Assembly: GCA_021399445.1 (NCBI GenBank)
Contig: JAJTUQ010000005.1
Span: 4,898,001 to 4,962,000, forward strand
Direction of reading: 5' to 3'
DNA length: 64,000 nucleotides
Source: Xylogone sp. PMI_703
Taxonomy: Eukaryota; Ascomycota; Leotiomycetes
The translations under genes and the position numbers were made by a program. Position 1 is the first letter of the stretch. The number at the start of each line of letters is the position of its first letter. The notes beneath the pieces are model-generated. The model was not told the origin of the DNA. It saw only the letters and a program-made list of their open reading frames with translations, and ran no database searches. This document shows, piece by piece, positions 1 through 64,000 of the stretch.

Positions 1-551
1 CAGGCCGCCTCCATTTTTATTTCCATTCCCAGAACTTATGTGGGCTAGGACCTCGAGTAGAACAATGAAGGCAATGCAAGTGAGAACGACACCGCCAAGA
101 ACCGGAAGGCGAAGGCTGGCAGGCTTCCAGGATTTACAAGTAGCTGGAAACTTGTCAACATTGTATGGACATTATAAAATCAATATAAATCAGCATACGT
201 CTATTTCCTCCATATTTATGCCTTGCCTCCCGATTACCGCCACCAAGCAGTGTCATTGCTCTCTTTGTAATACCAGGTCTAGCCCCCACATATCAATCTG
301 TTCCCTTATTCTTCGGAGGCAAGAACAGAATAATAGAAAGTGACAAGCTTCTTCGTGGATATTAAACAGCCCGACGTTAAAGTAAGATGCTTAATGATTT
401 CAATTAAGCATAACAGTCAGAAAAATGCTGACAACGAATTGTCGAGAAGTAAACAAAACCAAAGGGAAAGAACAATAAATAGAGAACAATACATGTACCT
501 GCGGACAATACCTTGTTCCATCTGTAACTCATCCATCTGCAAGGTCTCCAT
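1..551 (-). CDS. DUF3433-like membrane protein, N-terminal part (cut by window edge)
   Basis: Partial gene leaving the left edge. The minus-strand frame ending at base 1 reads ...KSWKPASLRLPVLGG, then a hydrophobic segment and LLEVLAHISSGNGN. A W-x-P-x-x-L-R-x-P motif just before the first membrane helix is the pattern I associate with fungal DUF3433 proteins. The exon boundary at 143/144 is a TTTCCAG acceptor. A short first exon, ATG at 549-551 with donor CAAG|GTATTG (intron 144-511), joins it in frame, but that intron is long for this genome and the start is uncertain. No function is known to me. What I see is the frame and the helix; the family name is inference. Confidence 0.4.
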
Positions 552-833
552 ATCTGCGGCAATTGGGCCGTTACAATTGGGTTCACGTCAATCGATGCGA
601 GTGTGAGACTGGGTCAGGGAGGTAAGGTTTGAGGCAGCGCGTGTGTGTAACCACTCATTACACGTGGATCCAGTTGCCGAGGCCCAAAAATAGCCCTGTG
701 CTTCCCAAGGCGTCTCCACCAGTGCAACCTAGCCGCCGACTTGGGTGGGTCAAATGAATCGCGGCCTTCAGGCCCCACCAACCAGCCACTTTCTCCATGT
801 CCACACCCAGCATGCCTCCCGTCTACAGCTACC
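552..833. other. Divergent intergenic spacer
   Basis: Lies between the leftward DUF3433-like gene and the rightward Yih1 gene and presumably holds both promoters. I see no coding signal here. Confidence 0.5.
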
Positions 834-1679
834 ATGAACGAGCAGCTCGCAGACGAGCTCGAAGCTATAAACTCCATCTATGGCCCCTCCACCATAATTC
901 CGGCAGATGACGTCGAGCCGGGGCTATATATCCTGCACCTGGAGAAGCAAGACACTTCTCTCAAGCTTCAATTTCCAGAGGACTATCCAGCTGTCCCTCC
1001 GTCCGTCCTAGGCTCGCACAGCTCTGGAGAACATAGCAGAAAAGGGTTCGCTGCGCGAGTCGTTGAGGAGTTCCGAAATGCACTTGGTAACCTGTTCCAG
1101 CCTGCGGAGGTATGTCTGTTTGATGTCATTGAGGAGGTGAATCGCATCTGGGAAGAATCGGCTCCTGCAGATGCGGAAGTGGACAATACAGCAGTTGAAA
1201 ATGAACATCCACACGATGATGAACATATGCAGGTAGAAACAAAGCAATCTAGCTTTGCAAGTGGACCAGCGCCACCCTGGGTGCTCTCTGATGTTGTAGT
1301 TGAGATGAAATCCGTCTTTGTGGCTCGTTGTGCTCCAGTCACAAGTCCAGAACAAGCAGCGAGCTATTTACAGCACCTACTCGAAACAGACAAGAAAGTG
1401 CGCACCGCAACACATAATATCACGGCATGGAGGATTCAAGGGGAGAATGGAGTGACCTATCAAGATTGCGATGATGATGGAGAGACCGCTGCCGGAGGTA
1501 GGGTTCTACACTTGATGCAGCTGACGGATGTTTGGAACGTAATGGTGGTAGTGACCAGATGGTATGGTGGGCATTTGTTAGGGCCAAAACGGTTTAGCAT
1601 TATCAACACCGTTGCCAGAGACGGACTTGTCAAGGGGGCTTTTGTAAAGGAGGATGGGAAGAAGAAGGGTAAGCGATAG
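834..1679 (+). CDS. yih1: Yih1/IMPACT homologue (RWD + UPF0029), regulator of Gcn2
   Basis: Single-exon gene of 281 aa. Residues 1-108 form an RWD domain (MNEQLADELEAINSIYG, then FPEDYPAVPPS). A charged acidic linker follows, and residues about 160-265 form the UPF0029/IMPACT domain (VFVARCAPV, VVVTRWYGG). In yeast and mammals this protein competes with Gcn2 for Gcn1 and so dampens the amino-acid starvation response. I chose the ATG at 834 (context CTACCATG) rather than the upstream in-frame ATG at 741, because the RWD domain begins right there and the extra 31 residues are Pro/Ser-rich with no family counterpart. The tail is basic (KKKGKR). Length agrees with the family. Confidence 0.88.
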   Translation: MNEQLADELEAINSIYGPSTIIPADDVEPGLYILHLEKQDTSLKLQFPEDYPAVPPSVLGSHSSGEHSRKGFAARVVEEFRNALGNLFQPAEVCLFDVIEEVNRIWEESAPADAEVDNTAVENEHPHDDEHMQVETKQSSFASGPAPPWVLSDVVVEMKSVFVARCAPVTSPEQAASYLQHLLETDKKVRTATHNITAWRIQGENGVTYQDCDDDGETAAGGRVLHLMQLTDVWNVMVVVTRWYGGHLLGPKRFSIINTVARDGLVKGAFVKEDGKKKGKR

Positions 1680-2079
1680 CAAGGCTATCAAAGGTCTTTA
1701 TTGGAACCGTAGTTTCACCAGTATATGATTTATTGAGGTGATATTTCCAACCTTGAAACCTTATTTTACATTTTGTACAATCAAGATTGCCGCAATAGTG
1801 CGACTGCATAATTAAATATGAAGACATGTTTTGGTGGATTCATCATATATTCTTTTAATATAAGTCAATTGTCCATGCTAAACGCCTCAGCTCTTCCTAA
1901 AAGAAAGCTATGCCCAACAGCTGTTTTCTACTTCCTGAAGACCCACCAAAAAATGATCTAAAAACACAAAAGAATCAAAAGCATGAAAGAACGTATATAC
2001 AAGAAATAGGATTTCAGGTGCAGTCCTATGCAAATTCCTCATCTAAGTCGTCTCCAACCGACCTGCGTTTGGGATAAAG
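1680..2079. other. Convergent 3' spacer
   Basis: AT-rich 3' regions of the Yih1 and LPMO genes meet here. No gene seen. Confidence 0.5.
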
Positions 2080-3390
2080 TTAAAACAATTGTGCATTGCG
2101 TTTGATGTGTTCTCGGCTGAATCGAATGGATCTAGTCTTCTTCACCTTCTTAGTGTCGACAATATTCATGTTAGCAACCTGCCCAGCGCTGCATGTAGTA
2201 CCGGCAGCCATCTGTTGAACTACAGACCACATCCCGCTAGCACATCGCTGGTACGATGTACCATCAATGCAGTTCCAGGTACCTTCAGGAGAGCAGGCAG
2301 TACCAGCAGTCATAGCTCCCGCGGTTGAACCTGAGCCGGATGATCCCGTGGATGCTGGGGCTGGAGCTGGAATTGGAGCTTCAGATGGACTCGCGGCAGC
2401 CATGGAGCTTGTTGTAGCAGCAACTGGTGCTGGAGCTGGGGCTGGAGTGGAAGCTACTGGAGGTGGAGCAGCCGCCGAAGTTGCTACGGGGCTGGATGCC
2501 GCAACAGTTGCAAAGATTCCAGCAGAGACGGCGGGAGCAGCGGTAGTGGCAGGTGAGGCAGAGGCGGCGGCTGCTGCAGGAGACGACGCAGCTGGAGCTG
2601 CTGCTCCCCCAGCTGTTGGCGATGCAGCACCGCCGGTGGGCGCCTGGCAGTTACCAGTGGGTTTTGCCAAGGCAGATGAGGTTTGCAGACCATCTTGCTC
2701 AACCGAATCACCTGGGTTAGGGAAGAGTAAATCGGTGGAATCTTGTGTACCGCATCCGTTACCGATGTTAGCTACAAACATATCTGGGAGAGCATCGTAA
2801 GCGGCTTGATCCCTTTCCATAAGAGCGGTGACGTTGCGCGCCATGAGCTCTTCATCCTCTGGACTGCGCTTAGATGAACCGGCTGTGATGCTGACAGGGG
2901 CGCAGTTCATGTACATCTCGCGATTACCGACCTTGTTGAACCAAGTCCAAGCGAGAGTGGCAGTGCCAGTTGGCAGAGAGGTTGGAACTGGGAAGCTGTA
3001 TGTATCTGGGTCAGGAGTATCTGCACTGTTGCCGATGTTGCCAGCTTGTCCCTTAACAGGGCAGCCACCTTCGATGGAGTGGATCACCTTCCAGGTGCTG
3101 CTCTTGGTGGGTTCTTTATCGTAACTAATAGAGATCTGGCAAGAACCACCACCGTGAGTGGCACTTCCGACAAATGAAAGTGGTTGAGATGATCCCAACG
3201 GCATAATATTCATTGCACCTTCTGCATCATAAACCCCAGTTCGTTGCTTGCAAGGGAAATTTGATCCGTCGGCTATCAAAGGAGAGTTATCGAGAGAAGA
3301 TTTTCCGAAAGGGACAGGCTGGCTCATTATCATATGAGCGGTAGTGGAGGATGCTAGGCATAAAGCCGCGAAAACTGCTTGAGAGAACAT
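2080..3390 (-). CDS. AA11 lytic polysaccharide monooxygenase with C-terminal X278-like module
   Basis: Secreted copper oxidase of 436 aa, one exon. Residues 1-18 are a signal peptide, so the mature protein begins with His19 (HMIMSQPVPFGK), the N-terminal histidine of the copper brace. His79 in SATHGGGSC is the second brace histidine and Tyr160 in NREMYMNC the axial residue. CKQRTGVYDAEG and TLAWTWFNK are typical of AA11, a family that cleaves chitin oxidatively. A long Ala/Pro/Ser/Thr linker (about 245-365) leads to a Cys-rich module (CSPEGTWNC...YQRCASGMW) resembling the X278 module of other AA11 proteins. The basic tail (DTKKVKKTRSIRFSREH) after the module is unusual for a secreted enzyme. 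Likely role: remodelling of the fungus's own or foreign chitin. Confidence 0.93.
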   Translation of the reverse strand: MFSQAVFAALCLASSTTAHMIMSQPVPFGKSSLDNSPLIADGSNFPCKQRTGVYDAEGAMNIMPLGSSQPLSFVGSATHGGGSCQISISYDKEPTKSSTWKVIHSIEGGCPVKGQAGNIGNSADTPDPDTYSFPVPTSLPTGTATLAWTWFNKVGNREMYMNCAPVSITAGSSKRSPEDEELMARNVTALMERDQAAYDALPDMFVANIGNGCGTQDSTDLLFPNPGDSVEQDGLQTSSALAKPTGNCQAPTGGAASPTAGGAAAPAASSPAAAAASASPATTAAPAVSAGIFATVAASSPVATSAAAPPPVASTPAPAPAPVAATTSSMAAASPSEAPIPAPAPASTGSSGSGSTAGAMTAGTACSPEGTWNCIDGTSYQRCASGMWSVVQQMAAGTTCSAGQVANMNIVDTKKVKKTRSIRFSREHIKRNAQLF

Positions 3391-6187
3391 TTTGTATTCG
3401 TAGAGAGTAGTCGTACCAGCCGAAGTAGTCTCTGTTTATTGGCAAGGAGTGGATGTTCGTGTGAAACTATTGTTTATTAGCAAGAGGCCATGCATCCTGA
3501 CAGCGAAATATATATTGAAGGCGAATTCGCTTAAAATGATTGCTCCGGAAAAAAGGTTTCTTGTGATATCTCATACGAGCATGTTCCATACCTCGAGAAA
3601 GCCATAGAAAATTCATGAAACCATGAATGACTATATAGTTCGTCGAGGTGATTGTCCTCATGAAGCTTTGAAAGCATCGAGTTTCAGGCAGACTTTAGGA
3701 GAGTGTGAGTCTTACCTGCGAATCTGACACCAGTGGATGGCAAACAATACAAGTGTCTTTGACAAAGAATGGTGTTTCTCAAGCACACGCAAGGACTGTT
3801 TTCAGAGAATGGTGGGAATACTTGCCACAGGCAAGATCAAAGCAAAGTACAGAAAAAAATCCAAGGGACTAGCCCGGGGCGTACAAAGATGAGGATAGAG
3901 GAAGAGGAAGAGGAAAAAGCCAAGGACGCTGCTGAATGACAAGACATTGAAGAGAAATGTCGTTCAACTTTATAGAATAGCATACCTACCCACCTACCCT
4001 GACGGGCGTGGCTCACTTCGGGCTACCCCTCCAAAAGGGGGGAAGGATCTGTCAACCCATGGAGATCCGCGAAAGGTAGATCCATCTGCATGGCGCTGTT
4101 CCTGCGGCATGGCACGCAGAGATGGGATGATCAACTGGATGCGAGGGGATTTAGATCAGACATGGCGTGGCCATTATCACAGCACTTGGCGCGATCACTG
4201 CGAATCGAGAAACGAAACGCTGCGATCTAGCCAGTCGGAATCGTGAAGCTGGAAGGCATGGAGGATCGTTGAAGCAGACTTAAGGTTGGAGCAGGACGGG
4301 CACTGACGTGAAAGGTGGAGCGAGCCAAGAAGAGAGGCAAACCGTGAAACAACCAGCCAATATGGAGTGGCATCGTACGCAGACCCGATGTGTGCTGTGG
4401 CAAAAGCTTCCTTGAGAAACCCCTTAACTACTGCAGGTACAGTATTTTGTGATGTGAATGAATGGATGCAGTGTGCTTGTCTTGGATTTAGAGGGTGCTC
4501 TAGTCAGGAGTCGTCTTGCGGTGAAGGAGAGGCTGAAGCTATTCTCTCCTTAGCTAAGGCACTGATCGGCCCCGCGAATAAGAACGGTCGCCCGGGCCTC
4601 GGCTAGGCTGTGGGTGCCTGAGGACCTGTCGTTGTCAATCAGGGGCATCTTGCTGCGACCTTAGTCAGGGCCGCGTTCGCCCAGTGAAATGTCCCGGCTG
4701 CGACGTTGACACCCTCGTTTGCAGAACCCAGCGACGTGGACTCAAACCCAAGCATATGGCCTGGCGAGGGCCTTCCTGCGACCACTTCTCTATTCTTGAC
4801 CTTGCCAACCTCGCTCCCAGTTTTCTCCCCATGCCGGGCTGGCTAGGTTGCACTCGTGGCTTCGTGACCCTTGAAGGTTGATGCTGGATGGAGCCTTCGT
4901 GGTCCCAAGAGAGCTGGTTGGCCGCAGTCGGGGGTTAAACATGAAACGGCCATCGTCGTGAAACACGAGTCCATCTCTGGGGTTGACAATGGCACTTCTA
5001 CCGACTTTCCTATTCGATTCCTAGCAGCCCCACGTGTGCCCGACTGGCTCACCAGAGACCATCTGGTTTTCTGGCTTCACTTTCTGGCGCGTCGTCGTCG
5101 AGTAATACATTCCACGGTGGACGACAACAATGGCTTCCAGCGAGTTTAGGTCTGAGGCAGAAGAAGTCTAATAAGGTCAAGCGATGCAGGCGCGCTGTCT
5201 GACGGCCTTCAACCTTGCTCAGCTCTGGTCCACGCTCCTGAAAAGAGAAGGAAAACAATACTTTTTCGTACTGCTATGCAGTTACTGTGCTGCGACGTTA
5301 TGCTGAAAGAGTGTTTGCCTAAACATACGCGATGCAACACGATGCGCAAGACTTGCCCCCCCCAAAACCCTGCCTGCACTGCGTAAACACTAGGAATACG
5401 AAGTCAAAACTGCAGTACAGTACGGCCCGAACACCAAGTTAACGACTATTTTTTAATTCATCCATCTAACTGAAGCAAAAATTTTGAACTGTGCCGCCCA
5501 CCTTCAAACCCCTCCAGCATTACACAGTAACGGGGAAAGTGTAGCACGATACCCGAGGAGGTGCCTCTGGGCTACATCTAGTCACATCCACCTTTAGTCA
5601 AACTGGTCCAAGATTATAGCTGGCTTTTCTCTGCTGACGCCATTGGCGTTGCCGGTCCCCTGGGTTCTATTCGCAAAATCTTACCTCCGTAGAGACGCAG
5701 CGCTCATTGGTGACAAGTGGACTCCGCGGTTGCTCATACCCAATAATACTGATTCCAAAGCTACCTTTCTTTATGTCCCTATCAAAAACTTGCAATAGCC
5801 GCGAAATGGACAAAAACTCGCTGACCTGGTCTCAAAATCCCAAAGTTCACTTCATCGCAATGCTTCTAAAAACCATCGTGGTCTCACACTGACACTAGTC
5901 TATGCATAACTGCCTAACTCTCTAGAAATAGCAAATTTGATGCAATCCAGTCTCTAAGAACCCAGCCTTCCATCACGAACATCGGTTGTCTTCTTCCTTT
6001 CCTCACTTGCGTCTAGACGGCTCCCTCGAGGACGTCCCGTTCATTCTCACTGGAAGGGAGTTTCGTTTCGCCGTGAAGTTGCTGGGACATGTCTGTATGC
6101 ACCCCTCTACCGCGAGTGCTATCGTGTTCGTTGGCATCTACGGCAACATCGACCTCTTCTCTTCCATCAGCAAAGCTTTCATTTACG
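3391..6187. other. Long intergenic region, no gene recognised
   Basis: About 2.8 kb between the LPMO promoter and the 3' end of the cyclotransferase gene. It contains a purine-rich tract near 3890-3920, a C-run near 5357-5363 and a GC-richer stretch at 4600-5100 open in several frames on both strands. None of those frames gave a recognisable protein or a convincing exon set. Confidence 0.5.
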
Positions 6188-6814
6188 TTAGTTTTCTGCA
6201 ACAGGACACCACTTACCATGATACTCATAACTGTGATCTGCCCACCGATGCATCTTCTCTTTGCGAAAGACCTCGTAATCCCATTCTACCTTCTCCAGTT
6301 GATCATCTCCCGCAGTATACACATACGTATCGGCCTCGACTTCGTTGCCAGCCTCACCTTCACCTTCCAATAAGGCTACTTTGACCGTTCGCCTGTCATA
6401 TTCACTACCCTCAAACAAATCCAATCTCCAAATATCGACATCTGTCAAACCCGTAACATAAGTTCCCCGAACAGTGTGGCCTTTTTCCGGAATAATGCCT
6501 GGGTAGTCACAGTCGATCACACGGTGCCGACAATAGTCACGCAGAAGGGCGGGCGCGATTTTCAGGTCGGCTGCACGACTCGCGAACTCTGGAGGGACTC
6601 TAGAAGATCCATATATCACACGGTAGAGGACCTCCGGTGCCATCTACAAGCGGTCTGTTAGTCTGGTAAGATGGAGGATTATATGTATAGGTAAAACCAT
6701 ACCAAAGTACCTGCAGATATCATACAGTGAGCTTTTCCATTCATTTGACCTGACAAGGCTGACAGACAAAAAGGCGAGGTACGTACCATAGAAAAATGCG
6801 CTCATCTTCCCCAT
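6188..6814 (-). CDS. Gamma-glutamylcyclotransferase/AIG2-like protein with an 8-nt exon
   Basis: Three exons: 6787-6814, 6703-6710 and 6188-6643, joined in frame to 163 aa. The second exon is only eight bases (GTACTTTG) between intron 1 (6711-6786) and intron 2 (6644-6702), both with GT...AG ends. Without it the family's hallmark N-terminus Y-G-T-L-M is lost; with it the protein starts MSAFFYG-TL-MAPEVLYRV, as expected for AIG2/GGCT folds. The LFEGSEYDRR segment holds the likely catalytic Glu. Members cleave gamma-glutamyl amines or dipeptides to 5-oxoproline; the substrate here is not predictable. The start is at 6814 (MGKM) or three codons later at 6805. Confidence 0.85.
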
Positions 6815-7293
6815 CTTTTCCGTGCACGAAGTTATAACTTATCTGGATGGAGAGGCTTTACTTCTGGATGTAATCTAAGATAAATTTCCGTTTATGATGA
6901 TGATTAGGAAAAATCGCCTCGCGGAGCGGGAGAGGAAATATTTAAAAGCATGGTGACTCTTTGTTTGCTTTCGTCGTCTTTGATAGCCAATTTTAGAGAT
7001 GTAGTCCGATAAGACTGCCTACAGCCTACAGCCTTGTGGGGCCGCGGGGTTGCCTCACTATGACCGATGTCTAAGGTAATACAGTACTTACCCTTTGACA
7101 GCAGTATTGCACCTGCATTTATGACTTAGTGTAAAATCATTCACAATGAAAAGAGATAGTAAGATTCCATTCATTTATTAGCGAATTACATCGCACTATG
7201 CTATATATAAGAACAAAACCCATCCGAATCAAGTGTTCTACGTGGGAATTATTTGAAACCAGCTCGACTCTTTTGTGACCTTCAACAAAGAGT
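6815..7293. other. Intergenic spacer
   Basis: Promoter side of the cyclotransferase gene and 3' side of the GNAT gene. No coding signal. Confidence 0.5.
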
Positions 7294-8004
7294 CTAAGAC
7301 TCACACCTCCATCTCCAAAAGTAAATGCGTTTCTTTCCTCCACCGCCTTTGACTTCCGGCCACACAATCCAATCGTCTTCCTCCTCCACCCTCTTGAAGT
7401 CACTAATTGACTCTACAATCCTTCGACTTCCCACATTCCCTTCCACCACCCGAACCGCAACACTCTGAACACCATGCTCTCTCACTGCCCAGTCCACAAG
7501 CGCCTCAACAGCTGGTCTCATAATACCTTTACCTCGAAAATCTGGGTGTAAGTAATAACCCAATTCGTATTCCTTCTCTGTTTTGGGTATAATAGTCTTC
7601 AAAGCACTTGGATTATGCTGCTCCGGGGGATTAGACGGTGGAGGTGGTGGAGTTATGGGATTAAGTGAGCAGGCACCTATGAAACGACCAGTTTCAGGGT
7701 CTCCAGCCCGAAGCACCTGAAGAGGTAAATTTGAGGTTCCAGAGAGTTGAAGATTGATCCAGAATGAAGCGTCGGAGGGAGTGTATGGGAATGGAACGGC
7801 GATCAGGTGGTTGTATACGGTGGGTAAAGACATGATATCCACGATTGCAGGGCCATCTGTGAGATAGAACGTTGTAAGGTAGATAGGTTGTTCCGATGCA
7901 GTGGCGAGTTGGATGTACGGGTTTCCCGAAGAGGTGTAATGGAGACTGGTACGTCGCCGCGATGTCGCACGAGTCGATTGTTGCACGCGTGGTGATTCTC
8001 CCAT
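7294..8004 (-). CDS. GNAT-family N-acetyltransferase (RimJ/RimL-like)
   Basis: Single exon, 236 aa. The acetyl-CoA binding motif A is visible as YELGYYLHPDFRGKGIMRPAVEALV, with R-G-K-G as the pyrophosphate loop. It is followed by VAVRVVEGNVGSRRIVES, the usual motif B region where a neighbour Asn/Ser contacts the cofactor. The order fits the Acetyltransf_3 group that acetylates protein N-termini or small amines. A Pro-rich insert (TPPPPPSNPPEQ) separates strands before motif A. The substrate cannot be told from sequence. The N-terminal 25 residues are Ser/Arg-rich and may be dispensable. Confidence 0.85.
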   Translation of the reverse strand: MGESPRVQQSTRATSRRRTSLHYTSSGNPYIQLATASEQPIYLTTFYLTDGPAIVDIMSLPTVYNHLIAVPFPYTPSDASFWINLQLSGTSNLPLQVLRAGDPETGRFIGACSLNPITPPPPPSNPPEQHNPSALKTIIPKTEKEYELGYYLHPDFRGKGIMRPAVEALVDWAVREHGVQSVAVRVVEGNVGSRRIVESISDFKRVEEEDDWIVWPEVKGGGGKKRIYFWRWRCES

Positions 8005-9472
8005 CTTTTGTCTGATGTTGAAACTATGTTTAACAGAGGGTTAGAGCGAATACTGTTTTTATATAGCTTTGACACCCCTCGTTCGACGTGAGTCACATGA
8101 GTCAGCAGCTAGATGCATGTGGAAGGAGGATGCAGCCCTTCGCTGTCAGAGTTTGGACGGATAATCCCCGCGTTGAGGTTGTATTCAGTTACTTTGTAGT
8201 GGATTTCAAAATGGTAAGGCTTATACTCCGTATTTGCCTCATTTTAACTATGTTGACTACTGGTGGAAGGTCTTAAGGCGGGGCTGCAAATACGAGCATG
8301 ATGAAGCGTACATACTACAAAGCTAACTATATGTAATTATGAATTGCAGCAAAGTAATATTTACTTCAAATTTACATTCCTTGGCATATTTCACCTCTTT
8401 TTCTGGAGGAAGGTAAACTATATAATTTGCCAGCCTACTCGTGAGGGGACTTGATGAGAATGACGATGATAGTTAGGTTCGCTCGGCGAGGGCAGGTGAG
8501 ACTCTCTGGGGTTATAGGGACATACCTAAGCTAAGGAATTATGTACAGCCATACATTCACCTCAGAAAACTTTTTTTGCATGTGACTGTGAGTGTCGTTC
8601 CATAGTCTGCCTTCCCCGCCTTTTGGGATTATCATCGAGTTGTTGCAAGGGTATTCCTCGAAACCAACTCATGCGAGCAGGAATCGGTGGTTTGGAGAGG
8701 CCTAGAGTATAAGTTGCCGGGCATTAAACAGTAGTTTTAAGGCTAAGCCTGTGAAGAAAGAAAAGGAAAACAGTGACAAAAGGAAAGGTAAGTACAGTGT
8801 GAATCTGAGGTAGTATTTTGAGCGCACAGCGCCAAAAGAGAAATCCTGGGGTTTAATGGTAGAATGTAAAGCCCCCGGGAACCTACCACATTATTCTATT
8901 CTTGTGCGTAGTTAATTTTGTGTATATTGAGTATGGAACTTTATCAGATTCAAGAATTTAACAAGGCCCTCTGGCCTGCGGATGAACTGGGATGGTTTGG
9001 GGATAATGGTCTAGCTACAGATAGCTTATCGGCACGTGACTATATCACGTGAGAGACTAAGACTAACTAGCTTCCGTTGACTAACAGCCAATAAAATCTG
9101 GCCTTGGCATCTCTCAGGGTCAAGGCCATCCCCCAGAGGTCGCGACTGCGACAGAAATTCGCGAAGCTCTCGACGGCAGGGCGCAACAGTCGTGTGTCTT
9201 TATTCACTGTATTACCACAATTCTTTCTGTTTCCAGCGCTTTCACGCCATATGCGCTTGGAGTTAATGACCCTTTTGTAATATTTGATAATATCATAGAC
9301 ACGGCCCCGCTATTTTTTCAAGAGTCAACCCGCTAATTATCGGTCTCTCGACCTCGACCTTCACGACAACGACGACTTCCACCTTACCTACACCACCCTT
9401 CTCGAGCTTTCACACGCTCCCTCGCATGAAGTCAAATCGCTAACGGCTAACGCCACTGCAGGTGTCGCAGTC
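8005..9472. other. Intergenic region upstream of TRA1
   Basis: About 1.5 kb between the divergent GNAT and TRA1 genes. It is AT-rich to about 8.9 kb and GC-richer near TRA1. No coding exon is recognised; a pair of CACGTG sites is listed separately. Confidence 0.5.
9033..9051. promoter_or_regulatory. Two CACGTG E-box sites
   Basis: Two perfect CACGTG palindromes at 9033-9038 and 9046-9051, spaced 13 bp start to start, lie about 420 bp before the TRA1 start. The core is that of bHLH factors such as Cbf1. Occupancy is inference. Confidence 0.35.
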
Positions 9473-12400
9473 ATGGCTACGAATATCGTGGACCTCGTTG
9501 TCCAAAGACTGACAAATGCAGACACTGGTATGCTTCTGCCTACTGCATTCTCCATGGATGAAGAGATGTTCTGTGGCACAAGGGCGTGTAAATAGCGTGA
9601 AGAAAGCTAACAAATGTCATTGTGTAGATGTCAAATTCAAAGTCGAAGCTGTGACGCAATTGCGCGACCAGCTTGAGCATTACACAAGTGGTCCAATATA
9701 CCCAGCCTTCTTAAAGAAGGTTATTCCGGTGTTCATAGCTCTGCTAAAAGGCCCACCTGTATTCATCAGCACGTCTGCCGAACAAGTATGTGGTTGGAAT
9801 GTGGTTTAGTATCTGGATGCTAATAATGTCATACAGAGACTGCGGAATTGCGTCCTCGAGATACTGCACCGCTTGCCGACGAATCCTCCAGAGCCTTTCG
9901 AACCATATGCTGCCGAAGTTGTAGATTTATTAATAGGACTGGTAAGATGTGATAACGAAGAAAATGCATCGCTATGCGTGAAAACGATTATGGATATCAT
10001 GAGACATGAGACTAAGGTCTTGGGGGACAAGGTGCAACCATTTCTGGGTCTTATCCAAGAACTGTTTGACCAGATGGAATCAGTGGTGCGGGATCAGCTC
10101 GACAACCCTGCCTCTGGGACTAATGTTCCTTCAACTCCGGGAAGCACCTCGCAAGCTCATCAGAATTCCCCGCGACCCGGATCGCCGGTGGCCTCTGTAT
10201 CGGATCTGGGTACGGACACGCAGCAGCAGACACGACCATTGCTGAAAGGCATGCAATCGTTCAAGGTCCTCGCAGAATGCCCGATCATTGTCGTGTCAAT
10301 ATTCCAGGTTTATCGGAGCTCAGTTCCAACAAATGTGAAGCTGTTTGTACCTCTCATTAAGAGTGTACTCCTGCTCCAGGCTAAACCGCAGGAACAAGCA
10401 CACGCAGAGGCAGCTGCTAAAGGAACAATATTCACAGGCGTTAGTCCCAATATCCGAAACAGAGCTGCATTTGGCGAGTTTATTACTGCCCAAGTGAAGA
10501 CTATGAGTTTTTTAGCCTATCTCCTCCGGGTTTATGCACAGCAACTTACCGACTTCCTACCTACTCTTCCAGATATTGTGGTCCGACTATTAAAGGATTG
10601 TCCACGAGAGAAGTCGGCTGCAAGGAAAGAGCTTCTAGTTGCAATCCGTCACATTATCAATTTCAACTTCCGGAAGATCTTTCTGAGAAAGATCGATGAG
10701 CTTCTTGATGAGAGAACCTTGATTGGAGATGGCTTAACGGTTTATGAAACTATGCGACCGCTTGCATATAGTATGTTGGCTGATCTTATTCACCACGTTC
10801 GTGATGCGTTGGAGCCGGCCCAAATACGCAAAACTGTTGAGGTCTATACCAAGAATCTGCAGGATAGCTTTCCTGGAACCAGCTTCCAAACTATGAGTGC
10901 AAAGTTACTCCTTAACATGGCAGAATGCATTGCAAAAATGCCGAACAAGCAGGATGCGCGCCATTATCTCATCATGATTCTGAATGCTATTGGCGATAAG
11001 TTTGCAGCGATGAATAGACAGTATCCGAATGCAGTCAAATTATCTAAGCTTTATGCTCAGCAGCAGGCCGAGTCCGCAACTGACACCTACTTAGTGGATA
11101 AGGAGCACCCTCCCGATTGGGATGAAATCGATATTTTCACCGCAATGCCGATAAAGACGTCGAACCCTCGAGACCGTGGCGCAGACCCCGTTGCAGACAA
11201 CAAGTTTCTTTTCAAGAATCTGATGAATGGGCTCAAGAATACATTCTACCAATTGAAGGCTTGCAATGCTGCTCCCCCATTTGACACAGCGAATTCACCT
11301 CCACATTGGCAAGAAGTATCCTATGGTTTCACCGCAGAGGAAGTACAGGTCATTATCAAACTTTTCCGCGAGGGCGCATATGTGTTCAGATACTACGAGA
11401 TTGAAAAGCCAGCAACTGAGTCGCAATACTCTTCGCCTGTTGAGTTTATGGCAAATCACTACATGATCTCTAGCAGCAAGGAAGAGAAGGACCTTCTAGA
11501 GACATTCGCGACGGTATTCCACTGCATCGATCCTGCCACTTTCCATGAGGTGTTCCATGAAGAGATCCCCAGACTTTACGAAATGATCTTTGAACATACT
11601 GCGCTACTGCATATCCCCCAGTTTTTCTTAGCCAGTGAAGCTACATCACCTAGCTTTGCGGGCATGCTCTTGCGATTCCTTATGGATCGAATAGATCAGG
11701 TTGGTACTGCGGATGTCAAAAAGTCTTCCATTCTCCTCCGTCTATTTAAGTTAGCTTTTATGGCAGTTACTCTCTTTTCAAATCAGAACGAGCAGGTACT
11801 GCTTCCTCATGTTGTCGACATCGTGACGAAGTCCATTGAATTGTCAACTACAGCAGAAGAACCAATGAACTACTTTCTGCTCTTACGGTCACTTTTTCGA
11901 AGTATTGGCGGTGGAAAATTCGAACATCTCTACAAGCAGATCCTTCCTCTTCTGGAAATGCTCTTGGAAGTGCTCAACAACCTTCTCATGGCGGCAAGAA
12001 AGCCATCTGATCGCGATCTCTACGTTGAGCTTTGTCTCACAGTTCCAGCACGTCTCAGTAACCTTCTGCCACATTTGAGTTACCTCATGAGACCCCTGGT
12101 TGTGGCTCTGAGAGCTGGTTCCGAATTAGTTGGACAAGGCTTGCGCACATTAGAGCTCTGCGTTGACAATCTCACGGCAGATTACCTCGACCCAATAATG
12201 GCACCAGTGATTGATGATTTGATGACGGCGTTGTTTGATCATCTGCGTCCAAACCCTTACAGTCATTTTCACGCTCACACTACAATGCGTATCCTAGGAA
12301 AACTTGGTGGCCGTAATAGGAAGTTTATTACCGGTGCTCCTCAGCTGACTTTCCAACAATACTCAGATGACATGGCCAGTTTCGACTTGAAGTTGATCGG

Positions 12401-15400
12401 GTCTAAGAAAGAAAGGGCGTTCCCTGTTGAGATTGGCATCGATCTTGCGATTTCAAAGCTCATGGAAGTTGCGAAAGGCGCTGCGAAGAAGACAGACCCA
12501 TACTATAAGAAACAAGCGTTGCACGTAATCAAGACTCAATTGAAGCTACGATTAGGGTCGGACAACCTCCCAGAGGACTTCGGCCGTTTAGTACGTCTGC
12601 AAGCGCAAGATCTGCAATTGAAAATCACGGAAGCCGACTTCTCAATGTTCGAAAACTCTGACAGGGAGCGATCTGTTGTGAAGAAGGATGAGCAAGATCA
12701 CATGCTCAAGAAGCTTATTAAGGCACTCATATTTGCTGTCTCTCTTCCGGACTTCACTGCCGAAGCGTCTGCTCTATTGATGAACATATGCAAGCACTTT
12801 ACAATTATTGATGTTGGAAGATCCTTAACAGAGAAAAGACACAGAGCTCAAGCATTTGATGTAAAGGCAGGGGAGGGCCCTCTCTTTATTGATAGCCGAA
12901 TACTCGGAGATGCAATCGTCGAATCCTTAGCATCTGATCTACTCGCTGTACGAGAAGCAGCCGAATCAGCAATCCAAGAGGTCTTCAATACTGCTGTTAC
13001 CATCTTTGGATCAAATACCCAGATCTTCAGACTTGCTTTCTTTGCACATCTAAGTAGTATCTTTTGCCACAGCTGTTACGAAGAAGAGTGGTTTACAAAG
13101 GCTGGTGGTAGTCTAGGCATCAACATCCTTATTACGAAGGTCAACCTTGGTGATGCTTGGGTGCATGATCGACAGATAGACTTTTTGAGGGCTCTGATGT
13201 ATGTCATTAAGGATATGCCTTGCGATCTTCCAGCGAAAACACGTCGTGGTGCGCAAGACACCCTTGAGATACTCTTAAATAGATGCATGAAAGGCATTTC
13301 AAAGGATCAGCTTAAACCACCCCCAGCTCCTCAACCAGGCAAACCTCCGGAACGGCCATCTAAGTTATTGCAGGTCTGTGGTATGCTAAATACAGAACTA
13401 TCGCATATGAACCGTCACGTCCGTGAGGCCTCGAAAAGAGCCTTAGAAATCATTTCAAAGGAAATCGATGCTCCCATCCATGAGCTTCTTGAACCAACTA
13501 AGGAACGATGCCTACTACCTATTTACAACAAACCTTTAAGAGCGCTACCCTTCGGTGTCCAGATAGGATTCATCGATGCGATTACGTATTATATGGGCTT
13601 GAAGAATGATCTTGTGATTTTTGATGACAACCTCAACCGCCTTCTTATGGAATCCCTCGCATTGGCTGATGCTGCAGACGAATCTCTTGCCGGAAAGCCT
13701 GCGGAACAACGAACTCATGAGTCTATTGTAAATCTCAGAGTAGCATGCATCAAGATGCTAACTACAGCCATGGGTTTTGAAGAATTTCAAAAGGGACCAG
13801 CTAATCCGACTCGAACGAAGATTGTGTCTGTATTCTTTAAGTGCTTATATTCAGAATCTAAACAGACCATTGAGGCGGCAAATGATGCGTTGAAAGTCGT
13901 CCTTTCTCAACAGGCCAAGTTACCGAAAGATCTCCTTCAGAACGGCTTGCGACCCGTGTTGGCCAATCTGCAAGATCCAAGAAGACTTAGTACGCATGGT
14001 CTCGATGGCTTAGCAAGACTTCTACAGCTCCTCACCACTTACTTCAAAGTTGAGATTGGATCGCGGTTACTTGATCATATTAAAGTCCTTGCAGAACCAA
14101 CGATTTTGCAACGAATTTCATTCACACTTATTGAACAGAATGAGCAAATGAAAATTATTGCTGCGGTCTTCAATATCTTCCATTTGCTGCCTCCAGCAGC
14201 AGAGCACTTCAAGGAGAGGCTCATTGACACAGTGCTCGGTCTCGAGGAGAGTCTCCGCAGAACACGTTACAGTCCGTTCCGTGCTCCGTTATATAAATAC
14301 CTCAACCGCTATCCTAAGGAAGTGTGGCTCCACTTATTGGGCAAGATTGAAGATCAAAAATATGGTCGTTTCTTGGCACAAGTCCTGGAACATCCAAGCA
14401 GTGGGCCTCTCCGTGAAGTGGTGTTTAATAATGTGGAATCTCTGATCAAGAGCTGTGGAGACCTCGGAGCGGAGAACAAAGAGAGCCGCTATGCTGCAGT
14501 CATCAACGCCATCAATATAATGTATTCAATTTGCAAATTTGAGGGTACAAACGTCTGGATGGAAAAGAAAGAAAATCTGACCTGGCTAAAGCTTGTCGGC
14601 AAAAATCTGGAGCTCCATCTGCGTAATAACTCACTCCCACCAAACCTTCGTTTGGCGGCAGAACAAGCTGGAGATCAGCTAATGGGTATCTTCGTGAAAT
14701 ATATGGAGTATCATCCTAGAGATCTAGATTACTTATTCAGCTTGGTGGAGTCAATCACGGCTGAAGAGTTCAAGACAAGTCAGTCACTTTTCAAGTACAT
14801 CTATGACCATATCATATCTAGTGATTCCCTAGAGTATTGGAAGACTGTCGTTATGCGCACACTAGAAGTCTACTCTGGTAAGACCGCATCACAAAAGACT
14901 AAGACATTCTTGTTACACTTTATTGTGAATCCAATAATCGCAATGGACGTCATGCGAATAGCTCGGCAGCCGGTAGGAACGAAAGGGCATCGTCTTATGG
15001 ATAAAGCTGTGATAGAATCAATCCATACGAAGATTTGGAAAGTTAGTCTTGGTGATCCAAGTGACGATTTAGTTCAGCCTGGCATTGACCACACGCGGAT
15101 GGAGGTCCTGCAATTAACCGCGATGCTCGTCAAATATCACCATGCAATCCTGCAGGATGCGAGAAAAGATATCATCAAATTTGGCTGGACATATATAAGG
15201 CTTGAAGATGTTATCAATAAACATGCTGCTTATGTGGTTATTGGCTATTTCATTGCACATTATGAAACCCCAGCGAAGATAGTCCAGCAGGTCTACTTTT
15301 CTCTTCTCAAGACGAACCAGAACGAGGGACGCGCACTAGTAACCCAGGCTCTCGAACTAATAGCCCCGGTTCTTCCGAAACGTTGCAATGCAGTACCTGG

Positions 15401-18400
15401 AGATCGAAATCCAATCTGGGCAGCAGCTCCCAGGCGAATCCTGGCAGAAGAAGGGCAAAATGTTCAGCAGATGACCATTATTTTCAACTTCCTCGTTAGA
15501 CATCCCGACTTATTCTACGATTCTAGAGATAAGTTTATAATGCTTATCATAAGCTCTCTGCGTAAGATAGCTATGCCACCAAATCCGTCAAATGAAAGCA
15601 AGAAGCTAGTGTTGAATTTAATGACTTTGATTTGGGAATGGGAGCATAGACGCGTTGAAGGTAAAGAGATTCCTCCTATACGGGCTCTGTCGGAGTCCCC
15701 CAATGCAAAGAAGAGAAAACTTGAAACAATCTCCGATGGTCCTGGTTCATCTCCATCACCATCTAAACCAGCTCAGACAGAACGACCAGATTACCAGATC
15801 CCGCAATTAGCGCGAGCAAAGATGATTAAATACCTTGTTGAGTTTATCGCATCACTTACAGAGCGATACCCTCTTCCGTCTGCAAAGGCACGTGATGCAG
15901 GATCTCCTTATCCGTCACCAGCTACTCAGTCGACCGAAATGTGCAAGAAGGCCCTATCACTTCTCCATAATTTTCTTCAGCCTCAGTACTGGGGTGATTT
16001 AGAGATCGACTTGTTCCCGAACGTGACTGATATGATTCTGGCCAGTGAGAGGACTGCGACAGCACTCAAGACCACTACTGCTACCAATGCATCGGCAGGG
16101 GAGCATTCTGAGAAGGACAAACCCGACGAGAAGTTCATTACGAACATGATTAATACTCTTCAGATTGTACGAGTGATTGTCAACATGAGACCAGATGACT
16201 GGATTTTGAAAAATATGTCTTCCTTGCAACATATCTTGGAGAAGTCATTGAAGTCCGATAATCCAGAGATACATGACTGCTTACATAGTGCTCATGAAAA
16301 GTTCGAACCCGGCCATGAGTTGAAGCCTTTGCTCAAGCGTATTCTTGACTCTGTCCCTGAGGATGTACCTATGGAAGATGCAGATGCAGAGGGAGAGACT
16401 GAAGCATCAACATCCGAGATCATCACTTTCTTGTCCGCTACCGCCACGGAGACCCTGTCAGCAAGCAATTACATCTCTGGTATCAACATATTATGGAGTT
16501 TGGCACAACGTAAGCCTTCTGAGATGGATCAACATATCAATCAGGTCATGAAGGCTTTGCAGGCTAAACTAGCTCGTGAGCATGTTGCCCATTATAATAC
16601 AATCACTGGCCAGCCGGGTATACCGGTAGCTCGACCTGGCGAAGCAGGCCCTGCTGGAGAGATGAATCCATATGAACTAGAAATTCAGACGAACCTCATG
16701 CTAAAAGCCATCGATGTCATAGCTATGCGCATGGATGTACTCGGAGACAATAGACGACCTTTCCTAAGTGTCCTTGCTACTCTTGTTGAGAAATCATTGA
16801 GTAATGCTTTGTGTCTCAAGATCTTGGATATGGTGGAATCTTGGGTGTTCAGATCAGAGGGGTCATGGCCTACTCTTAAGGAAAAGACCGCAGTACTTCA
16901 TAAAATGTTGAGCTTTGAGGCGCGTTCCGATCCGACTTTACTTATGAAATTCTTGGAACTGGTTATTCGCATATACGAAGACCCGAAGATAACTCGTACC
17001 GAATTGACAGTGCGTATGGAGCATGCCTTTTTGATTGGCACAAGATGTCAAGACGTTGACATGCGCAATCGATTCATGTCCATTTTTGACAAGAGTCAGT
17101 CGAAAACTGCTAGTGCCAGACTTATATATGTCCTTACTGCTCAGAACTGGGACACATTGGCTGATTCTTACTGGCTTGCACAAGCTTCCCAATTGCTTCT
17201 CGGCGCAGTTGATACGCACAACCAAGTTCAACTTCACCGTGAGGATTTCAAAACAATCCCAGTTTCTCTCCTCTTTGAGCCTTATTTAAAAGATTCCAGA
17301 AGCCCAGCTCTACCGTCTGATAGCAAATTTGACGCTCTTATAAGTTCTCACAGACGCTTTATCGCAGAACTGGGAGATGTCAGGACACGAGATATCATTG
17401 AGCCTCTAAGTCAGCTTCAGCATCTGGATTCGAACGTTGCCCATCAACTTTGGGTTGCCCTATTCCCTCTGTACTGGGCAGCTACTTCCAAGGAAGAGCG
17501 CAGTGATCTTGAACGTGGGATGGTCGCATTGTTAACGAAGGATTATCACTCCCGCCAGATTGACAAGCGGCCAAATGTTATCCAATCATTAGTTGAGGGT
17601 GCAGCAAAGGCTTGGCCTGAATGCAAGATCCCGCCTCATGTACTCAAATTTGAAGCAAAGACATATGACGCCTGGTATACTGCTCTTGTGCAGCTTGAAA
17701 ACGCCGCAATCAAGCCTGAGATCGATAGCGCCATGGTTCGTGAAAGCAATTTAGACGCTCTAGTCGAACTCTATGCTGGCCTACAGGAGGATGATCTTTT
17801 CTATGGCACTTGGCGCCGAAGATGCCAGTTTGTTGAGACCAATGCCGCATTATCTTATGAGCAAAATGGTATGTGGGATAAAGCACAACACATGTATGAA
17901 CAGGCGCAAATCAAGGCGCGAACTGGTGCCATACCTTTTTCACAAGGCGAATATATGCTATGGGAAGATCATTGGATCCTGTGTGCACAAAAGCTGCAGC
18001 AATGGGAAATCTTGCAAGATTTCGCCAAACACGAAAACCTCCAGGATCTCCTGTTAGAGTGTGCCTGGAAACAAACAGAAATGTGGCAAACTCCCGAACA
18101 CCGCGACGCTCTAGATAACATTATCAAGGGTGTGATGGATGCGCCTACTCCTCGCCGCATGTTCTTCCAGGCTTTCATGTCATTGTTGAAGTTACACAAT
18201 AAGACAGAGACACCAGCCGAATTCAGTAAAGTTTGCGATGAAGCTATCCAGCTGTCTATCAGAAAATGGCATCAGCTTCCAAAACGGATCACGAATGCTC
18301 ATATCCCACTTCTGCAAAACTTTCAACAATTGGTTGAGCTTCACGACGCAAGTGTTATTTGTGCAAGTCTTGCTCAGACTAATCAAGCAAATCTCGATAC

Positions 18401-21290
18401 GAAATCCGGTGAACTGAAGTTATTGCTGGGTACATGGCGCGATAGGTTGCCGAATGTCTGGGATGATATTACTGCCTGGCAAGATTTGGTGACCTGGAGA
18501 CAACACATCTTCGGCCTCATTAATACAACCTATCTGCAGCTTCTACCACAGCAAGGACAAAATGCAAATGGTGCGTCATTTGCTTATCGGGGATATCACG
18601 AAACTGCCTGGATTATCAATCGATTCGCACATGTTGCTCGTAAGCATCAGCTTCCCGAAGTCTGTATCAGCCAACTTAGTAGGATCTATACCTTGCCAAA
18701 TATCGAAATCCAGGAGGCTTTCCTTAAATTAAGGGAACAGGCTAAGTGTCATTATCAAAATCCAAATGAACTTAGTAACGGTCTAGATGTTATTAACAAC
18801 ACGAATCTCAATTATTTCGGACCAAATCAGAAGGCAGAATTTTACACCCTAAAGGGTATGTTCCTGGAAAAACTAGGTCAACGAGATGAGGCTGCCGAGG
18901 CATTTGGAACTGCGCTGTTCTTTGATATTAAGCTCCCTAAAGCGTGGGCGGAATGGGGATACTACAATGACAGGCTTTTCAAGGAGAACCCCACGAATTA
19001 CGAGTATGCCAAGAATGCATTGAACTGTTACCTAGAGGCTGCTGGCGTTTTCAAGAACTCCAAGTCAAGGAAACTCCTAGCACGTATTCTTTGGTTACTG
19101 AGTCTCGACGATGCCGAAGGAACCCTCTCCACGGCGTTCGATCAATATCAAGGAGAGACTCCAGTATGGTATTGGATCACCTTCATCCCTCAACTTCTTA
19201 CTGGACTTGGCCATAAAGAAGCGCCAAAAGCCCATATCATACTCTCCAAGATTGCAAAATCATACCCGCAAGCTCTTTACTTCCAGCTTCGGACCAATCG
19301 TGAGGATATGCTAGCAATCAAGAAAACTCAAGAAGCTAAAGAGGAAAAAGAGCGTCGATTGAAGGCAAGAGCTCAATCACAGGGTCAAGCTCAGACCACA
19401 ACTGCAAATGGAACTGCATCCAAGCCAAACAGTTCTCCCACCGTTCAACGTCAAGACACACCTGCAGCAGCAAACGCAACTGATGGCACTGGCTCTAGGC
19501 CGACGACCGCAAACGGCGAAGTCGCACCGAAAACAGAACCAGGAACAAATAGTGCTGCTAATACAGCAACTAGTGGTGCGAATGGTACGGCAGAGGCGCA
19601 AGCTAATCAACCTAATCAGCCGCCTGCAGCACCTCAAGCCCAAGAGAAGAAGCCGCCGTGGGAACATACCGAAGAAATTCTTTCAGTTCTTAAGACTGCT
19701 TTCCCGTTGTTGGCCCTTTCGATGGAATCGATGGTTGATCAGATCCAGAAGCACTTCAAGTGTCCTCCAGATGAAGATGCATATCGATTGATAGTGGCTT
19801 TGCTCAATGACGGACTGTCATATGTCAGTCGCATGCCGACTTCCTATGCCCAGGATGTTAAACTACCTTCAGCGACAGAGGCTAATATTACACGATTCGC
19901 CGAGACCATCCTCCCACCTCACATTCGCAAGTCATTCGAAGCAGACTTCGTCGAAAAGAAACCAACAATGTACGAATATATCCATAAGCTACGTCGATGG
20001 AGGGACAAATTTGAAGAGAAGCTGGATCGGCGACCACAGCATGCGTATCTCGAAAACTATAGCCATCATCTAAGTGAATTCAAGTTCCAGAAATTTGATG
20101 AGGTTGAAATACCAGGACAGTATCTTGAGCATAAGGATAAAAACCAAGATTTCATTCGTATTGATAGGTTCCTGCCTGATGTGGATCTTGTCCGCTCTAT
20201 TGGAGTGTGCCACAGGAGATTGAAGATCCGTGGTCACGATGGCAGCATCCATCCATTTGCTATTCAACACCCAGCAGCGCGTCATTGCAGACGAGAAGAG
20301 CGCATCCTTCAACTGTTCCGCCATTTCAACGGTACACTAACAAAACGAAAGGAGAGCCGACGGCGCAACCTCCAGTTCCACTTGCCATTGATGATCCCCC
20401 TTGCTCCCCATATTCGTATGGTGCAGGATGATGCTTCTTACATTTCTCTCCAGGGAATATTTGAAGATTATTGTCGAAAGAATGGAATGTCGAAGGATGA
20501 ACCAATCTTGTTTAATATGGAGAAGATGAGGGCGCTGACTGAAGCCAAGACACCGGTAAGTACTTCATCCAGAGTATGTGGGACCAAATCTAACTCTAGT
20601 CAGAAACATCCCGAGCAATCAGCAACAGCACGATTAGAAACCTTCACCGCAATCCAGGAGAAATGGGTTCCTCATACCATAGCTCTAGAATACTTCACCA
20701 AGACCTACCCACAGTTCTCAGAGTTCTGGCTCTTCCGTCGCCATTTCTCTTACCAGCTTGCAGCTTTGACATTCATGACATACATTCTGCATATGCACAA
20801 TAGATACCCACACAAGTTGAACATCGCTCGTGCTACCGGAAATATCTGGGGATCAGAGCTGATGTCATGCATGGCATCAGGCAAAGCTATTTTCCATAAC
20901 CCAGAGCCCGTTCCATTCCGACTGACACCCAACTTGCAAACACTAATGGGTCCATTGGCTACTGAGGGTATTTACAGTTGCTCAATCATGGCTATTGCAC
21001 GATGTCTTACAGACCCTGAATTTGAGCTGGAACAGCAACTCAGCTTGTTTGTACGTGACGAGATGATCTTTTGGTTCACAACCAGTCACAGATCAGGTCA
21101 GATGAATGAAGCTCAGCTACGAGAGACGGTGCAAGGCAATAGTGAGATTATAGTGAAGCGGACTTTAAGCTTGGCTCAATCGCCTGCTGGACCACTGCCT
21201 GCAAATCAGACCGTGATCGATTTGATCGCTAGAGCGGTGAACCCGATGAACTTGGCACAGTGCGACGCACTCTGGATGCCGTATCTGTAA
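9473..21290 (+). CDS. tra1: Tra1, SAGA/NuA4 pseudokinase subunit
   Basis: Giant PIKK-family scaffold that binds activators and anchors the SAGA and NuA4 histone acetyltransferase complexes. My model: exons 9473-9527, 9628-9785, 9837-20555 and 20604-21290, giving about 3,872 aa, the usual fungal length. The start [13 protein letters not shown] follows from splicing two short exons (branch GCTAAC at 9606, GCTAAT at 9820). Most of the protein is HEAT/TPR-like helical repeat. A low-complexity Gln/Ala/Thr/Asn/Pro stretch lies near residues 3245-3345, followed by the kinase-like region (from about 3490) and a C-terminal FATC ending [17 protein letters not shown] do not see the canonical kinase catalytic motifs, as expected for Tra1/TRRAP. 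The last intron (20556-20603) is 48 nt, a multiple of three, with no in-frame stop, so retention would add 16 residues. Confidence 0.96.
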
Positions 21291-22642
21291 ACAACAGGGA
21301 GTTTGCAGAGTAAACCTACGGCTCAATTGCACACAGACAGTGCAATGTTATTTTATTCTTTCTTTTTTAGAATATTTTTCTTTCTAGTGGCTTCGGAGAT
21401 GAGTGCTGGCGAAAATGGCTAGGATGATCTGGCGAATTTGTATTTTAGCGGTAGGCGTTTAGGCCGAAATTTCAAGCTGGGATGTTATGCTGGTTGGCTG
21501 GGATGAAGGATTCTTGATTACAGCAATCTTTTTTCATCAGGGCATCACTGTAAGATTATACATAATGACTCTCATGTCTAATAAAATCTATTTTCGATAT
21601 CTGGGTTTGCCGTAGTGACCTTTCAAGTTCCTGAAGCTAATTCCTTCTTCGCGATGCAATATTTACAGTATGCCTTTATATTCTAATTCAACTCATAGCT
21701 TTAAATATCTCCTCGTTGCAGACGTCTTCAACTATGTGGTCCTTCCTTATGTGAGCCGGGTTTTATATTACGTTATATATGCTCCTATCCATAGGCTATT
21801 ATGGGCCCGTACCGTAATCCAATTATCGATATGACCATTACTATATACAATAGAGCCTGAAATAAGTCCGCAAGCCCATGGTAATTCAAGCTAAGAAATG
21901 GGGTTAGTGTCGAATCTCAATAGTAACCATATTCTAGATAGCTCTACTTCACCTTTCCTAGCGACCACGACTTTCCCAATGTTCTTCATAACCCCAAATA
22001 AGTGACACCCGTTTAACACAACAGGCGCCATTATGGTACAATGTCAGGTCAAATTATGTTACTGGAGGAAATAGGGATAAATAAAGCCTAATATTAGATC
22101 TGCAAGTGTAGATGTTAGGGGAGATGTAGGCGTATGTATGCTAGTGCATACATAGGACGCGAACTCTTTTGTCATTTTCGATTATATTTTTGGGTATATA
22201 ATTATTCTTCGTGTTCCTAATTTATATTTATATAGTATTTTTCTTCTCTCTTAAAATATTGCGCTGTGTAGTGAGTGGTGAAATAAGGAGTGGTGAGAAT
22301 AGTTAGGTCAAGGGGGCTGCAGAACGCTAAGATGTATACCGTTCTAGATATTGGTTACTAGTATTATTCTATTACTTTTACTGCAACAAGGTCTACCTAG
22401 GCCATTTTTGAAGTATGAATACAAAGTCTATAACAATAAATCTGTAAACAATAATATATAAGCTTACAAGTGAAAAACTTCCAACCTTGTAAACCGGAGT
22501 CATAAAACCCACGGGTGGAAGGTTTACACGTGAGGCCCTGTAGATAGAAATATTTATGAAATGATAATATATAAAGTATATCTAATCCAATGTAATATTA
22601 GATGGTAATTTCTAGCTTCTATTATCTCTTAATCTTTATCTT
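21291..22642. other. AT-rich convergent spacer
   Basis: About 1.35 kb between the 3' ends of TRA1 and the acetoacetyl-CoA synthetase gene. Very AT-rich, with no open frame of note and no clear repeat. Confidence 0.5.
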
Positions 22643-25104
22643 TTATAACTTGTTCTTTGGTTCTAAAAGCTCCTCCACCTTTGCGAACTGGTAATAGTAA
22701 TCCAAGGATTCCGGATTGAGCAGAGTTCCACTAGGCTTGATTATCTTGCCAGAAACGATCTGTTTCACTGGTAATTCGACCTTCTTCAAGTTTACAGTTG
22801 TCTGTAGAAAGAATATTAGCATGAGTCTCTATTTATATCTCATTTAGCTCGTTTTACTTACTGGGATAGCGGGCGTCTCGAATATGTATTTGGGAACATG
22901 TCGGGGACTGAGTTCCTTTCGAATGGCGGCCTTGATGTCGTTGATAAGCTTGGTGGTTAATTTCTCTCCAGCCTTCATCAAGCAAAATAACATGACTGAT
23001 TCGTCTATGTCCTTTGGCCTTCGCTGTCCTACACAGATTGCGTCTACTAGTTGGGGGAAGCCATTCTCCAATACACTATAAATCTCAGCAGATCCGAATC
23101 TCACACCAGAGGGATTGAGAACCCCATCCGCACGACCAAGGAATAAGAGATTTTTGGTTGTAGGATGAATCATGACAAAGTCTCCGTGCGTCCATACATT
23201 ATCGTACTTCTCGAAGTAGGCACTGAAATATCTCTCGCCGCCTTTGTCATTCCAGAAGAATACGGGCATGTTGGGGAAAGCGGCTGTGGCTACAAGTTCT
23301 CCAGGGGTTCCATGGTCCACTGGGACGCCTTTAACGCCACGGCCACCTTCAATCAGGGAATCGTAGACTGCGATTGGGACTCCTAAGCTTGGGCCTTGAG
23401 TACCGCCAACGTAGACTGGTGTTAAGGGATTTTCCTTGGAGTACGTTAGCATCAACAAATGGTAGGTAGATACCCATGTGGACTCACTATACCAAAGCAA
23501 CCAGCCTATTCGTTAAGTCAGTATTGAACAGTCTTCAGTATTGGAAGTTGAAGATGATCTCACCAAATCAGTACCACCGGATATATTACACAAATGCACT
23601 TTCGAAGGAAATGCAACATCATAGAACCACTCGAACAAATGGTCCGGTAACACCATTCCTGTGCTTGTAACGCCCTTCAAGTTCGAAAGATCCGTTACAT
23701 CCTTAGGAACAATATTGTTCTTCACCATCTCCTGCATCCATCGTGGACTTATCCCCAAATCCGTTACTCGCAACTCACCAAGCAACTCTACGAATCGCCT
23801 CGGGTTGGGTTGGAATGGACTGCCATCATACAAGATTGCGTGGGCTCCGGGGAGAAGGTTCATTACCTGAGCGAAGTACATAATCCAGCCTGTTGTGGTA
23901 TATTGCAGCGTCGTGCTCGTGGCGGAAATTTCTCTGTGTAGCCCACCTTCCTTTACTCCATTCAATAGACAACCACCGATGGAGTGCACTATACACTTGG
24001 GCATGCCCGTTGTGCCTGACGAGTAGGCGATCAAGAACGGATCTCGGAATGCGGTATTCTCAAAAGCTGGTGCGGGCTGTCCAGAAGCTTTCGAGAGGAA
24101 TGACGCAAGGGTTTGGGTTCTTGGGATGGAGCTGATATCCTTTGGCCTATCATAAAAACGTGGTATGGAGACCAAGCCTTTGAATTCGGGAATATCTTTC
24201 ATTCCCTGTACTATTTGGGTCATTTTGTCCCCTAGATCGATCTTCTTGCCGTTATAGATTGCGAGGTCGTCCATGAAGATGAACTATTTACATGAAGTCA
24301 GCTTTGGGAATCCGGGTGACCAAAACGAAGAGCAAGAGAGGAGAGAGCGGCTTTCTCAAACCTTTGGTGATATCTGCAGTGTCCTTTGCAAAATACCCTG
24401 TACGCCCATATCCGTCGAGGAGCTACTAAACAGCCCACCCAGCGTCGTAACAGCCAAGAAAACTTTCAATGTATCCACGCTGTTACTCGCCACGGCTACG
24501 ATGCGGTCTCCTTTCCCTACACCCCAAGCTTTCATCGCGGCTGCAAGTGTGGAAACCTCTTTCCTCAGCTGGCCCCATGTCACGGTTCTGATCTTTGTCC
24601 CACCTTCCCTTACCTCCGTGAGCGCAACTTTGGAGTCTTCCTTGCCAATTGTGCCCCGCTGCGAGGTTGGGGCGCCGGGGACGCGAGTGTAGAGTAGATT
24701 CTCGGCAAAGTTGATGTGGACGCCGGAAAACCAGTGGGGAACAGAATCGATGCGGGCAGATTCGTCGACGACGGTGGTGTAGGTGCCGGAGTAGATGAGG
24801 GAGACGAAGTGGAAGAGGTGGTGGTAGAACTGGGCGCGATTCTGGACGGAGTATTGGTAGAGATCCCAGAATGACTGTGTAGTGAAGCTCAGTTAGCTTG
24901 TGCATTTATGGGAGTTGTTGGTAGGCGCATTATATAATTTGAGAGACGGTATCTTTGGGAATTGGAGAGATAGATAAGAATAGAGGGACATACATCAAGA
25001 TTGAGATTTTGCTTCTGGTTGATCTCCTGCATCAGCTTATACATATCCGTTGACTTGGGATCTGAATGCTCCCAGAGCTTCCGGGGCACATCCAGGGACT
25101 CCAT
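22643..25104 (-). CDS. AACS: Acetoacetyl-CoA synthetase (ANL superfamily)
   Basis: Activates acetoacetate with ATP and CoA in the cytosol. Six exons join in frame to 697 aa: 24994-25104, 24362-24874, 23564-24283, 23488-23505, 22862-23434 and 22643-22801. The N-terminus has SFWDLYQYSVQNRAQF and HWFSGVHINFAENLL, the ACAS_N region. The adenylate-forming signature is YSSGTTGMPK in exon 3. Exon 4 is only 18 nt and supplies AGCFGI, completing GGTDLAGCFGIENPL, which is strongly conserved in these enzymes. GRADGVLNPSGVRFGSAEIY is the hinge and VSGKIIKPSG carries the C-terminal lysine. Intron 2 uses a GTTTGA donor, weak but required by frame. Length and order match fungal AACS rather than acetyl-CoA synthetase. 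Confidence 0.92.
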
Positions 25105-26515
25105 TGCTGCTTTAGCAAGGCCAATTTGAGAGTTGAGATCAGGACAAAGAGAAGCGCGTCGTATGAAATAAAGACTTTAATTCTGTCATAAATCTAAGAA
25201 GCAGAAAGGGAGAGGTGAAAGAGAAGAGAGGAAGGGAAGAGAAAATAGAAGAAAATAAAACGGCCATCGGAGCTGTATAACACCTCGGCGAAGCGACACG
25301 GCTTTGCTGCTGCAAGGGGGAAGGAAGAGCGATAACGGGGGAGCTGGAGAGGCCTCGGCCCCACCCCCGCATTGCTTACTCTGGGGTTGCTATTGGCCGA
25401 AGCTTAATCCCCGGGGTTTGGTCCGATGTATAAATGTATATCCATGAGCTACTTATTGCTGAGATATATGCATAAAGTATTCCTTTACAATTAGACCTAT
25501 CACACTACCTCCTTCGGGTTTCGGTCTTGAATACGTCGTATGTGGATGTCTTGGTCAGGGCGAGGTGACTACCCCATACAACAAGTCCCCCGTTATCAGG
25601 TCCGGCATCTTGGAATTGGGGTTCCGGCTTCCGGAGCCAGCTTAAGAAGCCGAGTTTACCCCTTATGCCTAGGTTTGCTCCGTATACGTATTTTTGTATG
25701 ATTACTGATTAGGAATCACTGATCGAAGCACGAGGGAGCTATTGCTATTCATAAGTATAACATGGTTCTGTCTCTCGATTTTCTTTCTATTATTGATTTC
25801 AATTCGCTGGTAACCTGTTTCTGATATCTGGCAACTGCAGATGGCTTTAAATCTCTCAACAGCTTGATAATTCGATAGAACAAGCACTTGCTATATTCTT
25901 CTCCCTTTGCAAGGAATAAGTACCTCTATCTAAAACCGAGGGTCTTTCCTCTTCCGTAATAGAGGTGGGAACCGCCGAGTGCCTGAGGCGCACACACAAC
26001 ACAGCTCCAAAGCTCCGTCATTTCGGCCGTAATCCCAGCAACCATGCATTCATTTTATCAGTCCTCCACAGTACCAAGACTAAAACATCCACTATTCTGC
26101 TTAATAACGAGCTCCACGCACGATAGTTCCAAGAAGGAAAGATTATTCTGATTGCCACCATCTTATCTTACATATGCATCGGCGAAAAGTGGGACGGGAC
26201 ATCTAGCATGTCGGGTTTCGGACCATTCAGACGCTCCGCAATGGTAATGTGGCTGCGAGGCGTGGACGTCCTCAGATCTTAAGATCTCGTGTTGCTGGCG
26301 TGGACCCCGATGGATAACCTTATTAACCCACAGTTCTTTTGCTATCCACTACTCTTTTAACCTTTTACTAATCTTTTCTTTCCACTCTTGAGGATCAATT
26401 GACTAGACGCGGTGATAGTTGCCATTATATTCAATTACAGAAGCCCACTGCTCAACTTCCTCTTCTACGCTGGTCTTAGGGAAGCATACGGAATACATCT
26501 ACAACCTCTTTAAAA
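25105..26515. other. Divergent promoter region
   Basis: About 1.4 kb between the leftward AACS gene and the rightward membrane-protein gene. A T/C-rich (minus strand) stretch near 25180-25260 is probably the AACS leader. No exon recognised. Confidence 0.45.
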
Positions 26516-27070
26516 ATGTCACGATACTGGCCCCATCCTGGCTATGCAGAAGAGCAGCCCCTCGCCCACACAATCCTCACTACCCACGTCATGACCCGCG
26601 CCTTCCAACTCGGCTCAGCAATCGGCCTCGTCCTGGGCGGCACAACCTACACCCTCCGGCGCTTCTCCCTCCTGCGCGCTCCTCCCACCCCGCGATCACT
26701 CCCAGTCACCCTCCTGCGCGGCATGGGCTTCAGCTCCGTCGCGACAATGGGCTTCCTTGCAGTCGGATTACCCATCATGATGCGCGGCAAGGAGGAGATC
26801 GAGTGGAAGGATCGCGCGTGGAGGCTCTGCGAGAATGAGCCGCAGATGAGGATGGATGGCTCGACGTATGTAGGGATGGGCGCTGGTGCGGTTGCTGCGG
26901 CTGCGATGGGGATGGGCGAGAGAGGACGCGCACTCGTGGCGGCGACGGGGTGGAGGGGAAGAGTGGGAGTGGTGGGCATTGGGGCGCTGATTGGAACTGT
27001 GGATGGGATGGCGAGGAAAGGGGTGTCGGGGGGGACGAAGGGGGAGGTGAGAGAGGAGGAGAAGATATAG
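26516..27070 (+). CDS. Small multi-pass membrane protein of unknown function (DUF1757-like)
   Basis: Single exon, 184 aa, GC-rich. It begins MSRYWPHPGYAEEQPLAHTILTTHV. Four hydrophobic or Gly/Ala-rich segments are visible: about 30-48, 74-90, 117-132 and 147-163. Paired helices with GxxxG-like spacing recall fungal proteins grouped as DUF1757, and the His/Ala-rich N-terminal pattern agrees, but this is from memory of the family look, not a search. The C-terminus is charged (GGTKGEVREEEKI). No targeting signal is obvious. The overlapping frames on both strands are composition shadows of its high GC. Confidence 0.7.
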   Translation: MSRYWPHPGYAEEQPLAHTILTTHVMTRAFQLGSAIGLVLGGTTYTLRRFSLLRAPPTPRSLPVTLLRGMGFSSVATMGFLAVGLPIMMRGKEEIEWKDRAWRLCENEPQMRMDGSTYVGMGAGAVAAAAMGMGERGRALVAATGWRGRVGVVGIGALIGTVDGMARKGVSGGTKGEVREEEKI

Positions 27071-27435
27071 GGGAGAAAGTGTATATGGTGGATGACAATT
27101 GAAGAGCTAAAGGTGTTTATAAATTTCTGTGGTTGTCTGTAAGCTGGTAAGATGGTTGGGAGATTTGTATATTATATCACTATGGGCGAGTTGAAAATGG
27201 GATGCGCAGTTGGGATTCATTGATACGAGGTATGAGGTATACACATACTTGGGCATGAATATAGACAGATCCTCACGACTCAATAATGAATATCATTTTA
27301 TCTTCCAAGTTTCACAAAACACCTATCCATGAACTCCACGCTATGGATGCTATGTCCCTCCTTTCCAAAGTACCCTATCAGTCCTTGTAAAACAGAATGC
27401 TTCCGTACCATGAAAGAGATGCAAGTCATCACACA
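27071..27435. other. Convergent 3' spacer
   Basis: 3' untranslated regions of the DUF1757-like gene and the Cdc16 gene. Nothing else seen. Confidence 0.5.
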
Positions 27436-29527
27436 TTATTCGTCATCGCTCAGGTCCATCAAACTAGCGCCTTCGGATTCGGCGCCAGTGCTGATTCGAG
27501 CTCCATATCTCCCCTTCTGCTTCCCCTTTCCATTCCTCCTTGATGCAGCGGAGGCTGCTTCAATCTTTCTCATCTGGAGTTCCCTCTCGAATTCAATATC
27601 GTCATCTAGCTCCTCGTTCGCAGTGGTACCGCCTTCGACCGTTTCTTCTAGCGCCTTATTTAATAATTCTGTCGCAATAGGATCCTGCGGCGAGATAGCT
27701 AATGCCTCATGGAATACCTGGACTGCTTCAAATGGCCGTCGTTGTTCCATTAGGACGAGTCCTTTCGCACAGAATACTGCTGGATCCTTGCCGCCCTGTC
27801 GAAGTACTTCATCGAATTCATTCAGCGCAACTTCCCATGACTGTAATCTCCTGAATGCGTGCCCAAGGTTTGTCCGTGTTGCAATCCAGGCACTGGGATC
27901 ACTGTCGATCTCTTCCACAATCTCTAGAGCTTTTGTAAACATCGTGACTGCGTCTTCAAGTCGATCCTGATGGTAGAACACCACGCCCATCTCATTATAT
28001 AGTAAAGGATCTGTCTTGCAAAGCCCATATGCCGTCTTCAAAAACTCGTCCGCAAGGGTCATATTATTCAACATATGATTCTGCATGCCCAGAAACAGCT
28101 GAGGTAGATGTGTGCCCATGAATAGGCGGGCTGCGGTTGAGTATGCCGAGATAGCTTGGTCATGTTCTCCCTCCGCAGCAAATGTATGTGCAAAGCCAAT
28201 CCATGCGGGCCCAAAATGTGGATCCATCATACTTGCCTTGCTGAAATACCGCCGAGCTTCAGCAATCTTATCAATGGCCAAGTAATATATCCCTACTGCA
28301 AGCCATGTGCAAGGTTCGTCTGGGTGGTTATCAGCAACGTCGTGTGATATGAGGAAAAGAGCATTTTTTAGTTTCAACTCGTATAAACATGCGAGGTGAA
28401 GAGGGTAAATGGTGAAATTATATTTATCTTCCTGGAGGATGGAGTTGGTGATAGCTAATGCATCCTTGAATCTACATTGTGTGAACAACAGGTCTGCTTT
28501 AGCGAGGAGGAGGTCGGGATTTGTAGAGAGATTGTAGTGTGTTGATAGTGTTTCCGTTGCGGTAGTGAAAGCTGTAGGATTTTTATACTTAGAAAGACGG
28601 GTTGTATAGAGCATCTTTGTAAATTCGGCGGCCTCTTGCGACACCGAAGTGTCATCTGTCACGGAAATCGAATCAAAGTCTAACGATTCTAGAAACTGCC
28701 ATTCTTCATCTGGAGACATGAGACAATTTTTCATAAGCTGCTCGAATGCTTCGAAGCATTGGACATCGATCCTTACTGCGTCCTTGTAGCACTCTTTCGC
28801 CCGGTCAAAAGCGTTCTGTTTTGCATAACATAGCCCTCTTAAGAAACACATCGCAGCTTCGAATCGTATATTTGCCACATCTTCCCGTGTAGATTCGTCT
28901 AATCGGTTGTGCCTCGTACTCTTCGCATGATGCGTCGAATTTGTTCTAGTATGCTGAATCTTCCTTCTGTTGTTGGTGGCACTCGAGATCAAATGGACCG
29001 GATTCTTTTCTCCCAGAACAGAAAGTGCCTCGTCAAATCGCCCTTGTTTAATCAGGCAATGCCCAGCCAAGTATCTACATGAAGGATTTCGCGCGATCAG
29101 ATCTTGTTTTGAGAGAAAGCTCTGTGCTCTGGTATAATTCCCGGTCGAGAAGTGCACTTGTGCCAGCCAAAAAGCATCTTTATCATCCTCTATAATTTAT
29201 TTAGTATGTTGTTAAAAATTCCAGACTCAGTCTCATAGCTTACGGGTTAAAGCCAAAAGCTTATCTCCAATGAATATGGCGGATTCATATTGGTGTTTGT
29301 TTAGTGCATCCTGCCGCCAATCTCTCAAGAACTTTTCCATCTTCGATGTCGCTGCATTCGTAGTATCCTATGCTCAAACACTCAAACACTAGAAGTATTG
29401 AACAATCAAATTTACTTATAGTGGAATTTCGTCGCCGGTTTTTCCGGCTAAAGCCATTCGTAGCAAGGGCTGTCTGAGGAGGGGAAGTCGCGAGCACATT
29501 TGACCTGACGCGAGGCTGAGAAAACAT
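27436..29527 (-). CDS. cut9: Anaphase-promoting complex subunit Cdc16/Cut9 (TPR protein)
   Basis: Scaffold TPR subunit of the APC/C ubiquitin ligase that drives anaphase and mitotic exit. Exons 29416-29527, 29244-29351 and 27436-29189 join in frame to 657 aa. The second exon gives MEKFLRDWRQDALNKHQYESA and then GDKLLALTQDDKDAFWLAQVHF, the conserved opening of Cdc16. Most of exon 3 is tandem TPR helices (for example AWIGFAHTFAAEGEHDQAISAYSTA split over two helices). The family-typical acidic C-terminus ends SLMDLSDDE. Exon 1 adds a basic Ser/Thr/Arg-rich leader of 37 residues; translation could instead start at the ATG at 29340. A basic insert around residues 130-150 is probably a loop. Confidence 0.92.
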
Positions 29528-29777
29528 GAGCTCGGCGATTGTGGATCGTGCGTGCTGCGCTATATTATTGGTCCACGGTAGTGTCCCTGGTTAGTCATCC
29601 GCGCCAGGCTCTGAACTTATCTAAAGCCTCATCTCCCGAAACATCGCCTCTCGAAAGACATACGACATTGCCCCCATTTTACGTTTGCTCATTCGTCACC
29701 TCCTCTTGATATTACAACAGGGAATTTGTTTGTGTTAATATAGTCTCTCCAACTGCTTAAATCTTCTCCAACTCAAC
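29528..29777. promoter_or_regulatory. Bidirectional promoter between Cdc16 and Yju2
   Basis: The two start codons face away from each other across only 250 bp, so both genes must share this promoter. A CCAAT box (as ATTGG on the + strand) lies at 29567-29571. Co-expression is inference. Confidence 0.55.
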
Positions 29778-30766
29778 ATGTCCGAGAGAAAGGTTGGTCC
29801 CTTCTATTTTGAGATTATGATTTTAATCTGGCTTCTAACTGTAAAACAGGTCCTGCAGAAGTACTTTCCGCCCGATTTTGACCCCTCCAAAATCGTGAGG
29901 AGTCGAGCTCCAAAACAAGCCGGCCCAAAAGTTCAAACCGTCCGTTTGATGGCACCGTTCCCGATGAAATGTACCTCATGCGGAGAATATATATACAAGG
30001 GTCGGAAATTTAATGCGCGGAAGGAAACGACAGATGAGAAGTACTACGCGATCAGTATTTTTAGGTTCTATATCCGATGTACAAGATGTTCTAGTGAAAT
30101 TGTAAGTACACATACATACTTTCGATTACATTCATTTGCTTGCGATTGTGTTTTATGGAGGGCCTGGTTGGCTACAGTTTGCGTTTTATTGTCGGCCTTG
30201 CTAACTGAAAGCCAATTTAGACGTTCAAGACGGACCCCAAAAATATGGACTATGTGTGCGAAAGAGGAGCTAAGAGGAACACCGAACCATGGAGAATGAA
30301 TGGTGGTGGGGTTCAGGAGACCGATGAAGAAAGGTTAGACAGATTAGAAAGGGAGGAAGAGGAGAAGAACGCAATGCAGGAGCTGGAGACAAAAACCCTT
30401 GAAGCGAAAACAGAGATGGCTGTTGCGGATGCTTTGGATGAAATACGAACAAGGAACGCTCGTAACGAAAGGGTTGGCAAAGATGGCTTAGAAGTGACTG
30501 TTGCCCGGGAAGCCATTGATGCAGAGCGAGAGAGGCAAGAGAAGGAAGACGAAGAGGCTGCTAGGCGGGCATTTATGAAGAAGTACGAGGCTATGGAGGA
30601 CATAATCCTTGAAGAGGATGAAGATACTGGAGAGGCTGGTCCGTCAAAAGTTGTCACGAAAGAACCCGCTTCAGAACCACCAGCGCCTAGTTTCAAGCGG
30701 ATTGTGAAAAAGAAGAAAGATTATGCTGGAGCTTTGGGTATCAAAAAGAAGCCATCTTTAGTTTGA
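29778..30766 (+). CDS. yju2: Yju2/Cwf16 step-one splicing factor
   Basis: Binds the catalytic spliceosome and supports branching. Exons 29778-29792, 29850-30101 and 30221-30766 give 270 aa. The first exon codes just MSERK, and splicing yields [20 protein letters not shown], the universal Yju2 start. The zinc-binding pair is C-T-S-C ([13 protein letters not shown]) and C-T-R-C ([11 protein letters not shown]), followed by [20 protein letters not shown], all family hallmarks. The C-terminal half is a long charged coiled coil ([17 protein letters not shown]...) ending with a Lys-rich tail ([19 protein letters not shown]). Intron 2 is 119 nt with branch GCTAACT. It shares its promoter with Cdc16. 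Confidence 0.95.
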
Positions 30767-31463
30767 TCAACACTACCGGTACTATTGAAAGAGTGCGGTT
30801 TCATATTCTGGCCTTGGATAAATCGGGACCTTTGATTTGACTTAGTTGACTTATTGGGAGCGCTAATCCGAATACCTTGAGCAGCTTGATACGGGCATGG
30901 AGTCAGGGCGTTCAACGAGTTGAGAAGGTCCGGCTTTTTAGTACCGGCCTCCGCTTATATTGGTGGAATAGATACAGAGTAATAGCTCTAAAATATTAAT
31001 TCCAGATAACACTCGTTCGTCTTATGATCCTTAACATTGAACAGCTACTCACTAACATCCTTTGCTCCAGTTTACGCTAGTCCAATTTCGGATGGAGGGG
31101 ACCCCATAAGCAGCTGGCAGAAAGTGGGGTCGGGATCTCACCGCCCTCGCACTCGGACGACCCTTCGTGCTGTCAAATTCTCCTTCCTCACCGCCGCATT
31201 TAAATTTTCTTTGCGTGAAGTTTGTCTTGCTCTGGTCAGTAGATCATTGGGCTCAGATATAGCAGTATATATGCATTAGCTACCTTTGACTCGACTCTCA
31301 TTTCCTTTCTGTCCCTGTCTTACCTCGGGAGCACTGCAGCTCTGACTGGACCGAGCCAACCCGACTATCGATTGGAATCAACTTCGGCTTGGACACGTGA
31401 GCAATTTTGATTTCTGTTCCTAAAGGAATATACTCACTCAGAGATAGGCCCAAAACCTCGAAT
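30767..31463. other. Intergenic promoter of the coactosin gene
   Basis: About 700 bp. GC-richer around 31080-31160, pyrimidine-rich just before the coactosin start. No separate exon is recognised; an untranslated first exon is possible. Confidence 0.4.
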
Positions 31464-31904
31464 ATGTCTGGCGTAAATTCCCCGGATATCCTCGCGGCTT
31501 ACGACGCCGTCCGCTCGGACAAAGATGAGACTAACTGGCTCATAATTTCTTATGCTGCAGCAACTGGCAATGCATTAAAGCTCTCTGGTACGGGAACTGG
31601 AGGGTTGACTGAGATGGCTCAAAAGCTCGACCCCAACGAAGCTCAATATGGATATGTTCGCGTGGAATATGCCAACGACTCAGAGAGCACTCGCGTCAAG
31701 TTTGCACTGGTCATCTGGATTGGTGAAGGAACCAAGGTTATGCGGAAGGCTAGGGTCAGCATTGAGAGTGGTGAGGTTAAGAAGGTTCTCGCGCACCACA
31801 GTATCCAGGTTGATGCTAGGGACAAGGGTGACTTGGAGGAGGCGGAGATCGTAAAGAGGCTCAGGAAGGCTGGTGGCGCCGACTATAATGGGGGACGGGG
31901 CTAG
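31464..31904 (+). CDS. Coactosin-like actin-binding protein (ADF-H domain)
   Basis: Single exon, 146 aa, the size of one ADF-homology domain. Visible features: PDILAAYDAVRSDKDETNWLI at the N-terminus, YGYVRVEYANDSESTRVKFALVIWIGE in the central sheet, and VKKVLAHHSIQVDARDKGDLEEAEIVKRL in the C-terminal helix. This matches coactosin, which binds F-actin without severing it and counters capping proteins. I start at the ATG at 31464; an upstream in-frame ATG at 31407 would add 19 residues with no family match. Confidence 0.9.
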   Translation: MSGVNSPDILAAYDAVRSDKDETNWLIISYAAATGNALKLSGTGTGGLTEMAQKLDPNEAQYGYVRVEYANDSESTRVKFALVIWIGEGTKVMRKARVSIESGEVKKVLAHHSIQVDARDKGDLEEAEIVKRLRKAGGADYNGGRG

Positions 31905-32430
31905 AACTGGGTGCAGGAGTACTGACGTGCATTTGGAGTCCGGTATAGAGGGATATAGAGCTTATTATCTACCAACATACGAATTTACGACAGCGTTATA
32001 TTCTAGCGTTCAACGATCTCTGGGGTCATTAATTATGTTTTAATTTAGCGTTGATTCCCCCGAAGCTGGTCTATTTTATTTGCGTTGAACTTGAGAGGGA
32101 ACGAAAATGGTGCTCCCGAATCCAGAGTGAACTTCAGGTTAGCAATTTCTTACACATACCTGAGATCGGATGTAATTACGTTCCAATAGGCTCTTTTGTG
32201 TCACACATTAGCTCAAACTCTTTCTCACGTAATGCGCTATCCGAGTAACGAATACACTCTATTGAATTTAGAGCTGTTGGATTGAATTGCGACCCATAAG
32301 GAGGACACTACCAAAGCGCTATGAATGACTGGGCATGTTTTTAATGTAGCCAGTAAAGACAGGAACCCGCTGACGATCGGCCGAGCTTAAACTCCAGTGG
32401 AGAACTCCATACAACGATCTCAAGCTCCCT
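31905..32430. other. Intergenic spacer
   Basis: Between the 3' ends of coactosin and the microexon locus. AT-rich from 31.98 kb; no coding signal. Confidence 0.4.
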
Positions 32431-33357
32431 TCAGCAGCTAGTAACTAGGTTATACCTTTTCACACCTGCCACATCGTAACGAATCAAGGGATCAGAGTCC
32501 TCACTGCCGGCCACCACATCGGTATTCTGCAATCAGGCTTTTCATCAACCGGGGAAGCCACTTACGGGCTATAATTGGCGACCACATTAGTATACGCTGC
32601 CAGCAATCAAGCCCTTCATCAATAGGGGAAGCCACTTACACACTAGAATTGGTAATTATATTAGTATACATTACCGGCAATTAAGCCATTCATCAATAGG
32701 GGAAAACTTACAGGCTGAAATTAACAACTATGTTAGTATACTCTACCAGCAACCAAGCTATTCATCAATAGGGGGAAACTTACAGGCTAAAAGTTGCAAA
32801 CCACGTTAGTATACGCTGCCAGCAATCAGGCATTTCTTCAATCGAGGAAGCCACTTACTTGCTAGAGATGCCAGTCATATTAGTATACGCTGCCAGCAAT
32901 CAGGCACTTCATTAATCGGGAAAGCCACTTACACCCTAGAATTCGCAACCACGTCAGTATACACTGCTAGCAATCAAGCCCTTCGTCAGTCGAGGAAGCC
33001 ACTTACAGGCTAGAATTAGAAGACTACGTTAGTATATACTGCTAGCAATCAAGCCCTTCGTCAATCAAGGAAGCTACTTACAGGCTAGAATTAGAAACTG
33101 TGTTAGTAATACACTACCAGCAATTAACACTTCGTCAATTAATGAAGCCGCTTACACACTAGAATTGGCAACCATATTAGTATACTACTACCCGAAAATC
33201 TTAAAATAGTAAAAGGGAAAGATAATAAACTTTATTAAAGTTGGTCTCAAGAAGTCTTTACTGTCTCACTTACATCCTCTGGAATTTTTGGTTCTTTCAC
33301 GACCATGCCCGTAGCTGCTCCGGCAAAGAGAGTGATAATGGTAACGGAGATCTTCAT
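32431..33357 (-). CDS. Candidate secreted-peptide gene built of nine single-codon (3-nt) exons
   Basis: Exon 1 (33274-33357) codes 28 residues starting MKISVTIITLFAGAATG, a good signal peptide, and ends E-D|GTAAGT in phase 0. Then come nine places where a YAG acceptor and a GTAAG donor are separated by exactly three bases: 33156-33158, 33082-33084, 33007-33009, 32933-32935, 32859-32861, 32784-32786, 32712-32714, 32640-32642 and 32566-32568. As codons these read Cys, Pro, Pro, Gly, Gln, Pro, Pro, Cys, Pro. The introns between them are 69-72 nt, each with TACTRAY about 17 nt before the acceptor. The end is uncertain: acceptor 32527 (39-nt intron) opens a 31-residue acidic last exon to the stop at 32431, while acceptor 32504 gives an immediate stop. 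I know no described family. Splicing is inferred from sequence signals only. Confidence 0.55.
32513..33190. repeat. Tandem array, about nine units of about 74 bp
   Basis: The landmark TTAGTATAC (+ strand) recurs at 32587, 32661, 32733, 32806, 32880, 32954 (as TCAGTATAC), 33029 and 33177, with a variant at 33103, i.e. every 72-75 bp. Units share a CCAGCAATCAAG...CTTCATCAAT core and CACTTAC...CTAGAATT. On the minus strand each unit equals one intron plus a three-base exon of the candidate gene described at 32431-33357. Units have diverged by substitutions and small indels, so the array is not a recent expansion. Confidence 0.9.
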
Positions 33358-35815
33358 TTCGCGGTATAGAAAAGGGAAAAACCTATGAGGTAATATTCAA
33401 TAAACATATTTTCCAGCTATAGTAAGATATTAGATGATTGAGGGATATTATAAGCCATCTAGGTGAAATATTCTTGCTTTAATAGTCCGGGGCTTGTAAA
33501 ACGAGGTTCTAGTTCCTTCTTAGCCCTTAGTAATATGCAGACTAATTATTGTAAAATCTGGTTTGCAGAGATGCATAAGTTCCACCTATGAATTTATTAG
33601 CTATATCAAATAGAGTAATCGCAGCAGTCCGTAATTATACTACGTTTTATTTGATATTGTCAGAAAACTCGCGGTCAATGCCTCCTGCCCCTTTCTGGGC
33701 CCTGGTCCCCTGAGTTGGTTGAAACTGTACCTTGCTAGTCTACACAAGACTTACATATTCACATTTCTCAATACTTTGTTCCAGAATCAACCACTCCACA
33801 GTTTTGTGATCATTCTTGGAATGCTGCGGAAAAACGGCCTTCCAACTAATGAGAATTCGGACCGCACGGGCTCCGGAGGGTGGTTTATTCTGGCCTATGA
33901 TTGTAAGGCGTAAGACCGACTAATGCAAGTCCATTCTGTTAAAACATGTATCAAACCCGTTGGAACACAGGGCCCGGTTATGGTAGAGTACAATTTATAG
34001 TGGCAATTGCACTAGTTGGACTACGAATGGAATAGCCTCGCATAGCAGGGTTGTCCTGACTAATCCTATTGAGGCAATAGAGTTTACGGCCCCTATGTGC
34101 AGCCGCAATTGTTCTGACTATAAAGTCGTAACGAGGCACCCGATACAACTTTCTTTACATGGGCTTTGTCTACAAGTTTTATTTACCTGTTTGGACCATA
34201 CCAATATTTTCTAATCTTTAGTAAGAATCCTTTACCATAATAAACCTTTCCAGTTAACGGAGTAAAACCTTTCCATCTAGCCTGCCTCATTGTTATACAA
34301 TTAGCGGAGAGCTCATATTCTATTAAACGTCGACGTTTCCTTGTCAAGCACCCGTCTACAGGCTAGATGAGCTTCTCATTATTTCAAACCATGTACAACC
34401 TTTCGAAACTCTCTATCTTCAATTCTCTCGCCGGAGTTCTTTCCATCTTACTCGCTGCTGTTAATCACTACCAGAGAACTCCCTAGTTTTATGATGATTC
34501 GTGCCCTCTAGTGAACTACACAGTTCGCGTTCTGTCGTGGGACCCGCTTATAATACATCTAGAAAACTTTATTTCGCTAGAGGAAATATAATATCTGTTA
34601 CAGTTACTGTAAGAACTCTTAATAGAGCACTTTATACGTAGTTAATTAATATATAACCTTAACCATTCGATTTACAAAACGTCTCGTTATCTACAAAAAT
34701 GGGATTACTTCCGTTCATGAGGGTCGAATAAGCTCGTCAGCCTGACTTACCATAAACGATACCATTACACGTTGTATATAAGAACGAGCTGCCAAGTTTT
34801 GGGGCTTCGACTCCTCTTTTAGCATAACGGTCTAAGCTACACTGTACGAAGACGGCAATACTTCCGTACTCATTATGGAGGTTGCAGTTAAACGCGGGCT
34901 ATAATTTTCTCAACACGGGTAAGTAGTGTGGCATAATGTGACATAATACAGCGATACAGACCTTATAGAGCTTGTAGTGATACGGAGCCTATAGTGCCAT
35001 AGAGCGAGCATATGCTGAGCATACCGGATTAACCCCATTTACCATTCCTGAGTTTGTGCAAAAGTTTCCTCGACGTCCGCCGACGTTTTACTGAACGCTA
35101 CATTTTTTACCCCCGTTGAAAAAAATATTATCCCCATTCAGCTGTAACCCGCTCATTATGACTGGAATATCTCTCTAGTTACCGGTCTCGTCTAACGAAC
35201 CATGACATTCTTCGTTATTATCCAAGCTGATTGTAAGAACTGCAAGACGGAATTCCCATTACTGAAATACAACTGGACGACGGAAGATCCGAGGGTTTGT
35301 GAGTACGTTGACTGTGAGAGCGAGACCAGATTATCAAACTGAGAGTAGGGTCTATAATATTCTAGCGTAATATTAATAAAGATAGTACTAGACATAACGT
35401 GACTTTACATGCAGGCCCTCCTATTAAGGGGAATAAATTTAGGCTTAATATTTGGACTATGCCTACTGGTTATTAAAAAATGAAAATATGAAGTTATAAA
35501 TGAGCTGTCAGAACCGGTGAATACAGGATGCACGTAAAAAAGTAAGCCCTTACGTGAATAGCTTTTAACAATACACCATACTGACCGTAAAATCAAAATA
35601 AGCATGGGAAGGGCCATGGCTATTCAACTCTTTTCCACGTACGTAAGGCTGGATGCATGTATCGTTAAATAGCTAATGAGCGGTACCACCACCCCACAAA
35701 AATCAATCTAACCAAAGACAACTTTGATAAACTTGATAAAACTATAACTGTTAAGATCTAAATATCTCCTCTTATCATATGTAATTCCTAGACTTCAGTA
35801 TCTTTGAGAATAACA
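33358..35815. other. AT-rich gene-poor tract
   Basis: About 2.5 kb holding the promoter of the microexon locus at its left end. It is AT-rich with scattered short frames and no recognised gene or transposon. One 39-codon frame at 34367-34486 is listed separately. Confidence 0.45.
34367..34486 (+). CDS. Possible short ORF with signal-peptide-like sequence
   Basis: Thirty-nine codons from ATG to TAG. A second in-frame ATG begins MYNLSKLSIFNSLAGVLSIL, a basic-then-hydrophobic pattern like a signal peptide or single membrane anchor, ending HYQRTP. It sits alone in an AT-rich tract. It could be chance or the first exon of a gene whose other exons I cannot place. Confidence 0.2.
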   Translation: MSFSLFQTMYNLSKLSIFNSLAGVLSILLAAVNHYQRTP

Positions 35816-36593
35816 ATGTCTCACCCCGCTATCGTTTTCGTCCCGGGATTTTGGGAAGGCACAGCCGCCTTCTCAATAGTTGTATCCATGTTACAATCGG
35901 ATGGGTTTGAAGCTGTGGTATGTCCATTACTTAGCACAGGCCAGCATTCACCAGGGAATCCAAGCATGCTTGATGACATTGCTGCGATCCGAAAATTCCT
36001 CGAAGGATACGTTCTAGCTGGCAAAGAGGTATTACTGGTTCTACATTCTGCAAGTGGACTCTTAGGCTCTCATGCTATTGAGGGACTTGGCTACAAGGTC
36101 CGAAAAGAGAAGGGTTTGAGTGGTGGGGTTACACATATTGTGTTTATGGCTGCTGCTGTGTTTGCTGAAGGATTTGCGCATAAGCCATTACCTTTCTTCA
36201 AATACGATAAGGTGTGTATTTTTGCACCGTTATTTACTAATCTTAAGGTAAGTGGCTAAATGACGGAGATAGGAAGGGGAATTGAACTGCGTTGACCCGA
36301 GACATAATTTGTTCAATGATCTGGATGACGAAGCGGCTCAGAAGTGGATAGACGCTCTGCAATGCCAGCCTGCAGCTGGATGGGATGATACGGTCACTTA
36401 CTGTGGTTGGAGGGATGTGGAGAGTACGTATCTGGTTTGTGAGGGGGATCAAATTATGAAAGCTCCTCTGCAGCTTCAATTCGCAGAGCTAGCCGGAAGC
36501 AAGATTGAGCGGTGTTCTGCTGGCCATATGGTCAATGTGAGCATGCCAGAGAAGGTAGTTGGGGTAGTAAAAATGGCTGCAGAATTACAGTAG
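35816..36593 (+). CDS. Alpha/beta-hydrolase (AB_hydrolase_6-like)
   Basis: Exons 35816-36211 and 36273-36593 give 238 aa. The N-terminus AIVFVPGFWEGTAAFSIVVSML carries the oxyanion-hole G-F-W strand. The nucleophile elbow is LVLHSASGLLG, where this subfamily usually has H-S-Y-G-G; the Ser after His is the likely nucleophile. Asp in LVCEGDQIM and His in CSAGHMVNVSMPEKV complete the triad. Splicing across the 61-nt intron restores PFFKYDKEGELNCVDPRHNLFNDL over the junction, as in related fungal proteins. Substrate unknown; such enzymes are common in secondary-metabolism loci. The neighbour on the right is a methyltransferase. Confidence 0.82.
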
Positions 36594-36929
36594 ATATAAC
36601 TTACATCTGAATTTAGTTCTTGGTGTTTTAGTATACTAAACTCTAAACCCTGGATGTAAGTATTAGCACTATTGGCTAAGATATAATACGTTTCGAAAAG
36701 AATAATGATTATGATAAAGTGACTATTTCTGGTACTGAAGTAGATACGCGAGTTCCATGTAATGCAAGTAATTATATAACACGAGATGACCGGCTTGCCC
36801 TATTGATCCGAAAATATACCCCTATTATTTCATGACTATCAAAACTAAAACATATCTACAAAGGTTTCCTTCCGTATACGACGTATCTAATCTCGCGTCA
36901 GCACCAAATACATGTAACTTGAGATTAAC
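36594..36929. other. Convergent 3' spacer
   Basis: AT-rich 3' flanks of the hydrolase and methyltransferase genes. No gene. Confidence 0.5.
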
Positions 36930-38678
36930 TCACATAGGCCAATAAGAGTGAATCTTCCGATTTCTTAAATCCTTCCTCACGTCATCTAGGAGCTCCTCCA
37001 TTTCATCTGCGGACATTCCTAACCCTCTTCTTAGCGAAATATTAGACATTGCATTAATACCATCTAGCATATTTGCCATCCAGTGCAGTCCGATCAACTT
37101 ATCGTCAGGATTCTTAGGCCACGGACCGATAGGTCCGGGTTGTCTTATCTCAACTACGTCCTGAAACCCGGCGTCGATGAAATATTGTTTGAATTTGACG
37201 GTACAGTGCCAATCCCTCCCTAGCACTGCCGCGCCTTCTACCAACATCTCGTTCCATTTCTTGAATGATGTGTCCTTGATAGTGTTATCAGGTGACGATA
37301 GTTTGAAATAAACTTCTTCCATTTCAAGGTAGCCACCGGGGGCGAGTGCATCGTATGCTTGCTGAATGACGTGAGCTGGGTTCTTGAAGGCTGCAAAGAG
37401 CATTCGGCCGTGGATGAAATCAAAGGTCTGGCCGAATGTCCATGGATCTTCTGCATCGTCTACTTCAAACCTACAATTGGGTGGCACACTAGACCTGTAA
37501 TTAGCTTGTGGGTAGCCAGTTTGCATCTGAGTCCTTACTATTCAGGTTGGATTGGACTCAAGTCTGTTCCAATGACTTCAGCTTGAGGATGGCGGGAAGC
37601 TATGATAGTTTAGAAAATAACATGTAAGATGGAGATATGAAAGATACCAAATTCTATTGCCCAAATTCCGGTTCCAGTTCCAATATCAAGGACTCTCTGT
37701 GGAGCGGGGATTGGCGCTAGGTACATCTTATCTTTTAACATTAAGTCCCATATTTTATGCTGTAAATCTATTCAAAATATAAGAATTTGTGAGCCTATCG
37801 GATTCTAGAGTTGTACCTAATCTGTTTTGCTCGTCCTGTTGATGCCTGTCAGCTCTATCACCATTTGAATAGTATGGCGAAAAGTACAAACTTCATCGTT
37901 AGGGAGTAGATACTCTGAGTAATCATTAGCTTAGATTTAGAAGTCCACGTATTGAGAAGCTTTATTACTCACGTCCATTCTTAAATTGATGATATGTTCG
38001 TCCATTCTCCTCAATGAAGTTATATATACTAGATCGGATCGATGCCATTGAAGAACTAACAGATCATTAGCTGCTGAAGGGAAATACACATGCCGGAACC
38101 TAACGAATTGTATAGATCGGTTACGGCTGAATCTCTATCAAACCTGCTATTAGGGTCCACCTACGCTAATGTTAGTTCCCATCAGTGTAAAGTTATTTTC
38201 ATTCCCTTACAGCTAAACTAGAGGAATCGCGATCAAAATCTGTGTCCGTGTCTAGTAGATCTGATTCAGTGTCCATTATTTCGTCATTGTCGCCAGTTTC
38301 TGCCGCTACATTCTGGAGATGTTCTGGCGTCTCGATTAATGATATTGCAGAACCCTGAATTGATGGTAAGATATCCTCGTTTAGCACATCTATATTGGAT
38401 TGGCTATGAGCACTTGTTATGTTGGCTGGGCCATCGTGGAATGATAAGTCACTAGGCAAATTGCCATCTACTGCCACCTTGGAAGCTTCGGATTGTATAT
38501 GAGCACCTGATGGATGTTCTCCACCTTTAGCAGATTCCAGCGCCGCTTGACTGTGAACTAGAGCATCGTTTGTTAGACCAGTATGATCCGAATTGAGCGT
38601 AGCTTGGGTACCCCGTGATGATTCAGCCGACTGCTTTTGGCTTGTCGTATTTATTTTAGCATTCGTGGACCCCGCCAT
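36930..38678 (-). CDS. LaeA/UMTA-type SAM-dependent methyltransferase, frame problem in the middle
   Basis: Exons I can place: 38211-38678, 38125-38165, 37973-38055, 37888-37914, 37817-37852, 37648-37767, 37539-37599 and 36930-37488. The N-terminal exon is Ser/Thr/acidic (MDTESDLLDTDTDFDRDSS), the usual leader. Then come RSSIYNFIEENGRTYHQF and YLLPNDE, LDLQHKIWDLMLKDKMYLAPI, the SAM motif I RVLDIGTGTGIWAIEF, VIGTDLSPIQPEYVPPNCRFE and FDFIHGRM, all typical. Between LPNDE and DRHQQDEQNRLDLQH the reading frame changes. Only a 35-nt intron (37853-37887, GTACTT...AGAG) restores it, giving 464 aa. The alternative is a one-base indel, making this a pseudogene or an assembly error. Family members regulate or tailor secondary metabolites. 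Confidence 0.7.
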
Positions 38679-40683
38679 TTTGGCCCCCTGTTCCGTTGAG
38701 CTTAGAGTATAGAGAACTACATATGAATCGCTTCAACGTCGGTTGGCCTGGGGGCTATACCGCTAAGAAGGATATCGGAGGCTTCAGTTTGCTATGTGAG
38801 ACCCGAGTTGTTGATGATGTAAAGGTGTGGAAATTTGTTGGTTTTAGATATTGAAACTTCCTAATCTGTCTTAGTACGCAATCAAGTTTGAGCTGGGATA
38901 TGCAAGAAGCTAGAGGTATGGCTAATAGTATGCTGGGTTTAAAGGAATTTTTGAATTTTTAGATTTTATAAGTGACACGTCCCAGGGCACATAATTGGCT
39001 TTAATGTCTGAATAATGGACCTGTTGATATGCGTTGAATCTCGTAGATCTGACGGTTAGATAGCGCAATAACCAAGATCGAGCTAAAAACGGGAAGGTTT
39101 TGAGCGCACGTGGCTATATGGGGCAATGCGATCTTTGTAGTGCGAGGCTATACCGGATTAGTCTTCTCATTGCCAGTCTTTTGATCTCATGATAGCGCTA
39201 TTGATTATTGAAGCACAGTATAGTTACGGTTGTTGGTAGTTATCTCTACTACTACATGAAGGTTTGATTCATAATTTTGTTCTTGGCGGCTTCGGTCAAA
39301 GATAACCTTACTCAGTAAGGACTGAGACTAACCTAAACCATTCAGCAGATCTAGAGTATCTTGGAGTCTACTATGGAAATTCAAAATTCGACAAATGATC
39401 GAAGCAGTTCAACCGTATTGCGACTGCCTTTCCTAACTGTCAAGAAAAGCGTGTTGTACCTAGTTTTATAAAATTTCTAAGGTACGACTTCTTATTTTCC
39501 CTAGATCTATACCGCTGGCTTAAAATTGCTGATCGAAGTAAGAGTAATATCCGTTGGGTTTGTCCTTCAAAAACGTCACACATGATTTTACAATAAAGAT
39601 CTTAGCAGACAAATGGAATGTGCTTAGAGTCTTAGTGTTAAGACTTGTATTCCTAGATAATGAGGGGTACTTTTGCTAAGCGCCGAAGTTTGAGGCTCTC
39701 ATCATGACACATATTGCGTTATTGTATGTTGGTAACATAAGTGTAAGGTATGGAGCTTTGCAGCGCTACTACGGCCGGAGCTCCACATTTATCTGCACGA
39801 AAAGATGCTACAGTGATACTAGAGCGGTAGTAGTAAGCACTTAGATTGGGTCTGCGCCGGCCGCCGCACCCGGCTGGTTACATCCCTACAGGATGGACGG
39901 GAAAATACTTGCCATTGTGGGAAAGCAAGAATATTATAGTCCTTTGGAGAGATCTAGACTGAGAAAAGAAGTGTAGCTGTCTTCGATACGTCTTTTGGCT
40001 AGTTAAGGTGTCTGGTTCTAATGAATGAAATCCATAACTTGGTGTCTTCAAACTGTCGAAAGGGCCAGTTCTTTAGTGACCTCGGCCTTCCACTGCTGTC
40101 ACATTCAAAGTCAAATGCCTTAAAATAAGAATAGCAGCATATATATTATTGCCAATGTGGGATAAATATTTATTGTACAATGAAACGACAGGTGTCGTGG
40201 GATGGGATTGTTGCTGTAAACCCCGCGACGGAATTTAATCATATACCACCGGTGTGGCCTAAATTCCGAAATTCCTTACTAGTATTTTAGATAATGGGGA
40301 CAATGCGTCTAATTCAGTTGCACTCGGCTTAAATTTTACAATTAGTAGTGGCGTTACTGGTCGGGGTTAGTGCATCGTGCTTGTGCAGGAGTCGGAGATA
40401 GGATTGCGGGACCGGGAGGATCGAGATGGGACGGCATGGGAAGCCGGAGGAGACAGAATGTAAATACCGAAATCCGCATGCCACAAGCTAATGACTCAGC
40501 AGCAAGCCCTACGCTATGGAATCTTCTTGCTTTATGGCTTATATATCTTTGATATCCACTACTTTACTTGCCCCGATTGATACGGGGCTCGGTTGAATTA
40601 CACTTCCAATATATACTATGGTACAACCTCTCTTGACCTGACAAGAACTGGAAAAGTGAGATATCTGATTCTAGAGGTACAAA
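38679..40683. other. Divergent intergenic region
   Basis: About 2 kb between the methyltransferase and the Zn2Cys6 gene, so it holds both promoters. GC-rich CGG/CCG-containing patches occur at 39855-39875 and 40380-40450 in otherwise AT-rich sequence; they might bind the adjacent CGG-recognising regulator, which is inference. No exon found. Confidence 0.4.
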
Positions 40684-43321
40684 ATGGACCAATCACAAGA
40701 GAGAGGACAGTCCAATCCACCACATACTATGCAGTCTTCCCCATCGGTACCTTTGGATGAAAAGAAGAGAACTAGGATCCAGTTATCTTGTACATCTTGC
40801 AGATATAGAAAGTAAGTTTGAGCTTCCCGTGACGTGATCGCCACCGTGCAATCATTCTTAGATTACCCGTCTGATACTAATCTTAGACTGAAATGTGATC
40901 GCACTCTTCCTTGCAATAATTGCGTGAAACGGAGACTCTCAGCTTCATGCCGCTATGTCGGCCCACCAAGAATGCACCCAAGGCCGGGCCCGTCCAATTC
41001 TGAGCCAGAAAGTCTTCAAGCACGACTAGAGCACCTTGAGAACCTCGTTCACTCATATATAGAGCGACGAGCAACTGAGAGTCAGGGCAATCAGCAACCT
41101 GATTTGTCGAAAGGACTTAGGAATGTAGAGCACGAACATACAGAAGAATCTGAACTTCCAGACGAAGATGACAAATCTGTAGATTCTCAAGGTAGGATCC
41201 TCGTAGATAATGTTGGTACAAGTTACATAGATGCGGCTCACTGGAAGGCAATTCTTGAGGATGTGAGTCTGTTCTTATACTTTGTTTCAAGTCTCTGACT
41301 TAAATTGGTATCACAGCCTACTTATAAACGGCACAGATTCGCGAGGTCAAACAGGATTTTCAGGATGACTCGATGACACTGGAAGTGGAAGCGAGCGAAG
41401 GGGAACTACCAGAACTTCCGGGACCGTTTCTACTGTTAGGGGCGGCAAATTCAATAAGCAAAGAAGAGCTTTTAGAATCCCTTCCTCCTCGGCCGGTCGT
41501 TGACGCTCTCGTCTCTCGATATTTCAACTCCAAAGACCACTCGCTTTGTATGTATGCAATCTCCCCATCTCTCTCGATGACTGCCAACATCAATATGCTT
41601 AGTTATTATACACACCCCGAGCTTCCAAAAAGAGGTGAGTATTCAGACTCTATCTCTAGGACATGAGACATGAGGCTTATATGATCTAGTATACCGAATT
41701 TTGGCACCATCCACAGTCGGTGTCAGTTTCCTGGCTAGGTTTGCTATACAGCATAATGTCGCTATCTATCCTGATCTATAATCGAGTTCAAGATCCTCTG
41801 CCGGCGCCACTTCAAGAAGTGCCAGATGCAATAGGCCTTTATCGCAAACTAACAGCACAGTGTTTACTTTATACGAATTATATGAACCCTGGGCCATACG
41901 ATATAGAGACACTCATCAAATATTTATTGGCGGAATATGCCAGAAGTAATGATGCTCAAACCGGAGTGTCAATCCTTCTTGGAATCATTATCAAGCTTGC
42001 CATGCATATGGGCTACCATCGAGATCCGAAGCACTATCCTAATATATCAGCTTTCGACGGAGAGATGAGGCGTCGAGTTTGGCTCATGATTTGCCAATTT
42101 GAATCACTTATATCATTTCAGGTTGGCCTTCCAAGGGTTATTCAGGATTGGCAGTGCGATGTAAAGCCGCCTCACAATCTCCGAGACGAGGATTTCGATA
42201 GAAAGACGACTGAATTGCCACCACCTCGACAAATAACGGACCGTACCCCTGTATCATATATGGTATCCAAAGCAAAAATTAACTCTGTGTTTGGCAAGGT
42301 AGCAGATATGTTGTTCTCACATAAACGGGTACCTTATGAAGATATCATAAAGCTTGACAAGAGTCTGCAGGAAGCACACGCCACAAAGCCACCATTTCTC
42401 CAAATGCGGCCAACAGATCTGCTGATAACTGATCCGCCTGATTTGGTCATGCAGCGTTATACTCTTGAACTACTCTACCAGAAGACCCGCTGCGTTCTTC
42501 ATCGCAAGTACCTAACCAGGGTCAACTCGAATTTGCGATATGCTTACTCACGTTGGGCAGCGGTAAATGCGGCAAGGGAAATCCTTCGACATCACGCAGA
42601 CATCCACCGTGAGACGCAGCCGGGAGGGCAGTTATATCGTGATAGGTGGTTCATAGGGTCTCTCCAATATCATGACTTCCTACTCGCTGCTATGATTATA
42701 TGTCTTGAGCTATCTCAGAACCATGAGAGTCGCCCACAGACACAGAGCCAACAGTTGAATGAGGGCTTCAAAGTCACATATGAAGGTCGGGAAGAGCTGT
42801 ACGAGGCTCTGGAGAGGTCTTATCAGATTTGGAAATCCGATGGAGACGAATCAGCAGATGCGTACAAAGCATCGGAAGTGCTCGCTGTAATACTTCAGAA
42901 AGTTAGGAAGAGTAGTCCGGATATTCCACACTCGGATAGAGGGAACTCAATCGAAGCTAAGACGAGAAAATCCCCGCCACAAAATCTGGAATGTATGTGA
43001 TATAATTACATTACGTAATCTGTTTACCCCTAAACTGACTTCTACTATAGCTCAAACTCACTCATCGAGATCTGTGGCAGATACCCCGTCTATGGCTGGA
43101 CAGCAAGAGACGCCTGACTCTATGCCGCCGGGGTGGCTGGGAGCTATTGGGGAAATGATCGATGTTCCCGACGATTTTGACTGGGTAAGAGCCTTCATTT
43201 CAGCCTTCATATCTCCGTCTAGATCACCCTCACCTCCTATGAATTGTTCGCTAATACAAATACTCTCAACTAGCAATTGTGGGATGATCAAATGCGTCTT
43301 GATAACTTAGATCAATTTTAG
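40684..43321 (+). CDS. Zn2Cys6 fungal transcription factor
   Basis: Seven exons in frame, 743 aa: 40684-40811, 40887-41262, 41337-41547, 41603-41634, 41690-42992, 43051-43184 and 43274-43321. The zinc cluster is CTSCRYRKLKCDRTLPCNNC and on to C at the end of RRLSASC (C-x2-C-x6-C-x5-C-x2-C-x8-C), interrupted by intron 1. A coiled coil follows (LQARLEHLENLVHSY). The middle region (SLFIIHTPSFQKE, then YTEFWHHPQSVSVSWLGLLYSI) is the Fungal_trans domain, with MAMHMGYHRDP-type sequence (LAMHMGYHRDP) and RRRVWLMICQFE-like helix (MRRRVWLMICQFE). The end, DFDWQLWDDQMRLDNLDQF, is an acidic/aromatic activation tail. It sits beside a methyltransferase and a hydrolase and may control them. Confidence 0.93.
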
Positions 43322-46300
43322 GGAAGTTCAAATAGATACCAGTGTGAAGTTCTTTGCTTTCGTATTTGATAAAGACTTGGGTATTAGAAGTAGCTTGGAC
43401 TATAATTAACTACGTATCGAGCTAGATTTCAGATCTATCAGTCTATTTAGTTCCAGCCGGGAAATATTTCCTTCTACGATTGATGGGCTATGGCCAACTC
43501 CTTCACGTTTCCGTAATAAATCATCATATACCCGTAATTTTTGTATAAAATATGACCGGCAATACCCCTTATACTTGTAGAATACAGATGGTATGACCAA
43601 GAGAACCCGTACTCTGCTGTGGTCTAAAACCATCTTATCTCAGCTTCGAAAGATTCGTTTATAATCCATATGAATTTTTTTTTATCATGGCCATATTAAT
43701 CGGACATAAAGTTGATCTTACTCAAGCCTGACTAGTGCTTTGTGGTTGTGCTGCTTTACTTAGTAGAGGAGTCGGAAAACCTCCCTGATGCTTGGTTGTG
43801 AGGTATTGTGTCTCATAGTTTATATGATCTTTACTTCAAGGAGTGATTAACACCGCTATAAACGAAGAAACACTCAGATATACGGAGTAATGAAGCTGAA
43901 ATCTATCATATTGACGAGTATCATAGTTTCGAAAGTATCGCTCACCTTTTCCAACTAAAAGCCGATCTCTGCTGCTGCTTTTCTTGGCCTCACTAAGTGC
44001 AAAGTCTAAAGTAAGCTAAGATAGCATCCGTTCCTTGTGAGGCGTGGGTCAAGTAGGTTATTTACCTATTATCCCTCGCGTCGGCACGTCGGGATCATAT
44101 ACCTATACCAAGAAAGTGCTCTAGATTGTTCCAAGACCGTGGATGACCTTCAATGGCTGTGCTTCATGTATGTCTGTAAATATGATGGGTAATTGACGCG
44201 TCTGTAACCGCGGATGCAGTGCGCTGTAGATATATATTGCCTGACCCGCAGCCTCGGGAAGCTCGGCGGTCTTGGGAAGGAGAGGAAATACTACTTCAGT
44301 GCATGCGATCACATACCAATGTGAAGATAGGCATTTTGATTTTATCCCCAATGTAATGTAGATTAATGATGTCGTGATGGTAGGAGTTGTAGGGTGGTGT
44401 GCGGGGTGCCGATCAGGTCGAGCACTAATTACAAGTTATTGACAGGAGGGTCAAGAGCAGAGTTTAGCTCTTCCCCTATGGCACCGCCTCCACGGAGAGC
44501 AGGTCCGGCTGTACTATCTCTTCTCGTAATGGGAACGTATACAGGACTGACTTGGCAATATCCTTGGGAGCATTGTCTTGACAGCTAGTGTTGTCTGCAG
44601 GGCAACAAAGTGATATCCAGAATGCTGGGAGAGGAAGACATCTAGCCACCATGCTAGGCGACCAGATGGGTGCCATGGGCTGGAAGTTTAGGTTGCTTGT
44701 TGGCTTGGCCCCCGGATAAACTCCCCTTATAGCCGGCTGGGCAGATTCACGGTCAAGTTTATGAGTTTACTGATCCAAAGCTAGCGGGACGAAGATGATC
44801 TCGAGGACATGATTTGAAAAGATCTCTGATGTGGCTGCGGCGCTTACTGAAGCTGAGAGCCTGGACCATGTTCCACCGCTAGGCTGCTCGAGACTACAGG
44901 ACGGTTGATTTGACACAAGGGTAGAGGATCAAGCAGAGCAAGCCATGAAGCTGCGGGAAGGTGCATGATGCAGGTGTCGTATGTATGTATGCCTATGCTG
45001 GTTTCTTTTGATTTTCTTCTTGATGGTATGTGCTAGCTGAAGGGTTTCTGTTTTATTGGAGATTCTGGAGAGATGCATTTGTGTTGGATTGTTTGTCTTG
45101 GAAATGGATGTCATTTGACAGAGATGCGACGACTTGGCTTGGCTTCATATACTCGGATGCCTCGGCATCACTGCGTGGTCGAGTAGTACGAGGGTACTTC
45201 GGTACATGATGCTTGGACCTGTCCTGTTAAGGCTAGTGACTTCAAGCCTTAGGCAGAAGAAGTTGGCTCCGTTGGCTAGGCCATAAGGCAACAATTAGTT
45301 TGGAACCTCAGGTATTAATTAATAGCTGGCTGGAGTGCTCAAGTTGACATCCGGTGGAGAAGCGTGGACAATCCTTTGAAAAATAGAGTTATCTTCACTG
45401 ATTCGTTCATGGGCTATCTGTCACCTGCGCGGACTACAGTAGTGTCAGGTGTGGTATGGGGAACTCTATCACCATACCAGACACGCCAGACACGCCATAC
45501 TTTTGCATCAACTCGCAGCGCAATAAGGATGCGAGCGCAGGAATCGCAAGACCCGCCCATTTGCCCGGTCAGCATGCCACTCATATCGCCCCCAGTGCTG
45601 ACAATAGTGGCAGATTAACCGGACCGTCTTTCCTGACACCGTGAAGGGACGAATTCCCGTAGAAAAATTCGCTGGAAACGGCTTCGGCCCTCCCCCATTG
45701 CCGTTTCTGTCTGGGGCTTGCTGCACCTCTGCCTCCCCAGCTTCCAGTGCCGCGGCACCGAGCGGCTGATACACCTCTAATGTACGTCGGAGAATAAGCT
45801 TGGACGTGGGAATGGCTGAAGAATGGACGCGCCCAGGGTATGACGCCTGGATTAATAAATTGCCGTGCCGGGCAGTGTTGATCCGTGCCGCTCTGGAGGT
45901 GACAACGTTTGAGCTACTTTCTTTAACCAGGTCGGATGATTGCGGATGAAGATTCTGGAGTCCGGAGTCTGGAGGGAGGAGTCTGGGGGAACAGTGGATA
46001 CGACGGCCCCAGATACTCCAGGACAGAGGAGAAGCGCCGTACTCGGACGTGCCCAGTGATGGATGTCTGGGCCTTGTGGGCTCGACCGTAACCAAGAGAT
46101 ATCTGGTGGACATTTTGTAACAATACGTGCTCGTAATATCTATTTGCCTGCGCGACAGTGTCTTGGTCCGTCTCTCTTTGGCTGTCAAGACCGACCGTGG
46201 CTGCTTGGCCGCTTACCGAGCCTCTCACTCGCAGGCGCCGAGTCTATTGCCAATGCTCTCTCCCCTTGGCCTGTTGGCTCGTCTGACTGTCAAAAACATA

Positions 46301-47279
46301 TGTTGGTGTCACGTTTTCTTGCCTTTGCTTGTCACGCACTCTCGTCTCATGTTGCTATCGCGTACTACTTCTTTGGGAAATTGCCGATGTGCTTTGTTCT
46401 TGTGCTTCTTTTCGTGATGTTAGATTTGAGACCCAGCAACAATATAGAGCCATATAGCGACCTAGAGCTTGGTGCTTTTAGATCCCAGAAACTAATCAGC
46501 TCTTCGCATTAGAACTCTCCGAATTACGGCTGTTTGACCCCATTTCCACCTCGCGAGTTGTCGGTTTGCAGTTCCTTCTTGGCTATCATTTCGCCCCCCG
46601 ATATGCATACGTCCACACGAGGTCGTTGAATTTTCTCGGGCCTCCCCCCAGGCCAAGCTTTCACTCCTCATTCACCAAAAGCACATCGACCCAGCTGGAT
46701 GGTGCCCAGACTTCCCAAGGCGGATGTTTCCTACAACAAGGCCGGTCGCAGCCAATCGCCTGCTGCCCAGGAGAAACTGCTTAGCTGTGGTCTCCAACAC
46801 CATGCCCTACATCCGGCGTCTATTATCCATTCACAGTCGTTCTGCTTGCCAATCCTCGTCGTAAATACCCATGGGGAATAGCCCTCCTCTATTCAGCCGG
46901 TAGAATCTTGCATACCTTCTAGACTGTGTCTTCATTTATCCACCCATTAGGAATTCAGCAACTTGCCAAGTAACATGCATCTATATCGACACCATCGTGG
47001 GGTTTGCCTTACCAACCCCTGTCCGTCACCAGAGTCCCGGGTCGAATCTTTCTGTATGCGGTTGATATCGACATATTTTGCCATCCTGGCATACATATAA
47101 ATCCCTCCCATCCTGCACTACTGATGGAGATGCTTCCTTTAACATTCAGTTCATTTGAATTTGAATCTCCCGGATAATTTTGTCTGTCCGGGGCCTACAA
47201 ACAGAGGTATAGCTTCTGCTGAACTGTATAGTCAAGCACATCAAGTACAGACACTCGGAATTCTTCACCCACCGCCAAC
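43322..47279. other. Very long intergenic region upstream of the sugar transporter
   Basis: Almost 4 kb. AT-rich at 43.3-44.1 kb, then mixed; 45.4-46.3 kb is GC-richer and open in frames on both strands, the longest on the minus strand at 45508-46188. None reads like a known protein. The last 200 bp, with a pyrimidine-rich stretch, is the transporter leader. It may be a large regulatory region, a non-coding transcript or an eroded gene. Confidence 0.4.
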
Positions 47280-49044
47280 ATGTCTGGCATTGGCGTTAAA
47301 GGTGTTCAGAATGAGGTGCAGCTTGCACAGGCTGAATCTCCAGACTTCGAGAAGGTCGTCTGGTACCGCGAGCCGCATCTGAGGAAGCTTTATTCGTATG
47401 CTGTGGTGTTGATGGTGGCATCGGCTACGACTGGTTATGATGGGTGAGTCAGCTGCAGTGAAGTGACCAGGCGAAGAAGCAAGATCAGAATTGCTAACTG
47501 TAGAGAAAGCATGCTGATCAATACCTCGCAACAAATTGATCTGTGGAATGAATACTTCCCGGAGGTCGAAAACTCAAGCAAGCTCGGTGTCTTGATTAAT
47601 ATGTTCAACATTGGTTCCATCGTTTCGCTTTTCATCACGTATGTTATATGTCCTTTTCTTGAAGAGATATTTTCTGACATAAATCTAGACCTTACATAAC
47701 TGATCGATGGGGACGAAAAATCACCATCGCGACTGGTTGTTTGTTCATGGTTCTCGGTGGTTGCTTGTCCGCATTCACCAATGGATACGGAATGTTCATC
47801 GCCGGTCGATTCCTCCTCGGTTTCGGCAATTCTCTTGCACAGATGGCTTCCCCTCTCTTGCTCACGGAGCTTTGCCATCCCCAGCACCGTGGTCCCGTCA
47901 CGGCTATTTACAACTGTCTCTGGAACTTGGGTGCCCTTATTGTTTCCTGCATCGGATGGGGAACTGCAACCGTAAACAACAACTGGTCTTGGCGATCTAT
48001 CACATTTATCCAGGTCGTTCCATCCATCATTCAATTGGTATTCATCTACTGGATCCCAGAATCTCCACGTTTCCTCCTCTCTAAGGATCGTGCTGATGAA
48101 GCTCTCGATATCCTTGCTACCTACCACGCAGGTGGCGACAAAAACAACGCCACCGTTCAGTACGAGTTCCGAGAAATTAGGGAGACGATGCGCATGGAGG
48201 AAGAAGCCAAGCGTGTTACTAGCTATGCTGATTTCCTCAAGACCAAAGGTAACCGATGGAGGCTGGCAATTATCATTTCTCTTGGTATCATCTCTCAATA
48301 CTCTGGTAACGCGCTGTTCTCCAACTACATGAACACCATCTACGAAGGTGCTGGAATTACGGAACAGAACCAAAAGCTTGCTATATCTACTGGTAAAACC
48401 ATCCTCGACTTGATCGTTACTATTGCCGCAGCCCTTAGCGTCGACAACATCGGTCGTCGTCCTCTGTTCCTGACCTCCACATTCGGTATGGTTGGTTCCT
48501 TCGTATGCTGGACCATCTGCGGAGCTGTCTACGAGAACTCCAATGGCGCCAACAAGGGTTCTGGATATGCCCAACTAGTCTTTATCTGGATCTTTGGTAT
48601 CTTCTACGACATCGGATTTTCGGGATTGTTGGTCGCCTATGCACTTGAGATCTTGCCTTTCCACTTGCGTGCCAAGGGAATGATGATCATGAACATCACG
48701 GTTCAGGCCATCCTTGCTATTGGCAACCAGACCAACAAGATTGCTTGGGACAAGCTGCCGCATCACTGGAACTTCATGTTGTTCTACACTGTGAGTCTAT
48801 CTTTCACTTGGTCATTTGTAATGGCATGTACTAATGAGGTATCTAGCTCTGGGACTTGGTCGAACTCGCCTTCGTCTGGTTCTTCTATGTCGAAACAAAG
48901 GGCCCTACTCTCGAACAAATCGCTCGTATATTCGACGGTGAGGATGCGGTTGTGCATATCGATCTACAACAAGTCGAGAAGGAGATTCATCTTGGTGAGG
49001 ATCACGTCGAAGTGTTCTCAGAGAAGCCCATCAACAAAGTCTAA
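47280..49044 (+). CDS. MFS sugar transporter (lactose/hexose permease type)
   Basis: Plasma-membrane proton-coupled sugar carrier, 532 aa. Exons: 47280-47443, 47504-47638, 47689-48790 and 48847-49044, all joined in frame. Marker motifs: TTGYDGESMLINTSQQ in helix 1, PYITDRWGRK after helix 2, IAGRFLLGFGNSLAQMASPLLLTE, PQHRGPVTAIYN, WIPESPRFLLSKDRADEA in the central loop, NIGRRPLFL after helix 8, and VETKGPTLEQI at the C-terminal end. Helix 4 and QYSGNALFSNYM match the fungal lactose/cellodextrin permease clade more than glucose HXTs, but substrate cannot be assigned from this alone. The long upstream region suggests complex regulation. Confidence 0.93.
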
Positions 49045-49332
49045 ATTTGGGTCCTGAGTCCTCTCTATCTCTGGGGGCTGCTTGGGTATAGTTTGGATAT
49101 CATCTTGGATGAATTATGTGTTTTTGGCTATTAAGTTACGTGTCTATGACGCAGTAATGTGTATGAATGTGTTGGTAGTTGTCCCTATAGCAGCTTTTTA
49201 ATTAATACTACTCAAGTTCAAAGAAGTTATTACCTCTTTTGTTTGATCGAGTGTAATCCTTCGTCCTTCTTCCCAATATATCACGTAAATTACATTTAAC
49301 CATTCTATCTCACGTCACCCCCCTCTCTAGAA

Positions 49333-49882
49333 TCACGAGGGCACATCCTCTCCACCAACAGCAACCCAAGCACTCAACGGATCCGCCCAAATCTCCCAAT
49401 GCCCTATCCTCCCCTGCTCGTCAAACCCACTAAGTCGATAGATGGAACTCCTCATGCCAAGACTTGCCCGTCTTGATGCTCTCGAACTTGCCATTTCCAA
49501 CCACAACAACCACTCCCTTTCCACCCTCACTCTGCCCTTCACCTCCAGCTTCGGCCTCGGAATCAACAATAAACTCTTCAGAAGAATTAGGAAAACTCTC
49601 TGGATGGAGCTCCATTTTCAAGGTTGAGGAGAGCAGAGAGAAGTACTCCTCGCATTGTGCGCCTCCGGTAAAGGGCCGGGAGAGGAAAGGGAGGCGAGAT
49701 GTTGCCCATTTGGGACCGTGTTCCGTTATCTGTGGTCCGGAAGTTTGGTCTAACTCTGGAACAAAGTACGTTTGTAGGAGATATTTTGGTGACGCGGGAG
49801 GGTTGGTTGTTAGAGCAGCGCAGAAGGAGCGGGCTGTTGTGCGAAGGAGGGTTGCGCGGGTTGTTGGGCGGGGGGAGTCCAT
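49333..49882 (-). pseudogene. SnoaL/NTF2-like protein broken by a one-base frameshift
   Basis: From ATG at 49882 (MDSPRPTTRATLLRTTARSF) the frame reads through FVPELDQTSGPQITEHGPKWA and GNGKFESIKTGKSWHEEF, then at 49444-49447 the frame slips. The continuing conserved sequence IYRLSGFDEQGRIGHWEIWADP is in the next frame and ends at 49333. One extra G on the + strand in GGAA at 49444-49447 explains it, and no intron fits. Both halves together match fungal SnoaL-like (ketosteroid-isomerase fold) proteins of about 180 aa. As written, the protein would end eight bases after the slip in LST. This could be a young pseudogene or a sequencing error; both halves are otherwise well preserved. Confidence 0.75.
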
Positions 49883-50722
49883 TGCGTTGTACTGTGGTTG
49901 GTTTCGTTGTTTCGTTGTTTCGTTGTTTGTTTGGATTGAATGGAAGGTTGTCTGTCGCGCGATGGTTTTGTTCCTGGTGAGATGTGATGTCATAGGAAGA
50001 GAGGTATGCCCCATCTTGATTGAGTGATTACATTTCTTCATAGAAGCACAATATCTCCTGGACAAACTATACATAGTGGGGATGCAATACTCCAAGGAAG
50101 AAGAACTCCGTTGAAATCTCATTGACCGGGAAAGGTGCGATTTGTACTAGGGGGTTGGTATTCGGATTCAAAATTGCACAGAGAACGAGGTACTATACCC
50201 ACAGTCGCGCTGATCAGCTTCGTAATACAGATACAGAAATAAATGCTCAGAGATGAAGGAATTCCAATATGTTGATATATTACCATAGTGAATATTCCAT
50301 TATCCCATGAACAGTTTCAAAATTCACCAGCATTTGCTCTCCGTCCGTTGAGGGAAAGTCTACCCGCAGCTAATGCACGTCATTGAATAGTGCTATTGGG
50401 CGGCTAACCAATTAACCGGTAGTGGATTTTTGATGGGCCTCCTTCCTTCCTATTTCTCCGGTCAAGTGCTTTTCTCTCGAACCGTTCTACTTTCACGATC
50501 AATCAACTATTCTGAGGTGTGGCTCCGTCTCTGAGGATATGGGAAGGATTGCGTGGCTTCTGGTAGAGTATGGGGAGACCTTTCTGTATAAGATTCCCTC
50601 CCTTTGCATCGATGCATGAGATAACATATTCCTAGTTTCCATGCCGCATACTACACTTCCCGAGTATAGATTACCGTGGTCACAGTGCCTCTTTCAAGCA
50701 TATAAACAGCTATGTACCGAAG
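49883..50722. other. Intergenic spacer
   Basis: Upstream flank of the SnoaL-like gene. A tract near 49905-49925 repeats GTTTCGTT three times. No further gene seen. Confidence 0.4.
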
Positions 50723-51159
50723 ATGGACAAGAGCCCAGCTGCACCAAGCTATACGGCGATGTTATGTAGTAATCAGCCTCACAGTATCCTTGATTGGTAT
50801 CCTCACCCAACACTTCAGATCTCTTAACCTTTGTATTCTGACATCGAGATATCTCTAGGTACGCTCTGGTATTCCACGAGAGCATGCATGCTCAATGCTA
50901 TGGTCTTCCATTACCAGATATGAAAATGGTTGATTTCGACCTCGACATCACTTCTGTGATCTGCGGCTCCACCGAGCTCATCGCTGGTGGTATTATCGCG
51001 CACATGTACTTATATCCAAAGGGGCGGCTCGCCGATTTTGTGATCGAGCAACAGGCCAAACTACAATATCGCAGAGAAAAGGCGCAAAAAGATGAAAGAG
51101 ATAAAGACGTGGATAGACTTGAATCAGGGGACGAGGAGAAGGATAGGCTAAAGAGCTAG
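50723..51159 (+). CDS. Small membrane/coiled-coil protein of unknown function
   Basis: Two-exon model 50723-50796 and 50859-51159, 124 aa. Exon 1 reads MDKSPAAPSYTAMLCSNQPH and splices (62-nt intron) into WYALVFHESMHAQCYG; the ATG at 50884 is the alternative start. A hydrophobic segment (VICGSTELIAGGIIAHMYLY) is followed by a highly charged helix (QQAKLQYRREKAQKDERDK) that ends at a stop in AGCTAG. Downstream coding-like exons suggest the gene was once longer. I recognise no family. Confidence 0.4.
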
Positions 51160-51293
51160 TGGCTTACCTTAAAGGATGTAATTATATGCATGAGGTAAGA
51201 ATATTACTGCTAGAGGTATTGTAAGTTATCCGTTATAAAAGTTACCTTTACAGGTAAATTGTATAAATAACTAAAATAACTAATACTATATAG

Positions 51294-51528
51294 AAGAGAT
51301 CTTAAGCAGACCGAGCTGTATGAGCTTAAAGAAACTAGTGAAAGGCTTAAGTTACAGTAAGTACTATCTGATTATTATTAATTAGTATATATCTATATAA
51401 AGAATATTAAATAACTTTATTACAGATTAGAAGTTGCAGAGGAGCATCAAATGCTCCTTCAACAAGAGATTGATCTTCCTGAGACTATGCGAGTTAAATT
51501 ATACAATTATTCATATTTAGCGGATAAA
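51294..51528 (+). pseudogene. Coiled-coil exon remnants downstream of the small membrane protein
   Basis: Exon 51294-51356 reads RDLKQTELYELKETSERLKL and splices across 51357-51425 (GTAAGT...TTACAG) in frame into 51426-51528, reading LEVAEEHQMLLQQEIDLPET and then MRVKLYNYSYLADK before a GTAAGT donor. Both look like a real helical protein, but I cannot join them in frame to the upstream exon that ends at 51159, nor find their continuation. Probably eroded 3' exons of that gene. Confidence 0.4.
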
Positions 51529-52086
51529 GTAAGTTATTACTAATATCATAGAATGTCTCAGTTTAGAGAACTTTGGGCTAACGACAAATAAGGTCATGAC
51601 ATTGAAGATGTTGACGAAAGAAAAGAATTATAGTTATGATTACGGTTAAAGACATGATTACTTGTATTGTATTATTAGTTGAGCTTAAAAAAGCCTCTAT
51701 TTCTTAAGGCGCAACCAAAGCGGCCTTGTCAAGACAAACCTAAGTCCCGTTGACGACATTAGTGTAAGGATGCTCATGTGCATAGTTCTCCTGCATGAGC
51801 ACTCTGCACGAATCGGCCAATTACGTTATTTCTATTATTCTGAGGAAGTTGGCTGTACAGAGTGAAGGAGGGTCAAGAATATGGCTGGGATTTAAGGAAC
51901 TGGAACCCACAGCGGCGGTCTGTAACGATATAACGGTGTATTGATAGCGAGACCTCCAAAGGATATATCACAAATCTCACTGATCTTGTAGCCGCAGGAC
52001 CACTGATAGCTAGCTGTATGGTGGGTTAAGCCCGCCCATCTCCACCGTACCAATCTTCAGTATTCCGACACATACCCACAGCGCAA
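51529..52086. other. AT-rich spacer
   Basis: No recognised gene; it follows the eroded exons and ends at the stop of the leftward membrane-protein gene. Confidence 0.4.
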
Positions 52087-53002
52087 TTAGAATATCATCT
52101 CTGCGAGGATCGAGCTCATATATGCATCACCGACAATACTTCCAATTACGGCTCCAGGAGTCCCCAGCACACCGTAGCTAGCCAGCATTCCCAATTCTGC
52201 AACAAGAGTTGTTGCAATCCATAGTGTTACTTCTTTCTTCAGGGCATAGGCCCAATCGGGGCTCGAGACACTGTAAATATTGTTATTATAAAAGAAATAA
52301 TTAAAAAAATCCTGGTAAGTATAGACGCGAGCCTAACGGAGAATGTCATTAGGAAATTTGGGCCCATAGCGCCACGAATAGTGTATTTATACAACTGTAT
52401 CATTTTATTATTAGTATAACAATTTGTGACTTGAGAAGACGATGAGCTATTACTTGGCACATACCTCGCCGGTTTCGTCCTCTGATAGTTGATTAAAGCA
52501 TTTTCTAAACCTCTTTTGGAGTATTTTCCCAGGTAGTACTCGACCGGGCGTGCCGCCGGTTTCCAGAGTTTGGCTATTATGAGCCCCAAAGGGCTGGTGC
52601 TCAACCGCATTTCTTCCATACAGCTGTTTCTCACTGTATAAGCCTCCATCATTCCATTGTACGGCGTAATTAATCCAGCATCAATATTTTCGGGGGTATT
52701 AGCTGTGGCTGCATCGATATTTTCGTAATGTTACCGCTAGACGTGGCGTCCTGGACACCCTGGCGCAGACTTGTTAGAAAGAGAGCAAGGAGAAGAGTAT
52801 TGTAGAGTAGAGTTTCACACTGACCTAGAGATGTATTGAGTCGATGAAGAGTCCTCGCGATATGATTGGATTTCCACTCTTGAAGTTCACAATCAAGGAA
52901 GAGATCCGACACTGCGATGCGGACTTCTTTCTCAGCATCGGTAAGGATGGTTGAAAGGGTATTGGTAGATGTGGGAGTATTGGCGGTGTTTGTGTGATCC
53001 AT
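52087..53002 (-). CDS. Four-exon membrane protein of unknown function
   Basis: Exons 52825-53002, 52465-52708, 52376-52394 (19 nt) and 52087-52332 join in one frame to 228 aa. The N-terminus is Thr/Asn-rich (MDHTNTANTPTSTNTLSTIL), then a charged helix (EKEVRIAVSDLFLDCELQEW). The middle has KPAARPVEYYLGKYSKRGLE. Exon 4 reads ARVYTYQDFFNYFFYNNN, then SSPDWAYALKKEVTLWIATT and a Gly/Ala-rich hydrophobic tail (GVLGTPGAVIGSIVGDAYMS). Supporting facts: four phase-compatible junctions, no internal stops, and a clear TACTAAT branch before exon 3. Weak points: the GTGGCG donor and the 43-nt last intron. I do not recognise a family. Confidence 0.5.
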
Positions 53003-54081
53003 GATGTTTTTGATGCAAGAAGAATTGCTGGTTTGAAATTATCAAAGTTGGTTGGGGTTTTGATTTGTGAGGACTTTCAAAATTAAAGTAGTGAATAGTT
53101 GGTGCGGTTCGCGCGGAGGGTAGTGAATGATAATGAAAAGTGGTGCAGAACCCAGGGAGAATAGCTTTTAGTCAGCTGATTCACAAATATGCCAGTCAAC
53201 AGAAAGCATCCACAATATTATAGTTGACCACATCAGGTACAGCAGCCTTACCAGTAATTTCAAGGCTGCTACGACCTGAATGCCGGGTCTCTACAAGAAT
53301 TGCAGAACGATATCCTTACGAAGCTACGCATCTCTCAAAACTTACTCACTCAAGGGTCTGGCAGGAGGAGGTCTATCCTTGACGTCACGGAGTCATTAAT
53401 ATGTTCTCTTGCTTCTTCAAAGTTCCGTGGTGAGTTCTTTTTCCTTTAGGCTTATGCTATCCAAGAGGAGATCATGTCGAAGGATCTAACTGTTTTTCGC
53501 CTGCATATATTTCATGCTAACTCTATCTTTAGCTATGTATTGTTAGACTTTATTGCTGATGGAAACTGGTCCGCTGATGCTATTGATTCTAAGAACATAT
53601 GCTACAGTAATCCTCCGTTTTTGTCAGATTGGCATTGAAAGACCACCTAGCGTGATCATCCTATCTATTCTATACGGCAATTTCGTCTCGCCACCTCTTG
53701 TCGCCTTAACACATTTTAGTCCTGATATCAGTGGACCTACAAGTATAAGTATGTCTATCGGCCTTATTTTGGCGGCTCTAGGTGAGTTGACAAGGGCACT
53801 AATGCGCGTGTATTTTATGAAAACTTGAGCGGATTGTTAGAGTTATAGTTGTTCTTATGTACCACTATTATATGCATGGATCATATTTTTTTGAGCTTGT
53901 CGGCTTATAAGGGCCGTATTGACCTCGAAGTTAAAGTACGTCACTTCGGAGGATGTCTGAAGCCAAGTTTATATCGTTTCGGATTTACGTATGCACACAA
54001 ATAGAATAGAGAATGCCAGTAAAGGAAATATCAAGAATCTTATTTCTAGAACGTTATATTGAGCTTTCCTGACTCCCCTGC
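53003..54081. other. Intergenic region with a weak membrane-protein ORF
   Basis: Divergent flank of the gene ending at 53002. An open frame at 53553-53828 (+) codes hydrophobic stretches (ETGPLMLLILRTYATVILRF, ISMSIGLILAALGELT) and might be an exon with a GTGAGT donor at 53790, but a competing frame is also open and no family is recognised. Confidence 0.25.
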
Positions 54082-55530
54082 TTAGTCTGGGTCGGGGTAC
54101 TCAAATTTGCAACCGCTGGATCTCGTCTTAATTGAACACCGTAACCGCTCAATGTCGTAAGAATCCAATTCTCTCTCATCGAATTTGTTATATAATATGG
54201 TTGGATCTTTGCAGCCCGCATATAGGTCGTGTCTGTGATTAAAGAATTCTCCTATACACTTTCTTATGCTGTCGACTTTGCTTTTTCTACCCTTCTTCAA
54301 TTCTTTGTTAATCTTCAATAGATCTCTCGTTTCCGAAGATGATAGAAGTGCATTAAATCCAAATTGTGATCCTCCTCGTTCAAATGTATTCTTAATCGAT
54401 TCTGGTTCGAAGTTAACTTCATCGGTGTCTCTAAGTTCCTGAAGCTCATATTTAGTGTATGTATGTCTCCGCAGTTTCGTGTCCAAGGCTGATTTTCCTT
54501 CACCCAGGTTATGCCATGGGGTACAAACTAGTGAAAGAGATTTATTGTCGAGTTTCTTGAAACCAACATGATAGTCGGTATGGCAAAACTGGCACTGGAA
54601 TAATTTATCATTCGTTTCCGTGCTATAAGGATTAGCGCTCATTATCATAGTCGAGTCTTCCACTCCACACGAAAACACAATCTGGTAGGCCCTGTTCCAC
54701 ATGTAAATGTGAGGACATAAATCTTCATACCACTGTAGATTAACCTCTGTCGGGCATGGGGTCCAGATTGTTTGGCGGCGAATGTATAATTCTTTTTGGT
54801 GCACTTTAGCCAACGAGCATTGCCACTTTATAGTTGATGAATTGGGAGAGGATAGCTCTTTCGGTGATAGAAGTTGTAAGTAACAGTCAATATCTTTTTG
54901 TTTTTGTTGAAATTGCTTCATCACTTTACGAAACAGTATAGCACTAAAGAACCAAGAACCATTTTTGTTGCTTCTCTGCGGATAATATTCAGGGTCGTAG
55001 CGCCAGTGCCATATGACATCTCTGTCGGGTCGAATATAGCGATGAGCTACTTCCTCAGTGACATAATGTGAACGGCGGCACTCTTTGCAGGCGATATGAT
55101 CCGGGGAATCATGTTCTAATAATAATAGATAGTTATAAAAATTAGGGTTATCATACCACTCTTCCATTAGTGGTTCCAGGTATTTTTCTTTCAAGACGTA
55201 ATAAAAATATCGGCATGTTAACGATAACACTGCTGCGGATTCCTGTGGAAGATATTTAACAATGCTGTAGATAATCTCTGGGGCAAGTTTGGATATCTTC
55301 TCAGTTGGCGAAGACATGCGTAATTGCGTAATCGTAGCATCCTCGGGGGGCAGTCGATTTTCTATATCCGAGTCTGATTCGTCAAAATCCGAAGGGATAT
55401 ACCATGGAGACTCTGACTCATTGTCGAGTTGAATTTCTGAGTCGGAGTCCCAGAAATGTTCCAGATGAGGAACTGCACATCGAAGAACTTTGGTTAACCG
55501 TTTAAAGGCAAAAGCGGAGGGAGATCCCAT
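54082..55530 (-). CDS. F-box protein with zinc-ribbon-like motifs
   Basis: Single exon, 482 aa from the ATG at 55530 (MGSPSAFAFKRLTKVL); an upstream in-frame ATG at 55686 would add 52 residues without family support. An acidic Ser/Asp-rich N-terminal region precedes the F-box at about residues 80-120 (KLAPEIIYSIVKYLPQESAA), which would bind Skp1 in an SCF ubiquitin ligase. Two C-x-x-C motifs follow: HIACKECRRSHYV and FQCQFCHTDYHVGF, the arrangement seen in a large expanded family of fungal F-box proteins of unknown target. The C-terminus is Arg/Lys-rich. The neighbourhood is AT-rich and accessory. Confidence 0.85.
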   Translation of the reverse strand: MGSPSAFAFKRLTKVLRCAVPHLEHFWDSDSEIQLDNESESPWYIPSDFDESDSDIENRLPPEDATITQLRMSSPTEKISKLAPEIIYSIVKYLPQESAAVLSLTCRYFYYVLKEKYLEPLMEEWYDNPNFYNYLLLLEHDSPDHIACKECRRSHYVTEEVAHRYIRPDRDVIWHWRYDPEYYPQRSNKNGSWFFSAILFRKVMKQFQQKQKDIDCYLQLLSPKELSSPNSSTIKWQCSLAKVHQKELYIRRQTIWTPCPTEVNLQWYEDLCPHIYMWNRAYQIVFSCGVEDSTMIMSANPYSTETNDKLFQCQFCHTDYHVGFKKLDNKSLSLVCTPWHNLGEGKSALDTKLRRHTYTKYELQELRDTDEVNFEPESIKNTFERGGSQFGFNALLSSSETRDLLKINKELKKGRKSKVDSIRKCIGEFFNHRHDLYAGCKDPTILYNKFDERELDSYDIERLRCSIKTRSSGCKFEYPDPD

Positions 55531-56658
55531 TATAGCGACAGCTCTTGTAGAGCGATTGAATTGTGGAGAGTATGAAAGAGAAATATACATGTAACTAAAT
55601 CTCCGTTGGTATAAGAGAGCAAAGTATTGGTGTGTTTGAGGTATTGCAATTCCAGTCCAAATCAAAACACGTACGTCACGAGCCACTCGAGCCAGTCGGT
55701 TTCCCGACTCAATGGTTTCCCACTACCTCTTTGATTAACTTGCAACATATGATTGGCTGTGGTAGGTTTAAAAAGTGGCTAAAACAAACGCAGGGACTAT
55801 CACCGTAATGTGTTTGTAGAAGCCGTGAGATTAAAATATACGCGCGCTCAATAAAGAGGTTAGAACCAACTGTAGGAGAATGCTAAACCAGTAAGCAAAT
55901 TTCATAAAATACTGTCTATAGTTGTGGAAACTGGCAGTTATCGATGAAGATTGCACACTGAGAATTCGTGTTTACTGCGGAAGTCGAATCATTATAGCAA
56001 TAATTTTATAAGCTGTGGTGATACGACTCAAATAGGAACGCTTTATAATGGATTGATTCAAGGTGAAATAGTTCCGCATTTAGTTGATTTCGAGTTCAGT
56101 GATGATAACGGTCAATTGAAATTCCAACCTTCTTCCTGACACAACTTAGATATGATCGAAATCGCGTCATTTCTGGGCCTAAAAGAATCTCGCCCATGGA
56201 GGCCCATCCGGTTACTGAAGTCACAGTAGTCTAAACATGAACATCATGTGGAACGATAAGGCCCTTGGACTCCCAACAAAATTGCACTATATATTATAAG
56301 GCCCGAGCTACAGGCACGCACCGTTCACCTATAGGCACTCACTAGCACTCAAAATCGCCAACATAGGTTATTACACAGACCACTTTCCATTGTTAGAGCT
56401 TCGAATGCTATAGATTCTCAATTAGCGGCAACTAAGTAATTAAGCAAAACACTTGTTATTGTATAAGTCCAGTAGTTATTCAAAGTCGCAAATGGGCACG
56501 TACAAGGCTTTTACAGGCCATACAGGCTCGAGCCCTAAGACACATACTGCTTCTCCAGGTGCTGGTAGCAATGAAGACGGACATTAGTGCACGGGATCTA
56601 ATTATGATAGTGATTCTGAACTTACCTCAATTCTATGGTGTCTTAAATGCGCCAGTTC
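55531..56658. other. AT-rich intergenic region
   Basis: F-box gene promoter and then AT-rich sequence with short repeats of CAGGCAC/TAGGCAC and CACTAGCACTC near 56310-56350. No gene. Confidence 0.4.
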
Positions 56659-57353
56659 TTAGCCCATGATGATGAACAAATTTTCCAGTTGCACCTGGGC
56701 ATTACAATGTACAAACTTCTCTGGCGTAACGCATTTACAGTGTCTATCCATCATATTAATATACATTGTGCTGACAGTTTTCAATGAATGAAACTCGCCT
56801 CGCAACTGATTCCTTTCTCTTTCAATGTCGAAATAGTCGCGACAGAGAATGCAGTTGTTTTGATACCTTAAAAATTAGATGATCAGATATTCAATTTAGG
56901 TTGTTTACTTACATCGCACCTGTAGTTCTTACTTTTCCTAACGCAGCACTCAGTTTCGCTTTCAGATCTGCGATTTCCTCACCCTTGGCTGCTATCTGCT
57001 TCTTGTGCGCTTCTTAGATCTCTTTGATCTTCTGCGTCTCGTACTTATTCAACTCCTTCTGGTATACCATGGCTGATTTTGCTTTGGACCTCTGGACGCG
57101 GCGATTGATGCAACCCTCCGGACAGTGGATCTCTAAGGCTTCGATCCATTTGCACAAGAGTACAGTAAAGACTATCTTGAAGGTATTGGCCTAGGTCCAC
57201 TCCATCTTTATAGTTATCTATTAAGAATTAGTAATTCAAATATGAAGTTAAGATTATGTAAGGCCTAAGGGCTCTTACTGATGTGAAGTACTTTTCCATG
57301 CTTGCATATCTCCGAGCCTTTCAGCCCATCTTTGCGGGTGATGGAGAACCCAT
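56659..57353 (-). pseudogene. Coiled-coil protein pseudogene with three RIP-like stops
   Basis: Exons 57279-57353, 56913-57217 and 56659-56866 join in frame (588 nt) from ATG (MGSPSPAKMG) to a terminal TAA. Three internal stops interrupt it: TGA at 57321-57323, TAG at 57191-57193 and TAA at 57014-57016. Each is one C:G-to-T:A transition away from a sense codon. Intact parts read KWIEALEIHCPEGCINRRVQ, KGEEIADLKAKLSAALGKV and YQNNCILCRDYFDIERERNQ, i.e. a coiled coil followed by a C-x-x-C and later Cys/His residues (MMDRHCKCVTPEKFVHCNAQ). Splice sites are still perfect. Function unknown. Confidence 0.65.
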
Positions 57354-58477
57354 GATTGATGGAATCAATAAAAAGAGAGAGCTGTAGGTAGTTGTGGATG
57401 TAATTGTAATTGTAACGGAGATGGAGATGTAAGTGGGAAGGTGGAAGAGAGGGGGGATGCCTCCTTAAATAAGCGCTGGCTCATAGCAGTGAATATGGTA
57501 AGAGGAGCCTTTAGCGGCTGATTACTTACGGAATCAAGCACTGCTATGAATCGCTTTAAACAGAGGATATCAATTACCTGACGCAGAGACAGATCAGTTG
57601 GCTGCTTAGACTGCAAATTTCTGACTTAAGAATATTCCTCCATGCTAGTGAATATCCACTACCATTCACTATAATAGTTTTTATAAAAAGCGTTTCAGCG
57701 TTCAGGACGGGGGGGGGACAGACGAAATGTCGAATCCTACGAATCCATCAGGTTGACAAATATACCAGCCGTTCCATTGGCTGACGCGGGGTGACGGGGT
57801 TTATGGGGTCAGTGACCTTACTGTATCTTGGTGTAATCGGTTATTTTTTTTCGGCCTGGATAGTGATTAACTGTAATATTCTGTATGCGAATTTGAATTA
57901 TAGATGAAAATGTTAAATATATTACCTTTTCTGTAAATGGCTATACGCTGCAAGTACTGTATAACCAAGAGATCCTTAGGCTACACATATCCTATAATAC
58001 GCCATGGTTATAATGTCCTTCAGCACCACTGCCGTAACATTTTATAGCTGCTTAGAAGTGAAAATTGTAGTGTTTCGGTGTAGATACTGAAAGCCTAACT
58101 CTACTCTACGAATAGCATATCTGGATGAAGTTATACCTGATACATGAATAACATAGTAGTACGCGAAATACAATATGGATAATTCAGTGACTTGACTGTG
58201 GTACACGTATATTTAGGTAATTACAGAGAGCAGTTAAAGGATTAGGATAGTATTTTTTAGTACATTCTAGTGTATGGAAGCCTGTAACTGAGTGCCGAAG
58301 TATAGCCTAAAGTGCCTATAAGGTGTCCAGTTGACTGGTGAATACTGGTAAGGTGTCAGAACACAAATATAGGGTGAAGCAGCTGGTTCAACTGCAGTTC
58401 TCCTTTGGCTCTGAGATAAGTGTCAATATTGCCAAGCCATGATAGCGTTGCCCCTAGTTTCTTTGTCCTGGTCCTCA
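57354..58477. other. AT-rich intergenic region
   Basis: Contains a G-run at about 57709-57717 and a frame at 57365-57616 (-) that I take as the pseudogene's former leader. No other gene. Confidence 0.4.
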
Positions 58478-59805
58478 TCATTCCGAATCTGAGTCCGAAT
58501 TTTCTCCCTTCTCAGCAAAAGCCTCTTCCAGTTTATTACCCAATGCCATTGCTAGGTCTTCTTCAGCTTCTGGGCCACGGTTTGGGCAACTGTCAACACT
58601 GTCAAATGTGGAACCGTAAAAGGCTTCGGGGAGGTAATGGTCAGAAATTCGCCTTGCGAGAGTCTGTAACATGGACTTCCGAAGATACGGGCCCGGCGTA
58701 GCCCAGAGATAGCCCTTTGCCGCGACACTGTCTAGCCACTTTGTGTTTCCCAACTTTTGTTGGTGCAAGAAGGTGATCACATAACGTAGATAGAGGTATC
58801 GACGTGCGGGTCGGTTGGGTGTCAGGAACTTGAGAGCCCTGCCGTCGATATCCTAAAATAGTTGTCGGTTCAATAGTTGACGTTGCTTACTGAATTACAA
58901 ATTGGGAAACATTAACCTACCTTCCATTTGGTACCCTGATAAACCATTTGAGAGGCAATTGAGCGTTCAACCAAGACACACCTCCAAACGATCTCGGCTC
59001 CTTGCTTCGGTTTGTCCGGCACGAGCACAATCCAGCCATTGTCAAGGCCACCTTCAATAACGTGGTGAAGTGTGATACCTTCGCGCCCGAATCAGAAATA
59101 TGCTCAACAAGGGATAAAGAGGAGTGGAGAGAACTCACCATTGCGTGGCTCAGATAAAATGGCTTCACGTACACCGAAAAGATATGCTAGCTCGTCTGAC
59201 TCTAATGACTTCGGGACTAGATGAGCGCACTTCACCTCCTTTTCTAGGTGCCATCCGGTAACATGACAGTACTTTTCAACATACTCCAGACATGGGCGGC
59301 GTACTGCACCATAATATGCGAGTACAGCCTTTGAATACGCACTCTGGTCGAACTTTTTGCCTTTCTTCTGCTTACCAGATGCGGACATAATCTTCGACAT
59401 CAAGACGGATGAGTACGCACTCTCAAGGGTAGAGTATTGTGGCAAACTGTCAGTCATGTCATCTGAAATGGCCTTTTTCTGGCGTTTAAGCGTTACCAGC
59501 TCTCGTTCCTTTCGGATAACGTCCTCATGTAGTTCTTTCATTGCGTCATTATATTGCTCGTCAGTGAGAACCTTACGTTTTTTGGCATCGTGAAAATAAC
59601 CACGAAATTTGCCGTCAATTGCTAGATCTGCCGATAGACTCTCGATCTTTGCATCAATAAAATCGTCGACAGAACTCGTAGTCGATAGCTGAGAGAGCGT
59701 GGTTGCGACTGAGGTGCTGCGCTTTGATAGGACCTCCATCTCCTTCTGAGCTGACGCAGGAACGAGAGAGCTGTAGCGCTGGGGAATGGGAGGCCGGGAT
59801 GCCAT
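58478..59805 (-). CDS. HNH-nuclease-like domain protein
   Basis: Exons 59139-59805, 58921-59078 and 58478-58852 give 399 aa. The N-terminal half is helical and charged (KELHEDVIRKERELVTLKRQ). The core is CHVTGWHLEKEVKCAHLVPK, then ELAYLFGVREAIL, PRNG, ITLHHVIEGGLDNGWIVLVP, which is the pattern of the fungal HNH_2-type domain: C-x-x-T-G, C-x-H-x-x-P as zinc/metal and catalytic His, R-N-G and a later LHH. Splicing at 59138/59079 joins R-N-G to I-T-L exactly as in relatives. The C-terminus is acidic (EEAFAEKGENSDSDSE). Such proteins are numerous in fungi and their role is unknown; nuclease activity is inferred. Confidence 0.82.
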
Positions 59806-60454
59806 GGCGATGTAGTGAAGAAAATTTAAATGGTAGATAGATATCTGGAAAATGAAGAAAGGTAGATGGTGGGAAAGGAGTTGAGAGCTGAATTTATACT
59901 GAGGTTCTGACTCAGTCTAAATCAAAATACTAGACAAAGAAACACACATGCCTAGTTCTGGCAACAAGTGAATAAAGATATTCTCTTGAAGTTCAAATCA
60001 TTACGTCAACCTAAGCAGTTCTCTTCATAATAAATTAGTCGGGGCTGGCAAGTGAATTAAGCAATTACGGGAAACTTCCAGAACATAAGCTGCGAGGACA
60101 TATCACAAACCGTATTTTCGATAGACTGAGAGAATAACGGTCAAGTAACGCATGCCTAACGCGATTTAATTTTCGTCCAGTGAATAGTATTTTCAAAAGA
60201 GCGATATATTCAATTCCGTTGCTGATATGTTGAATATCAAGCAAAAGAAGCGTTATACTAACTAAAAGATAGTATTTTTATATGCCTACCGCCATAACCC
60301 GATAATGCCTAATATAGTATATATAGCTTGCCAGTTTAAGACTACTTTAACTTTCTGTGAAGAGGTTAAAACAATTTAACTAATACATGGGAAGAAAAAC
60401 ACGGACTGTCTTCTTCCTCTGCTATCATTCGTACCTCGTCACCAACAAACTAGC
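59806..60454. other. Intergenic spacer
   Basis: Promoter of the HNH gene and 3' flank of the secreted-protein gene; AT-rich, no gene. Confidence 0.4.
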
Positions 60455-60787
60455 TTAACCAGCCAGGCCAACCGCATTCGCCACGAACCCAAAGTTATTT
60501 AGGCAGGCATAGTTAGCCGAGCTGTAACCGTGTGAAGTGCCCGCGCAGGCGTTGCGAGAGTAGAAGGTAAGCGTCCCAGCAGGAGAACCAGAATTGTCGG
60601 TGATCATAGCTGAGGACCAACCAGTGGCGACGTTTGTATCACAGGTTCCAGAACTGACAAACGTCCAGCCATCTCCTGGAACTGGGTCCTGGCAGTTGTT
60701 GTCTTGGTATAAATTCATGGTAACGCTGGCCTGTACCGCGGTCATGGCAAGCGGGAGGGCGACTAGATAAAAGATGTTGGCGTGCAT
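60455..60787 (-). CDS. Small secreted four-cysteine protein (effector-like)
   Basis: Single exon, 110 aa, from the ATG at 60787; an upstream in-frame ATG at 60856 would bury the signal peptide. MHANIFYLVALPLAMTAVQA is a signal peptide. The mature part has four cysteines (YQDNNCQDP, SSGTCDTN, RNACAG, NYACLNN) and two similar halves, each with an aromatic-x-(D/S)-x-N-x-C start, recalling a beta/gamma-crystallin-like fold found in some fungal secreted proteins. That fold call is inference. Size, secretion and cysteine content fit an apoplastic effector or antimicrobial protein, but no specific function is supported. Confidence 0.7.
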   Translation of the reverse strand: MHANIFYLVALPLAMTAVQASVTMNLYQDNNCQDPVPGDGWTFVSSGTCDTNVATGWSSAMITDNSGSPAGTLTFYSRNACAGTSHGYSSANYACLNNFGFVANAVGLAG

Positions 60788-61013
60788 TTTGGAAGTAGAG
60801 GTGGAAACTGAGATATTTGAAAGTTGATAATGTATAGATGATGGCTTATTGCTCAATTGATGAAGCAGGAGAGAGAAGGGAGAATTACCCAGTATTTATA
60901 TTTCATCCTCCACTCCATTCTTTTCTGGCCAGCCAAATCGTGCTTCAGATCGTCTTGTTGTTATAATGTAAGATGCCAGGTTCTTCATCCATGTGTCATA
61001 CAGTTACAACAAA

Positions 61014-62345
61014 TTATCAGCACTCGATGTGGATCATTAGTCAATAAACCTATACAGCGTTAGCCAATGTTCACAACCAGTATATAGTAGGGTGTATGTA
61101 GTAGGGTTTCAAGTTCTTAGTTTTGAACTATGTGGCCCTGTGCTGAGAAAACATCAGCTCCGATGTAAATCATTAACCAAAGAATTTATAGGTCTTACCT
61201 CAATAACGTAAATTCAAAACCGGGTTGATCAGTAACACAAAGAATAGAGTATTCTTATTGGTATTAACAATATATAATCAAGAAATAACAAGAGTTTGTC
61301 TTCTAGTTAAGCATTTTTGTTCACGTTATAGTCCTATAGAGAATAGACTTTTGAAATAACGAATGCAAAGAATTGAAATTATATATAAATACTGGCAATT
61401 TCAATTTTCGATGACATGCAATTGGAATTTTGAGCTTGATAGAGGATGACTTCCGTTCTGAGGATGACTTCCGTTCTATGGCTGCCCATCTCAGCGGATG
61501 AGGCTCAAGGGGCGCTCGACCGGGACGACATTAGCTTCCGCTTACTATGCAAGAAACTTTACGTTAAATTGATCCACAATCTGTAGTATTTGAGTTACCA
61601 TGTGATCGACCTTCAATACTAGTAACCCCTTGATCATTACTGTAAACGGGAATTTCGGAAGTGTTCGCTCACCTCTCATAGAATACTGTGCTTCTGTTTT
61701 TAGAAGTAACGATAACTTCACACACCATTAGAAACACACACAAGCAGTTGGGTATACGGATTTGGAAAGCGGCTATTAGGTATGGATATTCCATTGGATC
61801 GAGACCTTACGAGTCCACTTATGTGTATGTATAACGAGGGTGTAAATATCCGTTCATCTACAATTGTACGTAAAATTTCTCATTTATGGAGCAATTACGT
61901 GGGTTGACTGACTCATGGGTGATTGTTAACTACCATGTAGTTTTAGTCGTCGGCGTTTACGGCCCCCCTTTTGGCCGTTTTCTCCGACCATTATCCCCGA
62001 AAAGTAATGGAAGCGAGTTACAAGAGTTACACCTCGCGGTCATGACCTGCTGAGACCAGTTGAGACTAATCTAGAAGCAGGCAACCAGCACGAGACTCAG
62101 CCGTGGCTTAACAACGATATTCTATTGACACATGGTGATCGAACTGTGAAGGGGTTTTTACATAGCGACTATAATAAATACAGTAGGTACGACGTAGGAT
62201 CCAAGGCTCTTCGATTCGAGTTATACATTATCAGCCTTCGATGTAAATTATTAGTCAATAACCCTATAGCGTTAACTGATGCTTACAAGCATTTATAATG
62301 GAGGTTCGAATTCTTAGTTTAAACTGTGCGAGCTTATGCTAAGCA
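61014..62345 (+). repeat. Diverged direct repeat pair
   Basis: 61014-61150 and 62228-62345 share the order CGATGT, ATTAGTCAATAA, CCTATA, GCGTTA, CACAA/TACAA, AAGTTCTTAGTTTT/ATTCTTAGTTT and GCTGAG/GCTAAG. Differences are mainly transitions. Spacing is about 1.2 kb, so these could be RIP-degraded terminal repeats of an element. Confidence 0.45.
61442..61477 (+). repeat. Exact 18-bp tandem duplication
   Basis: GAGGATGACTTCCGTTCT occurs twice in direct succession at 61442-61459 and 61460-61477. Confidence 0.9.
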
Positions 62346-62685
62346 ATGACACAGTCGAGGTAGTCTAATGTTTGTGAGTCCGAGCTTAGGCTTAAAAGCT
62401 CGCTTTCCATTTAGTAGTTACCAATAACAACAATATAAGATGAGTTGAGGTTGTTAATGCTGTAAGAGCGAAGAGTATCGGTTAAGTTCGAGTTTAGAGT
62501 TACTTCATTATCGTAGCTATAAGATATAACTTTGTATGAGCTAAGTCATCCGGACATACTTACATTATACGTCCCTCCAGCTTGGCTAAGGATAACTACT
62601 GCAGAGAATATGAAAAACAAGTAATCCAGCAAATACCATAACAAAACATACGGGCCCCACTGCCTGTACGGCAAGTGCGAGTAGC

Positions 62686-62783
62686 TACGGTAATCCTCGG
62701 CTTGCTCAATCGGCCGCCAATCGGCCAGCATTTTCTGGCGAATGGGAAAATGCCGGCCGGTTGAACAAGCCGAGGTTACGGTA
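62686..62783. repeat. Foldback (hairpin) element
   Basis: Left arm TACGGTAATCCTCGGCTTG (62686 on) pairs with the right arm ending at 62783, whose reverse complement is TACCGTAACCTCGGCTTG; the pairing continues inward through CGGCCG/CCGGCC and GCATTTTC. Arms of about 40 bp around a short loop, GC-rich inside an AT-rich desert, look like a small foldback/MITE-like insertion. Confidence 0.6.
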
Positions 62784-63746
62784 TAAAGCTCCCGTTATAT
62801 GTGGTATGTCTGGCCAATGTTATAGTGGCAATTAATTCCGCGTAGGTGTAATTTGCTATTAGTCAATGCTTATCAAGAGAACCAAGTGGAGCTCTCACAT
62901 TGCAAGTGGCATAATATTACAGAAGAGGCGTTGAAATTGATACCAAACCCCATTGCGTTTTATATTTTCAGAAGGAACATTCTTAGTGAAATTTTTGACT
63001 TAAACTTGCCCCTTTCGGGTTTTACGATAATAGATAGTTAGATATCAAAAAGGAAAAAGACAGGCATTATGACTGAGTGAAGTATCCTTTTGGCTGATGG
63101 AAGTGGCTCACAGTTATGCAATTTATATTTTTATGATAGAATTCCTTGATATTACTAGAAGGTTTGATTATAGAGGCCCACTCATTGCACGGAACCTTTT
63201 AACTATGAAGATTTAGCTCACTTTAAAGTCAGATTAGGCCAGTGTCGGTCATTTAAATGGCATCAATAAGCCTATTGCATTGCATAAGTGTGAGCCATTT
63301 CCACTAGCTAGGAGGATAGTGTTCAGGTAACAGGTAGAGACGTATCATAGCGCATCAACTACCGTAGCACCTATCTCCGGAAATCCCCCAATATCTAACC
63401 CCAGGTACAACTACGTCTAGCCAACTGGAGCTAGAACATCGGATCCCATTATACCGGTACGGATGTAGCGCAAATAGTGGGGTTACGCCCCGCCTCTCCG
63501 CAAAACCCCATATAACATGTGCCATGACGTGGATCATTGAATCCATCAGCAGAGTTCATCCTGCGGTTTTGATACATAATCATTGCGGTCTAGTTATCTC
63601 TTTTTTCAAGTTGGACACAACGAAATATATCAGTGCGATCTAATGAAGTTCTATCCGTGGTATCCGGCCTTCTACTTTATGCATTAAACTAGGTTTACCG
63701 GTAAAGATATAGGTCAAGTGCTCTAGTATATCCGGGATAGATCAAA

Positions 63747-64000
63747 ATGATCTCTTTAGTTGCAGCCTGTGCAATTCTGCTGGGTCTCTTCACTTTCAAA
63801 CTCCTCTTTTTCAAAAAAAGAATCCCTGCTGGAACAGAAACGCCTCCAGGTCCAAAAGGTTAGTATCCATTACAGAGAGATTCAAGCCAGAATGTCTCTA
63901 GTAATATTTACCACTTCACCTTTAGGTGATTCGGTTACCCTCAATAATCTAACAAGCTGACCAGTCGTATTCTGTAGGCATACCAGTTCTCGGAAACCTC
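63747..64000 (+). CDS. Cytochrome P450, N-terminus (cut by window edge)
   Basis: Exon 1 (63747-63858) codes MISLVAACAILLGLFTFKLL, a membrane anchor, then basic FFKKR and ETPPGPK. The 119-nt intron 63859-63977 (GTTAGT...CTGTAG) joins it to G-IPVLGNL at the window end, giving the proline hinge PPGPKGIPVLGNL that opens microsomal P450s. The heme-binding and oxygen-binding motifs lie beyond the window, so the family within the P450s cannot be told. Confidence 0.85.

Follow-up and report, generated by a model that had tools for sequence, protein, structure and literature searches.

The window, which is the whole 64,000-nucleotide stretch of DNA analysed here, carries on its minus strand a candidate gene that would comprise a short first exon, nine internal exons of one codon each, and a short last exon (Table 1). 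Exon 1 is an ATG open reading frame of 28 codons with a hydrophobic start, and it ends in phase 0 at GTAAGT, much as a preliminary description of this DNA had proposed; that it is signal-like is a call made by a crude hydropathy test. The same description had reported nine minus-strand sites at which an AG acceptor and a GTAAG donor lie exactly three bases apart, and every one of them is present with that spacing (9/9). The codons between are, in order, TGT CCT CCT GGT CAA CCT CCT TGT CCC, which would be translated as CPPGQPPCP. The introns that precede these codons are 115, 71, 72, 71, 71, 72, 69, 69 and 71 nt in length, such that the range of 69-72 nt given earlier holds for the eight introns between microexons but not for the first.

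A TACTRAY branch site, as also described before, is found in each of these nine introns, and its branch A precedes the exon by 19-20 nt. In three of the nine an extra AG follows just past the branch A, 15-16 nt before the exon (13-14 nt upstream of the acceptor). A G at the -1 exonic base favours U1 pairing; this base is T in seven of the nine window codons and in nine of the 11 codons of a second array, on contig C25.

The tenth and last intron of the window gene has no TACTRAY. Its acceptor is ambiguous and so is the gene's end, given that the three likeliest acceptors would define an intron of 39, 62 or 66 nt. Two of these lead to a tail that reaches 32431, and the third leads to an immediate TGA. 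Depending on the acceptor, the conceptual product would have 37 residues and end with CPPGQPPCP, or would have 59 or 68 residues and a KR-bearing tail. The cysteines on either side of PPGQPP might invite a disulphide loop. A gene for a Saf4/Yju2 splicing factor lies at 29739-30766 of the window (first exon matched), about 2 kb from the array, which is probably a coincidence.

Table 1. Features of the candidate gene and its array in the window
Feature	Positions	Strand	Description
Exon 1	33274..33357	-	ATG to phase-0 donor; MKISVTIITLFAGAATGMVVKEPKIPED; signal-peptide-like; hydrophobic 11-aa mean 2.14
Intron 1, 115 nt	33159..33273	-	GTAAGT...TACTAAT...CTAG
Microexon 1, TGT (Cys)	33156..33158	-	AG-NNN-GTAAG site
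Microexon 2, CCT (Pro)	33082..33084	-	AG-NNN-GTAAG site
Microexon 3, CCT (Pro)	33007..33009	-	AG-NNN-GTAAG site
Microexon 4, GGT (Gly)	32933..32935	-	AG-NNN-GTAAG site
Microexon 5, CAA (Gln)	32859..32861	-	AG-NNN-GTAAG site
Microexon 6, CCT (Pro)	32784..32786	-	AG-NNN-GTAAG site
Microexon 7, CCT (Pro)	32712..32714	-	AG-NNN-GTAAG site
Microexon 8, TGT (Cys)	32640..32642	-	AG-NNN-GTAAG site
Microexon 9, CCC (Pro)	32566..32568	-	AG-NNN-GTAAG site
Tandem array of intron-plus-codon units	32529..33185	-	~74-nt unit, 8.9 copies, 77% matches (Tandem Repeats Finder)
Last intron option, 39 nt (short)	32527..32565	-	acceptor TTGCAG; tail 32526-32431, 31 codons and stop
Last intron option, 62 nt	32504..32565	-	acceptor CCGGCAG; degenerate branch TACCGAT; TGA at 32503-32501
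Last intron option, 66 nt		-	acceptor GTGAG, 4 bases past CCGGCAG; tail 32499-32431
Possible last exon	32431..32526	-	NTDVVAGSEDSDPLIRYDVAGVKRYNLVTSC and stop; open in phase 0; contains KR dibasic

Other codon arrays in the genome

A search for similar arrays in this genome, as the preliminary description had suggested, yielded a second, apparently intact gene on C25 and a relic on contig C5. On C25 (L018), 11 serial single-codon sites, AAT CCT CAA GTT GAT CCT TCT GAA TTT TTT TTT, which would read NPQVDPSEFFF, follow a hydrophobic ATG exon, MHAQIFLSFLIVAMAMAATAAALPTSKRPQSLKER, whose phase-0 donor is GTAAGT. The last exon, APNYEESNSEDSATP, is in frame through to a stop codon, for a conceptual product of 61 aa. 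The donors are GTAAG at nine of 12 sites, GTACG at two and GTATG at one; YTRAY is found 19-25 nt upstream in 11/11 introns, and a second AG is found 3-4 nt before the acceptor in two of the 11. To judge by these features, C25 appears to carry a second gene of the same design. Protein searches returned no homologous protein for either conceptual peptide, and no Pfam domain scored above the cut-off in the window product with its longest tail (68 aa) or the 61-aa C25 product, with one match, at E 0.14, below it. Upstream of the C25 gene, at a distance of about 1 kb, L018:1-2700 is very AT-rich and by eye looks like a product of repeat-induced point mutation.

The C5 array has five codon sites (QAGCG), and a sixth shows, by eye, TAAGT in place of the expected GTAAGT. 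YTRAY is present in four of its five introns. The array follows a stretch that resembles a transposase-like ORF (by eye), and the last 53 bases of the C5 query stretch recur at two other places. In short, the C5 array looks like a decayed relic. It shares with C25 a 3' flank of 42 nt at 83% identity (blastn E 3e-7).

The whole 50-Mb genome was scanned for two successive AG-NNN-GTAAG-type sites, with the reversed pattern as a control. At a spacing of three bases the scan gave 15 matches (seven in the window, four on C25, three on C5 and one on C23), 14 of them inside the three arrays, versus two for the reversed control; at a spacing of two, there were no matches genome-wide for either the pattern or its reverse. 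The match on C23 was rejected as a codon array, given that its letters are those of a GTAGGGCCTGAGCCT-type minisatellite repeat. Relaxation of the donor to GTANG produced 124 matches versus 51 in the reversed control and was uninformative; among the GTANG matches listed, most are the GTAGGGCCTGAGCCT-type minisatellite. The three arrays of the strict scan are therefore a minimum, the relaxed-donor survey having been swamped by this minisatellite. Several copies of the minisatellite are headed by GTAAGCGAAGCC, and among the matches listed it occurs on contigs C1, C12, C19, C20, C21 and C23, among others. DNA searches with the three arrays and the C25 3' flank as queries found only self-matches and, for the end of the C5 query, two short repeats, and such searches are insensitive, as they missed the kinship of C5 and C25 that blastn detects.

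First exons of the kind seen in the window were also sought near GTAAG sites in general. Six of 187 GTAAG sites, including all three array starts (3/3), are preceded by an ATG exon that has 22-50 codons, begins with a hydrophobic stretch and ends in phase 0; the threshold for the hydrophobic stretch was chosen after sight of the sequence, and the case on C5, where the exon overlaps a repeat unit, is doubtful. The 187 sites come from about 94 kb, made up of the window, L017, L018 and L019, with the C23 region included as background only.

Column conservation and kinship of the arrays

The nine sites of the window are tandem copies, and therefore the number of sites alone is no evidence. Instead, alignment columns were compared within each array by column permutation, using eight units from the window (the first intron was left out), 10 of the 11 units from C25 and four from C5. 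In the window, pairwise diversity is nil across the five donor and the two acceptor columns and averages 0.26 in the 64 other columns (p 0.0018); in two units the aligner opened a gap within the donor, though all units carry GTAAG. For C25, at a mean identity of 63%, diversity is 0.10 in the donor and 0 in the acceptor versus 0.39 elsewhere (p 0.0002), and in C5 the donor and acceptor columns again show less diversity than columns drawn at random (p 0.015). Fisher combination of the window and C25 gives 5.7e-6 for the splice columns. By this measure the copies have retained their splice signals better than neutral repeats would.

Diversity is higher in the codon columns than in the remaining non-signal columns, with p values of 0.044 in the window, 0.036 in C25 and 0.062 in C5, and a Fisher combination of 0.012 for the window and C25. 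This excess is weak and may be inflated, since the codon columns were anchored and closed to gaps, which the aligner was free to open within introns. The first two positions of the codon vary more than position 3 in the window and in C25 but not in C5. The anatomy of the arrays is genuine rather than a product of chance, and the genome contains it more than once.

Kinship of the arrays was assessed with a profile built on the interiors of the C25 and C5 units, with the splice ends removed. This profile has 17 matches in its own arrays, mostly to the units used for training (15 at E <=2e-4 and two at 0.04-0.05), and its best match to the window array has an E of only 14. The idea that all three arrays form one detectable family was rejected, given that the C25/C5 interior profile does not recover the window units. 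A further profile, R1, was trained on all three arrays, such that its matches are no evidence of kinship. The design of single-codon exons would thus appear to occur on two intron units without detectable similarity. Alternatively, the window and C25 units could be members of one family too far diverged to be recognised, and the case for independence would then be weaker.

Probable stepwise splicing and its alternatives

The likeliest reading of this anatomy, and a probable one, is that of serial single-codon exons in a tiny gene for a secreted peptide. In this the preliminary description appears to have been right, and the reading is strengthened by the second gene on C25, with its dissimilar introns, and by the pattern of conservation. 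Weighing against it are the ambiguous acceptor and poor branch site of the last window intron, the extra AGs close to some acceptors, the T that mostly occupies the -1 exonic base, the weakness of the codon-column excess, and the protein searches that gave no homologue of either conceptual peptide. Once transcribed, exon 1 would give a signal peptide and a short linker, each intron-plus-codon unit would add one residue (CPPGQPPCP with all nine used), and a short last exon would end the peptide. An exon of 3 nt leaves no room for both splice-site complexes simultaneously. Since the acceptor and the donor of such an exon cannot both be bound, splicing would most likely be stepwise: the removal of each intron would join one codon to the growing exon, and the GTAAG next to that codon would become the next donor. 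The result would be a ratchet that resembles recursive splicing, but with one codon gained per step. The sequence permits donor regeneration, a feature of recursive splicing, at every site. The array could grow, shrink and mix by unequal exchange between units, and the gain or loss of a unit, or the skipping of an exon, would leave the frame intact. The peptide itself would probably be secreted and fast-varying, and act as a ligand, an antimicrobial or an interaction peptide.

How many of the exons would be used in any one transcript is where a neighbouring reading differs. The codons could be alternatively included, such that nine cassettes would encode up to 512 peptides and the 11 of C25 up to 2048. 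Every subset of codons keeps the frame, and the idea is the same as the alternative splicing cited for truffle 3-bp mini-exons; the donors and branch sites of the window are uniformly strong, however, which suggests efficient use rather than weak cassettes. Such a library is possible but doubtful, and it overlaps with stepwise splicing of all the codons, so the likelihoods given to the two are not exclusive. Similarly tentative, and somewhat unlikely, is the broader proposal that intron-plus-codon units are a repeatedly evolved device for hypervariable secreted peptides, a splicing-encoded library drawn from at least two unrelated arrays. In such a device, unequal exchange would alter single residues without damage to the frame, and alternative splicing would generate hundreds of in-frame peptides.

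The internal sites might instead be relays, decoys or rare alternatives within one composite intron, with exon 1 joined straight to the last exon and the codons mostly omitted. The frame would survive the skipping of all units in C25, and also in the window gene if either of two among the three likeliest acceptors is used, and conservation of the splice signals alone would fit relay sites. Pure relays, however, would have no need of a spacing of exactly three bases, which is seen in 9/9 and 11/11 cases, given that a spacing of zero or some other number would serve, and it is the codon columns that vary; a composite intron is decidedly unlikely. That the region is a tandem repeat, and that neither conceptual peptide has a protein homologue among those searched, would suit a plain non-coding minisatellite whose founding unit carried intron-like signals by chance. 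This is an improbable account of arrays in which the splice columns are selectively conserved, the same architecture recurs on the dissimilar repeat of C25, a phase-0 signal-like exon precedes both the window and C25 arrays, and a spacing of two yields no matches. Introner-like elements, inserted serially with a short exonic spacer left by each, would account for similar introns in tandem and for the likeness of the C25 and C5 units at two loci. The spacer codons differ among units, unlike target-site duplications, and pattern and DNA searches, both insensitive, found units only in these arrays and no solitary intron copies, which makes such elements highly improbable here.

Two other readings were rejected. 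A coding repeat on either strand does not fit unit lengths of 72-75 nt, which keep no frame, though three plus-strand ORFs (79, 72 and 67 aa) run across the array. Nor is a structured RNA indicated: 19 of the 20 shuffled sequences fold as well or better (z +2.0), and Rfam gives no match up to E 1.

Comparison with known microexon genes

Serial 3-nt exons have been described in truffles. The NACHT-ANK genes of Tuber melanosporum are said to contain tens or dozens of codon-sized (3-bp) mini-exons that are alternatively spliced (Iotti et al. 2012, as cited in PMC3689799, PMC4986451 and PMC9815663). The preliminary description had stated that it knew of no fungal gene built from serial 3-nt exons, and this claim to novelty does not stand. 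The arrays described here are like the truffle genes as cited in that serial codon-sized exons occur in an ascomycete gene and stay in frame whatever is included. They differ in that the truffle genes are large, NLR-like receptor genes bearing ankyrin repeats, whereas the genes here are tiny, with a signal-like first exon, in a Leotiomycetes-like fungus; by Pfam, the window and C25 products contain no NACHT or ankyrin domain. The C25 gene has as its downstream neighbour a separate ORF with HET and ankyrin-repeat sequence (L018:5453-7483), which begins some 600 nt away and has its likely ATG at about 750 nt. This neighbour is suggestive beside the truffle NACHT-ankyrin mini-exon genes, and it may be there by chance.

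Other filamentous ascomycetes are also reported to have microexons. The two copies of lipS in Dactylellina haptotyla are described with two 3-nt exons (PMC5639578), and Trichoderma Xlr2 has a microexon of 20 nt (PMC11121469); unlike the arrays, these are one or two exons in ordinary genes. The schistosome MEG genes are reported to encode secreted proteins with an N-terminal signal peptide and to have exons of 3-81 bp, of varied size, and introns of up to 5 kb (PMC10526429). The window and C25 genes are similar to these in that a phase-0 first exon, signal-like by crude hydropathy, precedes frame-preserving microexons, and differ from the MEG genes in that the internal exons are all 3 nt and the introns are tandem copies of about 70 nt. 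Aphid bicycle genes, which are insect genes, are reported to evolve rapidly and to encode putative plant gall effectors recognised by their gene structure (PMC9168663). Unlike the MEG and bicycle families, the present arrays are in a fungal host, with a Leotiomycetes-like genome, and searches gave no homologues of either conceptual peptide. The closest named match to the YIH1/IMPACT homologue of this genome is from the Leotiomycete Scytalidium lignicola, at 83% identity over 82% of the query.

In plants, exons of 1 nt have been verified, and the 1-nt exon of VPS55 is flanked by GTRAGT donors (PMC8831610); in recursive splicing, a regenerated donor can be reused (PMC6224609). Such cases are single events in conserved genes, in contrast to the arrays found here. 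By title and the start of the abstract, among the matches listed, no report was found of a small secreted-peptide gene with 3-nt exons in series, in a literature from which subscription journals were mostly outside scope. Serial 3-nt exons being already known in truffles, what would be new here, as an unproven reading of the DNA, is a set of tiny secreted-peptide genes made of such exons in a Leotiomycetes-like fungus, and the window array connects with the truffle mini-exons as these are cited.

If all nine exons are used, the window gene would combine extreme exon size with extreme exon density in a tiny gene, and would offer a direct test of the spliceosome on consecutive 3-nt exons. It could also represent a route by which a peptide evolves residue by residue. 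Standard gene finders and read aligners could then miss a class of fungal secreted-peptide genes.

A different kind of candidate peptide gene lies some 105 kb away from the codon array on C5. At L025:1244-1732 (C5:335743-336231), an open frame begins with a signal-like sequence, MKFTYTVAFCATLLGVISSATP, and contains a partial repeat followed by four near-perfect repeats of 25 aa, each ending in NKR (five NKR in total). The frame resembles the kexin-processed repeat precursors of fungal peptides.
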